From Aciditerrimonas ferrireducens (GTDB taxonomy: Bacteria > Actinomycetota > Acidimicrobiia > Acidimicrobiales > UBA8190), in contig NZ_JAKHEX010000001.1 of NCBI RefSeq assembly GCF_023130475.1, positions 1 to 64,000 of the forward strand: 64,000 bases of DNA. Reading direction: 5' to 3'. Positions 1 to 64,000 of this stretch are shown piece after piece. Positions within the stretch are counted from its first letter, which is position 1, and each line of letters starts with the position of its first letter. The position numbers and the translations under genes are program-made. The notes below the pieces were generated by a model. That model was not told the DNA's origin. It worked only from the letters and a program-made list of their open reading frames with translations, and made no database searches.

Positions 1-1
1 G

Positions 2-1420
2 GAGCTGGCCCGGGAAGGAGGCCACTCGCGGCCCCGGGTGGTCCACGCCGGCGGGGCAGCCACCGGCGCCGAGGTGGAGCGGGCCCTGGTGGCCGCGGTC
101 CAGGACAGCGCCGCGGCCCTCCTGGAAGGCTGGTTCGCCCTGGAGCTGCTCGTCGAGGGGGGCCGCTGCCGAGGGGTCCTGGCCCTGGACCCGGCCGGTC
201 GGCTCCAGGCGGTCAGCGCCGAGCGGGTCCTGCTGGCGAGCGGCGGGCTGGGCCAGCTCTACGCGGTGACGACGAACCCGGCCGAGGTCACCGGGGACGG
301 CCTGGCCATGGCCCTGCGGGCCGGGGTGCCGCTCGCGGACCTGGAGTTCGTGCAGTTCCACCCCACGGCCCTCCACCACCCGAAGATGCCCCGGCCGCTG
401 CTCTCCGAGGCCCTGCGGGGCCACGGGGCCCTGCTCCGGGACGCCCAGGGGGAGCGGTTCGTCGACGAGCTGGCCCCCCGGGACGTGGTGAGCCGGGCCA
501 TCGCCGACCGCTTGGAGCGCGACGGCGGGGAGCACGTCTGGCTCGACGCCACCGGCCTGGACCGCTTCGACCAGCGCTTCCCGACCCTGGCGGCCAGCGT
601 GCGGGAGATCGGCCTCGACCCCAGCCGGGACTGGCTGCCGGTCGCCCCGGCCGCCCACCACCTGGCCGGGGGCATCCTGACCGACCTCGACGGGGCGAGC
701 GCCCTCCCGGGCCTCTTCGCCGTCGGGGAGTGCGCCTGCTCGGGGGTCCACGGGGCGAACCGCCTGGCCTCGAACTCCCTGCTCGAAGGCATGGTCTTCG
801 GCGCCCGGGCCGCCGAGGCCATCCTGGCCGGCCGGGACGGGCCGCAGGCCAGCGGGGCCCTCGCCCCCTGGCTGACCGGCCGGGGCCGGGCCGCAGACGA
901 GGCCGACGAGGAGCACCTGCCCCTCCGGCTCCTCCGCTCGCAGGACCTCCCCGGGTGGGCCCCCTCCGAGCGGGTCCCCTCCGGGGGGATTGGCGTCGGG
1001 GGTGCCGGTGCTGAGGCTGGCGGTGTTGGGGCTGGCGTCGGGGCGGGACCGGTCGAGCCTGGGCCGGTCGCAAGCGGGGAGCTGGCGAAACTGCGGGTGG
1101 AGCTGCAGCGGGCCATGACCCAGGGGGCGGGGGTGGTGCGCTCGGCGGGGTCCCTGGCCCGGGCAGCGGAGGGCCTGGCCGAGGTGGCAGGGGCCCTCGA
1201 ACGGGCCTGGGCGCCGGGGACGCTGCCCCGGGAGGCCCTGGAGCTGCGGAACCTCCTGGCGGTCGGCTGGGCGGTGGTCCGGGGGGCGCTGGCCCGGGAG
1301 GAGACCCGGGGCAGCCAGACCCGGCGGGAGTTCCCGGCGACCGACCCGGCCTGGCGGCTGCGGCTGGTCCAGGGTCCCACCGGGGACGAGAACGGCCAGG
1401 CGGCCGGGGGAGCGGGATGA
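2..1420 (+). CDS. nadB: L-aspartate oxidase NadB, 5' end outside the window
   Basis: The flavoenzyme oxidises L-aspartate to iminoaspartate, the first step of de novo NAD synthesis. The visible 472 codons begin inside the gene: the reading frame is open from base 2 and already reads the EGGHSRPRVVHAGG region, so roughly the first 65-90 residues, including the FAD-binding GxGxxG, lie upstream. Family landmarks seen are QFHPTALHHP, a DVVSRAI segment with the substrate Arg, a HHLAGGI stretch and the GECACSGVHGANRLASNSLLEG signature. A Gly/Ala/Val-rich segment (bases about 975-1075) interrupts the fold before the C-terminal helical domain and looks like an inserted linker. The stop overlaps the nadC start (ATGA), so the two are translationally coupled. 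Confidence 0.95.
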   Translation, partial: ELAREGGHSRPRVVHAGGAATGAEVERALVAAVQDSAAALLEGWFALELLVEGGRCRGVLALDPAGRLQAVSAERVLLASGGLGQLYAVTTNPAEVTGDGLAMALRAGVPLADLEFVQFHPTALHHPKMPRPLLSEALRGHGALLRDAQGERFVDELAPRDVVSRAIADRLERDGGEHVWLDATGLDRFDQRFPTLAASVREIGLDPSRDWLPVAPAAHHLAGGILTDLDGASALPGLFAVGECACSGVHGANRLASNSLLEGMVFGARAAEAILAGRDGPQASGALAPWLTGRGRAADEADEEHLPLRLLRSQDLPGWAPSERVPSGGIGVGGAGAEAGGVGAGVGAGPVEPGPVASGELAKLRVELQRAMTQGAGVVRSAGSLARAAEGLAEVAGALERAWAPGTLPREALELRNLLAVGWAVVRGALAREETRGSQTRREFPATDPAWRLRLVQGPTGDENGQAAGGAG

Positions 1421-2319
1421 GCGGGGAGCCGCTCGTGCCGGTGGAGCCCCCGGCCCAGGCGGTCCGGGAGGCCGTGGCCCGGGCCCTGGCCGAGGACCTG
1501 CTGCCCATGGGGGACGTGACCGCGGCCCTGGTGCCCGCCGGGCTTCGGGCCCGGGCGGCGGTGGTGAGCCGGCAGGCCGGGGTGCTGGCCGGGGTGGCCT
1601 GCGCCGAGGAGACCTGCCGGCAGGTCGACCCGGGGCTGGTGGCCCGATTCGAGCTGCGGGACGGGGCGAGCCTGGCCCCGGGGACGGTCTGCGGCTGGCT
1701 GGAAGGGGAGCTGCGGAGCGTCCTGCAGGCCGAGCGGACCGCGCTGAACTTCCTCTGCCACCTTTCCGGGGTGGCCAGCCTGACCCGGCGGTTCGTCGAG
1801 GCGGTGGCCGCGGCCAACCCGGCGACGGCGGTGCTGGACACCCGGAAGACCACGCCGGGGCTGCGGGCCCTGGAGAAGGCGGCGGTGCGGGCCGGGGGTG
1901 GGCGGAACCACCGGGGCAGCTTGAGCGAAGGGGTCCTGGTGAAGGACAACCACCTCGGGGGCCTCGGGATCGGCGAGGCCGTCCGGCGGGCCAGGGCAGC
2001 CTGGCCGGGTCGGATGGTCGAAGTCGAGTGCGACCGGCTGGACCAGGTCGAGGAGGCGGTGCGGGCCGGGGCCAGCATGGTGCTGCTGGACAACATGGGG
2101 CCCGAGGAGGTCCGCCAGGCCGTGGCCCTGGTCGACCAGCTGGTGGGCCAGGGCCCGGGGCGGCCCCTGCTGGAGGTCTCGGGTGGGGTGACCCTGGAAC
2201 GGGCCCCCGCCCTGGCGGCGGCCGGCTGCGACCTGCTGTCGGTGGGCCAGCTGACCCACTCGGCCCCGGCCCTGGACCTGGGCCTGGACCTGACGGTGGT
2301 CGAGCCGGCCGGCTCCTGA
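1417..2319 (+). CDS. nadC: Nicotinate-nucleotide pyrophosphorylase (carboxylating) NadC
   Basis: Converts quinolinate and PRPP to nicotinate mononucleotide, following NadB and NadA. The 300-residue product matches the usual length. The quinolinate phosphoribosyltransferase signatures are complete: ERTALNFLCHLSGVA, LDTRKTTPGLR, the RNHR motif, VKDNHL, VEVEC, LLDNM and a C-terminal EVSGGV plus SVGQLTHS, which bind quinolinate and the PRPP phosphates. The ATG sits in an ATGA overlap with nadB. coaX follows after 51 nt, so nadB-nadC-coaX-HD protein probably form one operon. NadA is not visible and may lie upstream of the window. Confidence 0.96.
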   Translation: MSGEPLVPVEPPAQAVREAVARALAEDLLPMGDVTAALVPAGLRARAAVVSRQAGVLAGVACAEETCRQVDPGLVARFELRDGASLAPGTVCGWLEGELRSVLQAERTALNFLCHLSGVASLTRRFVEAVAAANPATAVLDTRKTTPGLRALEKAAVRAGGGRNHRGSLSEGVLVKDNHLGGLGIGEAVRRARAAWPGRMVEVECDRLDQVEEAVRAGASMVLLDNMGPEEVRQAVALVDQLVGQGPGRPLLEVSGGVTLERAPALAAAGCDLLSVGQLTHSAPALDLGLDLTVVEPAGS

Positions 2320-2370
2320 GGGGCATCCCGGGCCGGGACGGGACGAGGACGAGCCGGAGGGGAACGGGGC

Positions 2371-3351
2371 GTGCTGCTGGCCATCGACGTGGGCAACACC
2401 GAGACCGTCGTGGGGCTCTTCGCCGAGCCCGGGAACGGGACGGGACCCGGCGGGGGGGTCCCCGAGCGGGCCGGCCGCCGGGGCGCGGGCGCCGGGGTCC
2501 CGGTCGAGGGTGCAGGGCCAGGCCCCAGGGAGCCGGGCAGTGGGGGGCGGGCCAGCTTGGAGCCGGGCAGTGGGGGGCCGGGCAGTGGGGGGCCGCGGGG
2601 TCGACGGCCGGTGCCGGTCGGGGAGCCGGTGGACCTGGTCCGGCACTGGCGGCTCTCGACGGTGGATGCCCGGACCCCCGACGAGCACGCCTTGCTGCTG
2701 CGGCAGCTGTTGGACCTGGAGGGCCTGGGGCCGGAGGCGGTGGGGGGCATCGCCGTGGCCTCCTCGGTGCCGGCGGCGACGGCGGCCCTGCGGGAGATGG
2801 CAGCCCGGTGGTTCAGGGTGCCGCTGGTGGCCCTGGGCCCGGGGGTGCGCTCGGGCATGCCGATCCTCTACGACTCGCCCCGGGAGGTCGGGCCGGACCG
2901 GGTGGCGAACGCCATCGGCTGCTACGACCTCTACGGGGGCCCGAGCATCGTCGTGGACCTGGGCACGGCCACGACCTTCGATGCCATCTCGGCCGCCGGG
3001 GAGTACCTGGGCGGGGCCATCGCCCCAGGGGTCGGGATCTCCCTGGACGCCCTGTTCCACGAGGCGGCCGCCCTGCGGCGGGTCGAGCTGGTGGAGCCCC
3101 GGAGCGCCATTGGGCGGTCGACCGCCGAGTCGATCCAGTCCGGAGTCCTCTACGGGTTCGCCGCCCAGGTGGATGGGCTCTGCGAACGGATCCAGGACGA
3201 ACTGGGCCCGGCGACCGTGGTGGCCACCGGGGGCCTCTCCGAGCTCATCGCCCCCTTCACCCGCTGCGTGGAGGTCCGGGAGCCCTGGCTGACCCTGCAC
3301 GGACTGCGGATCGCCTTCCACCGGAACCACGAGGGCGGGGTGAGCGGGTGA
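2371..3351 (+). CDS. coaX: Type III pantothenate kinase CoaX with a long Gly/Pro-rich insert
   Basis: Phosphorylates pantothenate, the first step of CoA synthesis. The N-terminal LLAIDVGNTETVVGLF phosphate-binding strand, the GPDRVANAIG motif, VVDLGTATTFD and the VVATGGLSELIAPF segment are all family hallmarks. The GTG start is preceded by a GGAGGGGAA ribosome site. At 326 residues it is about 60 longer than typical. The excess is one low-complexity insert (about residues 20-82) between the first strand and VRHWRLST, encoded by near-identical GCCGGGCAGTGGGGGG repeats. The insert sits in an outer hairpin, so activity may be retained; this is inference. Confidence 0.93.
   Translation: MLLAIDVGNTETVVGLFAEPGNGTGPGGGVPERAGRRGAGAGVPVEGAGPGPREPGSGGRASLEPGSGGPGSGGPRGRRPVPVGEPVDLVRHWRLSTVDARTPDEHALLLRQLLDLEGLGPEAVGGIAVASSVPAATAALREMAARWFRVPLVALGPGVRSGMPILYDSPREVGPDRVANAIGCYDLYGGPSIVVDLGTATTFDAISAAGEYLGGAIAPGVGISLDALFHEAAALRRVELVEPRSAIGRSTAESIQSGVLYGFAAQVDGLCERIQDELGPATVVATGGLSELIAPFTRCVEVREPWLTLHGLRIAFHRNHEGGVSG
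2531..2596 (+). repeat. Three G-rich repeats inside coaX
   Basis: GCCGGGCAGTGGGGGG occurs three times (starting near 2532, 2562 and 2577) and encodes the Pro-Gly-Ser-Gly-Gly repeats of the CoaX insert. The core GCCGGGCAGTGG is also the right arm of the palindrome at 9283-9313. Confidence 0.8.
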
Positions 3352-3950
3352 AGGGAGACGGGCCGGGGAGCCGGGTGGCCGCCGAAGGGTTCGGGTCCCT
3401 CAGCCACCTGGCCCGACGGTTCCTGGGGTCGCTCTGGCCCGGGGGACCGAGCGCAGCCGGGGAGGCTTGGGTGGCGAGCCTGCTGCGGCCAGGCGAGCTG
3501 GCCCTGTGGCAGCTCCTGCCCGGGCCGGACCGGCGCCACGGCCTGGCGGTGGCCCGGCGGGCCCTCGAGGGGCTCGAGGCGCTCGAGGCGCGCCAGCCCG
3601 GGCTGGTGCCCGACCCCGAGGCCCGGCGGGCCCTGCTGGCGGGGGCCCTGCTCCACGACTGCGGCAAGCTGCTGGCCGACCTCGGGCCCCTGGGGCGGAG
3701 CGCCGTGACCGCCCTGGCGGTCCTCCAGGGACGGGAGCGGCTCCTCGAGGGGAGCGGGGCGGCCGGTCGGGGGTGGCGGGCCCGGGCCGAGCGCTACCTC
3801 CGCCACGACCAGCTCGGCTCGGCCCTCCTGGCCGCCGCCGGCGCGGCGCCGTGGACCGTGCGCTGGGCCCGGGAGCACCACCTGCCGAAGGACCGCTGGA
3901 GCCTGCCGGCTCCCCTGGGGGAGGTGCTGAAGGCCGCCGACGACGACTAG
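3348..3950 (+). CDS. HD-domain protein (putative phosphohydrolase)
   Basis: A 200-residue protein starting at a GTG that overlaps the coaX stop (GTGA). It contains LLHDCGKLLADLG near residue 102, the HD metal site, followed by RYLRHDQLG and REHH, a pattern of metal-dependent HD phosphohydrolases such as those acting on nucleotides or oligonucleotides. The substrate cannot be read from the sequence. Its position behind NAD and CoA genes suggests a cofactor or nucleotide role, but this is only context. It converges on the DedA gene and shares the tetranucleotide CTAG as stop with it. Confidence 0.75.
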   Translation: MKGDGPGSRVAAEGFGSLSHLARRFLGSLWPGGPSAAGEAWVASLLRPGELALWQLLPGPDRRHGLAVARRALEGLEALEARQPGLVPDPEARRALLAGALLHDCGKLLADLGPLGRSAVTALAVLQGRERLLEGSGAAGRGWRARAERYLRHDQLGSALLAAAGAAPWTVRWAREHHLPKDRWSLPAPLGEVLKAADDD

Positions 3951-5272
3951 GAGTCCCGGGACTCCTCGGGTCCGAGGATCCGGACGTGGGTGGCCGCCGG
4001 CTCGGCCCCCCCGGGCCGTCCCGACGGGGCGGTCGACGGGGCCTCCGTGGGCGCCGGGGGGTGGGGGCTGCGGGGCGCCTCTGCCGGCGCCTTCGGGGCC
4101 GGCTGGAGACGGCCCAGGGCCGAGTGGACGGTGGTGGGCTCCTCCGCCGGGTGCCGGTTCGTCAGGCGCCGGTCCGTCAGGTGCTGGTCCGCCGGGTGCC
4201 GGGGAGCCTCGGCCGCCAGGGCCGGCTGGATCCGGGTGGGCTCGTCGCCGCTGGCCGCCCAGTCGAAGGGGGCCCGGTCGACGGCGGCCCGCTCGTGCGC
4301 CTCGGGGGGTTCGGCCGGCGGGCGGTCGGCGTGGTGCGGGCCGACCGGGGCGACCTGGCCGGTGGGGAGGGGCTCGGACCAGGCGTCGGCCAGGGGCCGG
4401 GTCGAGGTCTCGGGCCGAGGGGCCGGGGGCCGCTCGGGCGCTGGGGCCGATCGGCGGGGCAGGGGGGCTGGGCCCTTCGAGGGCTGCCGGACCCGCAGCA
4501 CGCCCTTGGGGAGCTGGAGGCCCGACGGGGCGGGCCGGTCGGGACGGCTGGTGCCCGCCAGGTGCCGGCCCCGGGGGCGGCTGCGGGCCATGACGGACCC
4601 GTCGGCATCCAGCTGCTCGGTCCCCGTCCCGGAGGTCGGGGCGCCGTGGGCCCCGGCTCCCTCGGCGGCCGTGGCGGCCCGGTAGGCGTGCCAGCGGTGC
4701 CAGATGAAGACGGCGACGGCCGCCACGACCAGGACGGCCAGGACGTAGCCGGCGTCGTTGAAGCCCTTCATGACCTCCTGCCAGCGCTGGCCGACCGAGT
4801 AGCCGATGAGTGCCATGGCGGCGTCCCAGATGAGCGAACCGATGAAGGTCAGGATGCCGAAGCGGGCCAGGGGCACCTCGGCGATGCCCGCCGGCAGGGC
4901 CACGAAGTTCCGGATGACCGGCAGGAGCCGGCTGCCGAGGACCCCGAAACGGGGGTGCCGGTCGTACCAGGCCTCGGCCCGGTCCAGGTCCCGGTGGCTG
5001 AGCAGCAGGTACTTGCCGTAGCGGTCGACGACGGCCCGCCCGGCCATCCGGCCGATGAACCAGGCCACGTACGCCCCGAGCAGCTCCCCGACGGCCCCCA
5101 CCACGATCACCTGGGGCAGGCCCAGCCGACCCTCGGCCGCCAGGACCCCGGCGAACCCCATGGTCAGCTCCGAGGAGGTCGGCACGCAGCAGGACTGGGC
5201 CACGCAGAGCAAGAAGATGGCCGCGTAGCCCGACGAGGCGACCAGCGAGGTCGGGTTCAAGAGGGCGAGCAC
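3947..5272 (-). CDS. DedA-family membrane protein with a long Pro-rich tail
   Basis: Residues 1 to about 200 are a typical DedA/SNARE-associated domain: hydrophobic helices, a conserved GYAAIFLL..CVPTSSEL start, GAYVAWFIGR, a R-F-G-VLGSRLLPVIRNFVALPAG signature (positions about 107-135) and a last helix ending at WHRWHAYRA. This family is linked to lipid flipping and membrane potential. The remaining 240 residues are hydrophilic, rich in Pro, Ala, Arg and Glu, with degenerate repeats of the type DRRLTNRHPAEE, and have no recognisable domain. The GTG start lies 6 nt after a TAGGCT -10 box, which suggests a leaderless transcript. Confidence 0.85.
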   Translation of the reverse strand: MLALLNPTSLVASSGYAAIFLLCVAQSCCVPTSSELTMGFAGVLAAEGRLGLPQVIVVGAVGELLGAYVAWFIGRMAGRAVVDRYGKYLLLSHRDLDRAEAWYDRHPRFGVLGSRLLPVIRNFVALPAGIAEVPLARFGILTFIGSLIWDAAMALIGYSVGQRWQEVMKGFNDAGYVLAVLVVAAVAVFIWHRWHAYRAATAAEGAGAHGAPTSGTGTEQLDADGSVMARSRPRGRHLAGTSRPDRPAPSGLQLPKGVLRVRQPSKGPAPLPRRSAPAPERPPAPRPETSTRPLADAWSEPLPTGQVAPVGPHHADRPPAEPPEAHERAAVDRAPFDWAASGDEPTRIQPALAAEAPRHPADQHLTDRRLTNRHPAEEPTTVHSALGRLQPAPKAPAEAPRSPHPPAPTEAPSTAPSGRPGGAEPAATHVRILGPEESRDS

Positions 5273-5278
5273 AAAAAG

Positions 5279-5284
5279 AGCCTA
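5279..5284 (-). promoter_or_regulatory. Leaderless-type -10 box of the DedA gene
   Basis: TAGGCT on the minus strand, then 6 nt, then the GTG start. No Shine-Dalgarno sequence fits in the gap. Confidence 0.6.
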
Positions 5285-5408
5285 CCCGGTGGCCCCACCA
5301 GGCTCCGGGTCAGACCCCTCCCAGCCAAGTGAACCTTTGGTGAACCCAAGCTGAAGCGTAGCTGAAGACCGAGCTCGGGGGGTGGCAGGGCTCCGATGGT
5401 GGCAGGGC

Positions 5409-6488
5409 TCAGCTGGCGGCCTCACCGGCCTGGGGCAGGGGCGCCAAGGGACAGGCCGAAGCCTCCTCCATGTCCTGCACGAGGTCGTCGGTCAGGCCCT
5501 GCAGGGCCCGGCCGAGGGCCCGGTCCGCGAGGCCCGCGGTGGCCTCGGCCGCCTCCTCGGCGAAGCGCCGGCCCACGGCCAGGGCCTCCCGGAGGCCCGG
5601 GGAGTGGGCCACCAGCCGCCGGGCCGTCTCGCGCTGGGCCACGTCCAGGGGCCGGCCGAGGAGTCGGCCGAGCTCCTGGCCCACGTGGGGGTCGGCCAGG
5701 GCCCGGAGGGCCGGCAAGGTGTAGACGCCCTCCGCCAGGTCCTGGCCCGGCGGCTTCCCAAGGGTCTCGGCATCCGCCATGACGTCCAGGACGTCGTCCC
5801 GGAGCTGGAAGAGCATGCCGAAGCGCTCCCCGAAGGCCGTCAGGGCCTCGACCTCGCCGCTCGGCAGCCCGGCGGTCAGGCCCCCGATGCGACAGGAGGT
5901 GGCCATCAAGGCGGCCGTCTTGCCGGCGATGGTCTCCAGGTAGTGGTCCTCCGAGCGGTCCGTCCGGAACGCCGCCTGGACCTCGGCCACCTGGCCCTGG
6001 CAGAGGGCGGCCAGGGTGCGAGCCAGGAGGCCGGCGATCTCGGCGCCCAGGCTGGCGGCGATCTCGGCCGAGCGGGCCAGGAGGTAGTCGCCGGCCACGA
6101 TGGCCACCAGGTTCCCCCAGCGGGCGTTCACGCTCTCGACCTTCCGCCGCATGGTGGCCTCGTCCATGACGTCGTCGTGGTAGAGCGAGGCCAGGTGGAC
6201 CAGTTCGACCGTCACCCCCCCGAGGAGGTCCTCCCGGGTGGCCCGCCGGCCCCGGCTCGTGGCGGCCGCCAGGGCCAGGGAGGGACGGATGCGCTTGCCG
6301 CCGGCCGCGATGAGGTGGGTGACGACCTCGTCGAGGAAAGGATCCCCCGAGCCCACGGCCTCCCGGAGGACCGGCTCCAGCCTCGAGAGGCCGTCCCCGA
6401 GGCTGGGCAGCTCGAGGAGGGGGGCGAGGTCCACCGCCCCCGACGATAGGCGACCGGAGCGACCCTTGGCCCATCGAGTCTGCCGCAC
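5409..6488 (-). CDS. Trans-isoprenyl diphosphate synthase (polyprenyl synthetase)
   Basis: Condenses isopentenyl diphosphate units into a long-chain prenyl diphosphate, most likely for the menaquinone side chain or a carotenoid/undecaprenyl precursor. The 359 residues contain AAGGKRIRPSLAL, the first Asp-rich motif LYHDDVMDEATMRR (DDVMD), GDYLLARSAEIAASLG, and the second Asp-rich motif FQLRDDVLDV. Chain length cannot be assigned safely. Upstream start codons are possible because the first 25 residues are not conserved. The gene stands divergent to clpC, with a 249-bp spacer. Confidence 0.92.
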   Translation of the reverse strand: MRQTRWAKGRSGRLSSGAVDLAPLLELPSLGDGLSRLEPVLREAVGSGDPFLDEVVTHLIAAGGKRIRPSLALAAATSRGRRATREDLLGGVTVELVHLASLYHDDVMDEATMRRKVESVNARWGNLVAIVAGDYLLARSAEIAASLGAEIAGLLARTLAALCQGQVAEVQAAFRTDRSEDHYLETIAGKTAALMATSCRIGGLTAGLPSGEVEALTAFGERFGMLFQLRDDVLDVMADAETLGKPPGQDLAEGVYTLPALRALADPHVGQELGRLLGRPLDVAQRETARRLVAHSPGLREALAVGRRFAEEAAEATAGLADRALGRALQGLTDDLVQDMEEASACPLAPLPQAGEAAS

Positions 6489-6737
6489 CCCCTCGGCGGG
6501 CCCGCCGAGGGCAACGACCCCGACGCCCCGTCCCCGCTCACCCCCAGAATCTCACGAGTAGTGGTCAAACCACGTCGGAAGGTAGGGAGGGGTCAGGAAG
6601 GATGGGCCGGCTGCCGATGTTGGACCAACTGACCCCGTCAGCCGCCCCCGGTCATCCGGGGCGGCGGGTGGTGTCGGAGACCAAGGGGGTGCCGGTACAC
6701 TCGGTGCCGTCAGACAACCGTCGAGGGAGGCGGTCTG
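6489..6737. promoter_or_regulatory. Divergent spacer with clpC promoter and GC-rich hairpin
   Basis: A near-perfect inverted repeat (about 6641-6665, GCCGCCCCCGG / CCGGGGCGGC, loop TCAT) lies in the middle. A -10-like TACACT at 6696-6701 faces clpC, with the ribosome site GAGGGAGG about 10 nt before its GTG. No clear -35 box and no CtsR-type repeat was seen. Confidence 0.4.
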
Positions 6738-9189
<2,452 letters not shown>

Positions 9190-9282
9190 GCCCCTCGACG
9201 GGCGGCCCCACCCTCGGCCGCCCTGCCCGTCGCCGGCGGCCCGAGCAGTCCCGCCCCTGCTGGCCCCGGCGAAGGACACCAA

Positions 9283-9313
9283 CCACTGCCCGGCCCCTGG
9301 GGCCGGGCAGTGG
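9283..9313. terminator. Perfect 31-nt palindrome, possible clpC terminator
   Basis: Arms CCACTGCCCGGCCCC and GGGGCCGGGCAGTGG flank a single central T, 94 nt after the clpC stop. The stem is strong but no T run follows, so it could be an intrinsic terminator of the GC-rich type or a REP-like element. Confidence 0.45.
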
Positions 9314-9544
9314 CGCGGAAGGAGGTCCGTGGCCGTGGCCGCCGTGGGCCCACCGCCATCGGGGGCCCGGGAGGTCGTGCGGGCCGAAGACGGGGACGCG
9401 GGGACCTGGGGTCTCTCGATGGCCGTTGTGGAGTTTGTGTGACATGTTGTGTTTTGAGTTCCGCCGACGACCATCCATCGGGGCGCCTCGCCCGAGCACC
9501 CCCGAGCGCGGCGGGCCGGCCGAGGCCCTGACCCACCCCGGCGC

Positions 9545-9550
9545 TACGGT
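9545..9550 (+). promoter_or_regulatory. Leaderless-type -10 box of radA
   Basis: TACGGT followed by 7 nt and the radA ATG, with no ribosome-binding site between. Confidence 0.55.
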
Positions 9551-9557
9551 CCGGGCG

Positions 9558-11009
9558 ATGGGGACGACCGTGTTGCGCTTCTCGTGCGCCACCTGTGGCG
9601 CCAAGGCCGCCCGCTGGGCGGGACGCTGCGGGCGTTGCGGGACCTGGAACAGCTTGGTCGAGCAGCCGGTGAGGGACGCGGGGCTGCGCTGGGACGGCCT
9701 GGGGGCCGCCGCCGAGGCCCTGGCGGCGTCGCAGCGGCGGCACCCCACCTGGCGGTCCCGGTCGGGAGCGGCCGAGGGGTCGGACAGCGGGGCGCTGGTG
9801 CCCCTCGCCGAGGTCGACGGGGAGGCCGCCGAGGCGGTGCCGACCGGGGTCACCGAGCTCGACGAGGTCCTGGCCGGGGGCATCGTGCCGGGTTCGGTGA
9901 CCTTGCTGGGCGGGGAGCCGGGGGTGGGCAAGTCGACGCTGCTGCTCCAGGTGGCCACGGCGGTGGCCCGGGAGGGGCGTCGGGCGGTGCTGGTGTCGGC
10001 CGAGGAGTCGGTGACCCAGGTGCGTCGGCGGGCCGAGCGCCTCGGCCCGATCCCCGAGGCGCTGCTCGTGGTGGCGTCGACCGACGCCAGCCTCCTCGAC
10101 GAGCTCGCCCCGCTCGCGCCGGCGCTGGTCGTGGTGGACTCGGTGCAGACGATGGCCGACCGGGAGGTGGCGGGCGGTCCGGGCACCGTGGCCCAGGTGC
10201 GGGCGGTGGCCGAGCGGGCCGTGGCCTTGGCGAAGAGCGAGGGCGTGGCGGTGGTGCTGGTGGGGCACGTGACGAAGGACGGCAGCCTGGCCGGCCCTCG
10301 GGTCCTGGAGCACCTGGTGGACACGGTCGTCACGGTGGAGGGGGACCGGCACCAGGCGCTGCGGGTGGTGCGGACGGTGAAGCACCGGTTCGGCCCGGCG
10401 GGGCAGCTGGGGCTGTTCGAGATGGGCGAGCGGGGCCTCCAGGGGGTGCTCGACCCCTCGGCGCTGCTGCTCGGGGACCGGGCGGTGGGGTGCCCGGGGA
10501 GCGCGGTGGTGGCGGCCCTGGACGGGCGGCGGGCGGTGGTCTGCGAGGTGCAGGCCCTGGTGGCTCCGGGGAGCCCGGTGGCCCCGGCGCAGCGGCGGGC
10601 CCAGGGGCTGGACCCGGGCCGGCTGGCCCAGCTGCTGGCCGTGCTGGATCGGCGGGCGGGGGCGCTGCGGGGCTCGCTGGACGTGTTCGTCTCGGTGGTG
10701 GGCGGCCTGCGGCTGAGCGAACCGGCGGCGGACCTGGGGGTGGCCCTGGCGGTGGCCTCGGCCGCGTGGGACCGGCCGGTGCCAGCCGACCTGGCGGCCT
10801 GCGGGGAGGTGGGCCTGGGCGGGGAGGTGCGGCGGGTGCCGGGGGTGGCCCAGCGGGTGGCGGCGGCGGGCGCCGCCGGCTTCTCGCGGCTGCTCGTGCC
10901 GGGCGGGGCGGGCAGCCGACGCAGCGAGGAGACGACGAGTGGCAGCTGCCGGGCGGTGCCGGTGCGGAGCGTGGCCGAGGCGTTGGCGGTGGCGCTCGGG
11001 CAGCGCTGA
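9558..11009 (+). CDS. radA: DNA repair protein RadA
   Basis: RadA is a RecA-like ATPase that promotes branch migration during recombinational repair. The 483-residue product begins with a four-Cys zinc finger (Cys10, 13, 24 and 27 in CATCG..GRCGRCG), has Walker A GGEPGVGKSTLLLQ near residue 118, a LVVVDSVQT Walker B, and the RadA-specific KNRFG motif, present here as KHRFG (near residue 275). The C-terminal third is the Lon-protease-like domain (SLDVFVSVVGGLRLSEPAADL). The ATG was chosen because it starts directly before the zinc finger and sits 7 nt after a -10 box. disA follows, as in other actinobacteria. Confidence 0.95.
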   Translation: MGTTVLRFSCATCGAKAARWAGRCGRCGTWNSLVEQPVRDAGLRWDGLGAAAEALAASQRRHPTWRSRSGAAEGSDSGALVPLAEVDGEAAEAVPTGVTELDEVLAGGIVPGSVTLLGGEPGVGKSTLLLQVATAVAREGRRAVLVSAEESVTQVRRRAERLGPIPEALLVVASTDASLLDELAPLAPALVVVDSVQTMADREVAGGPGTVAQVRAVAERAVALAKSEGVAVVLVGHVTKDGSLAGPRVLEHLVDTVVTVEGDRHQALRVVRTVKHRFGPAGQLGLFEMGERGLQGVLDPSALLLGDRAVGCPGSAVVAALDGRRAVVCEVQALVAPGSPVAPAQRRAQGLDPGRLAQLLAVLDRRAGALRGSLDVFVSVVGGLRLSEPAADLGVALAVASAAWDRPVPADLAACGEVGLGGEVRRVPGVAQRVAAAGAAGFSRLLVPGGAGSRRSEETTSGSCRAVPVRSVAEALAVALGQR

Positions 11010-11069
11010 GCCGGCGCCGGCGAAGGCCCAGGCCCCTCGGGGGGACCGAGGGACCGGGGTGGCCCCGGC

Positions 11070-11075
11070 TACCAT
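11070..11075 (+). promoter_or_regulatory. Leaderless-type -10 box of disA
   Basis: TACCAT, 6 nt, then the disA GTG. Confidence 0.55.
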
Positions 11076-11081
11076 GCGGGC

Positions 11082-12296
11082 GTGGTGGTCCGCCCGAGCT
11101 CGGCGATGGCCGAGGCCCTGGCGCTGGTGGCCCCGGGGAAGCCCCTGCGGGAGGGGCTGGAGCGGATCCTGCAGGCCAAGCGGGGGGCGCTGGTGGTGAT
11201 CGGCGACGACCCGAAGGTCCTCGGGATCTGCACAGGGGGGTTCTTGCTGGACGCCGAGTTCAGCCCCCAGCGTCTGGCCGAGTTGGCGAAGATGGACGGG
11301 GCGATCATCCTGTCGGCCGACGCCGGTCGGATCGCCCGGGCGAACGTGCACCTGATGCCGAGCCCGACCATCCCGACGACCGAGACCGGTACCCGGCACC
11401 GGACCGCCGAGCGGGTGGCCCGGTCGCTCGAGGTGCCGGTGATCTCGGTGTCCCAGGCCATGGGGGTCGTGACCGTCTACCGGGGCGCGGACCGCCACGC
11501 CCTGGTGCCGGCGGGCCGGCTGCACGAGCGGGTGAGCCAGGCCCTGCAGACCCTGGAGCGGTTCCGGCACCGCTTCGACGTGGCGGTCGCCGCCCTCTCG
11601 GCCCTGGAGGTCGAGGACACGGTGACGGTGCGGGGCGTGGCTGCGGTGCTGCAGCCAGCCGAGCTGGTGCGGCGGATCGCCGAGGAGATCGAGGCGTCGT
11701 TGCTGGAGCTGGGGGCCGAGGGCCGGCTGTTCCGGCTGCAGCTGGACGAGCTGACCGAGGGGGTGGAGGAGGTCCGGCGGCTGGTGGTCCGGGACTACCT
11801 GCAGGAGAAGCGGACCGAGGCCGCCTCGGCGGCGGGGATGGACGGCCACGAGCAGGTCGGTGGGGGACGCCGCCCGGAGGGGCCCCGGGAGGCGCGCCGG
11901 CGGGCCGGCCGGGGAGCCGGCCAGGACGACGGCCGGGGCTCGGTGGGGGGCCCACCGGGCACGCCGGAGGCCAGCCTGGCGAAGCTGGAGCGGCTGGGCC
12001 TGGACGAGCTGTTGGACCCCCGGGCGGTGGCCGAGGCCCTGGGCCTGGAGCTGGACCACGGGGACCTGGACGCGTCGCTGGAGCCCCGGGGCTACCGCTT
12101 GCTGCACCGGCTGCCCCGGTTCCCGGAGCCCATCGCGGACCGGATCGTGGAGCACTTCGCCGGGCTGCAGCGGATCATGCGGGCGTCGGTCGAGGAGCTG
12201 GAGGAGGTCGGCGGGGTGGGCCAGGCCCGGGCGAAGACGGTGAAGGACGGGCTGGCCCGGCTGGTGGAGGCGAACATCTTGGGCCGCTACTCCTGA
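11082..12296 (+). CDS. disA: DNA integrity scanning diadenylate cyclase DisA
   Basis: Makes the second messenger c-di-AMP from two ATP and is modulated by branched DNA. The catalytic DAC domain shows DGA (residues 72-74) and RHRTAER (105-111), the two defining motifs, both intact, so cyclase activity is expected. A middle helical linker and a C-terminal helix-hairpin-helix DNA-binding domain (about 345-404, VEELEEVGGVGQARAKTV) follow. Between them is a Gly/Arg-rich low-complexity stretch (about residues 255-300) that is longer than usual. The order radA-disA-carD is the actinobacterial norm. Confidence 0.95.
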   Translation: MVVRPSSAMAEALALVAPGKPLREGLERILQAKRGALVVIGDDPKVLGICTGGFLLDAEFSPQRLAELAKMDGAIILSADAGRIARANVHLMPSPTIPTTETGTRHRTAERVARSLEVPVISVSQAMGVVTVYRGADRHALVPAGRLHERVSQALQTLERFRHRFDVAVAALSALEVEDTVTVRGVAAVLQPAELVRRIAEEIEASLLELGAEGRLFRLQLDELTEGVEEVRRLVVRDYLQEKRTEAASAAGMDGHEQVGGGRRPEGPREARRRAGRGAGQDDGRGSVGGPPGTPEASLAKLERLGLDELLDPRAVAEALGLELDHGDLDASLEPRGYRLLHRLPRFPEPIADRIVEHFAGLQRIMRASVEELEEVGGVGQARAKTVKDGLARLVEANILGRYS

Positions 12297-12391
12297 GCTC
12301 GGCTCGGGGGCGCAGCGGGGACCGGTATCCTTGAGCGCCGGCCCGCGGGGCCTTGGGGGGCCGGCCTGGTCAGCAGGGCAGGAGAGCGGAC

Positions 12392-12868
12392 GTGTTCGAC
12401 ATCGGTGACAAGGTGGTCTACCCCCACCACGGCGCGGCGATCGTCGAGCGCCGGGAGGTGCGGGAGGTCTTCGGGCAGCAGCGGGAGTACCTGGTGCTGA
12501 AGCTGGCCTACGGGGACCTGACCCTGATGGTGCCGGCGGACAACACCGAGGGCGTGGGCCTCCGGGAGGTCATCAACGACGAGGAGGTCGAGGAGGTCTT
12601 CGCCGTCCTCCGGAAGAAGGAAGCCCGGATGCCGACCAACTGGTCCCGGCGGTACAAGAACCACTCGGAGAAGCTGAAGTCGGGCGACATCTACCAGGTG
12701 GCCGAGGTGGTCCGGAACCTGTCGATCCGGAACAAGGACAAGGGCCTCTCGACCGGCGAGAAGCGGATGCTGCAGAAGGCCCGGACCATCTTGGTCTCCG
12801 AGCTGACCTTCGCCCTGGACGTCGACGAGGCCGAGGCCGAGCGGCGCCTGGACGAGGTCCTGCCCTGA
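12392..12868 (+). CDS. carD: CarD-family RNA polymerase-binding regulator
   Basis: CarD binds the RNA polymerase beta subunit and stabilises open promoter complexes, notably at rRNA promoters. The product is 158 residues starting FDIGDKVVYPHHGAAIVE, the Tudor-like RNA polymerase-interaction domain, followed by the helical DNA-binding domain (WSRRYKNHSEKLKSGDIYQVAEVV, then a basic RNKDKGLSTGEK and an acidic C-terminus). GTG at 12392 is preferred because it is preceded by a GCAGGAGAG ribosome site at the right distance and matches the usual N-terminus; a longer upstream frame is not conserved. A -10-like TATCCT lies at 12326. Confidence 0.95.
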   Translation: MFDIGDKVVYPHHGAAIVERREVREVFGQQREYLVLKLAYGDLTLMVPADNTEGVGLREVINDEEVEEVFAVLRKKEARMPTNWSRRYKNHSEKLKSGDIYQVAEVVRNLSIRNKDKGLSTGEKRMLQKARTILVSELTFALDVDEAEAERRLDEVLP

Positions 12869-12930
12869 GCGTCCCCCAGGAGCCCGGCTCGGAGGGACCC
12901 AGGCCCGAGCCGGCGGGGCCCGGGGCCCCG

Positions 12931-14103
12931 GTGTGGGGGGTGGTGGTGGCGGGGGGCCAGGGCCAGCGCTTCGGGGGCCCCAAGCAGTTCGCCGAGCTGG
13001 CCGGGCGGCCCCTGGTGGCCTGGGCGGTCGAGGCGTGCCGGTCGGTGTGCGAGGGCGTGGTGCTGGTAGTGCCGGCGGGCAGCGCCGAGGACCCGGCGGT
13101 GGTGGGGGCCGGGGCGGACCGGGTGGCCGAGGCCGGCCCGAGCCGGTCGGCGTCGGTGCGTTCGGGCCTGGCGGCGGTGCCCGAGGAGGCCGGGTGGGTG
13201 GTGGTCCACGACGCGGCCCGGCCCCTGGCCACCCCGGCGCTCTTCGAGCGGGTCCTGGCCGAGGTCCGCCGGCCCGGCGGCCCGGCCGGCTGCGTGCCGG
13301 GCCTGGCGGTGAGCGACACGCTGAAGGAGCTGCCCGAACCCCTGGACGCCGGGGCGTCGACGGGTGCGGTGGTCACCCGGACGGTTCCCCGGGAGCGGCT
13401 GGTGGCGGTCCAGACCCCCCAGGCCTTCCGGGCCGAGGCGCTGCGGGCCGCGCACCGGGGCGGGGGCGAGGCCACGGACGACGCTGGCCTGCTGGAGGCG
13501 CTGGGCTTGGCGGTGCGGTGCGTGCCGGGGGAAGCGGCCAACCGGAAGGTGACGACGAAGGAGGACCTGGCGCTGATGGCGGCGACCCTGGGGGGGCCGG
13601 TCGGGGGGTTCCGGGTCGGCCAGGGGTTCGACGTGCACCCCTTCGCCGAGCCGAGCGACGGCCGGCGGCTGGTCCTGGGCGGGGTGGAGGTGCCGGGGGC
13701 GCCGGGCCTGGCGGGGCACTCGGACGCGGACGTGGTGGCTCACGCCCTGGCCGACGCGGTCCTGGGGGCGGCCGGCCTGGGCGACATCGGGCAGCACTTC
13801 CCGGCGAGCGAGCCGGCGTGGGCGGGGGCGGACTCGTTGGACCTGCTGGCCCGGAGCGTGGCCATGGCGAAGGCGGCGGGCTGGCGGGTCGGGAACGGGC
13901 ACTGCACGGTGGTGGCCGAGCGGCCAGCCCTGGCCGGCTACCTGGGCGCCATGGGCGAGCGCCTCGGCGGGGTGCTGGGTGCCCCGGTGCAGGTGACGGC
14001 CAAGCGGGCCGAGGGGCTCGGCTCCTTGGGCCGCCGGGAGGGGATGGCCTGCTTCGCCGTCTGCTTGCTCCTGGCCGAGGGCCCCGGCGGGGGGCTCGGG
14101 TGA
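12931..14103 (+). CDS. ispDF: Fused IspD-IspF of the MEP isoprenoid pathway
   Basis: One 390-residue polypeptide carries two enzymes. Residues 1 to about 215 are MEP cytidylyltransferase (GGQGQRFGGPKQF nucleotide loop, HDAARPL, QTPQAFRAE). Residues about 225-385 are MECDP synthase (QGFDVHPF with the metal Asp and His, HSDADVVAHALADAVLGAA, DIGQHFP, GMACFAVCLL). Together they act on steps three and five of the pathway and feed the prenyl synthase at 5409-6488. Such fusions are known from some bacteria, whereas many actinobacteria keep the genes separate. The GTG start is chosen at the beginning of the Rossmann strand VWGVVVAGG. The stop overlaps rlmB (GTGA). Confidence 0.94.
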   Translation: MWGVVVAGGQGQRFGGPKQFAELAGRPLVAWAVEACRSVCEGVVLVVPAGSAEDPAVVGAGADRVAEAGPSRSASVRSGLAAVPEEAGWVVVHDAARPLATPALFERVLAEVRRPGGPAGCVPGLAVSDTLKELPEPLDAGASTGAVVTRTVPRERLVAVQTPQAFRAEALRAAHRGGGEATDDAGLLEALGLAVRCVPGEAANRKVTTKEDLALMAATLGGPVGGFRVGQGFDVHPFAEPSDGRRLVLGGVEVPGAPGLAGHSDADVVAHALADAVLGAAGLGDIGQHFPASEPAWAGADSLDLLARSVAMAKAAGWRVGNGHCTVVAERPALAGYLGAMGERLGGVLGAPVQVTAKRAEGLGSLGRREGMACFAVCLLLAEGPGGGLG

Positions 14104-15134
14104 GCCCCCGACCCCCGAGGCGAGCGGGGGGTCGGCCGTCTCGGCCCGGGGTCGATCGGGCGGGCGGCCCCCGGGCAGGGCGGACAGCAGGGGGCACGCC
14201 TCCTCGGCCCCCGAAGGCCGCCCACAGCCGGCGGGACGCCCCGGGCCGAGGGACGGGTGGGCGGCACCAGAGCCCGGCGAACCTCCGGCGAGGGGCCCGG
14301 GCTGTCGAGGGTCGGCCAACGCCGATCCGGTCGGCACCGGGCCGGCCGATATCGGGCCGCTCGGCATCGGGCCGGACGGAGCGGGGCCGGCAGGTGGAGG
14401 GCCGGCAGGCGGTCTTGGCGCTGCTGCAGGCGGGTCGGCGGCGGGTGCAGCGGGTCCTGCTGGCCGAGCAGCAAGAGCCGGCCCCGATCCTGGACGAGAT
14501 CGAGCGGTGGTGCCGGCAGCGGCGGGTGCCGGTGGAGCTGGTCTCGGCCGGCCGGCTGGCCCAGCTGGCCAGCACCCAGCAGCCCCAGGGGGTCCTGGCC
14601 TACGCCGAGGCGGTCCCCGAGGTGGACCTGGACGAGCTGGTGGCCGACGAGCGGGCCCTGCTGGTGGTGCTCGACGGGGTCACCGACCCGCAGAACGTGG
14701 GCTCCCTGGCCCGGAGCGCCGCGTGCCTGGGGGCGAGCGGGCTGGTCCTGCCCCGGCACCGGAGCGGCGAGCTGACCCCGAGCGTGATGAAGGTGGCGGC
14801 CGGGGGGCTGGAGCACCTGGCGGTGTGCCGGGTGCCGGGGGTGCCGGCCGCCCTGGCCCGGCTGGAGCAGCTGGGGTGCCGCACGCTGGGGCTCTCGGAG
14901 CGGGCCGACCGGTCCCTCTACGACCTCGAGGACGAGGTGCTCCAGGGGCCGGTAGCCCTGGTGCTCGGGGCCGAGGGCAGCGGCCTGCGGCGGCTCTCGG
15001 CGGCCCGCTGCCACGAGCTCGTCCGGATCCCCCTCGCCGGGAGGCTGCCGGCCCTGAACGTGGCGGTGGCCGGGGCGGTGGCCCTGGCCGAGGTGGCCCG
15101 CCGGCGAGGGACGGGGCGCCGCCCGGTGGCCTGA
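14100..15134 (+). CDS. rlmB: 23S rRNA 2'-O-methyltransferase RlmB (SpoU/TrmH family)
   Basis: Methylates a ribose 2'-OH in 23S rRNA, typically Gm2251. From about residue 97 it has the substrate-binding domain (VEGRQAVLALLQAGRRRVQ) and the knotted SPOUT domain with the three family motifs: DGVTDPQNVGSLARSA, LVLGAEGSGL, and IPLAGRLPALNVAVAGAVAL. The preceding 97 residues are Arg/Gly/Pro-rich and disordered, with repeats around GRPISGRSASGR. Similar basic extensions are known in actinobacterial TrmH proteins. GTG at 14100 forms a GTGA overlap with ispDF; a shorter start near 14388 is possible. In Mycobacterium a cysS gene stands between ispF and rlmB; it is absent here. Confidence 0.85.
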   Translation: MSPRPPRRAGGRPSRPGVDRAGGPRAGRTAGGTPPRPPKAAHSRRDAPGRGTGGRHQSPANLRRGARAVEGRPTPIRSAPGRPISGRSASGRTERGRQVEGRQAVLALLQAGRRRVQRVLLAEQQEPAPILDEIERWCRQRRVPVELVSAGRLAQLASTQQPQGVLAYAEAVPEVDLDELVADERALLVVLDGVTDPQNVGSLARSAACLGASGLVLPRHRSGELTPSVMKVAAGGLEHLAVCRVPGVPAALARLEQLGCRTLGLSERADRSLYDLEDEVLQGPVALVLGAEGSGLRRLSAARCHELVRIPLAGRLPALNVAVAGAVALAEVARRRGTGRRPVA

Positions 15135-15155
15135 ACCGCCGGGCGGCTCGCCGGG

Positions 15156-16781
15156 TCAGCTGACGGGCGTGACGGGCATGCCGGCGGGGCAGGCCCGGGG
15201 GTCGTAGGACGGGAGGGGCTCGGTGGCCGGGGTGACGTCGACCGAGGGCACCGGCTGCCCCTGGACCCCGCTCGTGGCGCTGCTGGTCCCGGTCCCGCTG
15301 GCCGAGCTGCTGGCCGCCGAGCTGCCGGTGGCGCTGGTGCTGGCGGGGGTGCCGGTGACCGAGAGGTAGGTGCCGGTGACGACCTGCAGGTCGAGGCCGC
15401 TCGGGAGGTTCCGCTCGCCCATGACGGCGTTGCCGCTCAGGTGGGGCAGGAGGGCCATGGCCTGCTTCTCGTACCCCGGGCGGTAGTAGACGATGGTTTC
15501 GGCGGGGTCGGAGGAGGCGGTGGCGTTGCCGACGTTGACGACGTGCTCGCCGAGGCTGGTGAGGGCCTGGCCGACGGCGGCGGCCTGCCCGGCGATGCCC
15601 GAGCCGTTGAGGACGCTGACGGTGGTGCCGGGGGCGATGGCCGGGGTCTTGATGTCGAAACGCTGCCAGAGGAGGGTGTAGTCGGTGGGGCTGACCGGGA
15701 AGACCACCGAGCCGTAGCCGGGGACGCCGTCGTAGGTGAAGTCGCCGGGCACCTCGAAGACCGGCTCGGTGGCGGTCGGGACGGTGGCGGGGTCGACGTT
15801 CCGGAAGGCCAGAACCAGCGAGATCATCTCGTTCAGGCCGAAGCCCGAGTCGACCTGGAGGTCAGGGGCGATGGAGCCGAGGAGGGAGTTGACCGTCAAG
15901 GGGTTGTGGAGGCGGGGCTTGACCTCGGCGGCGAGGACCTTCAAGAACTCGTGGTCCCGGTGGATCCGGGAGATGTCGCCGGTGGGGTCGTAGTACCACT
16001 GGCCGTTGACCTCGTAGTACATGTGGCGGGCCCGGACGACGGCGAGGGCCTGGAAGCCGTTGAGGAGATGGCAGCCGGGGTTCGGGATGTTGAGCCCCGA
16101 GTAGGCGTCCTTCACGGGGTCGGGGAAGTACATCTTGATGCCCCCCAGGCTGTTGACCACCCCCTGGAAGGTGTCGAAGTTGAGGCCCACGAAGTGGTTG
16201 ATGGGGATGCCGTAGTCGTCCTCGATGGTCTTCACCAGCTCGCTCGGCCCGGTGTTCAAGGCGTCGTCGACCCGGTTGGCCTTGTCGGTGCCGGGGATGG
16301 GCACGAAGGAGTCCCGGGGGATGGAGACGACCGAGGCGGTGTGGGTGGCCGGGTCGAGGTGCAGGAGCATGGTGACGTCCGAGCGGTTGCCGCCGACCTC
16401 GGAGCCGGTGCCGAAGGCGTTGGCCTGCTTGCCGTTCAGGCAGGCGCGGCAGTTCTCGCCGATGAGCAGGATGTTGACGCCCTTGGTGTCGGCCTCGGAG
16501 ACGAGGTTGCCGACCTTGTCCTTGTGGATCTGGTGGTAGCGGTAGAGGGCGTAGAGGTAGCCGCCGCCGGCGAGCAGCACGACGATGCCGACGAGGACGG
16601 TGGCCGCCACGATGGTCCGCCGGAGGCGCCGGCGACGGCGGGCCGAGCGGCGGCGGGCGGTCCGGGAGGGGGGCTGCCCGGGGCGGCCCGGAGCGGCGCG
16701 GCCCGGCATGGCGCGGCCCCGGGCGGGACGGGTGGACTGGTTGGCGTTGGGCGCGGAGAAAGGTGCGTCGGGATCCGGCAC
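15156..16781 (-). CDS. LytR-CpsA-Psr (LCP) family cell-wall glycopolymer ligase with LytR_C domain
   Basis: LCP enzymes transfer lipid-linked glycopolymers onto peptidoglycan outside the membrane. The 541-residue product has a basic cytoplasmic N-terminus, one transmembrane helix (TIVAATVLVGIVVLLAGGGYLYAL, shown in two parts: TIVAATVLVGIVV and LLAGGGYLYAL), then the LCP domain with NILLIG, RSDVTMLLHLD, SIPRDSFVPIPG, a NRVDDALNTGP segment and VRARHMYY. After it come a LytR_C domain (VSVLNGSGIAGQAAAVGQAL) and a Ser/Thr-rich tail. GTG at 16781, 11 nt after the clc stop, gives MPDPDAPF; ATG at 16709 is the alternative. Two extracellular Cys (CRAC) could form a disulphide. Confidence 0.9.
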   Translation of the reverse strand: MPDPDAPFSAPNANQSTRPARGRAMPGRAAPGRPGQPPSRTARRRSARRRRRLRRTIVAATVLVGIVVLLAGGGYLYALYRYHQIHKDKVGNLVSEADTKGVNILLIGENCRACLNGKQANAFGTGSEVGGNRSDVTMLLHLDPATHTASVVSIPRDSFVPIPGTDKANRVDDALNTGPSELVKTIEDDYGIPINHFVGLNFDTFQGVVNSLGGIKMYFPDPVKDAYSGLNIPNPGCHLLNGFQALAVVRARHMYYEVNGQWYYDPTGDISRIHRDHEFLKVLAAEVKPRLHNPLTVNSLLGSIAPDLQVDSGFGLNEMISLVLAFRNVDPATVPTATEPVFEVPGDFTYDGVPGYGSVVFPVSPTDYTLLWQRFDIKTPAIAPGTTVSVLNGSGIAGQAAAVGQALTSLGEHVVNVGNATASSDPAETIVYYRPGYEKQAMALLPHLSGNAVMGERNLPSGLDLQVVTGTYLSVTGTPASTSATGSSAASSSASGTGTSSATSGVQGQPVPSVDVTPATEPLPSYDPRACPAGMPVTPVS

Positions 16782-16792
16782 GGCCGGCCAGG

Positions 16793-19024
16793 CTACCCCC
16801 CGGGGCGGCCGTTGCCGTGGCAGGGCCCCGGGGCGCTGGCGCCCTCGGCCGACGCGGCCGGCTCGGGGCCAGGACCCCGGCCGTCCTCGGACGGCCCCGC
16901 CGGCTCCTCGGGCTCGGGCGGGTCGAGGAGGGCCTGGACCTGCTGGCGGGCCGCCTGGGGGACCAGCAGGCTGACCAGGTCGCCGGCTCGCAGGACGGTC
17001 TGGCCGTCGGGGACGACGACTTCGGGGCCGCGGCTGACGGCCACGAGGACCACGCCGGGGGGCAGGCCGGCGTCGGCGAGCCGACGGTCGCAGAGGGGCG
17101 AGTGGGGGTGGATCTCGGCATCCAGGGTGGCGGCGGCCGGCCCGGCGCTGGCAGCGCGGCGGAGGCTCTGGAGGACGACGTGGCGGGAGGCCCGGACGAG
17201 GTCGCCGGCGGTCAGGATGCCCTGGACCCGGCGGTGGCGGTCGAGGACGGGCAGCCAGCCCCGGCCGGCGTTGACCAAGGAGGCGGCGGCCAGGGCAGCC
17301 CGGGTCTCGGGGGCGGTGGTGACGGCTTGGCGGTCGCAGAGCCGGCCGACGGGGGTCTCGGGCTCGGCCTCCTCGAGCTGGGCGAGGTCGAGGACGCCGA
17401 CGAAGCGGCCCTGCTCGTCGACGACCGGGGCGCCGGGGAGGTGCTGGTCGGCGAGGGCCGCCCGTGCCTGGGTGGCGGTGGTGCTGCCGGGGAGGACCAG
17501 GCTGGGGGGCTGGAGGCAGTCGTCGACCCGCTGGGTCTCGAGCAGGGGCAGCGCGGTGGCCAGCCGGCGGGCCGGGAGGTCGTCGCGGGAGCCGAGCTGG
17601 GCGTCGATGAGGCTGAGGTCGAGCTGGCGGATGAGCAAGGTGGCGAGGCCGACGGCCAAGAGGGCTGGGGCCACGACCCCGACCGAGGAGGTCATCTCGG
17701 CGACCATGACGGTGATGGCCAGGGGCACCCGGGCGGCGGCCCCGAGGCAGCACATCATGCCGACGATGACGAAGGGGGCCGGGTCGTGGGCCAGGCCGGG
17801 GGCCAGGTGGCGCAGGAGGCGCCAGGTGGCCGCCCCGGTGAAGGCCCCGATGACCATGCCGGGGCTGAACAGGCCGCCGGAGCCGCCCGAGCCGACGGTC
17901 AAGGCGGTGGCGGCCACCTTGGCGAGGGGCATGAGGAGGACGAACCAGAGGGGCAGGGCCAGGACCCCGATGCCGAGGGCCCGCTGGGCCCAGCCGTCGC
18001 CCGCCCCGAGGACCCCCGGCATGCCGACCGCCAGGGCCCCGGTGGCCGCCGCCCCGAGGGTCGGGCCGAGGACCCGGGCGACGCGGCTCGGGCCGAGACG
18101 GGCGGCGAGGCGGCGGACCAGGGACAACGAGGCGATGTAGGCCGTGCCGAGCGCGGCGGCCAGGACCCCGATGACGGCGAACCAGAGCAGGTTGAGGGGG
18201 TGGCGGAAGACGTAGGACTGGCCGGGAAAGCCCAGGAGGGGCCCGAAGCCCTGGAAGGCCCCGAAGACGGTGTAGCCGACGATGGAGGCGATGGCCGAGG
18301 GCACGACGAGCTCCATCTCGGCGTCCTGGCGGTAGAGGATCTCGGCGGAGAGCAGGGCGCCGCCGAGGGGCGCCCGGAAGACGCAGCCGATGCCCGAGCC
18401 GAGGCCGATGGCCACCGCCACCCGGCCGTCGGTCTGGGCCAGGTCCAGCAGGCGGGTCAGCCAGGAGCCCACGGCGGCGGCCACCTGGGCGCTTGGGCCC
18501 TCGGGGCCACCGGAGCCGCCCGAGCCGATGGTGCAGGCCGAGGCGAGGATCTTGGCAGGGATGCTCCGCAGGCGAAGGGCCCGGGGGTTCTCGTGGACCG
18601 CCCGGAGGGCCTCGTCGGTGCCCGAGCCGCGGACCTCGGGGACGACCAGGCCGATGACCCCGCCCAAGAGGCCGCCGAGGCCGACCACGAGGGGCAGGGC
18701 CCAGGGGCGCACCAGGTGGAGCGAACCGGGCTGGCCCCCGTTCGCGTAGGTGCTCGGGGCGTGGTAGCCGGCCAGGGGCGCCAGGAGGTGCTGGTCGGCC
18801 ACCCCGATGGTTCGGACGAAGGCCACCACGACGAGGCCGGCCGAGGCCCCGACGATGGCCCCGAGGACCAGCCAGCGGACCACGTAGGGGGCGTCCTTCA
18901 GGGCGGCGCCCAGGGAGGCCGCAAGAGCCCGACCCCGGGGCCCGAGCTCCGAGAGGGCCGATCCGGACCCGCTGGACCGGCCGGCCCCGAGGCGGTCCTT
19001 CGGAGCTCCGGCCGGCGTGGTCAC
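16793..19024 (-). CDS. ClC-family chloride channel/transporter with CBS pair and TrkA-C domain
   Basis: A 743-residue membrane protein. The ClC core (about residues 40-460) shows the selectivity motifs GSGTDEA, GSGGPEGPSAQ, which keeps the gating glutamate, and a GIGCVFRAPLGGALLSAEILY segment. At the position of the inner proton glutamate of E. coli ClC (second E of IIEEM) the sequence reads AEI, so Ile replaces it, resembling channel-type ClCs. The cytoplasmic end carries two CBS domains (about 480-615) and a TrkA-C/RCK_C ligand domain (about 640-720), which in related proteins binds nucleotides. Ligand regulation is therefore likely. The GTG start is 6 nt after a CATACT -10 box. Confidence 0.9.
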   Translation of the reverse strand: MTTPAGAPKDRLGAGRSSGSGSALSELGPRGRALAASLGAALKDAPYVVRWLVLGAIVGASAGLVVVAFVRTIGVADQHLLAPLAGYHAPSTYANGGQPGSLHLVRPWALPLVVGLGGLLGGVIGLVVPEVRGSGTDEALRAVHENPRALRLRSIPAKILASACTIGSGGSGGPEGPSAQVAAAVGSWLTRLLDLAQTDGRVAVAIGLGSGIGCVFRAPLGGALLSAEILYRQDAEMELVVPSAIASIVGYTVFGAFQGFGPLLGFPGQSYVFRHPLNLLWFAVIGVLAAALGTAYIASLSLVRRLAARLGPSRVARVLGPTLGAAATGALAVGMPGVLGAGDGWAQRALGIGVLALPLWFVLLMPLAKVAATALTVGSGGSGGLFSPGMVIGAFTGAATWRLLRHLAPGLAHDPAPFVIVGMMCCLGAAARVPLAITVMVAEMTSSVGVVAPALLAVGLATLLIRQLDLSLIDAQLGSRDDLPARRLATALPLLETQRVDDCLQPPSLVLPGSTTATQARAALADQHLPGAPVVDEQGRFVGVLDLAQLEEAEPETPVGRLCDRQAVTTAPETRAALAAASLVNAGRGWLPVLDRHRRVQGILTAGDLVRASRHVVLQSLRRAASAGPAAATLDAEIHPHSPLCDRRLADAGLPPGVVLVAVSRGPEVVVPDGQTVLRAGDLVSLLVPQAARQQVQALLDPPEPEEPAGPSEDGRGPGPEPAASAEGASAPGPCHGNGRPGG

Positions 19025-19030
19025 CCACGC

Positions 19031-19036
19031 AGTATG
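19031..19036 (-). promoter_or_regulatory. Leaderless-type -10 box of the clc gene
   Basis: CATACT on the minus strand, 6 nt from the GTG start. Confidence 0.5.
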
Positions 19037-19091
19037 GTCCCCGCTTTCCGGCTCCTGCTCCGCCGTTCAGGGCGAGGGGCCCGCTGTTGGC

Positions 19092-19097
19092 TAGGGT
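19092..19097 (+). promoter_or_regulatory. Leaderless-type -10 box of the LLM oxidoreductase gene
   Basis: TAGGGT, 6 nt, then GTG at 19104. Confidence 0.55.
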
Positions 19098-19103
19098 CGG
19101 CCT

Positions 19104-19997
19104 GTGCGGTTCAGCGTGTGGCCCACGACGGGCCAGTCCTGGGAGGACCTGCTGGCCTGCGCCCAGGACGCCGAGGAGCTCGGCTACCAGGGGGTCTGGG
19201 TGGCGGACCACTTCATGCCGGCGGGCGGGGACCTGGCGCGCCCGACCCTGGAGTGCTGGGCGGTCCTGGCCGGCCTGGCCGTGGCCGTGCCCCGAGTCCG
19301 GCTGGGGTCGCTGGTCTGCTCGGTCACCTACCGGCACCCGGCTGTGCTGGCCAACCAGGCAGCCAGCGTGGACCAGCTGAGCGGCGGCCGGCTGGTGCTG
19401 GGGATCGGGGCCGGCTGGCAGGAGAACGAGCACCGGGCCTACGGGATCGACTTCCCCGACGCCCGAGAGCGCCTGGACCGTCTGGAGGAGGCCTGCCAGG
19501 TGCTGCGGCTCCTCGCGGACCAACCCCGGGCCGACTTCCGCGGTCGGCACTACCGGCTGGTGGACGCCCCGTCGGAACCCAAGCCCCGCCAGGCCCACCT
19601 GCCGCTGCTGGTCGGGGGCGGCGGGGAACGCCGGACGCTTCGCATCGTGGCCCGATGGGCCGACGAGTGGAACACCTGGGGCACCCCCGAGGTCCTGGCT
19701 GCGAAGGGGGCGGTGCTGGACGCCCACTGCGAGGCCGTCGGGCGGGACCCGGCGAGCATCCGGCGCAGCGCCCAGGTGCTCGTGGACCTCGGGGGCCGCT
19801 CCCCGAGCGACGGCCGCATGCCGACGGTGACGGGCTCGGCGAGCGAGCTCCAGGACCTCCTGGCCGGGTACCAGGCGGCGGGGGTGGGGGAGTTCGTCCT
19901 GCCCGACTGGAACCTCGGTCGGGGTAGTCGCCGGCGGGACGCCCTGGCCGAGTTCTTCGAGGAGGTGGCCCGGCCCTTCGCCGACCGGGCCGGCTGA
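19104..19997 (+). CDS. LLM-class (F420-type) flavin-dependent oxidoreductase
   Basis: A 297-residue luciferase-like TIM barrel. The start MRFSVWPTTGQSWEDLLACA, the VWVADHF strand, VRLGSLVCSVTYRHPAVLANQAA and GRLVLGIGAGWQENEHRAYG are typical of the actinobacterial subfamily that uses coenzyme F420 rather than FMN. The substrate is unknown; related proteins reduce or oxidise small organic molecules. It stands alone, divergent from the clc gene, so context gives no further hint. Confidence 0.85.
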   Translation: MRFSVWPTTGQSWEDLLACAQDAEELGYQGVWVADHFMPAGGDLARPTLECWAVLAGLAVAVPRVRLGSLVCSVTYRHPAVLANQAASVDQLSGGRLVLGIGAGWQENEHRAYGIDFPDARERLDRLEEACQVLRLLADQPRADFRGRHYRLVDAPSEPKPRQAHLPLLVGGGGERRTLRIVARWADEWNTWGTPEVLAAKGAVLDAHCEAVGRDPASIRRSAQVLVDLGGRSPSDGRMPTVTGSASELQDLLAGYQAAGVGEFVLPDWNLGRGSRRRDALAEFFEEVARPFADRAG

Positions 19998-20020
19998 CGC
20001 CGAGGGGACCTCGGGTCGGC

Positions 20021-20410
20021 TCAGCCGACGAAGGAGTCGATGGCCTTGACGAGCTTGTCCTCGACCTCGAGGTTCCAGGCGCTCTCGGCCACGTCGACCA
20101 CGAGGAAGAGGTTGGAGATCAAGAGGGTCTCCACCGCGGCCACCGCCAGGTGCTCGAGCCACTTGCCCACGCCGATCCGCACGGTGAAGTCGGCCGGGCT
20201 GCCGCTCAGCATGGTGGTCATGGCTCGGTCGGCGTCCACCACCCCCCGGAGGAAGCCGCCCTTCTTGGCCTGGATGACCACCCCGTGGTCGCTGGGCTTC
20301 GAGCTCTGGACGGTGAACCCGTCGTTCTTCAAGTAGGACTCGATCTGGGACTGCAGGTTGCCCAGGTCGGTGCCCTTGCCTTGGAAGTGCAGCACCTTCT
20401 CGCCCACCAT
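20021..20410 (-). CDS. Conserved-looking protein of unknown function (129 aa)
   Basis: I do not recognise the family with confidence. The ATG is well supported by AAGGAGAG about 6 nt upstream. The N-terminal half (MVGEKVLHFQGKG, then LQSQIESYLKNDGFTVQSS, and VVIQAKKGGFLRGVV) alternates short strands and helices. The middle (TMLSGSPADFTVRIGVGKW) looks like a beta hairpin. The C-terminus has a hydrophobic segment (VAAVETLLISNLFLVVDVAE) that could be membrane-associated or a buried helix, followed by a charged helix. No signal peptide and no Cys. It converges on the LLM gene 23 nt away. Confidence 0.75.
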   Translation of the reverse strand: MVGEKVLHFQGKGTDLGNLQSQIESYLKNDGFTVQSSKPSDHGVVIQAKKGGFLRGVVDADRAMTTMLSGSPADFTVRIGVGKWLEHLAVAAVETLLISNLFLVVDVAESAWNLEVEDKLVKAIDSFVG

Positions 20411-20642
20411 GAGGCTCTCCTTCCCTGAGCCGCGGGCCACCCCCGCGGTGCGCGGGGTGGCGCGTGGCCGGTCCCGCCCGATGAGCACCCTAGGCCCCGG
20501 CCGGGGTCCAGGTCCGGTCACCCCTGCGGCGACGGGCTGGGGGCCTGCGGCCGCCCTTGTCCGAGGGACAGGCTGGAGGCACCATGCCGGGGAGCGGCCC
20601 CGGAGGGTCCCTGCTGGCGGGGCTTCTCGGGGAGGGAGGGGT

Positions 20643-21443
20643 ATGCGCCGACGAACTGGCTTCCTCTGGGTGGGCCTCGGGGGCGTGGCCCTCCTCCTCG
20701 CTGCCTGCGTGACGACGTCGTCCGCCGGCACGACCTCGACGGCGGCCCGCAGCCGATCGGTCGGTGCGGGAAGTGCTGCCGCGAGCTCGTCGGCTGGCGC
20801 GACGAGCAGCATGCCGGCGAGTACCGGCCCGCAGAGCGCGAGCCCGGAGCCGCCGGGGAGTACGAGTCCAGCACCGGCGAGCAGCGCGAGCGCGTCGGGC
20901 ACCGTGGTGCACTCGGTTCTGACCCTCTTCACCACCGGTGGGCAGGTGGCGCCGGGCGTCACCGTGACGAACCATGCGGTGGCGCAGGAGTGCCTGACCG
21001 ACGGGGTGGCCGGCGGAGACTCCTACCGGTGCTTCACCGGCCGGGTCAGTCCCGGAGGGCCGTCCTTCGTGTTCGATCCCTGCTTCGCCGCCCCCGGCCC
21101 GGGCTCCCCGCGGGTGCTCCTGTGCCCGACGAACCCCGTGCGGGACACGGCGATCGAGCTCGAGGCGTCGACCCTGCCGCCACCGACGGCGGAGCCCGCC
21201 CGGGTGTGGGCGATGGAGCTGGCCGACCAGCAGGCCTGCGTCTTCGTGAACGCCGCCTGGGGCGGCCTCGGCCCCTTCAGCTGTTCGCCCCCACCATCGG
21301 CCGCCTCGGGTGGGAGCGGCACGACCGTCGCCGACTGCCACCCGCCGGAAGGTGGCATCCCCTGGTGGCAGGCCGACTGCCAGGCCCAGGAGCAGGAGGG
21401 CAGCCCGTTCTCGGCCGTGCGGGTGCTGAGCGTGTGGGGCTGA
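20643..21443 (+). CDS. Putative lipoprotein, Cys-rich, unknown function
   Basis: The 266-residue product has a basic N-terminus, a hydrophobic stretch FLWVGLGGVALLLAAC and a lipobox LAAC with Cys at about position 22, so it should be lipidated and held at the outer face of the membrane. A Ser/Thr/Ala/Pro-rich spacer of about 70 residues follows, then a compact domain with about eight Cys residues (including QECL, YRCF, DPCF, LLCP, QACV, FSCS, DCHP and ADCQ), probably disulphide-bonded. No catalytic motif was seen. A GGGAGGGAGGGG ribosome site precedes the ATG. No partner gene is obvious. Confidence 0.75.
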   Translation: MRRRTGFLWVGLGGVALLLAACVTTSSAGTTSTAARSRSVGAGSAAASSSAGATSSMPASTGPQSASPEPPGSTSPAPASSASASGTVVHSVLTLFTTGGQVAPGVTVTNHAVAQECLTDGVAGGDSYRCFTGRVSPGGPSFVFDPCFAAPGPGSPRVLLCPTNPVRDTAIELEASTLPPPTAEPARVWAMELADQQACVFVNAAWGGLGPFSCSPPPSAASGGSGTTVADCHPPEGGIPWWQADCQAQEQEGSPFSAVRVLSVWG

Positions 21444-21687
21444 GACCGGCCACGGCGGGCGTCCCTCGGATGGTGGGAAAACGACATCGAAGAGCGGGTC
21501 GCACCGGCGGCCCGGGCCCGTCTTCGCTCCACCGGCACGCTCGCCCCTTGAACGGGGGTGGCAGACCGGGTCCAGTTTCGGGCAAGGTCGCATCCGACAC
21601 CCATTGCGGTGCGGGCGGAGCGCGCCTCGCCTCGTGTTGCATGCTCGGGTCGGCTGGTCCACGACCGCAGAGGCATCGACGATCCGC

Positions 21688-21693
21688 TATCGT
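21688..21693 (+). promoter_or_regulatory. Leaderless-type -10 box of the HEPN-MNT operon
   Basis: TATCGT, 6 nt, then GTG at 21700. No ribosome site is present between them. Confidence 0.5.
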
Positions 21694-21699
21694 CTTGGT

Positions 21700-22209
21700 G
21701 TGGTGCGTGCTGGGGGGTTGGTGAGGGAGGCCCGCCGGCGTGCCGGGTTGTCCCAGGCGGAGCTGGGCCGTCGTGCCGGGGTGGCCCAGAGCGTGGTCAG
21801 CGCGTACGAGTCCGGCGCGCGCCAGCCGTCGGTGCCGATGCTGGCTCGTCTGGTTGCCGCCGCCGGCTTCGAGCTGGACCTGGGGCTGTCCGAAGCGGCA
21901 ACGGCCCGAGCGCCCCTCGGCGAGCTTGCGGAGCGGGTCCGGGATCGGCGCGTCGAGCTGCAGGGGATCCTGGCCCGCTATGGGCTGGGCAACCCCCGTC
22001 TGTTCGGGAGCGTGGCCCGCGGTGAGGAGGGCCCGGGGAGCGACGTGGATCTTCTCGTCGAGGTGCCCGAAGGGGTAGGCCTGGTGACCCTCGCACGCTG
22101 CCAGGCGGAGCTCGAGCAGCTGCTCGGTGCCCGGGTCGACCTGGTGCCCGCTGGCGACCTCAAGGCGGCGGTGGCTGCTGAGGTGCTCGGCGAGGCCGTG
22201 CCGCTTTGA
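21700..22209 (+). CDS. MNT-type nucleotidyltransferase antitoxin with N-terminal XRE DNA-binding domain
   Basis: A 169-residue fusion. Residues 5-62 form a helix-turn-helix of the XRE type (REARRRAGLSQAELGRRAGV, then SVVSAYESGARQPS). Residues about 80-165 are a minimal nucleotidyltransferase with the signature GSVARGEEGPGSDVD, that is G103-S104-x10-D115-x-D117, all metal residues intact. In characterised HEPN-MNT pairs the MNT protein AMPylates a tyrosine of the HEPN toxin and so neutralises it. The fused DNA-binding domain suggests that this antitoxin also represses its own operon. The start could be GTG 21700 or 21703. The stop overlaps the toxin start (TTGA). Confidence 0.85.
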   Translation: MVRAGGLVREARRRAGLSQAELGRRAGVAQSVVSAYESGARQPSVPMLARLVAAAGFELDLGLSEAATARAPLGELAERVRDRRVELQGILARYGLGNPRLFGSVARGEEGPGSDVDLLVEVPEGVGLVTLARCQAELEQLLGARVDLVPAGDLKAAVAAEVLGEAVPL

Positions 22210-22538
22210 GCCGCCGGGACCGTCAACGCCTCGAGGACATCGTGGTCGCCATCGACGCCATCCGCTCCCATCTCGAGCGCGGCGACCTGCACGACGGGCT
22301 CGTCTTCGACGCGGTGCGCGTCCGGCTCATTGAGGTCGGCGAAGCGGTCAAGGCCCTCTCCCAGGAGCTGCTCGCCCATGAGCCCACTCTCCCCTGGGCG
22401 CAGATCGCCGGGATGCGGGACCGTCTCGCTCACCGCTACTTCGACGCCTCGCACGCCATCGTTGCCGCCACGGTGGACGAGGATCTCCCCGAGCTCGAGG
22501 CGGCGGTGCGCCGGCTCCTCCGGATCGTGGACGACTGA
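22206..22538 (+). CDS. HEPN-domain ribonuclease toxin (HepT-like, DUF86)
   Basis: A 110-residue all-helical protein with the HEPN RNase motif RDRLAHRY, in which R71, H76 and Y78 form R-x4-H-x-Y. Arg and His are the catalytic pair, and the Tyr is the residue AMPylated by MntA-type antitoxins in characterised systems. Translation starts at TTG inside the antitoxin stop, a low-efficiency start that would keep the toxin level below the antitoxin. The pair lies 109 nt from tRNA-Thr, a typical place for mobile defence genes, though no integrase or att repeat is visible. Confidence 0.85.
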   Translation: MSRRDRQRLEDIVVAIDAIRSHLERGDLHDGLVFDAVRVRLIEVGEAVKALSQELLAHEPTLPWAQIAGMRDRLAHRYFDASHAIVAATVDEDLPELEAAVRRLLRIVDD

Positions 22539-22647
22539 CAGAACCGGGTCAGCCGGGACACAGGACCAGCGGACTGCGGTTCCAGGCTCACGACGACCCG
22601 AGTGGACGCCTCAGGGATAGCCCGGCCCTCGGACTCGCGAGTTTCCG

Positions 22648-22720
22648 AGCCGGTGGTGGGACTCGAACCCACGACCTGACGATTACAAGTCGCCTGCGCT
22701 ACCAGCTGCGCCACACCGGC
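22648..22720 (-). tRNA. tRNA-Thr (anticodon TGT)
   Basis: Minus strand reads GCCGGTG...CACCGGC acceptor arms, D-arm GCGC..GCGC, anticodon stem GGCGA/TCGTC with loop CTTGTAA, and T-arm GTGGG TTCGAGT CCCAC. The CCA end is not encoded. A small inverted repeat (CTCGGA/TCCGAG, 22628-22649) directly downstream may end transcription. Confidence 0.95.
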
Positions 22721-22930
22721 CGTCAGCCGGACGTTAGCGCCGAACCGCCGGCCGGCTCGGCGCCGTGCCGTCCCCCGCCGCCGCCCTGGGCTCGGACGCT
22801 TGCCTCGGACCGGGCCCCTTGGCAGGCTGACGGACGTGGACCGGGGAGCCGAACAGGCCCGCCGGGTCCCTCGCAGGCCGGATCCTCCCCGTGGGGCCGA
22901 GACCCCTCGCCGGTCGGCCGGCGAGGGATC

Positions 22931-23623
22931 GTGAGCGGGGGTCGGACCGGGTCGAGGCGGGCGACACCGGCGCGGCAGCCAGCCGTCCCCCATGGCGCAG
23001 CAGGTGATCCTCAGGCACCGACCCCCCTGGTCAGCCTGCGGGGCCTGGTCCTCCTGGCCTTCGGGGTCCTCCTCGTGGCCCTCCTGCTGCCGAGCGCCAG
23101 CCGGGGCCCCCAGGGTTCGCTGCACGGCCCCCGGCTGACGACGGCGTTCCAGGCGATCACCGCCCACCGGCGGTCCACGACCCGGCGCTCCCACGCGCCC
23201 GAGCGTCGCTCCTCGGGGGCCTCGTCGAGCAGCAGGAGCGGCACGACGTCGGCGAGCAGCGCCTCGTCGGGCTCGACCGCCACCACCGGCGGTCCGGCCC
23301 CGGCCAGCGTGCACCTGCTGGTGGCCAACGGCAGCAACCAGAACGGGCTGGCGGCCCAGGTCGGCTCCTACCTGCAGGCCAAGGGCTACGGGGTGCTCAC
23401 GCCGGTCACCGCCTTGACCACCGTCCCCTCGACCCTGGTCTACCCCCTGGACCCCACGGGCCAGGCGGCCCTCGGGGAGGTGCTGGCGGCCCTGGGGCTT
23501 GGCCAGGGGGCGGTGCGGACGGCTGCCGACGGGCCCCCGCCGGTCCAGAGCGCCACCGGCGCCGACCTCGTGGTGGTCTGCGGTCCGGGTCTCGCCCTGC
23601 CGGCCAGCCCGGGGTCCACGTGA
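22931..23623 (+). CDS. Membrane-anchored LytR_C-domain protein
   Basis: The 230-residue product has a basic N-terminus, one membrane helix (LRGLVLLAFGVLLVALLLP, about residues 36-54), a Ser/Arg/Thr-rich spacer and a C-terminal LytR_C domain (VHLLVANGSNQNGLAAQVGS and later YPLDPTGQAAL). This domain also ends LCP ligases such as the one at 15156-16781, but here the catalytic LCP part is absent, so the role is probably wall-associated binding or scaffolding. Its GTG start has only a weak ribosome site. The stop overlaps otsB (GTGA). Confidence 0.75.
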   Translation: MSGGRTGSRRATPARQPAVPHGAAGDPQAPTPLVSLRGLVLLAFGVLLVALLLPSASRGPQGSLHGPRLTTAFQAITAHRRSTTRRSHAPERRSSGASSSSRSGTTSASSASSGSTATTGGPAPASVHLLVANGSNQNGLAAQVGSYLQAKGYGVLTPVTALTTVPSTLVYPLDPTGQAALGEVLAALGLGQGAVRTAADGPPPVQSATGADLVVVCGPGLALPASPGST

Positions 23624-24444
23624 GCGGGTCGCCGGGGCCCGAGCCGGCCGTCGGGGCGGCCGAGGAGGCGCTGGTCGGGCTGCTCGGGGCCGAACCGGCC
23701 CGGGCCGGGCTCCTGACGGACTTCGACGGGACCCTGGCCAGCATCGTGGCCGACCCGGCCGAGGCCCAGGCCCTGCCGGGGGTGGTGGCCACCCTCGGGG
23801 CCCTGGCGAAGCGGCTCGGCCTGGTGGCCGTGATCTCTGGCCGGCCGGCCGGCTTCCTGCTGGAACGCCTCGGGGGTGTCGGACCCCGGGTGCGGCTGGT
23901 CGGGCTCTACGGCCTGGAGGAGGCCCGGGGGGGCGTGGTCCGGCTGGCCCCGGCCTGCCAACCCTGGCTCGGCCCGGTCCGCCAGGCCACCCTCGAGGCG
24001 ACCCGCCGGGCACCGGCCGGGGTGCTGGTGGAGCCCAAGGGCGCGAGCCTGACCCTCCACTGGCGGCGGGCCCCCGACCAGGAGGGGGCCGCCCGCCGGT
24101 TGGCCGAGGAGCTGGCCGGGACTCGGGGCCTGGTCCTCCAGGAGGGCCGCCAGGCGGTCGAGCTCCGACCCCCCCTGGCGGTCGACAAGGGCAGCGTGGT
24201 GCGGAGCCTGGCCGGGGACCTGCCCGCCGTGGCCTACGCCGGGGACGACCTCGGCGACCTGGCCGCCTTCGAGGCCCTCGGCGAGCTGGCCCAGGCAGGC
24301 CGCCGGGTGCTGCGGGTGGCGGTGGTGGACCAGGAGACCCCCCCGGCCCTGCTCGAGCGGGCCGACCTCGCCCTGCCCGGCCCCCCGGCCTGGCTGGCCT
24401 GCCTGCGCCACCTGGCCCGGGCCCTGGGCGAGCCGCCCGGCTGA
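23620..24444 (+). CDS. otsB: Trehalose-6-phosphate phosphatase OtsB
   Basis: A HAD-superfamily phosphatase that removes phosphate from trehalose-6-phosphate. Motif I is LLTDFDGTLA (nucleophile Asp and general-acid Asp), then VISGRPAGFL, a KGASLTLHWR cap segment, VDKGSVV with the HAD lysine, and AYAGDDLGDLAAF with the metal-binding acid pair. Length 274 fits the family. The GTG overlaps the upstream stop. otsA lies convergently with the two stop codons directly abutting (TGATCA), so the two trehalose genes are on opposite strands rather than in one operon. Confidence 0.93.
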   Translation: MSGSPGPEPAVGAAEEALVGLLGAEPARAGLLTDFDGTLASIVADPAEAQALPGVVATLGALAKRLGLVAVISGRPAGFLLERLGGVGPRVRLVGLYGLEEARGGVVRLAPACQPWLGPVRQATLEATRRAPAGVLVEPKGASLTLHWRRAPDQEGAARRLAEELAGTRGLVLQEGRQAVELRPPLAVDKGSVVRSLAGDLPAVAYAGDDLGDLAAFEALGELAQAGRRVLRVAVVDQETPPALLERADLALPGPPAWLACLRHLARALGEPPG

Positions 24445-25821
24445 TCAGCCCTCGGCGGCCGCCAGCTGGGCGTCCAGCCAGGCCCGGGGCGGGTGGGCGA
24501 GGACCAGCGCCCGGAGCTGCTCGGCCCGCCGCTGGCGCTCGGCCGGGGACAGGGTGAGGGCGTCGGCCAGGGCGGTCGCGGTCTGGAGGACGTCGAAGGG
24601 GTTGACCACGAAGGCGGCCTCGGCCAGCTCCTCGGCCGCCCCGGCCTCCGCCGAGAGGACCAGGCTGGCGTGGCGCTCGCTCACCAGGGGCGCCTCTTTC
24701 GCCACCAGGTTCAGGCCGTCGCGGACCGGGTTCACGAGGACCACGTCGGCCAGGCGCAAGGCGGCGAGGGACCGGTCGGGGTCGTCCCGGACGTCCACCA
24801 CGATGGGCTGCCAGTCCCCCGTCGCCCAGCGCTCGTTCACCGCGGCCGCGGTCTGCTCGAGCTCGGCCCGGTAGGCGAGGTACTCGGGGAGGCGCTGGCG
24901 GGAGGGGTAGACGAAGGCCAAGTGCACGAAGCGGTCCCGGAGCTCGGGGTGGAGCTCGAGGAGCAGGTCGACGGCCCAGAACCCGCGGATCACGTTCTTC
25001 GAGAGCTCGACCCGGTCGGTGCGGACCACGAGGGCCCGCTCCCCGGTGCGGGCCAGCAGGCGTTCCCCGGCCTCCTGGCAGGCGGCCGAGCGGGCCCGGG
25101 CCAGGAGCTTCTCCGGATCGGGGGCGAGCGGCGAGGCGAAGGTCCGGGGCGGGTCCAGGCCCTGGTCGCGGCAGCAGGCCTCGAAGGCCTGGGCCCAGCG
25201 ACGGGTGTGGAAGCCGCAGGTCCCCCCGGCCATGCCGGCGAGCAGCTCTCCTCGGCAGTCGGCCGGCAGGACCCGCAGGACCCCGGGGTCGGCGAAGGGG
25301 GTGTGGGAGAAGTGGACGACCCGGAGGTCCGGTCGGGCCTGGCGGACCAGGCGGGGCGCGAGGGCCAGGTGGTAGTCCTGGACGAGGACGACGCCGTCCC
25401 CCGGGGCGCTGGCCGCCACCTCGTCGGCGATCAGCTGGTTGAGCCGACGGTAGGCGGCCCAGGCCTCGGGCCAGCGCTGGTCGAAGCGGGGCCGGCGGGT
25501 GAGATCGAAGAGGTGATGGTGGCAGAACCAGAGGGTGGCGTTGGAGACCAGGTCGTAGGCCAGCTCGTAGGTCGTCTCGTCGGGCGCCACCGTGCGCAGG
25601 CGGAGGTCCGGCAGGCTGAGCAGGCCCGCCGCTTGGGCGGCCCGGTCGGCCTCGGAGAGGGCGCAGGAGACCCAGGTGGCCCCGCTGCCCTCCAGCAGGT
25701 CCCGGAGGCTGCCGGCCAGGCCGCCGCCCGGCGGGGCCGGTTCGAGCGCCCCGGCCTCGTCGCGGCGAAAGGCCAGGGGGCCCCGGTTGGACGCCACCAC
25801 CACGTCAGCCAGGTCCACCAT
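24445..25821 (-). CDS. otsA: Trehalose-6-phosphate synthase OtsA (GT20)
   Basis: Transfers glucose from UDP- or GDP/ADP-glucose to glucose-6-phosphate. The 458-residue GT-B enzyme starts with VVVASNRGPLAFRRDEAG, has a WFCHHHLFD segment, QDYHLALAPRLVRQARPDLR and HFSHTPFADP, then VRTDRVELSKNV and VNPVRDGLNLVAKE near the end, all GT20 landmarks. The usual HIPFPS site reads HTPFADP. A role in another disaccharide phosphate is possible but the neighbouring otsB favours trehalose. The ATG is 6 nt after a TAGGGT -10 box. Confidence 0.9.
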   Translation of the reverse strand: MVDLADVVVASNRGPLAFRRDEAGALEPAPPGGGLAGSLRDLLEGSGATWVSCALSEADRAAQAAGLLSLPDLRLRTVAPDETTYELAYDLVSNATLWFCHHHLFDLTRRPRFDQRWPEAWAAYRRLNQLIADEVAASAPGDGVVLVQDYHLALAPRLVRQARPDLRVVHFSHTPFADPGVLRVLPADCRGELLAGMAGGTCGFHTRRWAQAFEACCRDQGLDPPRTFASPLAPDPEKLLARARSAACQEAGERLLARTGERALVVRTDRVELSKNVIRGFWAVDLLLELHPELRDRFVHLAFVYPSRQRLPEYLAYRAELEQTAAAVNERWATGDWQPIVVDVRDDPDRSLAALRLADVVLVNPVRDGLNLVAKEAPLVSERHASLVLSAEAGAAEELAEAAFVVNPFDVLQTATALADALTLSPAERQRRAEQLRALVLAHPPRAWLDAQLAAAEG

Positions 25822-25827
25822 GCCAGG

Positions 25828-25833
25828 ACCCTA
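25828..25833 (-). promoter_or_regulatory. Leaderless-type -10 box of otsA
   Basis: TAGGGT on the minus strand, 6 nt before the ATG. Confidence 0.6.
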
Positions 25834-25856
25834 CCGGCTCCCCTCGAGGACCCACG

Positions 25857-26960
25857 GTGAAAGAGCTCGCGCGAAGCGCCCCGGACGCTGAGGACCAGGG
25901 GGTTCGGGACCGGGTGGTGCTGGCCTTCGACAGCTTCAAGGGCTCTGCCGGGGCCAGCCAGCTGGTCGCCGCAGCCGAACACTCCACGGCCGAGCTGCTC
26001 GGGGGCTTCGGCCTCCGGGCGGATCCCTGCCCGCTGTCCGACGGCGGCGAGGGCTTCCTGGAGGCCCTGGCCCCCTGCGCCCCGACCTGGCACTGGCTCG
26101 AGGTCAGCGGGCCCCTCGGCCAGCCGGTCCGCGCACCCTGGGCGAGCGGGCCCCGCCTGGCCCTGGTGGAGTCGGCCCGGGCGGTCGGCCTGCCCCTGGC
26201 CGGTGGACCCGAGGGGAACGACCCCCTCGGGGCGACGAGCGCCGGGGTGGGCGAGCTGCTGGCCGCCGCCTTGGCGGCCGGGGCTCCCCGGGTGCTCGTG
26301 GGGGTCGGGGGCACGGCGTCGACCGACGGGGGCCAGGGGGCCGTGGCCGCTTTGGACGCAGCCGGCCTCGCCGACCAGGTCGCCGGGCGGGTCTGGGTGG
26401 CCTGCGACGTCCGGGTCCCCTTCCGGGACGCCGCCTGGCGCTTCGGGCCGCAGAAGGGCGCTGGCCCCACCGAGCTTGCGGCCCTGGCCGCCCGCCTGGA
26501 CCAGCTGGCCGCCGGCTACGCGACGCGAGCCGGTCGGCCGATCGACCAGCTGCCCGGCAGCGGGGCCGGGGGCGGTCTCGCCGGGGGCCTCGCGGCCCTC
26601 GGGGCCCGGCTGGTCCCCGGGGCCCCCCTCGTGGGCCGCCTTCTCGGCCTGCCCGGCCGGCTGCGCCGCGCCCGGCTGGTCCTGAGCGGCGAGGGCCGCC
26701 TGGACGGCACGAGCTGGCTCGGCAAGGTGGTGGGGGAGCTGGCCCGCCTGGCCGCTCGCCGGGCCGTGCCCCTCGCCGTCCTCGCCGGTTCCCTGGCCGG
26801 CCCGGCCGAGGAGCTCGTGCCCCCGGGGCTCCGGGGCACCGTTCGGGCCTGCTGGGCCCTGAGCGACCTGGTCGGCGAGGAGGCAGCCCTGGCCGACCCG
26901 ACCGGTTCCCTCGCCCAGGTGCTCCCTGGGCTCCTGGCCGACCTCCTGGCTCGGCCCTGA
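25857..26960 (+). CDS. Glycerate kinase (GlxK/GarK family)
   Basis: Phosphorylates D-glycerate to a phosphoglycerate. The hallmark start VVLAFDSFKGSAGASQLV (about residues 19-36) is followed by PLSDGGEGFLEAL, GVGGTASTDGGQGAVAAL, PGSGAGGGLAGGLAALGA and SGEGRLDGTSWLGKV. The usual N-terminus begins at VVLAFDS, so GTG near 25911 may be the true start; the 18 extra residues from 25857 are not conserved. Lying between trehalose genes and gpgS, it could supply phosphoglycerate for glucosylglycerate or recycle glycerate from it; this is inferred from context. Confidence 0.88.
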   Translation: MKELARSAPDAEDQGVRDRVVLAFDSFKGSAGASQLVAAAEHSTAELLGGFGLRADPCPLSDGGEGFLEALAPCAPTWHWLEVSGPLGQPVRAPWASGPRLALVESARAVGLPLAGGPEGNDPLGATSAGVGELLAAALAAGAPRVLVGVGGTASTDGGQGAVAALDAAGLADQVAGRVWVACDVRVPFRDAAWRFGPQKGAGPTELAALAARLDQLAAGYATRAGRPIDQLPGSGAGGGLAGGLAALGARLVPGAPLVGRLLGLPGRLRRARLVLSGEGRLDGTSWLGKVVGELARLAARRAVPLAVLAGSLAGPAEELVPPGLRGTVRACWALSDLVGEEAALADPTGSLAQVLPGLLADLLARP

Positions 26961-26963
26961 CCC

Positions 26964-27797
26964 TCAGCCCAGGGGGCGGCCGGCCAGGGCGGCCCGCTGG
27001 AGGATGGTCCGGGCCACCTCCTCGGCCTGGGGGCGCAGCTCGGCGAGTGGCCGGTTGCGGTGGACCCGGCGTCCCAGGTCGACCTCGGCCAGGGCCCCGA
27101 GGCCGGCCCGGCTGGCCACGTCGATGAGCAGGGCCACCTCGACGGCGTAGCCCTCGGCGAGGCCCAGGGTCTCGAGGACCGCCCGAGGGGCCGCGGTCTC
27201 CCCGGCGAGGGGCTGGTCGACGGCGAGGAGCTCGGGGAACAGGAGCGCGAAGAGGGGCTTGGCGGTGAGCTCGGTGACCCGGCCGCCCTCCCCGGAGCGG
27301 CCCCCCAGGGTGCGGTCGTAGCGGGGCTTGACCAGCCAGACCCCCCGGTCCTCGAGGAGGGGCCGGAGGAGGCCGGCGACGACGAGGGGGTCGAACTCGC
27401 GGAGATCCGCGTCGAGGAAGACGCAGAGGTCCCCGCTCGAGGCGGCCACCCCGAGGCGCATGGCGCCGCCCTTGCCCTGGGGGCGGGGGCTGCGGACCAC
27501 CTGGGCCCCGGCCTCCTCGGCCGCCCGGGCGGTGGCGTCCTGGGAGCCGTCGTCGACCACCAGGACCTCGTCGACCAGGGCCGGCACCGAGCGGCTCCCC
27601 CGCCGGAGACCCTCGAGGGCCCGGACCACCTGGCCGACCGTCGGGGCCTCGTCCCGGGCCGGGACGACCACCGAGACCCGCCGGCCGGCCTTGGCGAGGG
27701 CCAGGCGCTCGAGCTCCAGGGGGTGGCGGGGCGGGGGGTAGCGCCGGGGTCCGGGGGGCGAGGGGGCGACCTCGGGCCGCTCGGGCAGGGCGGTCAC
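26964..27797 (-). CDS. gpgS: Glucosyl-3-phosphoglycerate synthase GpgS
   Basis: A GT-A (GT81) retaining glucosyltransferase that joins glucose from an NDP-glucose to 3-phosphoglycerate, the first committed step to glucosylglycerate and, in mycobacteria, methylglucose lipopolysaccharides. Seen: VSVVVPARDEAPTVGQVV, DEVLVVDDGSQDAT, GKGGAMRLG, the metal motif FLDADLREFDP, VKPRYDRT, LAGETAAPRAVLETL and EGYAVEVALLIDV. GTG at 27797 gives 277 residues and the expected MTALPERPEV start; longer readings add a low-complexity Arg/Pro-rich stretch. It converges on the glycerate kinase with a 3-nt gap. The partner phosphatase GpgP is not recognised here. Confidence 0.9.
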   Translation of the reverse strand: MTALPERPEVAPSPPGPRRYPPPRHPLELERLALAKAGRRVSVVVPARDEAPTVGQVVRALEGLRRGSRSVPALVDEVLVVDDGSQDATARAAEEAGAQVVRSPRPQGKGGAMRLGVAASSGDLCVFLDADLREFDPLVVAGLLRPLLEDRGVWLVKPRYDRTLGGRSGEGGRVTELTAKPLFALLFPELLAVDQPLAGETAAPRAVLETLGLAEGYAVEVALLIDVASRAGLGALAEVDLGRRVHRNRPLAELRPQAEEVARTILQRAALAGRPLG

Positions 27798-27905
27798 CGC
27801 ACGATCTTCCCCCGCCGGTCGGTCCCGACCGCAAGCTCGCCGCCCCGGCCAGCCCGCCGGTCGAGCCCCGGTTTGCTCGCGGGCGCCGGCGCGTCCAGGA
27901 TGGTG

Positions 27906-28018
27906 GGGATCATCCAGAGCGGCCGAGGGACGGGCCCGACGACGCCGCGGCAACCAGTGGCCAACCGCCCACGGGCGGTCCCACCAGGTGCCAATGCCCG
28001 ATCGATGAGGAGGATCCC
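27906..28018 (+). promoter_or_regulatory. SAM-I (S-box) riboswitch before thrC
   Basis: The conserved core is plain: GAGGGACGGGCCCGACGA, then GCGGCAACCA, the P3/P4 hairpins, and the GGTGCCAATGCCC joining region. These are the S-adenosylmethionine riboswitch hallmarks. GGGATC at 27906-27911 can pair with GATCCC at 28013-28018, which lies between the GAGGAGG ribosome site (28007-28013) and the GTG start. A SAM-stabilised P1 would therefore block translation initiation. No T-rich intrinsic terminator was seen, which also favours translational control. Confidence 0.85.
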
Positions 28019-29275
28019 GTGGACTTCGTCACCGGGCTCCGCTGCCGGGAGTGCGGCCGGAGCTACCCCGCAGAGGCCCTGCACGTCTGCGACTTCTGCT
28101 TCGGGCCCCTGGAGGTGGCCTACGACTACGAGCGCCTCGCCGCGGCGGTGAGCAAGGAGGCCATCGCCGCCGGGCCGGCCTCCATGTGGCGCTACCGGCC
28201 CCTCCTCCCGGTCGACGACCCGAACCCCATCGACCTGGGGGCCGGCTGGACGCCCCTGGTGCGGGCCGACCGGCTGGCCGCCGAGCTGGGCCTGCGGGAG
28301 CTGTGGATCAAGAACGACACGGCCAACCCGACGGGCTCGTTCAAGGACCGGGTGGTCTCGGTGGCCCTGACCAAGGCCCGCCAGCTGGGCTTCAAGGTGG
28401 CGGCCTGCGCCTCGACCGGCAACCTGGCCAACTCGGTGGCGGCGCATGCCGCCCGGGCGGGCATGGCGTCGGTGGTGTTCATCCCCGAGGACCTCGAGCG
28501 GGCCAAGGTGGTGACCACCGCGGTCTACGGCGGCACGGTGGTGGCCGTCCGGGGCACCTACGACGACGTGAACCGGCTCTGCGCCGAGCTGACCAGCGAG
28601 CGGCCCGACTGGGCGTTCGTGAACGTGAACGTCCGGACCTACTACGCCGAGGGGTCCAAGACCCTGGCCTTCGAGGTGGCCGAGCAGCTCGGCTGGCAGG
28701 CCCCGGACCACGTCGTGGTGCCGGTGGCCTCGGGCAGCCAGCTCACGAAGGTCCGCAAGGGATTCGCCGAGCTCCACCAGGTCGGCCTGCTGCCCGAGCC
28801 GCCCGCCGTGCGGGTCTCGGGGGCCCAGGCGGCAGGCTGCAGCCCGGTGGCCCAGGCCTTCGCCGACGGCACCGACGCCATCCGGCCGGTGCGGCCCCAG
28901 ACCATCGCCAAGTCCCTGGCCATCGGCAACCCGGCGGACGGCTGGTACGCGCTGCGGGCCGTCCGGGAGACCGGGGGGGCCCTGGCCGCGGTGAGCGACG
29001 AGGAGGTCCTCGAGGGCATCCGCCTGCTGGCCCGGACCGAGGGGATCTTCGCCGAGACCGCCGGGGGGGTGACCATCGCCAGCCTGGTCCGGCTGGTCCA
29101 GCAGGGAGTCGTGCGCCCTGACGAGCGGGTGGTCTGCTTCGTGACGGGCCACGGCCTGAAGACCGTGGAGGCCCTGACCGGGGTGGTCGGGCCGACCGCT
29201 ACCATCGCCCCGACCCTGGAGGCCTTCGAGGAGGCCGTCGGGGCCGAGCTCGACGCCGACCGGAGGACCCGATGA
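28019..29275 (+). CDS. thrC: Threonine synthase ThrC
   Basis: PLP enzyme that converts O-phosphohomoserine to threonine. The 418-residue protein has an N-terminal zinc-ribbon-like motif (CREC, CDFC), the PLP lysine in GSFKDRV, the CASTGNLANSVAAHAARAG phosphate-binding loop, ASGSQLTKVRKGF, and EGIFAETAGGVT. The GTG start follows GAGGAGG by 5 nt and sits at the end of the SAM riboswitch, so the gene should be repressed when SAM is high. Phosphohomoserine is a branch point between threonine and methionine, which makes this regulation understandable. The stop overlaps the MoaD-like gene (ATGA). Confidence 0.94.
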   Translation: MDFVTGLRCRECGRSYPAEALHVCDFCFGPLEVAYDYERLAAAVSKEAIAAGPASMWRYRPLLPVDDPNPIDLGAGWTPLVRADRLAAELGLRELWIKNDTANPTGSFKDRVVSVALTKARQLGFKVAACASTGNLANSVAAHAARAGMASVVFIPEDLERAKVVTTAVYGGTVVAVRGTYDDVNRLCAELTSERPDWAFVNVNVRTYYAEGSKTLAFEVAEQLGWQAPDHVVVPVASGSQLTKVRKGFAELHQVGLLPEPPAVRVSGAQAAGCSPVAQAFADGTDAIRPVRPQTIAKSLAIGNPADGWYALRAVRETGGALAAVSDEEVLEGIRLLARTEGIFAETAGGVTIASLVRLVQQGVVRPDERVVCFVTGHGLKTVEALTGVVGPTATIAPTLEAFEEAVGAELDADRRTR

Positions 29276-29547
29276 GCGTGACCGTCCGCATCCCCACCCA
29301 GCTGCGCAGCCTGACCGGCGGTGCCGGCGAGGTCACCGTCGAGGGCAGCACGGTCGGCGAGGCCTTGAAGGCCCTGGACGCCGCCCACCCGGGGATCGGC
29401 GAGCGCCTCTTCGACGAGGCCGGGGAGCTGCGGCGCTTCGTGAACGTGTTCCTGGCCGAGGAGGACGTCCGGTTCCTCCAGGGCCTCCAGACCCCCGTGG
29501 CCGACGGGCAGGTCCTCTCGGTGGTGCCGGCGGTCGCCGGGGGCTGA
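29272..29547 (+). CDS. MoaD/ThiS-family sulfur carrier protein
   Basis: A 91-residue ubiquitin-like protein (VTVRIPTQLRSLTGGAGEVT, FVNVFLAEEDVRF, VADGQVLSVVPAVAGG) with the C-terminal Gly-Gly that becomes a thiocarboxylate. It resembles the actinobacterial CysO-type carriers more than the molybdopterin MoaD, because it ends AVAGG and is coupled to amino-acid genes. CysO donates sulfide for cysteine synthesis with CysM and Mec, neither of which is in the window. Translational coupling with thrC suggests a sulfur amino acid link under the same SAM riboswitch. Confidence 0.85.
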   Translation: MSVTVRIPTQLRSLTGGAGEVTVEGSTVGEALKALDAAHPGIGERLFDEAGELRRFVNVFLAEEDVRFLQGLQTPVADGQVLSVVPAVAGG

Positions 29548-29590
29548 TCGTCCCAGGGTGTTGCGCTCGCGCCCCGAAGGTGGTTTGCTG

Positions 29591-31319
<1,729 letters not shown>

Positions 31320-31364
31320 GCCGACCATCGGGCGGCCCGGGTCTCCGGGCTGGCTGGTTCGACT

Positions 31365-31392
31365 GGAGGGGCGTCCGCGAGGGCGCCCCTCC
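31365..31392 (+). terminator. GC-rich hairpin after groEL
   Basis: GGAGGGGCG pairs with CGCCCCTCC across a short loop, 45 nt after the groEL stop and just before the hemQ -10 box. There is no T run, so intrinsic termination is only probable. Confidence 0.45.
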
Positions 31393-31402
31393 GGCGCGTC
31401 CG

Positions 31403-31408
31403 TAGACT
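31403..31408 (+). promoter_or_regulatory. Leaderless-type -10 box of hemQ
   Basis: TAGACT, 7 nt, then ATG at 31416. Confidence 0.55.
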
Positions 31409-31415
31409 GCCGGGC

Positions 31416-32210
31416 ATGGCAGACGAGACGGCTGCGATCGGCCCGCTGACCCCGGCCGAGGGCCTGGGGGTCCTGCACCTGTTCTGTCGGCTCGGTGCCG
31501 CGGCCGACCCCGACGCCCTCCAGCAGGCCACGGCGGCCCTGGAGGAGGCCGGCGACCAGGTGGTGCCCGTGGCCCTCCTCGGCCACAAGGCCGACCTGGG
31601 CCTCATGGCCATCAGCCGGGACCTCCGGCGGCTCCGCTGGCTCCAGGGCCGGGTCGAGCGGGCCGGCTTCGACGTCCAGGGCTCCTACGTCTCGTTGACC
31701 GAGGTCAGCGAGTACGCGGCCGGGATCCCCGCGGCGATGCGGCAGGCCCGGCTCTATCCCCAGCTGCCCCCGGCCGGCAAGCCGGCGTTCTGCTTCTACC
31801 CCATGTCGAAGCGCCGGGGGGAGTCCCGGAACTGGTACGCCCTGGAGTACGAGGAGCGCCGGGCCCTCATGTACGGCCACGGCCGGGTCGGCCGCCGGTT
31901 CCACGGCCGGGTCCTCCAGCTCATCACCGGTTCGACCGGCCTGGACGACTGGGAGTGGGGGGTGACCCTGTTTGCCGAGCGGCCCGACGACCTGAAGGCC
32001 TGTGTCTACGAGATGCGCTTCGACCCGGCCTCGGCCCACTACGCCGAGTTCGGTCCCTTCTGGACCGGCATGGTGGGCAGCCTGCCCGAGGTGCTGGCCC
32101 TCTGCGCCGGCGAGGGCAGCGTGCCCCTGGACCTGCCGGCGGCCGAGGCCGGGGCGGCCGGGGACGCCACGCTGACCGACCTCCCCGTCGGCTCCCCGCA
32201 GGGCTCGTGA
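31416..32210 (+). CDS. hemQ: Coproheme decarboxylase HemQ (ChdC, chlorite dismutase family)
   Basis: The last enzyme of the coproporphyrin-dependent haem pathway of Gram-positive bacteria, removing two propionates from coproheme. The 264-residue protein shows FCFYPMSKRRGESRNWY, EERRALMYGHGRVGRRFHGR, the QLITGSTGLDDWEWGVTLFA signature with the haem-binding region, and the C-terminal PFWTGMVG. A true chlorite dismutase would carry a distal Arg in a different setting; the YPMSKRR motif is characteristic of the actinobacterial decarboxylase. The stop overlaps larE (GTGA), so hemQ, larE and the NIL gene form one operon. Confidence 0.92.
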   Translation: MADETAAIGPLTPAEGLGVLHLFCRLGAAADPDALQQATAALEEAGDQVVPVALLGHKADLGLMAISRDLRRLRWLQGRVERAGFDVQGSYVSLTEVSEYAAGIPAAMRQARLYPQLPPAGKPAFCFYPMSKRRGESRNWYALEYEERRALMYGHGRVGRRFHGRVLQLITGSTGLDDWEWGVTLFAERPDDLKACVYEMRFDPASAHYAEFGPFWTGMVGSLPEVLALCAGEGSVPLDLPAAEAGAAGDATLTDLPVGSPQGS

Positions 32211-33106
32211 ACCCCCTGGCCGGTCCCGGCCTGCTCGCGACCGGGCAGTCCCCGCGGCACGGCCCCGGCGCCCCGGAGGTCCCGGCGCCGCTCGGGCGAG
32301 CCTGGGCGAACCTCGAGGAAGTGCTCCGGGCCACGGGCCCCTTGGTGGTGGCCCTGAGCGGCGGGGTGGACTCGGCGCTGTTGGCGGTGGCTGCCCGGCA
32401 GGTCCTGGGCCGGGACGCGGTGCTGGCCGCCACCGCGGTCTCCCCGTCCCTGGCCTTCGAGGAGCTCCTCGCCGCCGCCCGCCTGGCCGCCCGCCACGAC
32501 CTGGCCTGGTGCCAGGTGGCGACCTTCGAGCTCGAGGACCCCCGCTACCAGGAGAACCAGGCCGACCGTTGCTACCGCTGCAAGACCGCCCTGCTGCGGG
32601 GCCTCGCACCCCTGGCCCGGGCCCGGGGGGCCACGGTGGCCCTCGGGGTCACTCGGGACGACCTCGGCGACTACCGGCCCGGCCAACAGGCGGCGGCCGA
32701 GCGGGGTGCGCGCTTCCCCCTCTTGGAGGCCGGGTTCCACAAGGCTGAGGTCCGGGCCCTGGCCCGTGCCCTTGACCTGGAGGTCTGGGACAAGCCGGCC
32801 GCTCCCTGCCTGGCCTCCCGCCTGCCCTACGGCACCCCGGTCACCCTGGGGCGCCTGCGGGCCGTCGAGGACGCCGAGCGGGGCCTGCGGCACCTCGGCT
32901 TCCGGGAGGTCCGGGTCCGCCACCACGGGACCCTGGCCCGCCTCGAGCTCCCCGAGGCCGACCTGCCCCGGGCCCTGGCCGAGCGGGCCGCGGTGGTGGC
33001 CGCGGTGCAGGCCGCCGGGTTCCGGGACGTCACCTTGGACCTCCAGGGCCTGCGGTCGGGCAACCTGAACGCGGCCCTCCGCCTCGAGGGGAGGGGCGGC
33101 CGGTGA
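32207..33106 (+). CDS. larE: Sulfur transferase LarE of nickel-pincer nucleotide synthesis
   Basis: LarE thiolates the two carboxylates of the pyridinium dinucleotide-derived precursor made by LarB. The 299-residue PP-loop ATPase has the pyrophosphate motif LSGGVDSALLA, the DRCYRCK segment, GVTRDDLGDYRPG and PCLASRLPYG. Its Cys in PCLASR corresponds to the sacrificial Cys176 of Lactobacillus LarE, so the protein may give up its own sulfur. The two Cys in DRCYRCK raise the alternative of a Fe-S-dependent LarE, which needs a third suitably placed Cys. larB and larC lie about 8 kb downstream. The start is the GTG overlapping hemQ. Confidence 0.9.
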   Translation: MNPLAGPGLLATGQSPRHGPGAPEVPAPLGRAWANLEEVLRATGPLVVALSGGVDSALLAVAARQVLGRDAVLAATAVSPSLAFEELLAAARLAARHDLAWCQVATFELEDPRYQENQADRCYRCKTALLRGLAPLARARGATVALGVTRDDLGDYRPGQQAAAERGARFPLLEAGFHKAEVRALARALDLEVWDKPAAPCLASRLPYGTPVTLGRLRAVEDAERGLRHLGFREVRVRHHGTLARLELPEADLPRALAERAAVVAAVQAAGFRDVTLDLQGLRSGNLNAALRLEGRGGR

Positions 33107-33342
33107 TCGTGCTCCGCCTTCGCCTCACCTTCCCCGAGGAGCTGGTCCGCCAGCCCATCGTGGCCCTCTTGGCCCGGGACCACGGGGTCCTGGCCAACAT
33201 CCGGCGAGCCAACGTCGACGAGCACGAGGGCTGGATCGTCTGCGAGCTCTCCGGCGAGCCGGCCGACCTGGAGGCCGCCGTGGCCTGGCTGAAGGACCAG
33301 GGGGTGCGGGTCGACCCGCTCGGCGACCTGGTCGAGAGCTAG
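33103..33342 (+). CDS. NIL-domain protein (79 aa)
   Basis: A small ferredoxin-fold ligand-binding domain like the C-terminus of the methionine ABC transporter ATPase MetN: VLRLRLTFPEELVRQPIVAL, then GVLANIRRANVDEHEGW and CELSGEPADLEAAVAWLKDQGV. It is translationally coupled to larE (GTGA). Stand-alone NIL proteins occur in actinobacteria without a known function; here it might sense methionine or a sulfur compound, or serve LarE. It shares the stop tetranucleotide CTAG with the converging NUDIX gene. Confidence 0.8.
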   Translation: MIVLRLRLTFPEELVRQPIVALLARDHGVLANIRRANVDEHEGWIVCELSGEPADLEAAVAWLKDQGVRVDPLGDLVES

Positions 33343-34154
33343 CCGGGGGAACCTGGCCGCCCGGGCCCCGAGCCCGCCTCCGCCTCGGGGTCGCCCCGCC
33401 AGATCGGCCGTCGGGGCCGGTCGAAGAGGACCTCGACCGGTTCCCCCCGCAGGGCCCGGAAGACGTGGGGCCCCCAGCGTTCGGCCCCGGCCAGGGGCGA
33501 GGGCAGCCGGTCGGGGCTGAACCAGCCCAGGTCGGCGACCTCCAGGGGGTGGGGCCGCAGCTCGCCCCCGACGGCCCGGCAGTGGAAGACCAGGGAGTAG
33601 AAGGCCATGCGGGTGAACCCCAGCCGGAGCCCGTCGAGCAGGGCGATGAGGCGGAGTGGCTCGACCTCGATGCCGGTCTCCTCCAGGACCTCCTTCACGA
33701 CCACCTCGGCAGGGGAGTAGCCCACGTCGCACCAGCCGGTCGGGTAGAGCCAGACACCCGAGTCGGCCCGCTTGATGAGCAGCAGCTCGCCCCGCTCGTT
33801 GCCCACCGCGGCCCCCACGGCCACCTTCGGGGTGACGTAGCCCGGGATGCCCTCGCCGACCGAGTCCAGCCACTCCTCGACCACGCCCTCGGCGTCCTCG
33901 GCCCCCGCGGCCCCGGTCTCGGCCGCCACCCGGATGTCGGCGGCGACCCGCAGGACCTCCTCGAAGCGTTCCCGCTCGTAGAGGCTCCGGGTGAACCCCA
34001 GCCCGGTGCGGGCGATCCCGGCGAGGGTCTGGCTCCAGCGCAAGAGCTGGCGGGTGCTGACCGGGGGCCGCCCGTCGGGCTCGGCGGGCACCCGGGCTGG
34101 CCGGCCCTCCTCCGGCTCGGCCGCCCCAGCCGGCAGGCCACCTGGCTGGTCCAC
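33339..34154 (-). CDS. NUDIX hydrolase with helical N-terminal domain
   Basis: The 271-residue product has an N-terminal domain of about 110 residues (LLRWSQTLAGIARTGLGF) seen in NUDIX_hydro_N-type proteins, then the NUDIX fold. The catalytic box reads GWCDVGYSPAEVVVKEVLEETGI in the usual alignment (positions about 149-171; KEVLEETGI is the REUXEEXGU part). Its first Glu is Tyr and the Arg is Lys, a variation I recall from actinobacterial homologues. The core EE pair is kept, so metal binding is likely. Substrate unknown. The GTG start is 6 nt after TAGCGT. Confidence 0.85.
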   Translation of the reverse strand: MDQPGGLPAGAAEPEEGRPARVPAEPDGRPPVSTRQLLRWSQTLAGIARTGLGFTRSLYERERFEEVLRVAADIRVAAETGAAGAEDAEGVVEEWLDSVGEGIPGYVTPKVAVGAAVGNERGELLLIKRADSGVWLYPTGWCDVGYSPAEVVVKEVLEETGIEVEPLRLIALLDGLRLGFTRMAFYSLVFHCRAVGGELRPHPLEVADLGWFSPDRLPSPLAGAERWGPHVFRALRGEPVEVLFDRPRRPIWRGDPEAEAGSGPGRPGSPG

Positions 34155-34160
34155 GACCCG

Positions 34161-34166
34161 ACGCTA
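34161..34166 (-). promoter_or_regulatory. Leaderless-type -10 box of the NUDIX gene
   Basis: TAGCGT on the minus strand, 6 nt from the GTG. Confidence 0.55.
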
Positions 34167-34201
34167 CCGTACCGATCGGTCCGCTGAGCCAGAATGGGAC
34201 G

Positions 34202-34399
34202 ATGGCCGTGCTCGCCGACTGTCGGCACTACGTCATGCAGACCACCGGGCGGGGCGAGAAGCTGGAGCGGTGCCGGGTGGAGGCCAACGGGCAGCTGCCG
34301 TTCAGCTGCCCGGAGGGCTGCCTCTTCTACGAGCCCCGTCGGGTCTCCCAGGCCGGCTGGCACGTGGCTCCCCAACCGGAGGATCCGGGGCAGGACTGA
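34202..34399 (+). CDS. Small Cys-containing protein of unknown function (65 aa)
   Basis: MAVLADCRHYVMQTTGRGEK, then ERCRVEANGQLPFSCPEGC and LFYEPR. Four Cys are arranged as C-x16-C and C-x3-C, which could bind a metal or form disulphides. I believe similar short proteins occur in other actinobacteria but know no function. The ATG lies 6 nt after a CAGAAT -10-like hexamer. Its last 98 nt overlap the end of the patatin gene on the other strand. Confidence 0.65.
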   Translation: MAVLADCRHYVMQTTGRGEKLERCRVEANGQLPFSCPEGCLFYEPRRVSQAGWHVAPQPEDPGQD

Positions 34400-35381
34400 G
34401 CAGCGCCGGGGGCGAGAGCGGTGGCGCCGGCCCCACCCCGCCGGCCTCCCAGAAGTCCAGCAGGGCCTCTGCGTTCCGCCGGCCGACGGCCAGGAGCTCC
34501 TCGGTGTGGGAGAAGTCGTCGTAGCGAGCCGGCGGCTGGAGGTCGACGGTGCAGAGCAGCAGCTCGACCTCGGGCGGGACCAGCTCCAGCTCCCGCAGGA
34601 ACCGGGCGTGGACGGCGATGAAGAACCCGGTGAGCACGGCGTCGACCGGCCGGCGCAGCGACGGCGGGCCGAACTCCATGGGGCCACAGAGCAGCACGAC
34701 GATCCGCCGGCAGCCGTCGGCCACCGCCCGGCCGATCGGGACGTTGTCCACCACGCCCCCGTCCACCAGGGGCTCGCCGTCGATGGTCACCGGGGGCAGC
34801 AGGGCCGGGATGGCCGCCGAGGCCAGCAAGGCCTCCACGGCCGGGCCCCGCTCCAGCCAGCGGGCCTGGCCGTCTCGCAGCGAGGTGGCCACCACGGCCA
34901 GCGGGACCGTGGCGTCCTCCAGGCGCCGGAAGACCAGGGCGCTGTCGATCACCCGCCGCAGCCCCTCGTTGCCGTGCACCGCCGCCCGGGCCTGGAAGAA
35001 CCGCAGGGGGGCCGGCACCCGGCCGGGCGGGAAGACGTCCTCCCCCCGCAGCTCCCGCCAGACCGCCTCCAGCTGGGCCATCCCCGTGGCGGTCGGCAGC
35101 CCGGCGTAGCCGGCGCCGTTGATGGCCCCGACCGAGGCCCCGTAGACGCGGTCGGCCCGGATCCCCCGGGCCACGAGGGCCTGGAGCATGCCCACCTGCA
35201 CCGCCCCCCGGGCCCCGCCGCCGGCCAGCACGAAGGCCGTCGAGGCCCGCCCGGGCCGCAGGCCACTGAAGCGCCGCCGGCTCGGCAGGACCAGGCCTGG
35301 TCGCTGGGTGGCGGCCAGGAGCCCCGGACGCCGGGTCCCGGCGGCCGCCCCCCCCTCGGGCTCGTCTCGCCGGGCCGGCAC
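34302..35381 (-). CDS. Patatin-like phospholipase
   Basis: A 359-residue serine hydrolase of the patatin/RssA type. It shows the oxyanion glycine loop FVLAGGGARGAVQVG, the nucleophile elbow GASVGAING with Ser in G-x-S-x-G, and the catalytic Asp in VDGGVVDN. Ser-Asp dyad enzymes of this type cleave acyl chains from phospholipids or neutral lipids. GTG at 35381 is preferred to an upstream start because it follows the stop of the previous gene by 10 nt and has GAAGGG in front. The last 40 residues are Pro-rich and run antisense into the 65-aa gene. Confidence 0.85.
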   Translation of the reverse strand: MPARRDEPEGGAAAGTRRPGLLAATQRPGLVLPSRRRFSGLRPGRASTAFVLAGGGARGAVQVGMLQALVARGIRADRVYGASVGAINGAGYAGLPTATGMAQLEAVWRELRGEDVFPPGRVPAPLRFFQARAAVHGNEGLRRVIDSALVFRRLEDATVPLAVVATSLRDGQARWLERGPAVEALLASAAIPALLPPVTIDGEPLVDGGVVDNVPIGRAVADGCRRIVVLLCGPMEFGPPSLRRPVDAVLTGFFIAVHARFLRELELVPPEVELLLCTVDLQPPARYDDFSHTEELLAVGRRNAEALLDFWEAGGVGPAPPLSPPALLSPAPDPPVGEPRASRPGRPDGARRRGSPPGS

Positions 35382-35391
35382 GCCGTGCCCT

Positions 35392-35709
35392 TCAGCGTCG
35401 GCGCTTCGATCCCGAACCACCGCCACCACCACGGCGCCGTCCCCCTTGGCTCCGGGACCCGCTCGGCCGGGACCCTCGGGATGGCGAGCTGCCGCTCGGT
35501 CGGTGCGCCGCCACGGCCCGCTGCGGGCGGGGGCGGGCGAGCTCCTGGGCCTCTGGGCGAGCCTCCGCCCGGTCCTGCTGTCGCGTCTCCTCGACGAACC
35601 GGGCTCGGGCCGCCCGGTCCCGGCGGACCGCGCCCCGGACGATCAGGACGCTGGCCAGCACGATGGCCACCACGAAGACGCCGAAGACCGCGTCGAACAG
35701 GGCGCTCAC
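35392..35709 (-). CDS. Single-pass membrane protein with basic tail (105 aa)
   Basis: No known family. It begins at GTG with a hydrophobic helix (ALFDAVFGVFVVAIVLASVL in its core, residues about 3-24), then a charged helix RGAVRRDRAARARFVEET, and a long Arg/Ser/Gly/Pro-rich tail that is probably disordered. The layout resembles small membrane-anchored actinobacterial proteins. It stands directly before the patatin gene on the same strand. Evidence is the coding-like pattern and spacing only. Confidence 0.5.
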   Translation of the reverse strand: MSALFDAVFGVFVVAIVLASVLIVRGAVRRDRAARARFVEETRQQDRAEARPEAQELARPRPQRAVAAHRPSGSSPSRGSRPSGSRSQGGRRRGGGGGSGSKRRR

Positions 35710-35906
35710 CGGCCCGGACCCCACCCTGGCGCCCGCCGGGTCGCCGCCCGCCGCCTCGGCGGTCCCGGCCAGCGTCCGCTCGACGAACCCACCCCGCCAG
35801 GGTACTGCGGCCCCCAGGGCCGACCCTTGGGGCTGGCCCAAGGGGCCGACCCTGCGGCTGGCCTTGGAGCGAGCTGCTGTCACAGCCGCCGGGCACCATG
35901 CGGTCC

Positions 35907-36779
35907 ATGGCGCACCCCGAGAGCCATCCACGCCGACGGCACGACGCTCGGACCCCTGGCGAGCCGGCGGGGACCCGCTGGTCCGACCTGGGGCACGGTC
36001 CCGAGGACCTGGCTCGCCTCCTGAGGGGTGGGTCGGGTCGCCGGCCGCTGGTCGACCGGTCCTGGACCCTCGGGCTCCGGGAGCGGCTGGAGGACGTGGT
36101 GGCGACCGAGGCTTTCCCAGGGGTCGGCGACCCGAGGGGGCCATGGGTGCTGGCCGGGGAACGCGCCCCGCTCGATGCCCTGCTGGGGGTGCTCTGGCGG
36201 CAGTGGGTCGTGGCCGGCCCGCCGGCCGATCCCTGGGAGGAGGGCCTGGCGGGGCTGGTCGCCAGCGGCGAGGGGCGGGCGGCCGAGACGCTCCGGGCGC
36301 TGCGGGGCGGGGCAGCGGCCCGGGCGCGAGCCGCGGTGGCGGCCTCGGCGGCGACGCTGGCCCGGCTCGGCACCGTGGATCCCCGGTGGGACCCCCATCC
36401 GGGGGAGCGGCTGGTGGGGGCACTGGGCGGTGGGCGGGTGCTGGTGGTGAGCGAGATCGACCTCGGGCTGGGCCGGCCGGCGCGGACCCGGGCGAGCCGC
36501 TGCCTGGTGACGGTCGGGGCCTTTGGGCCGACGGCCCAGGCGGCTCGGTCGCTCCGGCGCGCTGCGCTCCTCGAGGCGCTGCGGAGCGGGGCGGCACCGT
36601 TCCAGGTCGTGGGGATCGCCCTGGCGAGCCGGGAGGCGTGGGCGTGGCCGGTCGACCGGGTCCTGCTCGGGCGGGCCCTCGCCGAGCTCGTCGCGGAGCT
36701 CAGGGCCCGACGGCGCCGGCTGGCCCGGCTCGGGGGCCCAGCGGCGGTGGGGGAGGTGGCATGGACGCGGGCCGCCTGA
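35907..36779 (+). CDS. Unknown protein resembling a degenerate PD-(D/E)XK nuclease
   Basis: About 290 residues, start at ATG 35907 (or 35898). The C-terminal part (VLVVSEIDLGLGRP, then CLVTVGAFGPTAQAARSL and RRAALLEALRSGAAPFQVVG) follows the pattern of actinobacterial proteins in which a strand with D-x-K and the helix 'RFYALLETLRTG-PPF' form a RecB-like nuclease core. Here the Lys-bearing strand reads VTVGAF, so the catalytic Lys is absent. I infer a dead or diverged fold. The downstream gene overlaps it by 19 nt, so the two probably work together. Confidence 0.6.
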   Translation: MAHPESHPRRRHDARTPGEPAGTRWSDLGHGPEDLARLLRGGSGRRPLVDRSWTLGLRERLEDVVATEAFPGVGDPRGPWVLAGERAPLDALLGVLWRQWVVAGPPADPWEEGLAGLVASGEGRAAETLRALRGGAAARARAAVAASAATLARLGTVDPRWDPHPGERLVGALGGGRVLVVSEIDLGLGRPARTRASRCLVTVGAFGPTAQAARSLRRAALLEALRSGAAPFQVVGIALASREAWAWPVDRVLLGRALAELVAELRARRRRLARLGGPAAVGEVAWTRAA

Positions 36780-37699
36780 CGGTCCTGCCGAGGGTGCCGG
36801 TGGAGGCGGACGGGCCGAGCCGCCTGACCCGGCTGCTGCTCGGCCCCTACGGGCGAGCCGACCTGGGCCCGAGCACCCGGGTCGCGGTCGAGGCAGCCCT
36901 GTGGGAGGCGATCGACCCGGTCCTCGCCGGCCGGTCCGCCACCTGGCGCCACCCCGGGGGCAGCGGCTCGGGCCCCGCGCTCCAGGGCGACGCCAGCTGG
37001 CTCGCCGGGGGCGCGTCGGGCGGGCGCCAGGGGTCCCCCGGGGGTCGTGGTCTTCGCCAGCCGATCGCTCGGGAGGCCCTGGCGGCGTTGGTCGAGGGCA
37101 CGTGGGCCAGCCCGCTCGAGGCGGTCCGGGTGGTGGCGGCGCGGGCCGCGGCTCAGGCGGGCGAGGACCCCGAGGGCAGCCCGTGGTGGGCGGGCTGGCT
37201 GCGTCGAGCCGCCCCGGGTGAGGCGGCAGCGGCCCTGGCGGCGGCCACGACCTGGACCAGCACCCTGTGGGAGGGGATCCGGTGGGACGAACTGGCCGGG
37301 CGGGTCCGCGTCGTGACCCGGGGGCAGCGCTGGCGGGGGCAGGGGCCGGTGAGCCTGACCCTGCGGGCCCGTGCCGACCTGCGGGTGCAGGGCGAGGGGG
37401 GCGTGGGCCTGCTCGTGGCCCAGCCCGGGGCAGCCCCCGAGGCCTGGGCGACACGGCTGGGGGCCCCGGCGCTGGTGGCGGCCTTGGCCGGCGAGCCAGG
37501 GGACGTCCCGGCTTGGGTCGTGGGCTGGTGGCCGGAGGCCGGGCAGCTCCGGGTGGTGACGGTGGACGAGGCGCAGCTGGTGGCCTGCGCCCGCGCCGTG
37601 GGCCAGGGGGTGGCTCGGCTGCTGACCGAGACGGACCGGGCGACGAGCGGGCACCGCCGGGTGGGTCGAGGGGCTCGGGGAGGCGCCCCCGGGTGCTGA
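36761..37699 (+). CDS. Unknown protein, partner of the preceding gene (312 aa)
   Basis: Not recognised. The ATG is preceded by GGGAGG and lies within the end of the previous gene. The N-terminal two thirds are helical and Ala-rich with conserved-looking Trp positions (STLWEGIRWDELAGRVRVV). The C-terminal third (LTLRARADLRVQGEGGVGLL, then APALVAALAGEPGD and VVGWWPEAGQLRVVTVDEAQ) alternates strands and helices like a RecB-type nuclease core, again without a visible D...ExK set. No signal peptide. The two genes look like a diverged tandem pair. Confidence 0.55.
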   Translation: MDAGRLTVLPRVPVEADGPSRLTRLLLGPYGRADLGPSTRVAVEAALWEAIDPVLAGRSATWRHPGGSGSGPALQGDASWLAGGASGGRQGSPGGRGLRQPIAREALAALVEGTWASPLEAVRVVAARAAAQAGEDPEGSPWWAGWLRRAAPGEAAAALAAATTWTSTLWEGIRWDELAGRVRVVTRGQRWRGQGPVSLTLRARADLRVQGEGGVGLLVAQPGAAPEAWATRLGAPALVAALAGEPGDVPAWVVGWWPEAGQLRVVTVDEAQLVACARAVGQGVARLLTETDRATSGHRRVGRGARGGAPGC

Positions 37700-37726
37700 G
37701 GACACGGTTTGCTACGCTCCGCCGCC

Positions 37727-39622
37727 GTGCTCGAGACCGGCTCCCGCCTGGTGGGTGGGCACGAGCCGGTCGGGCCGGTGCCGGTGCCATTGTCTACCAG
37801 ACGACGCGGCGCCCACCGGCGAGCCGCGGGGCCTGGCTGGTCAGTGCCCTGGCTGACCCTCGGGGTCTTCCTCGTCTACTGCGGCGTCGCCCTGGCCGCC
37901 TACTGGCCGATCCTGCTGGGGGACAGCCGCTTCGTGGCCGGGTACGGGGGCGACCCCGAGCAGCAGGTGTGGTTCTTGGCCTGAACGGCCTTCGCCGTGC
38001 TCCACGGTCACAACCCCTGGCTGACGACCTATCTGCACTACCCCCAGGGGGTGAACCTGGCCGAGAACACCTCGATGCCCCTCCTCGGGCTCCTGGGCCT
38101 CCCGGTCACCTGGGCGTTCGGTCCCATCGTGACGTTCAACCTCTTCATGTGGCTGGCCTACCCGGTCTCGGCCCTGGCCTGCTTCGTGCTGCTGCGGCGC
38201 TGGGTGCGCTGGCCGGTCGCCGCCTTCGTGGGCGGGCTGCTCTACGGCTTCTCTCCCTTCATGGTGGCCCAGGGGCTCGGCCACCTGAACCTGCTCGTCG
38301 TTCCCTTCCCGCCCCTGGTCCTGCTGCTCCTCGACGACCTGCTGGTGCGGCGCCGCGGCCGACCCCTCGCCCGGGGTCTGCTGCTGGGCGTCGTGCTGGC
38401 CGCCGAGTTCCTGGTCTCCCCGGAGCTCTTCGCCAGCACGATCCTCATGGCCCTGGTCGGCCTGCTCCTGCTCGTTCTGGTCCGGCTCCGCCAGGTGCGG
38501 GACCGGCTGCGGCGAGCCTGGCCGGGCCTGCTGGCCTGTGGCCTGCTGACCGGCGTGCTCATCGTCTACCCGGCCTGGGTGGAGTTCGCCGGGCCGCACG
38601 CCTTCCACGGCCCGCCCCAGCAGCTCGTCTTCACTGCCGACCTGCTCGGGACGGTGGTGCCCACGAAGCTCCAGCTCCTGGCCCCTGCTGCGTTGACCCG
38701 GTTGAGTGCCCGCTTCGCCGGCGGCGACCCCTCCGAGGTCGGCAGCTACCTCGGGCTGCCCCTGCTCTTCGTCCTGGCTGGCTTCGTCCTGACGCACTGG
38801 CGGCGAGGCGAGGTGCGCCTGGCAGCCGCCCTGTTCGTGGCGGCCACGGTGGTGTCCTGGGGCCCCCACCTCGAGGTGGCGGGGCACGCCACCGGCATCC
38901 CCCTCCCCGTCGACCTGGTCTTTCATCTTCCGCTGTTCCAGGACTTCGTCTACGACCGCTTCGCCCTCTACGCCGACCTCGCCGCGGCCTGGCTCCTGGC
39001 CCTGGCGGTCGACCAGGCCCACAGCTGGTGGCGGACCCGGCGATCCCGCCGCCTGGATTCCAAGGTGTCGCGCAGGCGGCGCTGGGGCTCGGGGGCCCTG
39101 CTGCTGGCGGGGTTCGGGGCCTGCCTGGTCCTCCTCGTGCCCGCCTGGCCGAACCCGATCTACCCGGTCACCGTGCCGCCCTACGCCACCTCGTCGGCGG
39201 TCCGCCAGATCCCCCGGGGCGGCGTGGTCCTCACCTACCCGTACCCCTCCGACCTCAGTCCCCAGCCCATGCTCTGGCAGGCGGCCGCCGGCATGCGCTA
39301 CCGGCTCATGGGTGCCTACGCTCTGACCCGAGGGCAAAACGGGCAGGCCAGCTTGAACCCGCTTCCCCCCACCCAGCGGGCCGTGCCCGCCACCTTGCTG
39401 GCCGATGCCCTCGGCCAGCCGGTCAGCCAGTTCCTGGCCGGGGGCCAGCCGGCCACCCCGTCAGCCGTCCGGCGGTTCGTCCGCACCTACCACGTGGACG
39501 CCGTGCTCCTGCAAGTCGGTTTCGGGCAGAACTCCGGGGCGGCCCAGGCCCTCCTGACGGCGGCCCTGGGGCGGCCCCGGACGGAGGGCGGCCTCGAGGT
39601 GTGGATCCTCTCGGGTCGCTGA
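37727..39622 (+). pseudogene. Polytopic membrane glycosyltransferase-like gene interrupted by TGA
   Basis: The frame from GTG 37727 encodes a first membrane helix and GYGGDPEQQVWFLA, then meets TGA at 37982-37984. Reading continues in the same frame with TAFAVLHGHNPWLTTYLHYP to 39622, many hydrophobic helices and a soluble C-terminus. Related GT-C-like actinobacterial proteins, as I recall them, read FLAW-TPFAL-HGHNP here, so the TGA most simply replaces a Trp codon. A GTG at 37997 could restart translation of a 541-residue protein lacking the first helix and the acidic GDP motif. The gene is otherwise intact, which favours a recent mutation, a sequence error or readthrough. The gene at 44770-46770 is a paralogue. 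A TACGCT box lies 8 nt before the start. Confidence 0.8.
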
Positions 39623-39630
39623 ACGGGCCG

Positions 39631-39715
39631 CGGAGGGAGTGGGATTCGAACCCACGGAGGCCGGAGCCTCACGGCTTTTCAAGAGCCGCGCATTCGTCCG
39701 CTCTGCCATCCCTCC
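39631..39715 (-). tRNA. tRNA-Ser (anticodon TGA)
   Basis: 85 nt. Acceptor GGAGGGA/TCCCTCC with discriminator G, anticodon stem CGGCT/AGCCG around loop CTTGAAA, a long variable arm typical of serine tRNAs, and T-arm GTGGG TTCGAAT CCCAC. Confidence 0.95.
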
Positions 39716-39794
39716 CAGGTGGCGTGCCCGACCCGACCCGCCCCGGGGTCGAGTGCCGGACGCCGGTCCTGGACGGTAGTCGACGGCGGGGGCC

Positions 39795-40784
39795 TCAGCC
39801 CCAGAGGGGCGACCCCGGGGCGCGGACCTGGGCCCGGATCTCGGCCATCCAGCGCTCGGCCCGGCGCCAGGCGGTGCGGGCCCGGGCCCGGCGCTGGCCA
39901 GCGTCGGCCCCCGCCTGGGGGTAGGAGCCGAGGAACTTCACCTCGGCCAGCTCGGCGTGCAGGACCCGGAGGCAGTCGGCGACGACCTCGTCGGCGATGT
40001 GGCCCTCCAGGTCGATGAGGAAGCAGTAGCGGCCCAGCTGGCGCTTGGTGGGGCGGGACTCGAGCTTCGTGAGGTTGAGGTCCCGGGCGGCGAACTCGGA
40101 GAGGATGGCGTGGAGGCTGCCGGGGCGGTCGGTGCGCTGGAAGCAGACCAGGCTGGTCTTGTCGTGGCCGGTCGGGGCCGGGACCCCCTGGCGGGCCACG
40201 CAGACGAAGCGGGTCTGGTTGTCGGGGTGGTCCTCGATGGCCGAGGCCAGGATCTCCAGGCCGTAGAGCCGGGCGGCGACCTTCGGGGCGATGGCCCCGA
40301 CCGAGCCCCGCCGGCTGGCCCCGACCCGGCGGGCCGCCTCGGCGGTCGAGCTGGCCGGCACCACCCGGGCCCGGGGCAGCCGGGAGGCCAAGAACCCCTG
40401 GCACTGGGCGATGGCCACCGGGAAGGAGACGATCTCCTCGAGGTCCTCCAGGCGGGTGCCGGGCCGGGCCATGAGGTGGAGGTGGACGTCGAGGACCACC
40501 TCCCGCTGGACCAGCAGGTCGACGTCGAAGACCAGGCGGTCCACGGTCTGGTGGACAGAACCCTCGATGGCGTTCTCGATGGGCACGAACCCGAGGGGCA
40601 CCCGGCCCTCGACCACCGCCTCGAGCACCTCGCCGATGGTTGCCAGGGGCAGGGCCGGGAGGGGGCCGAGGTCCGGGTCGCTGGCCAGGGCCTCCTCGGT
40701 GAAGGTCCCGGGGGGGCCGAGGTAGGCGATGAGGGGGCCGTCGCCCCCGGGCGCGGCGCCACCTGGGGTCGCATCGGCCGGCAC
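39795..40784 (-). CDS. pheA: Prephenate dehydratase PheA with ACT domain
   Basis: Converts prephenate to phenylpyruvate for phenylalanine synthesis. The catalytic domain opens with IAYLGPPGTFTEEAL and has FVPIENAIEGSVHQTVDRL and DNQTRFVCVAR, where the TRF motif is catalytic. The ACT domain (SLVCFQRTDRPGSLHAIL and LTKLESRPTK) carries the ESRP phenylalanine-binding motif, so feedback inhibition is expected. Length is 329 residues from GTG 40784. The last 45 residues are an unusual Arg/Ala-rich helix. The start lies 8 nt after TATCCT, and its promoter overlaps that of larB. Confidence 0.94.
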   Translation of the reverse strand: MPADATPGGAAPGGDGPLIAYLGPPGTFTEEALASDPDLGPLPALPLATIGEVLEAVVEGRVPLGFVPIENAIEGSVHQTVDRLVFDVDLLVQREVVLDVHLHLMARPGTRLEDLEEIVSFPVAIAQCQGFLASRLPRARVVPASSTAEAARRVGASRRGSVGAIAPKVAARLYGLEILASAIEDHPDNQTRFVCVARQGVPAPTGHDKTSLVCFQRTDRPGSLHAILSEFAARDLNLTKLESRPTKRQLGRYCFLIDLEGHIADEVVADCLRVLHAELAEVKFLGSYPQAGADAGQRRARARTAWRRAERWMAEIRAQVRAPGSPLWG

Positions 40785-40792
40785 GGCCGGGC

Positions 40793-40800
40793 AGGATAGT
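40793..40800. promoter_or_regulatory. Overlapping divergent -10 boxes of pheA and larB
   Basis: On the minus strand TATCCT (40793-40798) lies 8 nt before pheA GTG. On the plus strand GATAGT (40795-40800) lies 8 nt before larB ATG. The two hexamers share four base pairs, so both promoters cannot be melted by separate polymerases at once. Confidence 0.5.
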
Positions 40801-40808
40801 GGCTCGCC

Positions 40809-41558
40809 ATGGACCAGCCCGCCCTGCGCCAGCTCCTCGAGGACCTCCGCGGGGGCCTGCTCGAGGTCGACGAGGCCGTCGAGCGGCTCCGGCGGCTGCC
40901 CTTCGCGGACCTGGGGGACGCCCGGGTCGACCACCACCGGGCCCTCCGCCAGCGCCAGGCCGAGGCGGTCTACGGCCCGGGCAAGACCCCCGACCAGTGC
41001 CGGCGGATCGTCGCGGAGCTGCTGGCCGAGCCGGCGGGCCTGCCGGTGGTCCTGACCCGGGCCCGGGCCGACCAGGTGGAGGCGGCCCTGGCCGCGAACC
41101 CCGGCGGCCAGGTGACGGCGAGCGGCGAGCTGGCCACGGTGGTCTGGCGCCCCGCCCCGCCCCGGGCCGGCCGGGTGCTGGTGGTGACGGCCGGCACGGC
41201 CGACCTGCCGGTGGCCGACGAGTGCCTGGCCGTCCTCAGGGCCCTGGGCTTCGCGCCCCGGCGGCTGGTGGACTGCGGGGTGGCCGGCCTGCACCGGCTG
41301 CTGGCCGACCTCGACGAGGTCCTCGAGGCGGACTGCTGCGTGGTGGTCGCCGGCATGGAAGGCGCCCTGGCCAGCGTCGTCGGGGGCCTGACGCCCGCCC
41401 CGGTCATCGCGGTGCCGACCTCCGTCGGCTACGGCTCCTCCTTCGCCGGCCTGACCGCGCTCTTGGCCATGCTGTCCTCCTGTGCCGCCGGGGTGAGCGT
41501 GGTCGGCATCGACAACGGCTTCGGCGCGGCCTGCGCCGTCGGCCGGCTGCTGCGGTGA
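40809..41558 (+). CDS. larB: LarB, carboxylase/hydrolase of nickel-pincer nucleotide synthesis
   Basis: LarB carboxylates nicotinic acid adenine dinucleotide and releases AMP, giving pyridinium-3,5-biscarboxylate mononucleotide. The 249-residue product has the LarB N-terminal part (GDARVDHHRALRQRQAEAVY, GPGKTPDQCRRIV) and the PurE/AIRC-like C-terminal half (VVTAGTADLPVADECL, VVVAGMEGALASVVGGL, PTSVGYGSSFAGLTALLAML). The terminal GIDNGFGAACAVGRL is also typical. It is coupled to larC by a GTGA overlap. Substrate supply links it to the NAD genes at the start of the window. Confidence 0.93.
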   Translation: MDQPALRQLLEDLRGGLLEVDEAVERLRRLPFADLGDARVDHHRALRQRQAEAVYGPGKTPDQCRRIVAELLAEPAGLPVVLTRARADQVEAALAANPGGQVTASGELATVVWRPAPPRAGRVLVVTAGTADLPVADECLAVLRALGFAPRRLVDCGVAGLHRLLADLDEVLEADCCVVVAGMEGALASVVGGLTPAPVIAVPTSVGYGSSFAGLTALLAMLSSCAAGVSVVGIDNGFGAACAVGRLLR

Positions 41559-42886
41559 GCCCGAGGGCCCCAGCGGGCCCAGCCGCTCCGGGCGCCCCGG
41601 CCACCACCGGGACGGGCGTCCCGAGCGCCGCCGGGGGCCGGGTGGCCTGGCTGCACTGCTTCTCGGGGATCGCCGGGGACATGCTCCTCGCCGCGCTGCT
41701 CGACGCCGGCGCGCCCCAAGACGAGGTGGAGGCGGTCCTCGGCCAGCTGCCCCTGCGGGGCTGGCAGCTGGTGGTCCGGCGGGTCGAGCGGGGCGGGCTG
41801 GCAGCCACCGCCGTGGAGGTCCTCGTCGAGGACCCCCCGGACCAGGTCCGGCGGGCCGGGGAGCTCCGGGACCTGCTCGAGGGGGCCGACCTGCCCCCGC
41901 CGGTGGCCGAGCGGGCCCAGGCGGCCCTCTGGGCCCTGGCCGAGGCCGAGGGTCGGCGCCACGGCTGCCCCCCCGCCGAGGTCCACCTGCACGAGCTGGG
42001 GGGCCACGACACCCTCGTGGACCTGGTCGGCTCCGCCGCCGCCCTCGCCGCCTTGGGGGTCAGCCGGCTCTCCGCCTCCCCGGTGGCCCTCGGGACCGGG
42101 CTGCTCGAGAGCCGGCACGGGCCGCTGCCGAACCCGGCGCCGGCCACGCTGGCCCTGCTGGCCGGACGGCCGGTCACCGGGCGGGACACCCCCCGGGAGC
42201 TGACCACCCCGACCGGCGCGGCCGTGATCGCCGCCTGGGTGGCCGATCACGGGCCCCCGCCCCCCATGCGGCTCCTCGCCGCCGGCTACGGCGCCGGCCG
42301 GGCCGAGGAGCCCGCCCCGAACTGCCTCCAGGTCCTCCTCGGCGAGCCGCTCACCTCCCCGGCACCGCCTGCTGGCAACGACCAGCCGAGCGGGCCTGGG
42401 GCCGGAGCCGGGGCGGGCGTGGAGCAGCTCTGGCTGCTCGAGACCACCCTGGACGACGTGACCGGCGAGGTCCTCGGCTGGCTGCTCGAGGAGCTGCGGG
42501 CGGCCGGGGCGCTGGACTGTTGGGCGGTGCCGATGGTCGGCAAGGCGGGCCGGCCCGGCCAGGTCCTGACCTGCCTGTGCCGGGCCGCCGACCTCGGGGC
42601 GCTGCGGGCCCGCCTGCTGGCGGAGACCGGCAGCCTGGGGGCCCGGAGCTGGCCGGTCGAGCGCCTGGCCTTGGCCCGGGCCGAGGCCCAGGTGATCGTG
42701 GCCGGGCAGCCGGTGCGGGTGAAGGTGGGGCCCTTTCGGGTGAAGGCCGAGCACCGGGACGTGGCCCGGGTGGCGAAGGAGCTCGGGTTGCCGCTGCACA
42801 CGGTGGCGGCCATGGCCGAGGACGCCTGGCGGGCCCAGGCGGGCGGCCCGGGGTCCCCAGCCCCGGTCGGCCCGGGCGGGGACTAG
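41555..42886 (+). CDS. larC: LarC, nickel insertion protein of nickel-pincer nucleotide synthesis
   Basis: LarC is the CTP-dependent cyclometallase that inserts nickel into the thiolated precursor from LarE. The 443-residue single open frame begins near WLHCFSGIAGDMLLAALLDAG and has EVHLHELGGHDTLVDLVG, the ALGTG segment and, in the C-terminal domain, ETTLDDVTGEVLGWLLEEL and VKVGPFRVKAEHRDVARVA. In Lactobacillus the gene is split and needs a programmed frameshift; here the two halves are fused without a shift. A Gly/Ala/Pro-rich linker (bases about 42355-42420) joins them. It converges on the lpdA-like gene with a shared CTAG stop. Confidence 0.92.
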   Translation: MSPRAPAGPAAPGAPATTGTGVPSAAGGRVAWLHCFSGIAGDMLLAALLDAGAPQDEVEAVLGQLPLRGWQLVVRRVERGGLAATAVEVLVEDPPDQVRRAGELRDLLEGADLPPPVAERAQAALWALAEAEGRRHGCPPAEVHLHELGGHDTLVDLVGSAAALAALGVSRLSASPVALGTGLLESRHGPLPNPAPATLALLAGRPVTGRDTPRELTTPTGAAVIAAWVADHGPPPPMRLLAAGYGAGRAEEPAPNCLQVLLGEPLTSPAPPAGNDQPSGPGAGAGAGVEQLWLLETTLDDVTGEVLGWLLEELRAAGALDCWAVPMVGKAGRPGQVLTCLCRAADLGALRARLLAETGSLGARSWPVERLALARAEAQVIVAGQPVRVKVGPFRVKAEHRDVARVAKELGLPLHTVAAMAEDAWRAQAGGPGSPAPVGPGGD

Positions 42887-44238
42887 TCGGCGGCTTCGGC
42901 CAGGGCCTCGGCGAGGGCCGGGTGGACGGGCATGGAGTCCACGATGTCCTGGACCCGGAGGCCGGCGGTGACCGCGACGGCGAGGACGGCGATGAGCTCG
43001 GAGGCGTTGCGGCCCACGATGGAGCCGCCGAGGACCACTCCGGTGGCCGGGTCGGAGACGATCTTCACGAACCCCCGGGTGTCGCCCGAGATCAGGGCCC
43101 GGGGGGAGGCCGAGAAGGGCACCTTGGTGACCCGGATCTTGCGGCCCGAGGCGAAGGCCTCGGCCTCGGCCAGGCCGACGTCGGCGATCTCGGGATCGGT
43201 GAAGATGGCCGAGGGGGCCTTGTCGTAGTTCAGGTGGCGGTGGGCGGCGGTGTGGCCCATGACGACGTGCTCGGCGATCTTGCGGCCCTGCATGGTGGCC
43301 ACCGAGGAGAGCGGCAGCTTCCCGGAGAGGTCCCCGGCGGCGTAGATGTGGGGGACGTTGGTCTGGCAGTGGTGGTTGATGGGCACGTGGCCGGACTCGC
43401 TGACCTCGACCCCGGCGGCCTCGAGGCCGAGGCCCGCGCTGTTGGGGATGGAACCGACGGCGAGCAGGACGTGGCTGCCCCGGACCGCCCGGCCGTCGTG
43501 GCAGTGCACCGTGACCCCGTCCTCGTGACGGTCCAGGCCGACCGCCCGGGCCCCCTTCAAGAGCTGGACCCCCCGGCGGAGGAACTCCTCCTCCAGGGCC
43601 GCGGCCACCTCGGGGTCCTTGCCGGGCAGGACCTGCTGGCGGCTGACCACGAGGCTCACCTGGGCGCCGAGGGAGGTGAACATGTGGACGAACTCGACCC
43701 CGGTGACCCCCGAGCCGACCACCACGAGGTGCTCGGGCAGCTCCGGCGGGGGGTAGGCGTCGCGGGTGACGAGGACCCGCTGGCCGTCGGGTTCGGCCCA
43801 GGCCGGCACCCGGGGCCGGCTGCCGGTGGCGAGCAGGATGGCGTCGGCCTCGAGGGTCTCGGTCCCCTCGGGGCCCTCGACGAGGACCGTCCTCGGCCCG
43901 GTGAGCCGGCCGGTGCCCCGCAGGAGACGGACCCCTTGGCGGCGCAGGACCTCGGTGGTGGCCCGCTCGAGGTGCTCGGCGATGCCGGTGATGCGGCGCT
44001 TGAGGGCCGGGAGGTCCAAGGAGGGCTCGAGGCGCCCGAGGCCCATCTGCTCGAGACGGCCCACGTCGGTCATGGCCCCGCCGGTGGCGATCATGGTCTT
44101 GGAGGGCACGCAGTCCCAGAGGTTGGCGGCCCCGCCGACCACCTCCCGCTCGATCAGGGTCACCTCGACCCCGAGGCGAGCGGCGTCGGTCGCCGCCTGG
44201 CTGCCGGCCGGCCCGGCCCCGATGATGACGAAGTGCAC
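42883..44238 (-). CDS. LpdA-type FAD-dependent NAD(P)H quinone reductase
   Basis: A 451-residue two-dinucleotide-binding flavoprotein with FVIIGAGPAGSQAATDAARLG, a second GSGVTGVEF site, the FAD motif IYAAGDLSG and a dimer interface. In true dihydrolipoamide dehydrogenases the active site reads GGTCLNVGC; here it is GGAANLWDC, so the first Cys is Ala and no redox disulphide can form. Mycobacterium LpdA (Rv3303c) has the same feature and reduces quinones instead. The C-terminal His-Glu partner also differs (HPALAEALAE). It therefore probably reduces menaquinone-like or other quinones with NAD(P)H. Confidence 0.88.
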   Translation of the reverse strand: MHFVIIGAGPAGSQAATDAARLGVEVTLIEREVVGGAANLWDCVPSKTMIATGGAMTDVGRLEQMGLGRLEPSLDLPALKRRITGIAEHLERATTEVLRRQGVRLLRGTGRLTGPRTVLVEGPEGTETLEADAILLATGSRPRVPAWAEPDGQRVLVTRDAYPPPELPEHLVVVGSGVTGVEFVHMFTSLGAQVSLVVSRQQVLPGKDPEVAAALEEEFLRRGVQLLKGARAVGLDRHEDGVTVHCHDGRAVRGSHVLLAVGSIPNSAGLGLEAAGVEVSESGHVPINHHCQTNVPHIYAAGDLSGKLPLSSVATMQGRKIAEHVVMGHTAAHRHLNYDKAPSAIFTDPEIADVGLAEAEAFASGRKIRVTKVPFSASPRALISGDTRGFVKIVSDPATGVVLGGSIVGRNASELIAVLAVAVTAGLRVQDIVDSMPVHPALAEALAEAAD

Positions 44239-44246
44239 GGCTGCCC

Positions 44247-44759
44247 TCAGCCCTCGGCCCGGGCCGCCTGGACGGCCAGGTCGAAGCGGTAGACGTTGGT
44301 CTGGCGCTGCTGGAAGCCCAGGCGCTGGTAGAGGCGGTTGGCGGCCTCCCGGGAGGGCCGGGAGGTCAGGTCCACGGTCCGGGCGCCCAGGGTGGCGGCC
44401 TTGGTGAGGGCGGCCTCGGTGAGGGCCCGGCCGAGGCCCTGGCCCCGAGCCACCTCGTCGACCACGACGTCCTCGATGGTGGCCCGCAGGCCGCTGGCCA
44501 GGGGGAGAGCGGTGAGGGTCAAGGTGCCGCGGACCTGGTCGCCGACCCGGGCGACGAAGAGGTGGACGCCGGGATGGGCGAGCACGGCGCGCAGGCGGTC
44601 CTCGGTGAGGGGCGGGGCGCTGGCCGAGAGCTGGGGCAGGAGGCGCCGGAGGGCCCCGAGGAGCTCGGGGGTGGCCTCGGTGGCCTCCTCGACCTGCACC
44701 GGTTGGTCCTCGGGGGCTCGACGGGGTTCGCTCGGCTGGGTTCCGCTCGGCTGGGCCAT
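44247..44759 (-). CDS. GNAT-family N-acetyltransferase
   Basis: About 170 residues with the acetyl-CoA motif ARGQGLGRALTEAALTKA preceded by the strand ATIEDVVVDEV, and the B motif NRLYQRLGFQQRQTNVYRF. Substrate unknown. ATG at 44759 is preferred to the GTG three codons upstream because the ATG is 7 nt after a TAGGGT -10 box while the GTG overlaps that box. It stands 8 nt upstream of the LpdA gene on the same strand, so the two are probably one transcript. Confidence 0.85.
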   Translation of the reverse strand: MAQPSGTQPSEPRRAPEDQPVQVEEATEATPELLGALRRLLPQLSASAPPLTEDRLRAVLAHPGVHLFVARVGDQVRGTLTLTALPLASGLRATIEDVVVDEVARGQGLGRALTEAALTKAATLGARTVDLTSRPSREAANRLYQRLGFQQRQTNVYRFDLAVQAARAEG

Positions 44760-44766
44760 CGCCGTC

Positions 44767-44772
44767 ACCCTA
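44767..44772 (-). promoter_or_regulatory. Leaderless-type -10 box of the GNAT gene
   Basis: TAGGGT on the minus strand, 7 nt from ATG 44759. It also overlaps the stop of the upstream membrane protein. Confidence 0.5.
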
Positions 44773-46770
44773 GCCAGCCCCTCCGGGCCGCCCCGGGTGG
44801 TCGGCGCTGGCCTGGTGGGCGGCGCCGAGGCAGGCGAGGGCCGGACCCGGGCTGAGCGCCGGGTCGCTCGGGGGTAGGCAGCGTTCGAAGACCTGCGCCG
44901 GGAGGTCCCAGGGGCGGGGCAGGTGCCGGAGCTGGGCGGGTGTCCAGACGTAGGCGTAGTCCTGGAGCTCTGGGGGGGTGCCGAGGACGGCGGTCATGGT
45001 CCCGAGGGTGACGGCCAGCTGGTCGGGGAACTCGCCGTCGGCCACGATGACCCCGACCCGGTGGCGGGCCAGGTCGGCCCGGACCCGCTCGGCCAGGGCC
45101 GGGGTCGGCCAGGGCGGTCGGCGGTCCAAGGAGATGGCCTCCAGGAACCCGAGGGCCGAGTCGGGCGGGGGGTTGGTGTCAGCTCGGCCGTCGGGGCCCG
45201 GGACGAACCCGGCGCCGACGGCGAGGCGGATGGGCATGCCGCTCATGGCCTGCCAGGCGCCGGGTTGGCTGAGGCCGACGGGGAAGACGAGGGCGACGGT
45301 CCGGGCTGGGAGCCGGGGTGCTTGGAGGCGGAACCAGGGCGGGGGGCTGACCGGGTCGACGGTGAAGGCGCTGGGGGTGACCGCGGCGAGGGGCCCGAGG
45401 GCGCAGAGGGCGCAGGCCCCGAGCACCAGGCCGGGCCGGAGGGCCCGACCGGCGAGGTGCCAGGGGCGCAGGGTCAGGTGGGCGGCGAGGCGGTCGAGGC
45501 CGAGCGCGCCGAGGAGGGCGACGAGGAGGTCGGAGAGCTCCACCAGGCGGCCGGGGCTGGCCTCCCCGAGGAGCGGCAGGCGGGCGAGCCAGGTCCAGGG
45601 CAAGAAGGGCTGGAGGGGGACCGGTCGGCTGGTGGCGAAGCCTTGGGGGGGACCGGGGGCGAGGAGGAGGTGGCCGCCGAGGGAGAGGACGAGGAGGGCG
45701 AGGAGGAGCGCCCCGGCCCACTGGACCAGGGGGTCGCGGCGGAGCCAGACGACGACGAGGACGAGGGCCAGGACGAGGACCGGGCCGAGGTAGGCCTTGG
45801 GGGGGCCGGCAGGGCCGAGGTAGCCGAAGATGCCGGGGGCGAGGGCCACCCGCCCGGCCGAGGGCCCGAGGTCGACGAGGCTGAGGAGGGGGTTGCCGGT
45901 GGTGGCGATGAAGGACCAGGGCTTGCCGACCACGTGGCGGGGCCCGGCGACGGTGAACCAGAGGGGGTAGGCGAGGAGGGCGCCGGAAAGCAGGCCGGCG
46001 GCACAAAACCCCCGCCAGGCCCGCTGCCAGGCCGGCCCGAGGAGCGCCGGGGCGCGGCGCCAGGCCCCGAGGGCGGCCAGGCCGAGGCCGAGGGCCGCGG
46101 CGAGGACGGTGAGGGCGAGCTGCTCGGTGGAGACGAAGAACTGGACGACGAGGACCAGGCCGAGCCAGGCCCCGACCCGCCAGGGGGAACGGTGCCGGTC
46201 GGCGAGGAGCTGGAGGAGCAGGAGGCCGACGAGGGGGGGCAAGGCGAGGAAGACCACGTCGAGGTGGACGTACTTGGAGCCCGAGAAGACCAGGGGGGAG
46301 CAGCCGTAGAAGAGGCTGCCGAGGGCGGCGGGGAGGGGCCGGACGACGCGGCGGAGGAACGGATAGGTGCAGAGGGCCGTCGCCGGGGGGGTGAGGAGCA
46401 GGCAGGTGTTGACGGCCGCCACCGGGCCGGCGGTGAGGGTGAGGGGAGCGAAGAGGACGGCCAGGGCCAGGGTGCTGGCGTTGTCCAGCAGGTTGATGCC
46501 TGCGGGGGCCCAGGCGCTGTGGACGAGGAAGGGGAGGTGGCCGGCGGCCAGGGCGTGGGCCGGGGCGGCGAAGAACCAGAGGTAGAGGCCCGGGTCCCCG
46601 CAGGCGCAGAGGGCGGTGCTGGCCGGGTCGGCGCCCCAGACGCCCCGCCACCACAGGAGGGAGATCCCGAGGGTCGCCACCCCGAGGGCCACGAGCCACC
46701 AGCGGTCGCGGCCGGCCGACCGGGGGGCCACGACCGACGGACGAGGGGGGGCGGGGGCCTGGAGGGCCAC
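44770..46770 (-). CDS. Polytopic membrane glycosyltransferase-like protein (GT-C type)
   Basis: A 666-residue protein with about eleven hydrophobic helices and a soluble C-terminal domain. Near the N-terminus, LCACGDPGLYLWFFAAPAHA holds the acidic GDP motif typical of GT-C enzymes that use lipid-linked sugars outside the membrane; SLFYGCSPLVFSGSKYVHLD follows. It is a paralogue of the interrupted gene at 37727-39622 (GDP-x-WF, LW-TY-YP region, C-terminal domain of the same order), but more diverged. A role in cell-wall or glycoprotein sugars is inference. GTG 46770 lies 6 nt after a GACACT hexamer. Confidence 0.78.
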   Translation of the reverse strand: MALQAPAPPRPSVVAPRSAGRDRWWLVALGVATLGISLLWWRGVWGADPASTALCACGDPGLYLWFFAAPAHALAAGHLPFLVHSAWAPAGINLLDNASTLALAVLFAPLTLTAGPVAAVNTCLLLTPPATALCTYPFLRRVVRPLPAALGSLFYGCSPLVFSGSKYVHLDVVFLALPPLVGLLLLQLLADRHRSPWRVGAWLGLVLVVQFFVSTEQLALTVLAAALGLGLAALGAWRRAPALLGPAWQRAWRGFCAAGLLSGALLAYPLWFTVAGPRHVVGKPWSFIATTGNPLLSLVDLGPSAGRVALAPGIFGYLGPAGPPKAYLGPVLVLALVLVVVWLRRDPLVQWAGALLLALLVLSLGGHLLLAPGPPQGFATSRPVPLQPFLPWTWLARLPLLGEASPGRLVELSDLLVALLGALGLDRLAAHLTLRPWHLAGRALRPGLVLGACALCALGPLAAVTPSAFTVDPVSPPPWFRLQAPRLPARTVALVFPVGLSQPGAWQAMSGMPIRLAVGAGFVPGPDGRADTNPPPDSALGFLEAISLDRRPPWPTPALAERVRADLARHRVGVIVADGEFPDQLAVTLGTMTAVLGTPPELQDYAYVWTPAQLRHLPRPWDLPAQVFERCLPPSDPALSPGPALACLGAAHQASADHPGRPGGAG

Positions 46771-46884
46771 GGCAGGAGTGTCGCACAGCCCTGCGTCCTG
46801 GCTAGGGTCCGAGCCGGCTGGGGGGCAGCCGGACCCAGGTGGGCCCGGGGTTCCGGCCCGGGCCCGGGGACCCAGGGAGGTGGC

Positions 46885-48378
46885 ATGGTCGAAGGACTGG
46901 GGTCGGCCGAGTGGGACGTGGCCATCATCGGGGCGGGGTTCGGGGGCCTGGGCCTGGCGGCCCGGTTGCTGGACGCCGGTCGGGAACGGTTCGTGGTGCT
47001 GGAGGCCGGCCAGGACATCGGGGGGACCTGGCGGGACAACACGTACCCGGGGGCGGCCTGTGACGTGCCCTCCCACCTCTACAGCTACTCGTTCTTCCCG
47101 GCTACGTGGCCGAGGCGGTTCGCCGGGCAGCCCGAGATCCTGGCCTACCTGCGGCGCCTGGCCGACGCCTACGGCCTCTGGCCCCGGATCCGGCTCGGGG
47201 CGGACGTCGTCCGGCTGGATTTCGACGAGACGAGCTGCACGTGGCAGGTGGGCCTGGCGAGCGGGGAGACGCTGCGGGCCAAGGTGGTGGTGAGCGCGGT
47301 CGGCCAGCTGCAGCGGCCCCGGGTCCCCGCCCTCCCGGGCCTCGAGTCCTTCAGCGGCCCTTCGTGGCACTCGGCCCGCTGGCGCCACGACGTGGATCTG
47401 CGGGGCCTGCGGGTCGGGGTGGTGGGCACGGGCGCCAGCGCCATCCAGTTCGTGCCGGAGGTGGCGAAGGTGGCGGCCCAGACGGTGGTGTTCCAGCGGA
47501 GCGCCCCGTACGTGGTGCCGAAGGTCGACCGGGCCTACCGGCCGGCCGAACTGGCCCTGGTGCGCCGGGTGCCGGTGCTGCGGCAGCTGGACCGGGCCCG
47601 GGTCTACCTCTACGGGGAGAGCCTGGGTCTCGGTCTGGTCCGCTCCCGGGCCTGGCTGGCCGTCCTGACGTGGCTGTGGCGGCGCTGGATGTGGTCCCAG
47701 GTGCCTGACCCGGCCCTGCGGGACGCGTGCACCCCGGACTCCGTCATGGGCTGCAAGCGGATCCTGTTCTCGAACGACTGGTACCGGACCCTGCGGCGGG
47801 AGGACGTGGTGCTGGTGACCGAGGCGGTGGCCGAGGTGCTGCCCGGCGGGGTCCGGACCACGAGCGGCCGGGAGGTGGCCCTGGACGCGCTGATCTTCGG
47901 CACCGGGTTCGAGACGACCGACTTCCTGTCGACCATCGAGGTGAGCGGCCGGGGAGGCCGGAGGTTGGCCGAGCACTGGGCGGCGGGTCCCCGGACCCAC
48001 CTGGGCCTGGCCAGCAGCGGGTTCCCGAACCTCTTCTTCCTCTACGGGCCGAACACGAACCTCGGGTCGAACTCGATCCTCTTCATGCTCGAGGGCCAGA
48101 TCGCCCACGTGCTGGGGGCCCTGGCGACCATGGAGGCGGCCGGGCTGCCGGCCCTGGAGGTCCGGCCCGAGGTCGAGGCCGAGTTCATGGCCTGGGTGGA
48201 GGCCCAGAGCCGGCGGACGGCGTGGACCTCGGGCTGCCGGAGCTGGTACACGACGGCCGAGGGGCGCAACACGCACAACTGGCCGTCGTTCACCTTCCTG
48301 TATCGGCTCCAGGCCGACCGCTTCGACCCCCTGGCCTACCGGGCGGTGCTGCCCCGGGTGCCGGCCCCGGTGGCATGA
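46885..48378 (+). CDS. Flavin-dependent monooxygenase, Baeyer-Villiger type
   Basis: 497 residues with an FAD motif AIIGAGFGGLGLAARLLDAG, the GGTWRDNTYPGAACDVPSHL segment, the Baeyer-Villiger fingerprint FSGPSWHSARWRHD (F-x-G-x3-H-x3-W) and the NADPH motif VGVVGTGASAIQFVPEVAK. Such enzymes insert oxygen next to a carbonyl, making esters or lactones. The next gene, overlapping by ATGA, is a carboxylesterase-like hydrolase that could cleave the product, so the pair may degrade a ketone. The ATG is preceded by GGGAGG. The substrate is not readable. Confidence 0.9.
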   Translation: MVEGLGSAEWDVAIIGAGFGGLGLAARLLDAGRERFVVLEAGQDIGGTWRDNTYPGAACDVPSHLYSYSFFPATWPRRFAGQPEILAYLRRLADAYGLWPRIRLGADVVRLDFDETSCTWQVGLASGETLRAKVVVSAVGQLQRPRVPALPGLESFSGPSWHSARWRHDVDLRGLRVGVVGTGASAIQFVPEVAKVAAQTVVFQRSAPYVVPKVDRAYRPAELALVRRVPVLRQLDRARVYLYGESLGLGLVRSRAWLAVLTWLWRRWMWSQVPDPALRDACTPDSVMGCKRILFSNDWYRTLRREDVVLVTEAVAEVLPGGVRTTSGREVALDALIFGTGFETTDFLSTIEVSGRGGRRLAEHWAAGPRTHLGLASSGFPNLFFLYGPNTNLGSNSILFMLEGQIAHVLGALATMEAAGLPALEVRPEVEAEFMAWVEAQSRRTAWTSGCRSWYTTAEGRNTHNWPSFTFLYRLQADRFDPLAYRAVLPRVPAPVA

Positions 48379-49421
48379 GCGCGGATCCGACCAGCCTGCC
48401 GAGCGCTCCGCTGGCCCTCGCCGAGGAGGCCCGGGCCGGGGCCAGGGGTCGCCCGGGCCTGCTGGCCCCGCCGGGTCTCGGTCTGGGGGTGCCCCGGGGG
48501 CTGCTGCGAGGCTTCATGGGCCTGGTGGGGCGCTGGGCCTTCGACCCGGCCGTGCCCTTCGAGGCGCAGCGCCGCCGGCTGGCCCTGGCGGGCCGCAGCC
48601 TGCCTCGACCCCGGGGCCTGGGCGTGGTGGGGGAGGTCGTCGGGGGGGTGCCGACCGAGCGCCTCTGGCTGACCAGGCGCCGGGCGGCCGACCCGGCGGT
48701 CACCTTGGTGCACTTCCACGGCGGGGGCTACTGCGTGGGCGGGCCGTTCGTGGCCCGGGCCTTCGTCGGACACGTCCTGCTTGGTGCGAGCCGGCCCGTC
48801 GAGGCCCTGCTGCCCGCCTACCGGCTGGCCCCCGAGGCGCCTTTCCCAGCTGCCCTGGAGGATGCCCTGGCGGTCCTGGACGCCGTGGCGGAGCAGGGGC
48901 CGGTGGTGGTGAGCGGAGACTCGGCGGGGGCCGGGCTGGCCCTGGCCGCGACCCTGGCCCGGCGGGACGCCGGGGCCTCGTTGCCGGCTGCGGTGGTCCT
49001 GCACTGCCCGTGGCTGGACCTGGGCGCCGACCTGGGGGTGGCCGGCGGGGGGCGCCGGGACGAGGACCCGGCCCTGGTGGCCCGGGACGTCGTGCTGTCC
49101 CCGGCCTGGCTGGCGACCTGCGCCGAGGCCTACTGCGGGGGCCGCTCCCCCCTCGACCCCGCTGTCTCGCCCCTCCACGCCGACCTGCGAGGTCTGCCGC
49201 CCCTGCTGGTGCAGGTCGCGGGGGACGACCTGCTTCACCCCGACGGGCGGCGGCTGGCGGTCGCCGCGGAGCAGGCCGGGGTGCCGTGCCAGCTGAGCGT
49301 GGCCGTGGGGCTCTGGCACGACTTCGGCATGCAGGCCGGCCTGCTGGCCGCCGGCACCCGGGCGGCGAAGCAGGCTGCCGCCTTCCTTTCGGGCGCGCTG
49401 ATGGCACCGGGCACCTCCTAG
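48375..49421 (+). CDS. HSL-family alpha/beta hydrolase (esterase)
   Basis: The 348-residue product belongs to the hormone-sensitive lipase group: oxyanion motif HFHGGGYCVGGP, nucleophile GDSAGAGLALA, catalytic Asp in VQVAGDDLLHPDG and His in LWHDFGM. It overlaps the Baeyer-Villiger monooxygenase gene and most likely hydrolyses its ester or lactone product; the exact acyl chain is unknown. Its TAG stop lies inside the -10 box of fdhD. Confidence 0.88.
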   Translation: MSADPTSLPSAPLALAEEARAGARGRPGLLAPPGLGLGVPRGLLRGFMGLVGRWAFDPAVPFEAQRRRLALAGRSLPRPRGLGVVGEVVGGVPTERLWLTRRRAADPAVTLVHFHGGGYCVGGPFVARAFVGHVLLGASRPVEALLPAYRLAPEAPFPAALEDALAVLDAVAEQGPVVVSGDSAGAGLALAATLARRDAGASLPAAVVLHCPWLDLGADLGVAGGGRRDEDPALVARDVVLSPAWLATCAEAYCGGRSPLDPAVSPLHADLRGLPPLLVQVAGDDLLHPDGRRLAVAAEQAGVPCQLSVAVGLWHDFGMQAGLLAAGTRAAKQAAAFLSGALMAPGTS

Positions 49422-49424
49422 GCT
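49419..49424 (+). promoter_or_regulatory. Leaderless-type -10 box of fdhD
   Basis: TAGGCT, 7 nt, then GTG 49432. Its first three bases are the stop codon of the hydrolase gene. Confidence 0.5.
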
Positions 49425-49431
49425 GGCCCCC

Positions 49432-50373
49432 GTGGCCGAGCGGCGTGCCGACCCGGGGGCGTCCGCGGTGGTCGGCGGCCGACCGCCGAAGGGCCGGTCG
49501 GTGCTGGTGGAGCGGCTCGGGCCCGAGGGACGGGGGCGAGGACCGGACCAGTTGGCCGTCGAGGCCCCCCTGCGGGTAGTGCTGCGGGCCCCGGACGGGA
49601 CGGACCAGCTCGGGGTGACCATGCGGACCCCGGGGCACGACGTGGAGCTGGTCGCCGGCCTGCTGGTGGCCGAGGGTCTGGTGCACGAACGCTGGGAGCT
49701 CCGCCGGATCGGCTACGCCTGCGGCCAGGCCGGGGAGACGGCGGTGGTCGATCTCCTGTGCCCGGTCTGGGGCCGGTTGCGGCCCCGGTCCCTGGCGGTC
49801 TCGAGCGCGTGTGGGGTCTGCGGCACAAAGGGGGATCCGGTGGCCGACCTCTTGGCGGACGCGCCGGCGCTGCCCCCGGCCGGCACCGCGGTGGTCGGCG
49901 CCGACTGGCTGCTCGGGCTGCCCGACGCGCTGGGCGCCCACCAGCAGGCCTTCGCTGCCACCGGGGCGGTCCACGCCGCTGGGCTGGCCCCCCTGGGCGG
50001 GGAGCTGGTCGCGGTGCGGGAGGACGTGGGCCGGCACAACGCCGTCGACAAGGTGGTCGGCTGGGCCTTTCTCGAGGACCGGCTGCCCCTGGGTGGCCAC
50101 GCCCTGGTGGTGAGCGGCCGGGTCTCCTTCGAGATCGTCCAGAAGGCCTGGCGGGCCGGCGTGCCGGTGGTGGCGGCCGTCTCGGGGGCGACCACTGCCG
50201 CGGTCGACCTGGCAACGCGGGCCGGGATGACGATCGCCGGCTTCGTCCGCCAGGGTCAGGCCACGCTCTACTGCGGTGCCGACCGGGTCCGTGTCGCAAC
50301 CTCAGCGAGATCCCCGCTGAGCAGCGTGAGAGGATCGACGCCGAGCGTAGCGGCGAAGCGTTCGACGGTCTGA
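49432..50373 (+). CDS. fdhD: Formate dehydrogenase accessory sulfurtransferase FdhD
   Basis: Carries sulfur from a cysteine desulfurase to the molybdenum cofactor of formate dehydrogenase. Seen: TMRTPGHDVELVAGLLVAEG, the sulfur-relay motif SSACGVCGT, HAAGLAPLGGELVAVREDVG and RHNAVDKVVGWAF. The normal end of the family (GFCRNGRATVY..) aligns with GFVRQGQATLYCGADRV at about residue 286. The last ~28 residues are encoded antisense to the XRE gene, which suggests that the original stop was displaced when that region changed. No formate dehydrogenase is in the window. Confidence 0.88.
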   Translation: MAERRADPGASAVVGGRPPKGRSVLVERLGPEGRGRGPDQLAVEAPLRVVLRAPDGTDQLGVTMRTPGHDVELVAGLLVAEGLVHERWELRRIGYACGQAGETAVVDLLCPVWGRLRPRSLAVSSACGVCGTKGDPVADLLADAPALPPAGTAVVGADWLLGLPDALGAHQQAFAATGAVHAAGLAPLGGELVAVREDVGRHNAVDKVVGWAFLEDRLPLGGHALVVSGRVSFEIVQKAWRAGVPVVAAVSGATTAAVDLATRAGMTIAGFVRQGQATLYCGADRVRVATSARSPLSSVRGSTPSVAAKRSTV

Positions 50374-50522
50374 AGGGTCAGGTTCCGCTCGCCTCGCTCG
50401 AGGCCCCCCACGTAGGTCCGGTGCACCCCGAGCCGCTCGGCGAAGGCCTCCTGGCTCAGCCCGGCCGCTTCCCGAATGGCCCGCAGGGAACGCCCCAGCC
50501 GCCGCTGCAGCTCGCCTTCCAC
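50268..50522 (-). CDS. XRE-family transcriptional regulator (84 aa)
   Basis: A compact Cro/CI helix-turn-helix: LGRSLRAIREAAGLSQEAFA, then ERLGVHRTYVGGLERGERNL and TLQTVERFAATLGVDPLTLL. It has no second domain. It could be a phage or toxin-antitoxin regulator left behind, or a stand-alone repressor. The GTG start gives 84 residues. The gene overlaps the 3' end of fdhD by 106 nt. No toxin gene follows it. Confidence 0.8.
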   Translation of the reverse strand: MEGELQRRLGRSLRAIREAAGLSQEAFAERLGVHRTYVGGLERGERNLTLQTVERFAATLGVDPLTLLSGDLAEVATRTRSAPQ

Positions 50523-50650
50523 GGCCCCCAGGCTGCTGTCTCGCTACGGCTCTGTCGACAGATCGATCAGTAGCAGATTCTGGCCGACGATGGTCACGTT
50601 CCGTGTTGTTTCCAGTCAGTAGGGGAGGGATGGCGTACGGGGGGGTGACG

Positions 50651-51151
50651 TCAGCTGGGTGCGCCGAAACCGTGGAGCCGGAGGGTCCAGTGGCCCTCGG
50701 GGTCCTCGGTGGCCTCGAGGCCCCCGAGGCAGGATCCGCCGGCCCAGACCTGCAGGGCCAGGAGGCCACCGAGCTGGGGGTCCCGGCCAGCGACGAGCAC
50801 CAGCTCGGGAGTCCCGTCCCGCGGGGCGTCCGGATTCGTGGGTCCCAAGGGGCCCACCTGGTTCCCAGACACAGGGCCGGCGACCGGCGCAGCGAGGCGC
50901 AGCTCGACGAGGTGTTCGGTGGCCCGAGCGACGAGGCAGGCGCCGCCATGGCGATCCCTGAGCACCAGGTGAGCAGGCGTCCTCTCGGGCTCGTGGTGGC
51001 GGGGGAGGTCGGGCACGGCCGGGCACCTCGGGGGATGGGGCTCGCCGCGACCGGGCGCGGCGGTCTGGGAAGGGGGACGAGTACCGAAGGGCACCGCCGG
51101 GAGGTGGCGGTGGTCGGGTCGTCGAGGGCAGCGGCTGGGCTGCGTGGGCAC
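50651..51151 (-). CDS. Hypothetical protein, weak support
   Basis: The minus strand holds a 166-codon frame with strong third-base GC bias. Its C-terminal two thirds look like a folded domain (PAHLVLRDRHGGACLVARAT, then DGTPELVLVAGRDPQLGGLL and DPEGHWTLRLHGFGAPS), while the first 40 residues are Arg/Pro-rich. A GTG starts at 51151, near a TACGGT hexamer. The plus strand also has an open frame here, of more shadow-like composition. No family recognised. Confidence 0.4.
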   Translation of the reverse strand: MPTQPSRCPRRPDHRHLPAVPFGTRPPSQTAAPGRGEPHPPRCPAVPDLPRHHEPERTPAHLVLRDRHGGACLVARATEHLVELRLAAPVAGPVSGNQVGPLGPTNPDAPRDGTPELVLVAGRDPQLGGLLALQVWAGGSCLGGLEATEDPEGHWTLRLHGFGAPS

Positions 51152-51489
51152 CGTAGCGAGGGGGTGCGACGGCCGCGGGACGGGCAGGCCGGTGCGAAAT
51201 TCGTCCCAACGCTTGCCACGAAGGGTAGCGACCGTTTATGCTCTGTTTGATCTCCCCGTCGGCTCGGGTTCAGCGGGCCGACGGGGGACAGGGCACCAGC
51301 GGTGAGCGACGCGAGGAAGCCCCGGCGGTAGGTGGTCGTGGAGCCGGGGGGGAGCGAGCACGAACCCACCCTCACCGTGCAGTGAGGCCAGCAAGGAAAG
51401 CGCCGGAGGGCTCGGCAGGAGGTCGGGGCCGGCGGACAGGCGGTCGGCGTCCCCCCGGGGGGCTGGCCAGAGCGGTGAGGAGGAACCGC
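51152..51489 (+). promoter_or_regulatory. Region upstream of the secreted protein, with a long structured leader
   Basis: 338 bp without a convincing gene. A promoter lies at 51213-51242 and a 10-bp stem (CCCCGTCGGC / GCCGACGGGG, 51254-51286) starts the transcript. Further G-rich inverted repeats follow, and the ribosome site GAGGAGG stands just before ATG 51490. The predicted leader is about 240 nt. The part at about 51289-51350 (CAGGGCA, GACGC, AAGCC, CGG in order) resembles pieces of the GEMM c-di-GMP riboswitch, but the match is incomplete. Confidence 0.45.
51213..51242 (+). promoter_or_regulatory. Promoter of the secreted protein gene
   Basis: -35 TTGCCA (51213-51218), an 18-bp spacer and -10 TATGCT (51237-51242), close to the sigma-70 consensus and unlike the GC-rich surroundings. 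Confidence 0.55.
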
Positions 51490-52146
51490 ATGAGCAAGGT
51501 GAGGCACCCATCCCGACGGCGGGTCCGACGGATCGGCATGGTGGCGGCGGCCGGGGGCCTCGGCGGGGCACTGGTCGCTGGCCTCGCCGGTCCGGCGTTC
51601 GCGGGCAGTGATGCGGCGATGAACGTGAACGTCACGAACGCCACGCTGTACATCAAGCAGCCGATCAAGGGTATGCCAGGCTACTGCAACGCTACCCTGA
51701 CCGCGGACGTCTTCGTCTACAACATGTCGAAGACGACGGAGACGTTTCAGCAGGTCTACGCCGACGTCACCATCAACAACAGCACGGAGTACTCCAAGTA
51801 CGACCCGACCCGTGGAAGTGCTCCCGTCGAGGTGACGTTCGTGAGCTCGGGGAACCCGGCGTTCAAGAGCGGGACGACGTTGGCGGCAGGGACGGGGCAG
51901 ACCTACGACGGGGTCGAGATCGCCTTCCCTGCACCATGCACCGCCACCGGGGGAGATGTGGCCATTGGTGTCACGGACCAGTTCGGGAGCGGGAGCGGCG
52001 ACGCGCCGTTCCAGTTCCACCAGAGCACGATCCCGGTCGGGGCCGTTGGAGCCGTCGGGGTCACGGCGCTGGCTGCTGGTGGGCTCGGGATCGTGACCTG
52101 GCGACGTCGGCGGGAGCAGGCTCGCCAAGAAGTGCCCACCGCCTGA
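51490..52146 (+). CDS. Secreted, membrane-anchored surface protein of unknown function
   Basis: 218 residues. It has a Sec signal peptide (basic RRRVRRIG, hydrophobic MVAAAGGLGGALVAGLAGPA, cleavage near AFAG), then a Thr/Asn/Ser-rich domain with beta-sandwich character (MNVNVTNATLYIKQPIKGMP, then CNATLTADVFVYNMS and QQVYADVTINNSTEYSKYD). Two Cys may form a disulphide. The C-terminus is a membrane helix (VGAVGAVGVTALAAGGLGIV) and Arg-rich stop-transfer, but no LPxTG motif, so anchoring is by the helix. The ATG follows GAGGAGG. Amino-acid usage differs from its neighbours. Confidence 0.75.
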   Translation: MSKVRHPSRRRVRRIGMVAAAGGLGGALVAGLAGPAFAGSDAAMNVNVTNATLYIKQPIKGMPGYCNATLTADVFVYNMSKTTETFQQVYADVTINNSTEYSKYDPTRGSAPVEVTFVSSGNPAFKSGTTLAAGTGQTYDGVEIAFPAPCTATGGDVAIGVTDQFGSGSGDAPFQFHQSTIPVGAVGAVGVTALAAGGLGIVTWRRRREQARQEVPTA

Positions 52147-52170
52147 GCGACGACCTGCCTGGAGTGGGGA

Positions 52171-52200
52171 GGGGCCGGGGCCGTTGGTCCCGGCCCCTTT
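52171..52200 (+). terminator. Intrinsic terminator of the secreted-protein gene
   Basis: GGGGCCGGG and CCCGGCCCC form a 9-bp stem with a 9-nt loop, followed by TTT, 24 nt after the stop codon. Confidence 0.8.
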
Positions 52201-52296
52201 GTCGCGTGGGACGGTCGGGTGCCCGGCTCGGGTCGGTCTGGCTCGATCCCCACGCCCCGCTGGTTGTGCTGGTTGTCCCGCCCCTCACGCTCCACT

Positions 52297-52338
52297 GATC
52301 AACGGAACATCAACAACACCGATCAACGGAACATCAAC
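52297..52338. repeat. Two 18-bp direct repeats
   Basis: GATCAACGGAACATCAAC occurs at 52297-52314 and again at 52321-52338, spacing 24 bp. It is AT-richer than its surroundings and follows the terminator. Confidence 0.85.
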
Positions 52339-52457
52339 GCCGGTCGGGGAGCACGACCCTCGCTTCGCCAGACGAGCCCCAGACGAGCCGAGGAATCCCC
52401 ACCCGGCAGGCGGCGGCACGAGGACCGGTGAGGGGAGCAGACGAGTGAGTGACACCC

Positions 52458-53792
52458 CTACCAGCTCGGCCAGCCGGGGGGCAGGGAGCCGGTCGGGGGG
52501 CTGTTCTGGAGGATTCCGGGGGGCGCCCCGAGGGACGCGAGGAGCTGGGAGAAGTTGGCGCCGAAAGCGGTGGAGTTGGCCCCGGAGAACTGGCCGTAGG
52601 CCATGGCCATGGTCTCGCCGAGGGCGGAGGGGTCGGCCCAGCCGGTCTCGATGCCGTCGGGTCCCTCGTACATGGTGCCGAGGACGGTGTTGGGGGTCAC
52701 GGTCTGGCCGACGCTGACCTCGGGCTGGATGTCCTCGGCCGCGTAGACCACGAGGCCTGCGGCCGGGCCGTCGGTGAGGCGGTAGGCGATGAAGGTGCCG
52801 CCGGGCCAGCCGCTGTTCACGGTGTTGAGGACGACGCCGTCGCCGATGGCGTAGATGGGCCCATAGCCGCTGTAGTCGACCCCTTGGTCGATCCGCTCGG
52901 GGTTCAGGGCAGCGATGGCCCGGAGGGGGTTGGCGTAGGCACCGGGCGCTGCGTTGACGGCGACGGTGGGAGGTGGGCCCTGGGCGGCGGCCGCCTGGGC
53001 GGCGGCGGCCAGGGCGGCTTCGCGGGCCTGCTGCTCGGCGGCCAGCTGCTGGGCGACCTGGGCGGCGACCTGCTGGGCGATCCGCCCCTTGACCTGCTGG
53101 AGGAGGGCGGTCTCCTGGGCGAGGGCGCTTTGGGCGGCCTGGCGTTCCTGGGCGAGGGTCGTGGCGGCCTGCTGGGCGGCTTGCTGGGCCTGGGCGAGCT
53201 GGCTGGCGTCGGCTGCGGCCTGGTGGCGGGCGAGCTGGTAGTGCTCGATGGCGGTCTGGAGGCTGTTGCCGGCGATGGCCGTGTACTCCTGCTGGGCGAG
53301 CAGGGCGCTGGCCGAGCCGGTTTCGAAGAGGCTGAGGTTGGTCTGGGTGCCGGCCCCGGTCATGTAGGCGGCGATGGCCACGGCTCGGAGGTGCTGGGTG
53401 GCCTGGGCCGCCGCCATCTGGGCGAGGGCCAGGCGCTGACGGGCCGCCTGGAGCTGGGCGGTGACGGCGTCGAGGTGCGCCTGGGCGGCGTCGGATCGGG
53501 CGACGAGGGCCTGGACCACCTGGCCTTGCTGGGCGATCTCCTGGGCGAGCTGGCTGGCCTGGGCTCGCTCGGCGGCCAGGCCTGCGAAGGCCGGGCCGGC
53601 GGCGAAGGCGGCGCCGACGCCAAGGGTGGCGGCCAGCAGCACCCAGAAGGCCAGGAGGAGGCCGAGAGCCCGGCGATGGCGGGCGGGACGCTGGTTGCCG
53701 ACCGGGCCAGTCGCGCTGCCGGCTGGGGCAGACGATCCGGGGCGGGCCGGGAGGGCCCGGAGGGGCCCCCGGGAGCGCCGGGCGAGGTCCAC
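52458..53792 (-). CDS. Coiled-coil exported protein with degenerate M23-type domain
   Basis: 444 residues: a basic Pro-rich N-terminus, one membrane helix (LGLLLAFWVLLAATLGVGAA), a long Ala/Gln-rich coiled coil (about 70-275, resembling PcsB/EnvC-type hydrolase coils) and a C-terminal domain of lysostaphin-like shape (GVDYSGYGPIYAIGDGVVLN, then WPGGTFIAYRLTDGPAAG). Peptidase M23 enzymes need His-x3-Asp and His-x-His; here the first motif reads DQGVD and the second VVYAAED, so the zinc ligands are gone. It is likely a non-catalytic wall-binding or division-linked protein. The GTG is 9 nt from a TAGGGT box. Confidence 0.75.
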   Translation of the reverse strand: MDLARRSRGPLRALPARPGSSAPAGSATGPVGNQRPARHRRALGLLLAFWVLLAATLGVGAAFAAGPAFAGLAAERAQASQLAQEIAQQGQVVQALVARSDAAQAHLDAVTAQLQAARQRLALAQMAAAQATQHLRAVAIAAYMTGAGTQTNLSLFETGSASALLAQQEYTAIAGNSLQTAIEHYQLARHQAAADASQLAQAQQAAQQAATTLAQERQAAQSALAQETALLQQVKGRIAQQVAAQVAQQLAAEQQAREAALAAAAQAAAAQGPPPTVAVNAAPGAYANPLRAIAALNPERIDQGVDYSGYGPIYAIGDGVVLNTVNSGWPGGTFIAYRLTDGPAAGLVVYAAEDIQPEVSVGQTVTPNTVLGTMYEGPDGIETGWADPSALGETMAMAYGQFSGANSTAFGANFSQLLASLGAPPGILQNSPPTGSLPPGWPSW

Positions 53793-53877
53793 GGGGCGGG
53801 CACCCTAACGAAGCCTGGGGGACCAGGCAAGCGCTTCGGGTGTTTGCCCAGCTCAGTGGCGCGGGGCTCAGGGGGCG

Positions 53878-54381
53878 TCAGGTGGCCTGGTCGAGCGCGG
53901 GGACAAGGACGACGGGGCAGCGGGTGGCCCCGAGGAGACCCGGTCGGATGGTGCCGAGCAGGGCGCGGCCGAGGCGTCCGCGGGGGGTCGTGCCGACGAC
54001 GAGGAGGTCGGCGTCCTTGGCTGCGCCGACGAGGACGTCGGCCACCCCGCCCAGGCGGACCACGAGGACGACCTGGGCGGCCTCGGCCTCCCCGAGGGCG
54101 TCCTGGAGCACCTGGCGGGTCCGGGCGGTGGCCTGGGCCAGCTCCTCCTTGGCCTTCTGCTCAAGGGCAGCGAGGCGCTCGGGGCGCTCGTCGAAGCTGG
54201 GCGCGGTCCCGGGGACGGCGGTGCAGGCGAGGAGGGTGCCTTGGAGGGCCTGGACGTAGCGCCAGGCCCACTGCAGGGCCAGGTGGGCCGAGGGCGAAGG
54301 ATCGACGCCGACGACCACCCAGGGCCGGCGACGGTCGCCGGCGACCAAGGACGCCGGGACGGGCCCGAGGGGATCCGTCAC
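53878..54381 (-). CDS. Universal stress protein (UspA family)
   Basis: A 167-residue single Usp domain: VVVGVDPSPSAHLALQWAWR at the start, a charged helix, VVRLGGVADVLVGAAKDADL, then the ATP-binding signature GTTPRGRLGRALLGTI with final PVVLVPAL. The G-x2-G-x9-G(S/T) loop is modified but plausible for nucleotide binding. Role: stress or stationary phase, by family knowledge only. The GTG lies 7 nt after a TAGCCT box, without ribosome site. Confidence 0.85.
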   Translation of the reverse strand: MTDPLGPVPASLVAGDRRRPWVVVGVDPSPSAHLALQWAWRYVQALQGTLLACTAVPGTAPSFDERPERLAALEQKAKEELAQATARTRQVLQDALGEAEAAQVVLVVRLGGVADVLVGAAKDADLLVVGTTPRGRLGRALLGTIRPGLLGATRCPVVLVPALDQAT

Positions 54382-54388
54382 GAGCCGC

Positions 54389-54394
54389 AGGCTA
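54389..54394 (-). promoter_or_regulatory. Leaderless-type -10 box of the uspA-like gene
   Basis: TAGCCT on the minus strand, 7 nt from the GTG. Confidence 0.55.
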
Positions 54395-54502
54395 GCTCGC
54401 CGGGTCGGCGACCCAGGTCAGCCGGGCCTCGGGCCAGACCAGAGCCATCGTCCCCCGTACCGGTGCGAGGGTGACGGCGGCGGCGTCGCTGGTCGGGGTC
54501 GG

Positions 54503-56187
54503 TCACCGGGGGCGGCGAGGCAGACGGTAGCGAGCGCCCCGGCGGCTGCCCTCTCGCACCAGCCGTCCCTTGGCGACCAGACTGCGGAGGAGGTTGAGTG
54601 CCTCGGTGCGGTCGAGGTGGGCGTGCTCTCGGACGAGCCTGTTGGTGACCGGCCCTCGACGTGCGAGGTCGAGAACGATCTTCTCGAGCTCCTCGTGGGC
54701 GGGGCGGACCCGGACGGGCGCCGCTGCCCGCGGCGCGAGGACGTACTGCGCGCCGCCGCGCTGGCCGCGCTGCTCGAGGATGCCGGCGCGGACGAGGCGT
54801 TGGAGGATGGTGCGTGCATCGACGCTGTCGACACCGAGGATCTTGCGGACCTGGGCGTTGGTGATCGACCCGTGGCGTGCCACCTGAACCACCACGGGCC
54901 GGAGCGGGGGTCGAGGTGCTGCTGGTCGATCAGCTGGAGGATCGAGGCCCGTTCCAGCTGGGTCACGGTTCCGCTGAAGCGAAGGGTGATGCTGAAGAAC
55001 GATCCGTCGTCCTCGAACGTGGGTGCTTCCGAGAGGTTCGAGGCCATTTGCTCTTCGATGCGGTCGATACCGAGGCCGAGGTCTTCGGCCAGTCCCATGC
55101 GGCGGAGAGCGCCCAGCAAGGTGCTGTTGCGGGCTGCCTGTTGAAAGGGGATGTTCTCCACCGTGACTGGTTCTGGGAGTCCACCTGGCGAAGTGATCCG
55201 GACGTGGTCAGGGTGGATCTCGACCCGGACGGCTGAGCCGGCATGCTGGTACGAACGGTGGGCGATGGCGTTGGCGACACCTTCACGCACGACCAGGGGA
55301 GGAAGCCTGGGCATGTCCACCCGCCGAGGGCCGAGCACCGCGGTTGTCGATCCCAGCTCGGCCAGGATGGCTTTGGTGGCCTGCTCGATCTGATCCGGGA
55401 CCGTGCCCCTGACCTCCCAGGTCTTGTCCGGCTCGGGTAGATCGGCCCCGAAGCGTCGAATGTCCACATACGCTCGGCAGCCGATGGTTGCCGGATCCTT
55501 CAGGAGGAGGAGGGCGCTGGCGACTGCCAACCGCTCGGCCCCATCGACCACCGCGACAAAGCCTTCTTCGCGGAGGCGGGTCGACAGCTGGTCGTCTGCT
55601 GGCCAACTCCGGGCGTGGCACAGGCGATCGAGCGGACCGGCTTCGACGGCGTGGAGAGGGATGGCGGTCGGGGTGCTCTCGAAGGCCTGGAAAGCGTTGG
55701 CAGCGACGAAGCGCGACAGGTCGGCACCAACGAGTGCTTGGTTGCCGGCTCCTCTACGGAGGAGCACTCTCCCGTCAGAGGTCTGGGCGAACCCCTCGTG
55801 TCGGCGTTCGATCCTGACGACGAGGATCGTGTCGGTGCCGACCGTGAGCTGTCGGGTCTCGTAGCGACCGCAGTTCCTCACGCCCTGGAGCGCATGGTGC
55901 TGCTTGCGCTCTTGCTCCCCGGGCTGTGACAGGCCCTTGGGAGCGCCCGACGGGTCCACGCCAACGAGGATCACGCCCCCCTGGGCATTCGAGAAAGCCA
56001 CGGCGGCCTCCTGGACCTTCTCCGTCGAGACGCTCTGCTTGAACTCGACGTAGGTCCCCTCGCCCGGGAACGCTTTCGCGAAGGCTTGCTCGGTGAGCTG
56101 TCGAGGGAGGTCCCCGACGCGCTCGGGGTGGAACAGCGGACATGACAAACTTGTCTTCATCTGAACCAGCAAGAACACGTTTGGCAT
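54503..56187 (-). pseudogene. AlbA_2/Schlafen-type ATP-binding regulator, frameshifted by one base
   Basis: The N-terminal part has the AlbA_2 (Schlafen-type) domain: GEGTYVEFKQSVSTEKVQEA, then FSNAQGGVILVGVDPSG. The middle holds the GHKL-like ATP site (REGVANAIAHRSYQHAGSAV, ITSPGGLPEPVT, GLGIDRIEEQM). At base 54896-54898, after LDPRSGP, the frame is lost in a run of three G. The other frame continues naturally with VVVQVARHGSITNAQVRKIL, two winged-helix units that end at 54503. One extra G/C restores a protein of about 560 residues. Start: ATG 56187 (MPNVF) or 56160 (MKTSLS). Base composition is lower in GC than the surroundings, which suggests acquisition. Such proteins are linked to regulation or phage defence, but the function here is unknown. 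Confidence 0.75.
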
Positions 56188-57308
56188 AAAAAGGCGGGTG
56201 GGGGTGCCCGCCGGCGGAGTCGGGCCAGCAGGAGTGGCTGTGCCTCGTGAAGACCTCGACGACTCCGCCTTCAAGAACCCCTCGTCCAGCCTGCCGTTGA
56301 CCGACTCGGTTCATGCAGGAGCGACGGGTGACGGACGTGGTCGAGGCGCCTGACGAGACGATCGAGCATCGCCACGTCGATGTCACGGAGCGACCTCCTC
56401 GGTGGAGGAGATCGGCGCGGCAAGGCCGCAGGAACACCGGCGGAACAAACCGGTTGGGGCGTCACCGGCAGGGCGAGCCGTTGGGTGGAGGGTGCTGGCC
56501 CACCACCGATCTCGTCACCTGGAGCTCTTCTGGTCATTCGACTCGTTGTTCTCCATGCCGAGCCGCTTGCTCGCGTCGAGGATATGGGAGTCGGCTCGAT
56601 AGGCAAACGTGAATCGAGGCGGTCCCCCGAGCTGGACGCGGGAGCTGCCATGGTCCGTCTGGTGTGCACAGACATCGGTGTCGACACCGAGCACGGTGCA
56701 AGCCGCCCCGCGCGTCGCCCGAGCACGAGCACGAGCACACCTCAGGCACAGGATGCCGGGGGTGCCCTTGTCCAGGGCCACACGCCGCATGCGAATGGTC
56801 TTGGTCGTCCGCACCTCCAACCGGACCGGGACGTCGGCCACCGAGCGTGGGGTCGTGAGCTGCCCGGCGTCGGAGTCGACGTTGGACTGCTGACGTCCGC
56901 AGGGCTCGCCCGACGAAAGCCTGGGGTGGCGGCCGCGGAGCCAAAGGTTGCCAGGCGTCGGTCGTGCGGCGCTTTCGCCTCCACCAGGAGCTGGACCTCG
57001 TCAACAGTCGGACCGGGCGGCTCGGTGGCGGGCGCAGTGGCTTGCATAGCCGGTGACCGGTCGATAAGGGCCCAGCGCACCGCCTGGCGCGGCGCGTCCG
57101 ACCAGGGTCCCAGCGATCTCGTCGACGATCCGGTGGTGCGCGTGGATGGCCGGGGGCGTCACGTCCCGATCCGGGTGTCCCGGCCCGAGCCGACGCGCCC
57201 CTGCCCGACGGCTGGTGGCGGTTCGCGTATGATGCCCCGACGGGATCAGCCTACCGGTGACGAACCGTCTCTCGACGGCGTCTGTGGGCGGTGGGTAGAG
57301 TCCCGGCT
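56188..57308. other. Gene-poor, lower-GC region between the AlbA-type gene and tRNA-Ser
   Basis: About 1.1 kb without a convincing gene. Several overlapping frames look plausible in pieces on the minus strand (for example PTVDEVQLLVEAKAPHDRR near 57000 and VPVRLEVRTTKTIRMRRVAL near 56820), but they lie in different frames and do not join, as in a decayed gene. The plus-strand frame runs through tRNA-Ser and is therefore false. A GAGCAC hexamer is repeated three times (56721-56738). No IS ends or integrase were recognised. Confidence 0.6.
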
Positions 57309-57397
57309 GGAGAGGTGCGAGAGCGGCCGAATCGGACTCACTGCTAATGAGTTGACCTGGGAAACCGGGTCCGAGGGTTCGAATCCCTCCCTCTCCG
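57309..57397 (+). tRNA. tRNA-Ser (anticodon GCT)
   Basis: 89 nt. Acceptor GGAGAGG/CCTCTCC, anticodon stem ACTCA/TGAGT with loop CTGCTAA, long variable arm, T-arm GAGGG TTCGAAT CCCTC, discriminator G. Confidence 0.95.
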
Positions 57398-57468
57398 CTC
57401 GAAGACCCCGGCCAGGGTGAGGCGGCCACCGGCTCGGGGGCGCAGGCGACTGAGGCGGAGGAGGCCCG

Positions 57469-57822
57469 ATGGGGGACTACGACGTGAGGATGGTCGTCCT
57501 CTCGACGGACGACCTGGAGGAGTCGATCCGCTTCTACACCGAGGGGCTGGGCATGGCTCTGAAGTTCCGGGACGGCTCCCATTTCGCCGCCATCGACGGC
57601 GGCTCGATCACGATCGCCCTGGCCACAGCGGTCGACCATCCCATGCCGGGGCAGGTGGTGGTCGGGGTCAAGACCGCCGATGTGGACCAGGCAGCCGAAA
57701 GGGTGGAGGCCCACGGCGGGGGGGTGGTGAAGGGCCCGTACACCGACGCCCACGAGCGGCGGGTCGTGGTGTACGACAACAAGGGCAACGGGCTGGTCTT
57801 CTACACGCCCCTGGCCCGCTGA
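57469..57822 (+). CDS. VOC/glyoxalase-like protein
   Basis: 117 residues with a single vicinal-oxygen-chelate module: VRMVVLSTDDLEESIRFYTE, GMALKFRDGSHFAAI, then VGVKTADVDQAAERVEAHGG and YDNKGNGLVFYTPL. The first metal position (usually His) reads Val or Leu, so it may be a binding protein or dimerise to act. Function unknown; related proteins act in glyoxal detoxification or antibiotic binding. Ribosome site GAGGAGG before the ATG. Confidence 0.8.
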   Translation: MGDYDVRMVVLSTDDLEESIRFYTEGLGMALKFRDGSHFAAIDGGSITIALATAVDHPMPGQVVVGVKTADVDQAAERVEAHGGGVVKGPYTDAHERRVVVYDNKGNGLVFYTPLAR

Positions 57823-57937
57823 TCCCGCAGGGCCGCCGGACCGTGCCTGCGCCTCGGCGGTCGGCCGAGCATCGAGCCGGCCGTGCTCAAGGTGACCGCC
57901 CGGGGTGCCGATACGCGGGGTGCGGAGGGAGCGGCCC

Positions 57938-58879
57938 ATGAGCGGATCCAGCGGTCTCCCGGGCAGCCCGCTGGCGGGCTCGAGGACCACGCTGTCACCT
58001 GACGTTCTGGCGCGTGCCCTGACGTCGCTGCCCTGCCCGGTGCTGTTCCATCGGGCCGGCATCGTCCTCTGGGCGAATCGAGCAGCCGCTGAGCTGTTCG
58101 GGGCCGATCGGCCGGAGGACCTCCTGGGGCGGGACACCGTGGACCTCGTGGCCCCCTCGGACCGGGCCTACTCCCTGCGACGCCAGATGGACCTCTTCCG
58201 TCAGGGCTGGGTCGAGGGCGCAGCCGAGGTGGCCCTGAACCGGCTGGACGGGGGGACGGTGGTGGTCGAAGTGCGGGGCACCCTCATCGACGGGGGCGAC
58301 GGGCCGGTGGCCTGCCTGGTGGGGAGCGACGTGACCGGTCGGGCCAAGCGGGCCGAACGGTTGCAGTGGGAGGCCACGCACGACCCCCTGACCCGCTTGC
58401 TGAACCGGCGGGGGGTGCTCGAGGCGCTGGCCGGCTGGCTCGTCGAGCCGCCCGATCCCGTCGCCGGCTTCGGCGTGCTGCTCTGCGACCTGGACGGCTT
58501 CAAGGAGGTGAACGACACCCTGGGGCACGGCTGCGGGGACCGGGTCCTGGTCGAGGTGGCCCAGCGCTTCGAGGGGCTGGTCCTGGGCGGCCTGGTCGGG
58601 CGCTACGGCGGCGACGAGTTCCTGCTCTGTGCGGCCGCGGGCTCGAAGGACGACGTCGAGCGGCTGGCCGGTCGGGTCGCCAGGGTGCGGGTCGCCTTGC
58701 GGGAAGGCAAGGGGACGGTGGTCGGGCCGAGCGTCGGCGCGAGCGTCGGCGGGGTCTGGTGCCCCTCGGGCCGGGGGGACGTCGAGCGGCTGCTGGTCGA
58801 GGCCGACCGGGCCATGTACCGGGCGAAGCGCCAGGGCCTCGGGTGGGTGGTGGTGGAGGTCCCGGGGGCCGACGCCTGA
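57938..58879 (+). CDS. Diguanylate cyclase with PAS domain
   Basis: 313 residues. A PAS domain (about 22-135: VLFHRAGIVLWANRAAAELFG, ...VEVRGTLIDGG, ending DVTGRAKRAE) is followed by a GGDEF domain (about 147-305) with the intact catalytic GGDEF at 224-228 (RYGGDEFLL) and DLDGFKEVNDTLGHGCGD. It should make c-di-GMP from two GTP. The RxxD inhibitory I-site upstream of GGDEF is absent, so product inhibition is not expected at that site. There is no membrane segment, so the input is cytoplasmic. The ATG 57938 has GGAGGGA in front. ilvA follows 35 nt later. Confidence 0.9.
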   Translation: MSGSSGLPGSPLAGSRTTLSPDVLARALTSLPCPVLFHRAGIVLWANRAAAELFGADRPEDLLGRDTVDLVAPSDRAYSLRRQMDLFRQGWVEGAAEVALNRLDGGTVVVEVRGTLIDGGDGPVACLVGSDVTGRAKRAERLQWEATHDPLTRLLNRRGVLEALAGWLVEPPDPVAGFGVLLCDLDGFKEVNDTLGHGCGDRVLVEVAQRFEGLVLGGLVGRYGGDEFLLCAAAGSKDDVERLAGRVARVRVALREGKGTVVGPSVGASVGGVWCPSGRGDVERLLVEADRAMYRAKRQGLGWVVVEVPGADA

Positions 58880-58902
58880 GGGGTGCGGCCCGGCCCGCCA
58901 GG

Positions 58903-58908
58903 TAGCCT
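58903..58908 (+). promoter_or_regulatory. Leaderless-type -10 box of ilvA
   Basis: TAGCCT, 6 nt, then GTG 58915. Confidence 0.55.
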
Positions 58909-58914
58909 GCGCCA

Positions 58915-60123
58915 GTGCTCCCGGTGGAGGACATCGACGCGGCCCGGACCCGACTGCGCGGGGTGCTGCGGCCCACGCCGGTCTTCGCCAGCGAGTCCCT
59001 GGCGCGTCGCTGCGGTCGACCGGTCCTCTTGAAGCCCGAGCACCGGCAGCGGACAGGGTCGTTCAAGGTCCGGGGGGCCTACAACCGGATCGCCCAGCTG
59101 CCCCCGACGACGACGGGGGTGGCCGCGGCCTCGGCTGGCAACCACGCCCAGGGCGTGGCGTACGCCGCTGCGCGGGTGGGCCTTCCGGCGCTGATCGTCA
59201 TGCCAGAGAGCGCGGCGCTGCCGAAGGTGGCGGCAACCCAGGCCTACGGGGCCGAGGTCCGCCTCCACGGGGATTCCCTGGAGGACGCCATCGCCCTGGC
59301 CCAGGCCCTGGCCGAGGAGCAGGGCCTGGTGTTCATCCCGCCGTTCGACCACCCTGCGGTGGTGGCCGGTCAGGGCACGGTCGGCCTGGAGCTTGCCGAG
59401 GAGGCGGCCGAGGCCGAGGTGGTCCTGGTGCCTGCGGGCGGCGGCGGGCTCCTCGGGGGGACGGCGGCGGCCCTGGCGTCCCGGTCGCCCACGACCACCG
59501 TGGTCGGGGTGCAAGCGGCCGGGGCTCCCTCGCTCGTGGCCTCCCTGGCCGCCGGTCGGCCGGTCCAGCTGGACCAGGTGGCCACGGTGGCCGACGGCAT
59601 CGCCGTGAAGGGTCCCTCCACCCTCACCTTGGAGCTGGTGCGGCGCTACGTGGCCGAGGTGGTGACCGTCGAGGAGGAGGAGATCGCCGAGGCGCTCCTG
59701 CTCCTGCTGGAACGGACCAAGCAGGTGGTCGAGCCCTCGGGCGCGGTCGGCCTGGCTGCCCTGCTGGCCGGCAAGGTGCCAGGAGCCGGACCGGCGTGCG
59801 TGGTGCTCTCGGGGGGCAACGTGGACCCCTTGGTGCTCAGCAAGCTGGTCGACCACGGGCTCTCGGCGGCCGGCCGCTACCTGGTGGTGCGGGTCCGGGT
59901 CACCGACCGGCCAGGAGGGCTGGCCGCCCTCACCGCGGAGCTGGCGCAGCTGCGGGTCAACGTCTTGTCGGTCGAGCACCACCGGGCCGGCCTGGCCCTG
60001 CCGGTCGACCAGGTGGAGGTCCTCTTGACCCTCGAGACCCGGGGCCCCGAGCACGCCCGGGCGGTCCTCGCCTCGCTGCAGGCCGCCGGCTTCTCCCCCC
60101 AGGAGGTCAGCCCGACCCCCTGA
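58915..60123 (+). CDS. ilvA: Threonine ammonia-lyase IlvA (with C-terminal ACT-like domain)
   Basis: PLP enzyme that deaminates threonine to 2-oxobutyrate for isoleucine synthesis or catabolism. The 402-residue protein has the PLP lysine in GSFKVRGAYNR, SAGNHAQGVAYAA, PAGGGGLLGG, and a C-terminal ACT-like regulatory domain (YLVVRVRVTDRPGGLAALTA, VNVLSVEHHR). Length and a single ACT fit the shorter, catabolic-like class, which is not always isoleucine-inhibited. Threonine is produced by ThrC at 28019. The end overlaps the XRE-TetR gene by 17 nt. Confidence 0.93.
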   Translation: MLPVEDIDAARTRLRGVLRPTPVFASESLARRCGRPVLLKPEHRQRTGSFKVRGAYNRIAQLPPTTTGVAAASAGNHAQGVAYAAARVGLPALIVMPESAALPKVAATQAYGAEVRLHGDSLEDAIALAQALAEEQGLVFIPPFDHPAVVAGQGTVGLELAEEAAEAEVVLVPAGGGGLLGGTAAALASRSPTTTVVGVQAAGAPSLVASLAAGRPVQLDQVATVADGIAVKGPSTLTLELVRRYVAEVVTVEEEEIAEALLLLLERTKQVVEPSGAVGLAALLAGKVPGAGPACVVLSGGNVDPLVLSKLVDHGLSAAGRYLVVRVRVTDRPGGLAALTAELAQLRVNVLSVEHHRAGLALPVDQVEVLLTLETRGPEHARAVLASLQAAGFSPQEVSPTP

Positions 60124-61054
60124 CGGGTCGACCGGTGCCGGGCAGAGCTCCGAGCATGGCCAGGGCCCACTGGCCGTAGCAGGAGGCCACCACCTCGGCG
60201 CTGGCCGGCCCGTCGTCCCGGAACCACTGGGCCAAGGCGGTGCACATGGTCGCGACGGCCCGGCCGAGCAGCCGGGCTTCCAACCCCATGGGTCGCCCCC
60301 GGGTCCCGAGGACCGCCTCGATGTGCTCGTCCAGGCGGTGCTGGACGTCCCGGCGCAGCCCGGCGATCCGCCGGCGCGCCCGGGGCTCGAGGCTGCGCAT
60401 CTCGCTGGCCCCGATGAACGCCAGGTCCCGACGCCGCACGTGGAAGAGGGCCAGGGCCTCGACCACCAGTTGGAGCCGCTCCTCCGGGGTCCGCCCCTCG
60501 GCGCTCGCCGCCTCGAGCCGCCAGTGCAAGTCGGCCATGGTGAGCTCGAGGATCCGGACCAAGAGGTCCTGCTTGCTCGGGTAGTGGTGGTAGAGGCCGG
60601 GGACGCTCATGCCGGCCAGCTGCGCGACGGTCCGCATGCTGGCCCCGTGGTAGCCGGTGGCGACGAACGCCCGGGCCGCGGCGGCCAGGACGTCGTCCAT
60701 GGGCAGGGGCGGGTAGGACCGCCAGTCGTGAGGCGGCGCCCCGCCGAGGTCGGTGACCTGGCGCGCTGCCGGGACCGCCCCGTCGGGCGGTAGCGCCGGG
60801 ACCGGTTCGACCGAGGGCACCCCGACCTGCTCGGTGGGGGCGAGGAAGGCGCTGGCCGGCACGCCCAGGGCCTCGGCCACCGCGAGCAGCCGTTCCACGC
60901 TCAAGCCGGTTCGGCCCCGTTCGATGGCGCTCATGGTGGCCGGGCTGACCCCGACCCGCCGGGCCAGTTCCCGAAGGCTCAGCCCCTGGGCCAGGCGGTG
61001 CCGGCGGACCGCCAGGGCCCGACTGCCCCGACTGCTGGCCTGGCTCCCCTCCAT
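60107..61054 (-). CDS. Regulator with fused XRE and TetR DNA-binding domains
   Basis: 315 residues. The N-terminal half has an XRE helix-turn-helix (VRRHRLAQGLSLRELARRVG, then VSPATMSAIERGRTGLSVER). After a Pro-rich linker comes a TetR-type HTH (about 125-172: AAARAFVATGYHGASMRTVA, then GLYHHYPSKQDLL) and a ligand-binding helical domain. TetR regulators of this group usually sense acyl-CoA-like ligands. Two DNA-binding domains in one chain are uncommon. It is divergent from the cyclase and acyl-CoA synthetase genes, whose control region contains a palindrome at 61213-61228, so it probably regulates them. ATG 61054 lies 8 nt after TAAACT. Confidence 0.88.
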   Translation of the reverse strand: MEGSQASSRGSRALAVRRHRLAQGLSLRELARRVGVSPATMSAIERGRTGLSVERLLAVAEALGVPASAFLAPTEQVGVPSVEPVPALPPDGAVPAARQVTDLGGAPPHDWRSYPPLPMDDVLAAAARAFVATGYHGASMRTVAQLAGMSVPGLYHHYPSKQDLLVRILELTMADLHWRLEAASAEGRTPEERLQLVVEALALFHVRRRDLAFIGASEMRSLEPRARRRIAGLRRDVQHRLDEHIEAVLGTRGRPMGLEARLLGRAVATMCTALAQWFRDDGPASAEVVASCYGQWALAMLGALPGTGRPVRGSG

Positions 61055-61062
61055 GGATGTTT

Positions 61063-61068
61063 AGTTTA
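61063..61068 (-). promoter_or_regulatory. Leaderless-type -10 box of the XRE-TetR gene
   Basis: TAAACT on the minus strand, 8 nt from ATG 61054. The AT-rich GTTTACAAAAACA next to it resembles GTTGACAAAAATG at 61147-61159. Confidence 0.5.
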
Positions 61069-61174
61069 CAAAAACACCTGGGGACCGAGGCGAGGCCGAG
61101 CCCGAGGCTGTCGCGAGCTGCCAGCCCGGTGACAGAGCCTGCCATCGTTGACAAAAATGGGCTCTTGGGGGGCA

Positions 61175-61203
61175 TTGACGACCGCTGGGCCGCGCCGTAC
61201 CAT
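61175..61203 (+). promoter_or_regulatory. Promoter of the cyclase and acyl-CoA synthetase operon
   Basis: -35 TTGACG (61175-61180), a 17-bp spacer and -10 TACCAT (61198-61203). This is one of the few consensus-like promoters in the window. Transcription should start near 61210. Confidence 0.7.
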
Positions 61204-61212
61204 GCGGCTGAG

Positions 61213-61228
61213 CCGATCGAGCGATCGG
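61213..61228. promoter_or_regulatory. Palindromic operator candidate CCGATCG-AG-CGATCGG
   Basis: A perfect 7+7 bp inverted repeat with a 2-bp centre, just after the predicted transcription start and 24 nt before the cyclase ATG. TetR-family acyl-CoA regulators bind such sites, so the divergent XRE-TetR protein is the likely reader. Confidence 0.6.
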
Positions 61229-61252
61229 TCACTCGGCAGGAGGGGAGGGGAC

Positions 61253-62206
61253 ATGGCAGACGCTCCCGCCTTGACGGAGCTCTTGAAGGACGCCCCGACG
61301 AACTGGGGGCGCTGGGGGCCCGACGACGAGCTGGGCTCCCTGAACTACCTCACGAAGGAAGAGGTCCTCCGAGGGGTGCGCAGCGTGCGCCAGGGCGAGG
61401 TCTTCACCCTCCAGCGGCTCATCGGCGACCCCAAGGGCGACCCGGTCTGGCCGGGGCGGACACCGGCGGTGCGGACCATGCTGCTGGACGAGTCCACCTG
61501 GGACAAGCCCGACGCCCCGAGCTTCCCGGGCGGCCTGCACTACGCCGACGACAAGATCGAGGCCTTCCTGCAGGGTTCGACCCAGTACGACGCCCTGGGG
61601 CACGTCTGGTACAACGGGAAGATCTGGAACGGCTACGACGCCCGGACGACGGTGGGAGGCATGAAGAAGGCCTCGGTGGAGCCGATCGCCGAGCGGGGAG
61701 TGGTCGGCCGGGGGGTCCTGTTGGACATGGCCCGGTTCCGGGGCAAGGAGAACCTGGACAAGGGCGAGACCTTCACCCACGAGGACCTGCTGGCCTGCGC
61801 CGAGCACCAGGGGGTGCGGATCGAGCGGCACGACATCCTCGTGATCCGGACGAACTTCCTGCGGCTGTTCTTCGAGCAGGGCCCGGCGTTCTACGAGGGG
61901 TTCTGCGAGCCCGGCCTGGTCTACAGCCCGGAGCTGGTCCGCTGGTTCCAGGAGATGGAGATCCCGAACCTGGTGACCGACACCATCGCCAACGAGGTCA
62001 CGACCGACCCCGCAAGCGGGGTGGCCCTGGTGCTGCACAACGCCTTGATGCGGAACCTCGGGGTGGCCTTCACCGAGATCTGCGACCTGGAGAAGCTGGC
62101 GGCGTCGTGCGCCGCGGACCGGCAGTACGACTTCCTGTACGTGGCGGCGCCGCTCAAGGTCCACGAGGCGACGGGCGCCCCGGTGAACCCGGTGGCCATC
62201 AAGTGA
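61253..62206 (+). CDS. Cyclase-family (kynurenine formamidase-like) hydrolase
   Basis: A 317-residue member of the PF04199 group: NWGRWGPDDELGSLNYLT near the start, then FLQGSTQYDALGHVWYNGK, where the metal motif of kynurenine formamidase (HxGTHxDxPxH) appears as QGSTQYDALGH with Asp and last His kept. Actinobacterial relatives have this same variant; the reaction is unknown, possibly on a ring compound. ATG 61253 has AGGAGGGGAGG in front. The acyl-CoA synthetase gene follows after 30 nt, so a small operon is likely. Confidence 0.85.
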   Translation: MADAPALTELLKDAPTNWGRWGPDDELGSLNYLTKEEVLRGVRSVRQGEVFTLQRLIGDPKGDPVWPGRTPAVRTMLLDESTWDKPDAPSFPGGLHYADDKIEAFLQGSTQYDALGHVWYNGKIWNGYDARTTVGGMKKASVEPIAERGVVGRGVLLDMARFRGKENLDKGETFTHEDLLACAEHQGVRIERHDILVIRTNFLRLFFEQGPAFYEGFCEPGLVYSPELVRWFQEMEIPNLVTDTIANEVTTDPASGVALVLHNALMRNLGVAFTEICDLEKLAASCAADRQYDFLYVAAPLKVHEATGAPVNPVAIK

Positions 62207-62236
62207 CCGCCGGTCGCCTGTGAGGAGGTGCCGCCC

Positions 62237-63913
62237 ATGTCGATCTACGCCAGCCGTCCCTGGCTCGCCCGCTACCGGCCGGGCACCCCGAGCGACATCA
62301 CCCCGGAGCACGACTCGCTGCTGGCCGCGTTCGAGGCCTCGGTGCAGCGGAACCCGACGGCGCCGGCGATCCGCTACTTCGACGGGACCCTGACCTACGA
62401 GGAGCTCGACCGCCGTTCCCGGGCCCTGGCCGCCGGCCTGGTGGCCCGGGGTTTCGCCCCCGGGGACCGCCTGGCCCTCTACCTGCAGAACAACCCGGCG
62501 TTCGTCGTCGGGCTGCTGGCCGCCTGGCGGGCCGGGGGGAGCGCCGTGATGGTCAACCCGATGAACAAGCACCGGGAGCTGACCTACCTCCTGCAGGACT
62601 CGGGGGCGAGCGCGCTGCTCTGCCTGGACGAGCTCTACGAGGCGGTGGCCGCCGACGTCCTGGCCAAGGAGGAGACCGCGGTGCGGACGGTCGTGACGTG
62701 CTCGGCCCTGGACGACCAAGCGCGCAACGACCCCCGGCTCTTCCCCGAGCCGATCCGGCGCCGGCTCGAAGGGCCGGTGGACCTGGTGGCCCTGGTCGAG
62801 GAGCACGCCGGGGCGGACCCGGGCCGGCCGCTGCCGAGGGCGGACGAGCTGGCCATGTTGACCTACACCTCGGGGACGACCGGCAACCCCAAGGGGGCGA
62901 TGAGCAGCCACGGCAACGTGGCCTTCAACGCCCAGACCTACCGCGACTGGATCGGGCTTCGTGCCGACGACGTCATCTTGGGGGTGGCACCGCTGTTCCA
63001 CATCACGGGCCTCATCGGGCACATCGGGGTGGCGCTCCTCGTGGGCTGCCCCCTGGTCCTGGCGCATCGCTTCGAGCCGAACGTCGTCATGGACGCCATC
63101 CGGGAGCACCGGCCGACCTTCACCGTGGGGTCCATCACCGTCTTCATCAGCCTCTCGGGGGTGGAGGGCAGCACCCGGGAGGACTGGGGCAGCTTCCGGG
63201 CGGTGTACTCCGGTGGTGCGCCGATCGCCCCGGCGGTCACCGAGCAGTTCGAGGCGAAGACCGGCCTCTACATCCACAACATCTACGGCCTGACCGAGAC
63301 GAACAGCCCCTCCCACGCCGTGCCCCTGGGCAGCCGGGCCCCGGTGGACCCCACCTCGGGGGCCCTCTCGGTCGGGGTGCCGACCTTCAACACGGTGGTC
63401 CGCATCCTGGCCGAGGACGGCTCGGAGGCCCCGGTGGGCGAGGTCGGGGAGCTGGCCACCTCGGGTCCCCAGGTGGTCGCGGGGTACTGGAACAAGCCCG
63501 AGGCGACCGCCGAGTCCCTGCCCGGCGGCGAGCTGCGGACCGGGGATGTGGGCTTCATGGACGAGCAGGGCTGGTTCTACATCGTGGACCGCAAGAAGGA
63601 CATGATCAACGCCGCCGGCTACAAGGTCTGGCCCCGGGAGGTCGAGGACGTGCTCTACGGCCACCCGGCGGTGAAGGAGGTGGCGGTGGTCGGTGTCCCC
63701 GACCCCTACCGGGGCGAGACGGTGAAGGCCTACGTGTCCGTGAAGCCAGGGGCGAGCGTCACCGAGGCCGAGCTCATCGAGTTCGCCAAGGCGCAGATGG
63801 CGGCCTACAAGTACCCCCGCTCCATCGAGTTCCTCGACGAGCTGCCGAAGACGGTGACCGGCAAGATCCTCCGCCGGGAGCTCCGGGAGCGGGCCAAGGA
63901 AGGGGCCGGCTGA
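62237..63913 (+). CDS. Acyl-CoA synthetase (AMP-forming)
   Basis: A 558-residue member of the ANL superfamily that activates a carboxylic acid as acyl-AMP and then acyl-CoA. Seen: YTSGTTGNPKGAMSSH (ATP loop), a PLFHITGL segment, IYGLTETNSPSH, the TGDVGF and YIVDRKKDMINAAGYKVWP hinge region, and the C-terminal catalytic Lys in KTVTGKILRRELRE. The acid cannot be named; with the cyclase-family hydrolase it may be an opened ring product. ATG 62237 follows GAGGAGG by 8 nt. Confidence 0.9.
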   Translation: MSIYASRPWLARYRPGTPSDITPEHDSLLAAFEASVQRNPTAPAIRYFDGTLTYEELDRRSRALAAGLVARGFAPGDRLALYLQNNPAFVVGLLAAWRAGGSAVMVNPMNKHRELTYLLQDSGASALLCLDELYEAVAADVLAKEETAVRTVVTCSALDDQARNDPRLFPEPIRRRLEGPVDLVALVEEHAGADPGRPLPRADELAMLTYTSGTTGNPKGAMSSHGNVAFNAQTYRDWIGLRADDVILGVAPLFHITGLIGHIGVALLVGCPLVLAHRFEPNVVMDAIREHRPTFTVGSITVFISLSGVEGSTREDWGSFRAVYSGGAPIAPAVTEQFEAKTGLYIHNIYGLTETNSPSHAVPLGSRAPVDPTSGALSVGVPTFNTVVRILAEDGSEAPVGEVGELATSGPQVVAGYWNKPEATAESLPGGELRTGDVGFMDEQGWFYIVDRKKDMINAAGYKVWPREVEDVLYGHPAVKEVAVVGVPDPYRGETVKAYVSVKPGASVTEAELIEFAKAQMAAYKYPRSIEFLDELPKTVTGKILRRELRERAKEGAG

Positions 63914-64000
63914 GCGAAAGCCGGTCGGGCCGGCCCGAGGCTCGGACCCGGATCGGCATCCCCAGGTATCCCGCGGTTCAGTCCTCGGCGCCGGGGAGGC
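63914..64000. other. Window end, no gene seen
   Basis: 87 bp after the acyl-CoA synthetase stop with no recognisable gene or signal. Confidence 0.5.

Follow-up and report, generated by a model that had tools for sequence, protein, structure and literature searches.

A two-gene module beside a tRNA-Thr gene raises the question of whether a single antitoxin might both modify its partner toxin and repress the operon that encodes the pair. The module lies in the 64,000-nucleotide stretch of DNA analyzed here, referred to hereafter as the window. The preliminary description had read it as a HEPN-MNT pair in which the minimal nucleotidyltransferase (MNT) protein keeps a GSx10DxD motif and carries an N-terminal XRE domain, and in which the HEPN protein keeps R-x4-H-x-Y and starts at a TTG within the antitoxin stop, with tRNA-Thr adjoining. 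All of these elements were recovered, at the following positions.

21700-22209, plus strand: XRE-MNT fusion antitoxin, 169 aa, GTG start and TGA stop (reading frames, Pfam, model)
21721-21879, plus strand: XRE/HTH_3 DNA-binding domain, fusion residues 8-60 (Pfam HTH_3, E 5.5e-13, above the curated cut-off)
21922-22206, plus strand: MNT domain, following a low-confidence linker, with structural matches 1wot, 8xeo and 7bxo
22006-22050, plus strand: GSx10DxD catalytic motif of the fusion, here GSVARGEEGPGSDVD
22206-22538, plus strand: HepT-type HEPN toxin, 110 aa, TTG start (Pfam HepT-like PF01934, E 2.5e-18, above the curated cut-off)
22416-22439, plus strand: R-x4-H-x-Y motif of HepT, here RDRLAHRY, with the predicted RNase site and the predicted AMP-acceptor Tyr78
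22647-22720, minus strand: tRNA-Thr (TGT), 3' end toward the module, 108 bp beyond HepT

Architecture of the module

The protein that matched HTH_3 also matched Pfam NTP_transf_2 (PF01909) over residues 100-156 (E 2.1e-12, above the curated cut-off). A second GTG follows at 21703. The TTG of hepT overlaps the TGA of the antitoxin gene as TTGA at 22206. In the host genome (2.65 Mb, 43 contigs, 85% complete) there was one match to PF01934 and two to PF01909. The scores fell below the NCBIfam equivalog thresholds (NF047752 MntA, 40.1 of 60 bits; NF047751 HepT, 26.7 of 60 bits); these are naming cut-offs, so the NCBI equivalog names were not applied to the fusion or to HepT. PADLOC matched the MNT half of the fusion to PDC-S09 and gave no match for HepT.

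Among PDB entries, the HepT model (pLDDT 91.9) was closest to 5yep_C, the Shewanella HepT structure (Foldseek probability 1.00, E 0.06), and the AMPylated HEPN toxins 7ae6 and 7ae9 ranked third and fourth. The fusion was modeled with a pLDDT of 91.8 and a pTM of 0.55, the linker block falling to a pLDDT of 62. Its MNT half resembled the three structures listed above and its other half resembled XRE repressors including HipB(Lp), with each of the best matches confined to a single half. A flexible linker between two domains would account for the low pTM. The models of HepT and MNT match the folds of solved HepT and MntA.

Conservation and distribution of the fusion

Relatives were collected in two ways, by searching the proteins of 60 related genomes and by scanning genome contigs once. 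Together these gave 47 non-redundant matches spanning most of both fusion domains, including a few from one genome or from near-identical contigs (three places in L078; L088 and L090, for example). When 396 genomes were drawn evenly from the phylum, 16 had a strong match. The reading frame of one of these (L183) shows it to be a stand-alone MNT; the 15 fusions that remain indicate a patchy distribution. The contig of L090, labeled Acidobacteria, is 99% identical to that of L088 from an Actinomycetes bin. That label is therefore doubtful and we claim no transfer between phyla from it.

In alignments picked from loci with an unbroken frame, the Gly, the Ser and the three Asp of the MNT site (the third in V-D) were invariant in 23 of 23 fusions, and R71, H76 and Y78 in 24 of 24 HepTs. 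The residues of the recognition helix of the XRE domain, which lie in QSVVSAYE, were likewise invariant in the aligned fusions. Four comparisons with relatives gave dN/dS values of 0.19-0.27 for the fusion, and four gave 0.13-0.21 for HepT. A chance overlap of open reading frames was ruled out by this conservation and these ratios.

A tree of 76 MNT domains was built after four truncated rows and rows of fewer than 60 residues had been dropped, the labels being assigned by regular expression and, for 11, by hand. One group held 46 rows (45 fused and one with another HTH) with an SH-aLRT of 96. The fused state needs five changes on the tree, so that a single origin of all fusions is not established.

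Three copies of the fusion, partly decayed, lie about 5.1 kb apart on one contig (L078; G024:C109 36159, 41279 and 46382), and between them are frames that, by reading alone, were named reverse-transcriptase-like and transposase-like.

A predicted operator and promoter in front of the fusion

The region upstream of the fusion contains two predicted regulatory elements.

21674-21691, plus strand: predicted XRE operator CATCGACGATCCGCTATC (family consensus TATCKACRATNCGCTAT, at 21674-21690), an imperfect dyad conserved in fusion loci
21688-21693, plus strand: predicted -10 element TATCGT, lying under the operator and 6 nt upstream of the GTG at 21700

The pattern TATCKACNATNCGCTAT occurred with at most two mismatches upstream of 33 of the 47 fusion matches, compared to 0.03% of 9,400 shuffled regions. 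Since these loci had themselves supplied the pattern, it was put to two additional tests. For the first, a matrix was built from 12 training sites, taken from fusions of at least 70% identity with the window's own among them, and its threshold was set at the 99.9th percentile of scores from 3,500 shuffles. Of the 35 fusions held out, 22 exceeded this threshold, compared to none of 23 stand-alone MNT controls; the best site of the matrix in the window scored 30.2 bits at 21674 and the next 6.5. Among the 13 held-out loci in which the matrix failed, L088, L090 and L094 carry a variant site, CATAGACAATACGTACTA, and L014 a near form; they form a variant-operator clade in which L013 and L091 may also be counted. 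The other failures include distant or single loci (L085, L093, L013, L091, L095, L060, L059, L018 and L107).

A search for TATNNACRATNCGMTATNNT, whose letter M was permitted after L021 had been seen, found eight sites in 198 genomes of the order and none with the pattern read backwards. Five lay ahead of XRE-MNT and HepT modules, two ahead of separate XRE and nucleotidyltransferase pairs and one in an unrelated gene; three were absent from the earlier loci, namely the fusion module L187, the XRE/AbiEii-like pair L190 and the unrelated gene at L188. An exact, stricter pattern had three matches in the 396 genomes of the phylum, two at modules and one inside a PIN-like gene. The host genome contains exactly one site at two or fewer mismatches, ahead of the module, and no second one at that stringency.

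Upstream conservation was confined to the operator motif and one T, the last base of TATNNT. When operator and helix were viewed by eye for covariation, the recognition helix was nearly invariant across the fusions. Two or three tandem operator-like copies precede the fusion at L083, L076, L012 and L085, as in multi-site XRE repressors.

Operators like those of the fusions, at the same place, also precede separate XRE genes that are followed by genes of nucleotidyltransferase type (L186 in G026, L190 in G458, L021, L026 and L020); the partners in L021 and L026 matched PF08843 AbiEii above the cut-off. The XRE domain and its operator thus look like a shared cassette.

In 40 of 41 fusion loci an in-frame start was preceded, at a distance of 5-8 nt, by a TANNNT element, against a null of 4.4%, several of these loci being scored on an upstream TACGAT with a different start and not on TATNNT. 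TANNNT about 12 bp upstream has been described as a mark of leaderless genes (PMC3160421), and in M. tuberculosis 32 of the 37 toxin-antitoxin pairs with a primary start are leaderless (PMC3898074). A sigma-70 scan returned neither a promoter with a -35 element nor a terminator, and the promoter call comes solely from the TANNNT argument. The promoter of the module is probably leaderless, with its start at the GTG at 21700, and a repressor bound at the predicted operator would cover the -10.

The preliminary description had suggested that the fusion joins AMPylation and repression in one protein. The repression half gained from these comparisons, in which the operator accompanies the fusion at loci that have diverged and overlaps the predicted -10; that the XRE domain would repress via this operator is well supported at the level of sequence.

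Loss of HepT and retention of the fusion

An automatic tally of 46 loci scored the fusion as broken in two; in those with the fusion open, HepT was intact in 31, broken in eight, missing in four and cut by the contig end in one. By eye, HepT of L070 proved to be frameshifted through the motif, and the HEPN frames of L181 and L178 were intact but diverged. The corrected tally for 43 loci was 32 intact, seven broken and four absent. A broken HepT beside an open fusion was found at seven loci and the reverse, an intact HepT beside a broken fusion, at none, in a set of loci found via the fusion and including metagenome bins, which carry indels. This asymmetry fits a toxin whose loss is tolerated.

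Several loci depart from the usual arrangement. At L014/L045, HepT is broken after its N-terminal half and the frame continues into unrelated insertion-element-like sequence, with the fusion open. Orphan XRE-MNT fusions with no recognizable HepT were seen at L081, L092/L177 and L175. At L093/L174 the active-site His of the HEPN-like partner downstream of the fusion is replaced, giving R-x4-Y-x-Y. The mobilizable Mycobacterium avium plasmid pS2b encodes an XRE-MNT protein (L184; NZ_CP076860.1, 93338-93871) with no HepT annotated in the adjacent stretch. This protein, annotated only as 'helix-turn-helix domain-containing protein', was the sole fusion record in the plasmid search; HepT alone matched 13 plasmid records, all at less than 60% identity. 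Four phage records were found in the search for the fusion, none covering 80% of it, and none of six loci on viral contigs was a full fusion.

The orphans and the loci that keep an open fusion beside a broken HepT lend some weight to the idea of a domesticated regulator, in which XRE-MNT would now act mainly as a transcription factor, with the MNT domain as a nucleotide sensor and HepT as either a relic or a co-repressor. We consider this unlikely. Both active sites are intact in the window and in most relatives, purifying selection on HepT is at least as strong as on the fusion, and the only genomic operator site found at two or fewer mismatches fronts the module itself.

Proposed mechanism

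The reading that we favor, with a probability of about 0.8, is that of a class I HEPN/MNT (type VII) operon whose antitoxin has acquired an added XRE domain of the Cro/HipB-like kind, such that the MNT domain would adenylylate HepT and the XRE domain would repress its own promoter. It is built on observations made by computation: the architecture, the conserved catalytic residues, purifying selection, the operator and its position, and decay of the toxin with the antitoxin kept.

From what is known of its family, HepT is predicted to be an RNase. The MNT domain would adenylylate HepT at Tyr78, beside the active His, and so disarm it; we infer this from the invariance of the catalytic residues and by analogy with MntA/HepT pairs that have been tested, in which MntA adenylylates Tyr104 of HepT (PMC7641770). 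The XRE domain, probably as a dimer, would bind the 18-bp operator on the -10 of the leaderless promoter and repress both genes. Translation of HepT may be coupled to that of the antitoxin through the TTGA overlap. Loss of the fusion protein would then both unmask HepT and open the promoter.

HEPN-MNT pairs were earlier classed as type II on the basis of complex formation (PMC4621449), and HipBA is known to form tight complexes on DNA (PMC3920265). The fusion might accordingly neutralize HepT by tight binding while repressing the operon, with AMPylation minor and the MNT domain a binding platform. We give this account little credence: the five invariant residues of the MNT site would be superfluous for binding alone, and mutation of the motif lowered neutralization in Shewanella (PMC7641770). 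That an XRE gene was joined to a neighboring MNT gene by annotation error or frameshift is hardly credible, as the same architecture, a fixed range of linker and a near-fixed HepT offset recur in dozens of loci, and we found no point in its favor.

Genomic setting and mobility

The module lies within a longer segment.

15041-22646, no strand assigned: block absent at the same site in relatives, between a conserved operon (end about 15041) and tRNA-Thr, holding the module and other genes

The position of tRNA-Thr near otsB is kept in ten related genomes, and the module is absent from the tRNA-Thr/otsB stretch examined in all ten. Among the matches listed, the operon to the left of the tRNA in relatives with enough flank corresponds to 9.5-15.04 kb of the window, and in L163 and L166 it ends 27-45 bp from the tRNA. 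About 7.6 kb is therefore extra in the window between operon and tRNA.

The preliminary description had suggested that the module may be mobile. The relatives support this. In L084 (Modestobacter lapidis, tRNA-Arg) and L056 (tRNA-Ile), two of the 36 loci with enough flank, the module has a tRNA on one side and, on the other, a partial copy of the 3' half of that tRNA. The copies aligned with scores of 71 and 53, where shuffles reached no more than 32 and 26, respectively. The distribution is also patchy, as noted above. The L056 unit is 1130 bp and contains the operator, the two module genes and nothing else. A 1169-bp stretch that ends at a tRNA-Val is common to L090 and L094 (79% identity). 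Genes for tRNAs of other kinds occurred within 500 bp after HepT in four of 38 relatives' loci (expected 0.27-0.60; Poisson 2e-4 to 3e-3), an enrichment that was noticed post hoc and includes the homologous L090 and L094. For the copy in the window, three search approaches found no copy of the tRNA 3' end and no att repeat on the far side; the hints of mobility there are the tRNA neighborhood and the block missing from relatives. No integrase was recognized, by reading alone, among the window ORFs listed for 19-26 kb, and the L056 unit is filled by the module.

We tentatively suggest, as an idea more doubtful than the mechanism above, that the module is a mobile unit pared down to operator, XRE-MNT and HepT (about 1.1-1.5 kb), which would recombine at tRNA 3' halves with an integrase acting in trans. 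The XRE domain and operator would form an exchangeable cassette common to XRE/AbiEii systems, so that toxin-antitoxin systems of different kinds might regulate one another within a cell, and the state of the repressor might report binding or AMPylation of HepT.

Comparison with known systems

The closest comparison is with the class I HEPN/MNT pair SO_3166/SO_3165 of Shewanella oneidensis, which is likewise a PF01934 and PF01909 pair with the MNT gene first, overlapping genes, the motifs RX4HXY and GSX10DXD, and the same folds. SO_3165 has no predicted DNA-binding domain, whereas the fusion has an XRE domain, a conserved operator and a predicted leaderless promoter. SO_3165 shifts its own promoter, and its deletion raises promoter activity only 1.6-fold (PMC4621449). 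The MNT proteins of PMC7641770, where a Bifidobacterium merycicum pair was among those tested, have a single domain and fewer than 150 aa, in contrast to 169 aa with an N-terminal XRE domain here. In PMC2701414, PMC3710099, PMC7641770, PMC11586414 and PMC4621449, MNT antitoxins are described without a DNA-binding domain. A HEPN-RHH fusion was reported by Makarova 2009, and the Xress-MNTss pair of Streptococcus suis consists of two separate proteins (PMC8406773). Among open-licence publications we found no description of an XRE-MNT fusion or of such an operator.

HipB, the XRE antitoxin and repressor of hipBA, shares the XRE domain, and its consensus operator TATCC-N8-GGATA (PMC3376134, PMC3920265) has the same 5-N8-5 spacing as the predicted operator of the fusion with different arms. 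Only five of eight position pairs match in the dyad of the latter (hand count), so the likeness is just a lead. The partner of HipB is the HipA kinase; here the partner is HepT-like, the XRE domain is fused to an enzyme, and the HTH scored 38.9 against the couple_hipB cut-off of 71.65.

The XRE and AbiEii-type pairs at L186 and L190 have a related XRE domain and a very similar operator over the -10. They differ in encoding the XRE protein apart from the nucleotidyltransferase, which is presumed to be the toxin, whereas the partner in the window is PF01934. The closest solved MNT domain is 1wot (58 bits, 46% identity in the fold match), which we take to be an MNT protein from Thermus; it is stand-alone, with 98 residues and no HTH, unlike the fusion.

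By its defining motifs, then, the module is a HEPN/MNT member, and on present comparisons it is new in architecture and predicted regulation, the candidate operator of XRE-MNT modules being a new element here. PMC7641770 names HEPN/MNT as the most abundant toxin-antitoxin pair. The tRNA-bounded copies suggest a route of spread for such small modules, and an operator shared with some XRE/AbiEii pairs predicts cross-talk with a different kind of toxin-antitoxin system. With the predicted regulator and adenylyltransferase in one protein, and its candidate operator in hand, how toxin modification is linked to transcription can be tested domain by domain.
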